Positions 1 through 5,672 of a stretch of DNA of 5,672 bases are shown here, one piece after another; the first letter of the stretch is position 1; each line of letters opens with the position of its first letter. Below the pieces are notes generated by a model. That model searched no databases, was not told where the DNA came from, and saw only the letters and a list, made by a program, of their open reading frames with translations. Both the position numbers and the translations under genes were made by a program. This DNA comes from Deltaproteobacteria bacterium (lineage in GTDB: Bacteria > Desulfobacterota > Dissulfuribacteria > Dissulfuribacterales > UBA3076): NCBI GenBank assembly GCA_013138705.1, contig WTCF01000234.1, forward strand, positions 1 through 5,672. The letters run 5' to 3'.

Positions 1-2
1 TC

Positions 3-1004
3 CTGCCGGTCCCCCGGATATCCCGGCCTTGTTTCACTGCTTATGCCGTATCATCAAGTAAGTTCAATCAGAAAAATGTTGGGGGCAAATCCAACAACCT
101 GAGGCACTTGCAGGGCAAGTTGCCGGAATGGATAGGTCTTCCCAATTCAGTGGCCATGCCGTTCGGGATCTTTGAAAAGGTGCTTGCTGAGAAAAACAAC
201 AAGGAAATTACCGGGCATTATAATGAACTGATGCTGCGAATAGATAAAAATGCCGAAAAGGTGGATGTAGAGGTACTGAGTGAACTCCGTAAGACCATTC
301 TGGGTCTTGAGGCACCGGATGAGCTGGTCTCTGAGCTTCATGGGGTGATGGATGAGGCAGGGCTTCCGTGGCCCTCAAACTGGGAAGTTGCCTGGACATG
401 TATCAAGGGCGTATGGGGCTCCAAATGGAACGAGAGGGCACATCTAAGCCGCAGGACAAGAGGTATCCCCCATGCGGATCTCTTCATGGCAGTGCTCATT
501 CAAGAGGTGGTCGAGGCTGATTACAGTTTTGTGATCCACACCGTTAATCCCTCTACAGGCAACAGGGATGAGATCTATGCCGAGGTGGTCCCGGGCCTTG
601 GGGAGACATTGGTTGGCAATTATCCCGGAAAGGCCCTCAGCTTCACCTGCAGGAAGGGAAAAGATGAACCACAGCTCCTGGCTTTCCCGAGCAAGAGCGT
701 TGCCCTTTTCGGCAGCGGCCTGATCTTCCGTTCGGATTCCAATGGGGAGGATCTGGCCGGTTATGCTGGTGCCGGTCTTTACGACAGCATAATGTTGGAG
801 CCGTCAGTCAAAGTTCCTCTGGATTACACACGCGAATCGCTCGTGGGGAATGAGGATTTTCGAAAGGACTTTTTAGTCACTGTAGCCAATATCGGCGCAG
901 TTATTGAGAAAGCCATGGGCTCTCCGCAGGATATCGAAGGCGCTTACTCAAAAGGTCAATATTACGTTGTCCAGACCCGCCCCCAGGTTGGGATTGAAGA
1001 ATAG
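3..1004 (+). CDS. Alpha-glucan water dikinase, GWD1-like, C-terminal ATP-binding part (5' end outside window)
   Basis: Enzymes of this family use ATP and water to phosphorylate glucose units of alpha-glucan, releasing AMP and phosphate through a phosphohistidine intermediate. Only the last 333 residues are visible. The frame is open to the left edge, and family motifs begin before the first possible start (a TTG at 108), so the gene starts upstream. Numbering visible residues from base 3: VGGKSNN at 26-32 (nucleotide-binding Lys region), SVAMPFGIFEKVL shortly after, VWGSKWNERAHLSRR at 137-151, HTVNP from 179, GLGETLVG at 198-205, RSDSNGEDL...AGLYDS at 243-262, QDIEG at 309-313 and VQTRPQ at 323-328. 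The PWP segment before the KWNERA motif, and the RSDSNGEDL block placed after GLGETLVG, match my recollection of plant GWD1 rather than PWD, PPDK or PEP synthase. The phosphohistidine domain and any carbohydrate-binding module would lie upstream. The next gene begins 4 bases after the stop. GWD-type identity is firm; the exact substrate is inferred. Confidence -1.
   Translation: MPVPRISRPCFTAYAVSSSKFNQKNVGGKSNNLRHLQGKLPEWIGLPNSVAMPFGIFEKVLAEKNNKEITGHYNELMLRIDKNAEKVDVEVLSELRKTILGLEAPDELVSELHGVMDEAGLPWPSNWEVAWTCIKGVWGSKWNERAHLSRRTRGIPHADLFMAVLIQEVVEADYSFVIHTVNPSTGNRDEIYAEVVPGLGETLVGNYPGKALSFTCRKGKDEPQLLAFPSKSVALFGSGLIFRSDSNGEDLAGYAGAGLYDSIMLEPSVKVPLDYTRESLVGNEDFRKDFLVTVANIGAVIEKAMGSPQDIEGAYSKGQYYVVQTRPQVGIEE
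996..1000 (+). promoter_or_regulatory. Weak ribosome binding site for the TIM-barrel/dikinase fusion
   Basis: GAAGA lies 8 bases before the ATG at 1009, within the last codons of the upstream dikinase gene. It is a weak match to the Shine-Dalgarno consensus. Because the two genes are only 4 bases apart, reinitiation or coupling by ribosomes finishing the upstream gene probably matters too. It supports 1009 as the start. Confidence -1.
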
Positions 1005-1008
1005 AAAA

Positions 1009-4000
1009 ATGCGTATCCGGATCGGCAATCAGAGCGCCTTCTCGGCCTCAACAGTGACACAGCCCTTTGAGTATGCTGTGGCTGAAGGTTTTGATGCCTT
1101 TGAGTGGTTTCCCGACAAAAGGGAATCAGGGGCAGGCTGGGCAGAAGGTGATATATCTAAAGAGCAACGTGCCTTTATTAAGAAAACCGCTCTTGCCCAT
1201 GACATTCGCCTCTCGGTCCATGCTCCCTGGCAGGCAAATCCTTTAAGGCCGGAAAGTCGTGACATCTTCCTCAAAAACATTGAGTTTGCGCAAGATATCA
1301 ATGCATCGCTCATCAATATACACCTTTATACTGATGAGGGAATTGCCTCCTATGTCCAGGCCATTGTTCCCCTGATAAAAAATCTGGCAAAGGCCGGGAT
1401 CAAGCTATCTGTAGAAAATACACCGATCACCAGGCCGCAGGATTTTAATGAGTTGTTCAGACGGCTTCTAGGCCTTGACTCAACAGATACCGCCCATGTG
1501 GGAATGTGCCTGGATCTGGGACATGCCAACCTGTGTGAGGCAACCCTCAATGACTACCTCAAATTCATTGACTTGCTCGATTCCCAAGTCCCGATCATCC
1601 ATATTCACATGCACGAAAACTATGGAGACTATGACAGCCACTTGCCTCTGTTCACCGGTCCTGCAGGAAAAAATGACTCAGGCATAAAGGGATTTATAGA
1701 ACGGATGGAAAGGCGCAACTTTTCAGGCTGCGTCATCTTCGAGCAGTGGCCGGAACTACCTAGTCTGCTCAATGACGCCCGCAACAGGCTGCTCAAGATG
1801 ATCAGTATTTCAGAAAGACCTGCTGTTGAACCCGACATGGCCCCAGGGAATGATCTTGTTAAAATGATTGCAAGGGCGGACCGTAAATGCCGAAGTTGGA
1901 GGGAGAAACTTGGCTGGATTGATCACTTGCTTTCTGATGACACATTTGAGCTTAACACAGAGCAACTCATTTACCTGGCGATCTATCTCCGTTTCATAGG
2001 GACAGGTGAAATACCCTGTACTGAGGATGGGCGGCACTTTCGCCCGTCTCATCACGCAAGGATGGCGCATCACATACAGGACCGTCTGTCCAAAATTACC
2101 ACCCTGGAAAATGCATTTATCATCAGAAGAATCTATCCATGGCTTCCATCCTTCACCAGCAGTTTTACCAGGAAGGAACCGCTTACACGAATACGGGACA
2201 TTGCTCACAGAAACGATATCCCCAAGGAGCTCAAGAAGGAGATCAAGAATACGCTCCAGAACAAGCTGCATCGGTGCGCCGGCCCTGAGGACCTTGCCAC
2301 CTCGGCAGCCCTGCTTAAAAGGATAACGGCCCCGGATGCCGGTTATTCACCCGATTTCGTAAAGGAATTCAAGGAATTCCACAAGGAACTCAAGGAGTTT
2401 TTCAATACCCGCTCTTTAGAGGAACAACTTGAAGCAATGCTCAGAGAGGGCAGTGTTCATAATTCCCATACGCTCGAATTAATTCACAAGTTCCTTGAAG
2501 CCAAAGAAAAAGCACATACACCCGATGAGCTGGTAACCGGTTTCGAGCTCTTGACAATGCTTCGCAGTCAATTCAGTGAAAAACTTAAAGGGGAAACCGG
2601 CTCCAAGGGACAAGAACTCCAGATGACGGACATCGGGCTAGAGGACTTTTCTTTTGTGCTCTTGAGCCAATTGATCAACCTCTTTGATGCCTTGGGGAAA
2701 GAGATAAAATGGTCGCCGGCCTTGCGCTGCCTGAAGCTTGCAATTGAAAACTTGCGCCTCGGCGGCTTCGATACCAAAGAATGCCAGGCAATAGAATCCG
2801 AGCTGGAGGCTTGGCGCCGGGGTTTCAGGCCTCAAGACCGTGAGCATCTTATTCGGCTCAAAGCCACAATTGATCGATGCAGACGGCTGGCAGAGGTCTA
2901 CTGTAACAGAATTCTGGCCCTGTTTCCTGAAAAGGTCGAAAGGCTGGGACAGGCTCTGGGTGTGGACAGACACAAGATAAAGATCTTCTGTGAGGTGGAT
3001 ATTCGAAGCCACTTGATCTTCCAGGTCTCAAAACTCATTGCTCTCCTTTTAAAAGGCATCAGGAGGCTCGCTGCCTTGCCCCCATGGGATGTGATCGTGC
3101 CGGGCAAGACCTCCGGCCGCCTGGTAGAGGCCGCATGTATTGATGATTTACCAGGTCCTTTTGACAAAGCGATCGTAGTTCTTATGGAAAAGGTGGAAGG
3201 TGATGAGGATGTCCCTGCAGGGGTGGTCGGCCTGATTGTTGCCCATGAAACACCCCTTCTTTCACACCTTGCGGTTCGAGCCAGACAGGGGGACATCGTA
3301 TTCATCGTATGCGAAGATGCAGATCGCTATGCAGAATTAAAAAGTTTTCTTGGGAGACAGCTCATCCTGGATGTCTCTGCTGAAAAAGTGAATCTGGAAT
3401 TTTCTTCCAGCCCTGAGCAAAAAGGAGTAACTGAGAGAGAAGGGGAGGTCCGGCAGGAACGAGCCTGGGTACCTGATGTGCTCCTGTGCTCTGATCGCAA
3501 ATTGTTGCCGTTGGATCAGGTGAGACCTGCAACTGGAGGCAGCAAGGCAGATGCAGCAAGGCGGCTTGAAGATCTGTCGCAAATTGAGGAGGCAGGCTTT
3601 GTGGCATCCCCTGGAGTTGTGGTTCCTTTTGGTGTCATGCAAGAGTCACTAAAGAGGGCATCGGTCCTTGAACAAGAGTACCGGATGTTGGTCAGCCGGT
3701 TGAATGAATTGCCACAAAGCGATTTCTTTGAGGCCTTGAGGAAATTACAAGGTATTATCAGGCAGCTTGACGTACCCGATGAGATCGTCTCGGGTGTGAT
3801 GGAAAAATTCCCACGACATGAACGGCTGATGGTACGTTCCAGTGCAAACTGTGAGGATCTGGAAGGCCTGTCAGGGGCCGGACTTTACGATTCAATTCCC
3901 AATGTGTCGCCACCTGAGGTAGCTCAGGCAGTGAGAAAAGTCTGGTCATCACTATGGACCAGGCGCGCGGCATTGAGCAGGAGAAAGCTCGGTATCCCCC

Positions 4001-4458
4001 ATGATAGTGCCCACATGGCTGTGCTCATCCAGCAGATGGTTGTCCCGGAAATTTCATTCATTATGCATACTGTCAATCCTGTAGCTCAACACCAGGATGA
4101 AGTTTATGTGGAACTGGCAGCAGGTCTGGGTGAAGCGTTGACTTCCGGTAAAATCCCTGGTGTTCCTTATCGAATGGTCTGCAATAAGCGTACAGGAAGT
4201 GTATGCATGCTGGCCTTTGCAAGTTTCAGCTATGCAATATGGCCCGGCCCTTCAGGGAGTCTTATCCAAAAAACAGTGGATTATTCCAAGACAGGGCTGT
4301 CAAAAGATAAAGTTTTTAGAAATCGCTTGGGTGGCCGCCTGGGGTCAATCGGCCGATTTGTGGAAGATTCGGTGGGAATACCTCAGGATATTGAGGGGCT
4401 TGTCCTGAAAGACAAGATCTATCTGGTTCAATCACGTCCGCAGCAAGGTGTATTTTAA
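1009..4458 (+). CDS. TIM-barrel (sugar phosphate isomerase/epimerase-like) fused to a PWD-like glucan dikinase
   Basis: This is a 1149-residue two-part protein. Residues 1-270 or so form a xylose-isomerase-like TIM barrel (AP endonuclease family 2 fold). It has SVHAPW (H71), H105, VENTP (E136), CLDLGH (D169, H172), IHIHMHE (H198/H200/H202) and FEQWP (E245), so the usual Glu-Asp-His-Glu metal site appears intact. Residues of about 300-700 are helical and match the GWD central region, with QNKLHRCAGPEDL at 417-429 standing where plant GWD has a QKLHNNTSPDDV-like motif. Residues of about 710-780 are the swivelling phosphohistidine domain, with TPLLSHLAVRAR giving candidate catalytic His753. The ATP-binding domain follows: GGSK 843-846, RSSANCEDL...AGLYDS 943-962, VWSSLWTRRAALSRR 978-992, HTVNP from 1020, GLGEAL 1039-1044, QDIEG 1126-1130 and VQSRPQ 1140-1145. 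This motif order is like plant PWD (GWD3). No starch-binding module is recognisable. The ATG at 1009 is preferred over an in-frame TTG at 904, which would overlap the upstream gene by 101 bases and add 35 residues unlike the barrel. Dikinase identity is firm; the reaction of the barrel is unknown. Confidence -1.
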   Translation: MRIRIGNQSAFSASTVTQPFEYAVAEGFDAFEWFPDKRESGAGWAEGDISKEQRAFIKKTALAHDIRLSVHAPWQANPLRPESRDIFLKNIEFAQDINASLINIHLYTDEGIASYVQAIVPLIKNLAKAGIKLSVENTPITRPQDFNELFRRLLGLDSTDTAHVGMCLDLGHANLCEATLNDYLKFIDLLDSQVPIIHIHMHENYGDYDSHLPLFTGPAGKNDSGIKGFIERMERRNFSGCVIFEQWPELPSLLNDARNRLLKMISISERPAVEPDMAPGNDLVKMIARADRKCRSWREKLGWIDHLLSDDTFELNTEQLIYLAIYLRFIGTGEIPCTEDGRHFRPSHHARMAHHIQDRLSKITTLENAFIIRRIYPWLPSFTSSFTRKEPLTRIRDIAHRNDIPKELKKEIKNTLQNKLHRCAGPEDLATSAALLKRITAPDAGYSPDFVKEFKEFHKELKEFFNTRSLEEQLEAMLREGSVHNSHTLELIHKFLEAKEKAHTPDELVTGFELLTMLRSQFSEKLKGETGSKGQELQMTDIGLEDFSFVLLSQLINLFDALGKEIKWSPALRCLKLAIENLRLGGFDTKECQAIESELEAWRRGFRPQDREHLIRLKATIDRCRRLAEVYCNRILALFPEKVERLGQALGVDRHKIKIFCEVDIRSHLIFQVSKLIALLLKGIRRLAALPPWDVIVPGKTSGRLVEAACIDDLPGPFDKAIVVLMEKVEGDEDVPAGVVGLIVAHETPLLSHLAVRARQGDIVFIVCEDADRYAELKSFLGRQLILDVSAEKVNLEFSSSPEQKGVTEREGEVRQERAWVPDVLLCSDRKLLPLDQVRPATGGSKADAARRLEDLSQIEEAGFVASPGVVVPFGVMQESLKRASVLEQEYRMLVSRLNELPQSDFFEALRKLQGIIRQLDVPDEIVSGVMEKFPRHERLMVRSSANCEDLEGLSGAGLYDSIPNVSPPEVAQAVRKVWSSLWTRRAALSRRKLGIPHDSAHMAVLIQQMVVPEISFIMHTVNPVAQHQDEVYVELAAGLGEALTSGKIPGVPYRMVCNKRTGSVCMLAFASFSYAIWPGPSGSLIQKTVDYSKTGLSKDKVFRNRLGGRLGSIGRFVEDSVGIPQDIEGLVLKDKIYLVQSRPQQGVF
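2362..2400 (+). repeat. Short in-gene near-repeat encoding a charged helix
   Basis: Two perfect adjacent copies of AAGGAATTC are followed by degenerate copies (AAGGAACTC, AAGGAGTTT). They encode K-E-F/K-E-F/H/K-E-L/K-E-F at residues 452-464 of the dikinase fusion. The result is a strongly charged amphipathic helix within the helical region that links barrel and kinase. It looks like a small local duplication inside a coding region, not a mobile or regulatory repeat. Confidence -1.
4445..4450 (+). promoter_or_regulatory. Ribosome binding site for the stand-alone TIM-barrel gene
   Basis: AAGGTG, one base off AAGGAG, lies 10 bases before the ATG at 4461 and inside the end of the dikinase fusion gene. 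Together with the 2-base gap it fixes this start. Confidence -1.
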
Positions 4459-4460
4459 AA

Positions 4461-5525
4461 ATGTCAGGGATAAAGAACAATAGTCCTTTTGCTTGCCCGC
4501 CGTTGCTGGCACTTTTTCAGAAAAGGATTGATGGTGATGACGCCCTTCTGCATCTGGCCAGTCTACGTTTTAAAGAGGCAGGTCTTGGAACCGAATTTTA
4601 TGCAGTAACACCAGTGGAGCTTGTCTGGCTGTTGAAATTCAAGCCCAAGCCTGAAACCCCTGTAGTGGCTCATTTGTGCAGAGATATCAATCTGTTTGAG
4701 GAACAAGGCCGCAACATGGTCATGGATTTTGCCACAAAATTCAAAGACCGGATCTTTGGGCTGGTCATCCATGATCAAACCGAAATTGCAACCCGCTTTA
4801 ACGATTATGTGGCTGCATTGCAGGAGATAGAATCAAGATCGAAAAAGGTCCCTGGGAGCCCTTATCTTTTTGTAGAATATGCCGCGGGCCTGGAACCGGA
4901 TTTTTTTATTGAGATCTTGAAGGCAATACAAGATCTTGAACATGTGAGCGCCTGTATTGATATAGGCCATATCGGCATATGGCAAACAAGATCTGCCTAT
5001 TCACGCAGCCATCCAGGAAAGGATGTGTGCGCCATCACGCCGAATGATCCTGAACTGCCTGAGGTGGTCAGAGATGTCCAAAGTGCGGTTGATTCCGGAT
5101 TAGATGCAGTGCTTGATGTAATTCGGGCCCTTGGCCGCTTAGAAAAACCACTGCATTTTCATTTGCATGACGGGCATCCGCTTTCCACCATCAGTCCCTT
5201 TGGGGTCTCTGACCACCTGAGTTTCCTGGTTGAAATTCCCATACCTTTTGAATACAAGGGCAGAAGATCTCTTGATCCGATGTTCGGACCTTCAGGTCTT
5301 TCAAGGATCGTTACTGAATCAATGCAGTTGCCGGGTCCGGATCGAGTCTCTTTTACACTTGAGATTCATCCGGCCGAAGGAAGGCTTCCTCTTGCTAATG
5401 CCTCTCACCTGTTTAATCACTGGAGAGACAAAACAAATGCGGAAAGGATGAACTATTGGCTGTCGATTCTTGCTCAAAATTATAAACTGCTATTTGATAT
5501 AGCCGCAAAAAGGATAACGCTGTGA
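4461..5525 (+). CDS. Divergent xylose-isomerase-like TIM-barrel protein
   Basis: The 354-residue product has no signal peptide or membrane segment and is probably cytoplasmic. It shows the spaced metal-ligand pattern of the sugar phosphate isomerase/epimerase (AP endonuclease 2-like) superfamily: FVEYA (E139), CIDIGH (D167, H170), LHFHLHDGHP (H232/H234/H236, D237, H239) and FTLEIHP (E301). These are the positions expected at the C-terminal ends of barrel strands, so it is probably a divalent-metal enzyme acting on a sugar or sugar phosphate. The N-terminal third is poorly recognisable. It is not a close copy of the barrel in the preceding gene: it is longer, with an insertion of about 60 residues between the Asp and His motifs. 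The ATG at 4461 lies 2 bases after the preceding stop and has an AAGGTG Shine-Dalgarno-like sequence. The gene sits between a glucan dikinase and a GH13 enzyme, which points to a role in alpha-glucan turnover, but substrate and reaction cannot be told. Superfamily assignment is fairly confident, function is not. Confidence -1.
   Translation: MSGIKNNSPFACPPLLALFQKRIDGDDALLHLASLRFKEAGLGTEFYAVTPVELVWLLKFKPKPETPVVAHLCRDINLFEEQGRNMVMDFATKFKDRIFGLVIHDQTEIATRFNDYVAALQEIESRSKKVPGSPYLFVEYAAGLEPDFFIEILKAIQDLEHVSACIDIGHIGIWQTRSAYSRSHPGKDVCAITPNDPELPEVVRDVQSAVDSGLDAVLDVIRALGRLEKPLHFHLHDGHPLSTISPFGVSDHLSFLVEIPIPFEYKGRRSLDPMFGPSGLSRIVTESMQLPGPDRVSFTLEIHPAEGRLPLANASHLFNHWRDKTNAERMNYWLSILAQNYKLLFDIAAKRITL
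5510..5514 (+). promoter_or_regulatory. Ribosome binding site for the GH13-like gene
   Basis: AAGGA lies 7 bases before the GTG at 5522, at good spacing. It favours the GTG over the ATG at 5540, which is preceded only by A-rich coding sequence without a Shine-Dalgarno match. Confidence -1.
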
Positions 5526-5672
5526 AAAAACCTGAAAAGATGATCATCTATAACCTGTTTCCCCTATTGGCCGGAAAGTTCACAGACTGGGAAAGGCATC
5601 TATTGAGGGCATCTGAAATGGGCTTCAACTGGGTCTTTGTTAATCCCATTCAGCGTCCAGGTGAGTCGGGCA
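5522..5672 (+). CDS. Probable GH13 alpha-amylase-family enzyme, N-terminus (3' end outside window)
   Basis: Only 50 complete codons are present, with the frame open to the right edge. The visible protein has IYNLFPLLAGKFTDWERHL, then ASEMGFNWVFVNPIQRPGES. This looks like the start of a GH13 catalytic barrel: first strand, a helix placing the chain, then the 'MGF..v..nPi' second strand that leads into the substrate-binding loop. GH13 enzymes hydrolyse or transfer alpha-1,4 or alpha-1,6 glucan links. The catalytic Asp/Glu/Asp residues lie beyond the window, so hydrolase versus transferase cannot be decided. The GTG start overlaps the preceding stop in a GTGA junction, implying translational coupling, and it has AAGGA 7 bases upstream. 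An ATG at 5540 is the alternative start but has no good ribosome binding site. No signal peptide is seen, so the enzyme is probably cytoplasmic. Confidence -1.
   Translation, partial: MKKPEKMIIYNLFPLLAGKFTDWERHLLRASEMGFNWVFVNPIQRPGESG

What the first reader, a model, noticed from the sequence alone, without database searches (positions are those of the whole stretch)
1009..4458. A sugar-isomerase-type TIM barrel fused to a glucan dikinase
The first 270 or so residues form a xylose-isomerase-like barrel with all expected metal ligands (E136, D169, H198/H200/H202, E245). They sit where plant GWD and PWD carry starch-binding modules. The rest is a complete-looking dikinase with helical region, phosphohistidine domain and ATP-binding domain. 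I know of no described enzyme with this architecture. Intact ligands argue for an active barrel rather than a structural remnant. It could process phosphorylated sugars, modify glucan ends, or have been recruited for glucan binding.
Basis: partly seen in the sequence, partly recalled or inferred. Interest (0 to 1): 0.8.

Follow-up and report, generated by a model that had tools for sequence, protein, structure and literature searches.

The report
Glucan kinase fused to metal phosphoesterase-like barrel
Some environmental bacteria carry a plant-like enzyme thought to put phosphate on stored glycogen, joined in one protein to a metal-binding barrel that may take phosphate off again, which would be a new way to control energy storage.

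Summary
The fusion is real. Bases 1009-4458 encode 1149 aa: an AP_endonuc_2 TIM barrel (1-270), a helical region, a GWD-type phosphohistidine domain (H753) and a PPDK_N domain. The 120 homologues listed, of 1202, all carry these three Pfam domains. It lies in an operon with a glucan water dikinase (gene A), a second barrel (C) and a GH13 enzyme.

The "sugar isomerase" reading needs changing. The barrel has all nine residues that align with the three-metal site of endonuclease IV (121 of 121 fusions); three E. coli isomerases/epimerases keep five of nine. Its nearest named models are the phosphodiesterase CbiR and DNase IV, both below cut-off. Fold comparison does not decide.

Of 492 genomes sampled from two phyla, 21 have this barrel, all with GWD; two GWD genomes lack it. 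In 7 of the 21 the barrel is fused to the dikinase; in 14 it is a separate gene, 8 of these not near GWD. Glycogen synthase passes its cut-off in 359, so glycogen alone does not explain the barrel.

Best guess (about 45%): the barrel is a phosphoesterase that removes or edits the phosphate added by the dikinases. An isomerase or other chemistry remains possible; no activity was tested.

The parts
3..1004 (+). gene A, C-terminal 333 aa of a glucan water dikinase (ATP-binding domain); its start lies outside the window
   Evidence: PPDK_N 6.5e-31; 93% identical to the homologue in L002 and 75% to L003:9278-12358, whose full 1027 aa show Ig_N_CWD1, GWD1_pHisD and PPDK_N
1009..1818 (+). gene B, residues 1-270: AP_endonuc_2 TIM barrel with nine endonuclease-IV-type ligands H71 H105 E136 D169 H172 H200 D209 H211 E245
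1819..3063 (+). gene B, residues 271-685: helical region
   Evidence: helices from about 281 to 688 in the full-length model; weak match of residues 574-685 to potato GWD structure 9ha9, E 0.29
3064..3453 (+). gene B, residues 686-815: phosphohistidine domain, H753
   Evidence: GWD1_pHisD 3.9e-24 at 693-799; H753 in 121 of 121
3559..4455 (+). gene B, residues 851-1149: ATP-binding domain
   Evidence: PPDK_N 1.2e-36 at 856-1146; best PDB matches are ATP-binding domains of rifampin phosphotransferase / PEP synthase
4461..5525 (+). gene C, 354 aa, second barrel of the same fold family, 8 of 9 ligands in register (an Asp stands one residue off)
   Evidence: AP_endonuc_2 only at E 0.12, below cut-off; conserved H71 H104 E139 D167 H170 H232/234/236 D251 H252 E301 in 16 sequences; aligned; no structure predicted. 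Fused to the C-terminus of gene B in L007 and in the 12 listed fusions of 1485-1531 aa
5522..5672 (+). start of gene D, GH13 (hDGE_amylase-like); GTG start overlaps the stop of gene C; cut by the window end
   Evidence: read from the window and its homologue in L002 5955-7259: hDGE_amylase 2.5e-24

Best explanation
Gene B is a glucan dikinase of the GWD/PWD type whose N-terminal glucan-binding module is replaced by a metal-dependent barrel of the endonuclease IV/CbiR/MJ1311 side of the AP_endonuc_2 family. Gene A (GWD) first phosphorylates the stored glucan and gene B phosphorylates it further, passing the beta-phosphate of ATP through H753. The barrel, held next to the same glucan chains, hydrolyses phosphate esters: it removes or edits the phosphate that the dikinases add, so the operon encodes a reversible glucan phosphorylation cycle. 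Plants do this with GWD, PWD and DSP-type phosphatases (SEX4, LSF2). Shown here: architecture, conserved sites, operon, glycogen gene context, co-occurrence with GWD in two phylum samples. Inferred: dikinase activity (strong, from the domain families). Inferred: the order A then B (from the plant GWD/PWD scheme). Inferred: phosphoester hydrolysis by the barrel (moderate). Inferred: glucan phosphate as its substrate (from context only).
For: The nine ligands are invariant in 121 of 121 fusions (window plus the 120 listed of 1202 hits) and in 118 of 120 listed short homologues of 202-464 aa; the two misses are entries of 202 and 243 aa with gaps at the sites, one also with Q at 209. The PDB profile alignment sets the nine in register with endonuclease IV (5zhz); E. 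coli Nfo has 9 of 9, UlaE, YcjR and Hyi 5 of 9 each. Nearest named models: CbiR phosphodiesterase 2.5e-10, DNase IV 1e-4. CbiR hydrolyses a phosphodiester, and alleles mutated in many of the conserved residues had little or no activity (PMC7733943, passages). Phyletic link: strong barrel in 4 of 247 and 17 of 245 genomes, each with GWD; two GWD genomes without it. Seven of the 21 carry the barrel inside the dikinase fusion, so for them the link is partly given; the other 14 have a separate barrel gene and all have GWD, in 8 not near it. Fisher 5.9e-35 for all 21, 3.2e-25 for the 14 alone, neither corrected for kinship. GlgA passes its cut-off in 152 of 247 and 207 of 245, so the barrel follows GWD rather than glycogen. 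In L003 and L006 the kinase half of B is missing, with short remnants seen by eye behind the stop, and the barrel with all ligands remains. DSPc passes its cut-off in 4 of 14 barrel genomes.
Against: No activity measured. The CbiR score 40.3 is far below its cut-off 105. By fold, ketose 3-epimerases rank as high as or above endonuclease IV. The nine-ligand set is not special to this clade: 35 of 39 weaker AP_endonuc_2 matches from the same samples have it too (39 of 56 such matches, those with a fetched locus), and their function is unknown. D209 and H211 lie in a loop of low model confidence. G009 has a barrel but no GWD match; G380 and G406 have GWD without the strong barrel. The sample centres G002 and G012 were chosen because they carry a barrel. 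Six of 14 genomes have a DSPc match at E 0.001, four over cut-off. Phosphatase families other than DSPc were not searched.
Confidence: 0.45

Rival explanations
1. The barrel is a sugar (phosphate) isomerase or epimerase, acting on reducing ends or on phosphorylated sugars released from the glucan.
For: Pfam name; Foldseek and VIA lists are mostly ketose 3-epimerases; source names 'sugar phosphate isomerase/epimerase' for many short homologues; the four residues common to the whole family (E136, D169, H200, E245) are present.
Against: Three E. coli isomerases/epimerases share 5 of the 9 site residues, endonuclease IV 9. UlaE scores only E 1 in the profile search of PDB sequences, against 0.0019 for Mtb endonuclease IV. 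No NCBIfam isomerase model matched at E 0.01.
Confidence: 0.22
2. The barrel does another metal-dependent reaction on the glucan or its phosphate (for example phosphate migration, phosphodiester cleavage, lyase chemistry).
For: The wider nine-ligand group (MJ1311-like) is uncharacterised as far as I know, and the paralogues seen here have no known function.
Against: No positive evidence for any particular reaction.
Confidence: 0.2
3. The barrel is a non-catalytic glucan-binding or scaffold module in place of CBM20/CBM45.
For: It sits where the N-terminal domain sits in a full homologue of gene A (Ig_N_CWD1).
Against: All metal ligands invariant; it exists as a separate gene, in 8 of 14 genomes not near GWD, and remains after loss of the kinase half.
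Confidence: 0.08
4. The barrel is a DNA repair endonuclease that was joined by chance.
For: Endonuclease IV-type site; one source calls a standalone copy 'endonuclease 4'.
Against: Co-occurrence with GWD and adjacency to glucan genes; the gene C barrel is fused to GH13 in G457 and G482.
Confidence: 0.04
5. The fusion is an assembly or annotation artefact.
For: None found; no whole genome is held for the window.
Against: The 120 listed homologues have the same three Pfam domains and come from several sources.
Confidence: 0.01

Closest known systems
Plant alpha-glucan water dikinase (GWD) and phosphoglucan water dikinase (PWD)
   Same: GWD1_pHisD and PPDK_N domains with conserved His; the L003 homologue of gene A matches potato GWD structure 9ha9 at 9.7e-99 over the helical domain
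   Different: No starch-binding domain was found in gene B by Pfam; a nine-ligand metal barrel is there instead. The helical region of B is only a weak match to GWD (E 0.29). No plant PWD sequence was compared
Endonuclease IV (Nfo)
   Same: TIM barrel and the nine ligands of the three-metal site
   Different: About 15-20% identity; fused to a glucan dikinase, glucan gene context
CbiR cobamide phosphodiesterase
   Same: Nearest named NCBIfam model, same superfamily, phosphodiester hydrolysis (PMC7733943 passages)
   Different: Score 40.3 against cut-off 105. Of 18 proteins scanned by Pfam none is a cobamide biosynthesis family, though a corrinoid-activation (RACo) gene lies on the other strand behind GlgA in L002; most neighbours were not named
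MJ1311 (PDB 3wqo), D-tagatose 3-epimerase-like protein
   Different: Archaeal (recalled), not fused to a dikinase, listed as uncharacterised
Glucan phosphatases SEX4, LSF2, laforin
   Same: Proposed role: remove glucan phosphate
   Different: These are DSP-fold enzymes; [quoted passage not shown]

Membership tests
GWD/PWD-type glucan dikinase (gene B) | phosphohistidine domain with the catalytic His | tested here: met
   GWD1_pHisD 84.9 bits, cut-off 27; H753 in 121 of 121
GWD/PWD-type glucan dikinase (gene B) | C-terminal PPDK_N ATP-binding domain with motif residues | tested here: met
   127.1 bits, cut-off 27; R943, D1127, E1129, Q1141, R1143 invariant in 71 rows (their roles are recalled from PPDK)
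Plant-type PWD or GWD proper (gene B) | N-terminal starch-binding domain (CBM45 in GWD, CBM20 in PWD; recalled) | tested here: not met
   No such Pfam match in gene B at E 1; so it is filed only as a dikinase of this type, not as PWD or GWD proper
GWD/PWD-type glucan dikinase (gene B) | helical region like that of GWD | tested here: inconclusive
   E 0.29 to 9ha9; 22-25% BLAST matches between A and B helical regions in some loci
GWD/PWD-type glucan dikinase (gene B) | transfers the ATP beta-phosphate to glucan | not testable with these tools
   needs assay
Pfam AP_endonuc_2 (PF01261) | score over the gathering cut-off | tested here: met
   82 bits for the barrel alone, cut-off 31.1; 11 of 11 members of A1 have a match at E 1
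Endonuclease IV | nine metal ligands | tested here: met
   D209 and H211 lie in a low-confidence loop
Endonuclease IV | curated family score | tested here: not met
   22.1 bits against cut-off 244
CbiR | curated family score | tested here: not met
   40.3 bits against cut-off 105
AP_endonuc_2 sugar isomerases/epimerases | metal residues E, D, H, E common to the family | tested here: met
   E136, D169, H200, E245; shared with UlaE and YcjR, three of the four with Hyi
AP_endonuc_2 sugar isomerases/epimerases | match to a named isomerase or epimerase model | tested here: not met
   NCBIfam at E 0.01 gave only CbiR and DNase IV for the barrel
AP_endonuc_2 sugar isomerases/epimerases | isomerase or epimerase fold neighbours | tested here: inconclusive
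   ketose 3-epimerases rank high, but so do AP endonucleases
DSP glucan phosphatase | DSPc domain | tested here: not met
   no DSPc match in gene B
Glucan phosphatase by activity | releases phosphate from phosphoglucan | not testable with these tools
   needs assay

The most novel reading that the evidence does not exclude
A new, non-DSP class of glucan phosphatase built on the endonuclease IV barrel, fused to its opposing kinase as one bifunctional enzyme, giving bacteria a complete reversible glucan phosphorylation cycle (GWD, PWD-like and phosphatase) as in plants; the second barrel (gene C), fused to B or to a GH13 enzyme in other lineages, would act on a second phosphate position or couple removal to chain trimming.
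Probability: 0.33. Interest if true: 0.9.

Novelty: new variant of a known kind. Interest (0 to 1): 0.74.

Why it matters
Reversible phosphorylation of stored glucan is mostly described in plants and animals. [quoted passage not shown] PMC6260743 says GWD had been found only in starch accumulators, while the legend of its tree shows some bacteria as possible transfers (passages). A two-dikinase operon in environmental bacteria, with a barrel family that in two phylum samples goes with GWD almost one to one, makes bacterial glucan phosphorylation directly testable and offers a candidate for the phosphate-removing step. It also gives a functional handle on the uncharacterised nine-ligand branch of AP_endonuc_2.

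Tried and rejected
Assembly artefact: rejected. Sugar isomerase as default: downgraded on ligand pattern and named models, not excluded. Fold ranking as a judge of function: did not discriminate. DSPc as the alternative phosphatase: over cut-off in 4 and at E 0.001 in 6 of 14 barrel genomes, so neither excluded nor general. I gave 14 of the 19 loci as genome handles (not L009, L010, L011, L015, L019). One-origin fusion: a quick tree of 90 rows intermixes fused and standalone barrels, 14-15 changes, 7-8 forced by starred branches; rows were every fourth of each list plus 22 loci and 8 outgroup rows, and some 'alone' rows from short contigs may be fragments, so the number of fusions or fissions is not settled. 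Gene C as a general part: found in 8 of 32 genomes, so not general; its structure was not predicted. Cobamide link of CbiR type: no cobamide biosynthesis family among 18 neighbour proteins scanned by Pfam, one RACo gene in L002; most neighbours were not named. Literature: searches gave no description of the fusion in their listings; two searches found no held paper on MJ1311. PMC3578206 passages concern pyruvate, water dikinase and glycogen, not GWD.

Choices made after seeing the data: 'strong barrel' means best match of a genome at 274-497 bits against at most 56 bits for the rest. G323, with a GWD match below cut-off, is counted as GWD-negative. Four of the 21 positive genomes (G002, G010, G012, G013) gave rows to the search alignment A1, and G002 and G012 are the sample centres; without G012 the test on separate genes still gives 9.6e-24. 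Near or far is by my reading; G005 counts as fused. The count of 39 controls is of 56 weaker matches, those with a fetched locus.
Full report
Observation. The ORF 1009-4458 is open from ATG to stop and holds AP_endonuc_2, GWD1_pHisD and PPDK_N. A search of 5.8 billion proteins gave 1202 hits among the 7989 candidates scored; the 120 listed are 1130-1531 aa and all carry these three domains. Where a name is given they are from Desulfobacterales, Deltaproteobacteria, Nitrospirota, Scalindua and Sulfobium. The genome scan gave 19 loci. The closest are MAG UBA3076 (L001, 92%) and a MAG whose contig title names SeepSRB2 (L002, 89%). The full-length model is confident, with an all-helical part from about 281 to 688.

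Operon. The stop of gene A, the ATG of gene B, the stop of B, the ATG of gene C and the GTG of gene D follow within a few bases or overlap. In L002 the row continues with D (hDGE_amylase/GH13), DUF4912, GH57 branching enzyme and GlgA. A full homologue of gene A (L003) has Ig_N_CWD1, GWD1_pHisD and PPDK_N and matches potato GWD 9ha9 at 9.7e-99. JGI's own names call the A type 'alpha-glucan,water dikinase' and the B type 'phosphoglucan,water dikinase'. Fourteen contig lengths are shared between the 120 listed B and the 120 listed A proteins, which I take to be the same contigs.

Arrangements. Barrel alone behind GWD: L008, L009, L010, L015, L016, G055, G091, G146, G400. Barrel alone beside the GH13 gene: L011, L012, L014, G449 with GlgA and GH57 too. 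Barrel-dikinase-barrel C in one protein: L007 and the twelve listed proteins of 1485-1531 aa, whose tails align with gene C. Barrel C fused to GH13: G457 and G482. Barrel and helical region without kinase: L003, L004, L006. In L003 and L006 short stretches that by eye resemble the ATP domain stand right behind the stop, so the kinase half seems to have been lost and the barrel kept; in L004 I saw no such stretch. All three genes end within 1 kb of a contig end.

Co-occurrence. In 247 genomes of the phylum of G002, GWD1_pHisD is in 4 and the strong barrel in the same 4. In 245 genomes of the phylum of G012, GWD is over cut-off in 19 and the strong barrel in 17 of these and no other. Together 21 both, 2 GWD only, 0 barrel only, 469 neither; Fisher 5.9e-35 without correction for kinship. 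Seven of the 21 (G002, G005, G414, G424, G457, G472, G482) carry the barrel in the dikinase fusion, so there the link is partly given; in G002 the only pHisD match is the fusion itself. The other 14 have a separate barrel gene: 6 near GWD, 8 not; Fisher for these alone 3.2e-25. In G343 barrel and GWD lie on one contig of 3.27 Mb about 650 kb apart; in the other seven far cases they are on different contigs of drafts. Of 14 barrel-bearing genomes reached through loci, 13 have GWD; G009 has none. GlgA passes its cut-off in 359 of the 492, so glycogen storage alone does not explain the barrel. The samples are mostly drafts and no completeness is told.

Mechanism. The dikinase half is inferred active from domain membership and invariant motif residues. 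For the barrel, two lines meet: the site type and the nearest named models point to phosphoester hydrolysis (CbiR paper passages), and fusion, operon and co-occurrence point to glucan phosphate. Retention of the barrel after loss of the kinase half and its stand-alone forms argue that it acts on its own. The simplest reading is a glucan phosphatase. The step from 'endonuclease IV-like site' to 'phosphatase on glucan' is inference, hence 0.45.

Novelty. Dikinase and barrel are known kinds; their fusion, and a GWD-linked barrel family, I did not find described in seven paper searches of an open-licence library. PMC6260743 (passages) shows bacterial GWD in a tree, so bacterial GWD by itself is not new.

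Noticed in passing
L003:9278-12361; L139:9595-12660: Full-length plant-type GWD in bacteria; in the L003 copy Pfam finds Ig_N_CWD1, pHis and PPDK_N, and its helical domain matches potato GWD at 9.7e-99.
   Followed up: partly
L151:7452-9818; L152:8216-10561: Gene C barrel fused to the GH13 hDGE-like enzyme in one protein of 788 and 781 aa.
   Followed up: partly
L003 behind 14471; L006 behind 14807: Kinase half of gene B missing, with short remnants (by eye) behind the stop; barrel and helical region kept.
   Followed up: partly
L130:6090-7872; L132:6465-8238; L134:6622-8392: An NmrA-like protein directly upstream of the standalone barrel in three genomes, not near GWD; a JAB-domain gene follows in two. 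Pfam was run on the L134 copies only; the others cluster with them by BLAST.
   Followed up: no
L129, L131, L133, L135, L137: A gene of 196-230 aa directly upstream of the long (1167-1202 aa) GWD in five genomes; the L135 copy has only weak Pfam matches below cut-off.
   Followed up: no
L126:6213-10688; L127:577-3621; L128:4427-9130: G380 and G406 have GWD without the strong barrel; in both a GWD lies beside the GH13 gene. What takes the barrel's place there is open.
   Followed up: no
L002:7394-9705; L140:4032-6669; L141:1359-4023; L150:4049-6773; L152:5650-8127: A DUF4912 gene next to the GH57 branching enzyme in five glycogen loci.
   Followed up: no
L002:11303-12856: A RACo (corrinoid activation) gene on the other strand behind GlgA.
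   Followed up: no
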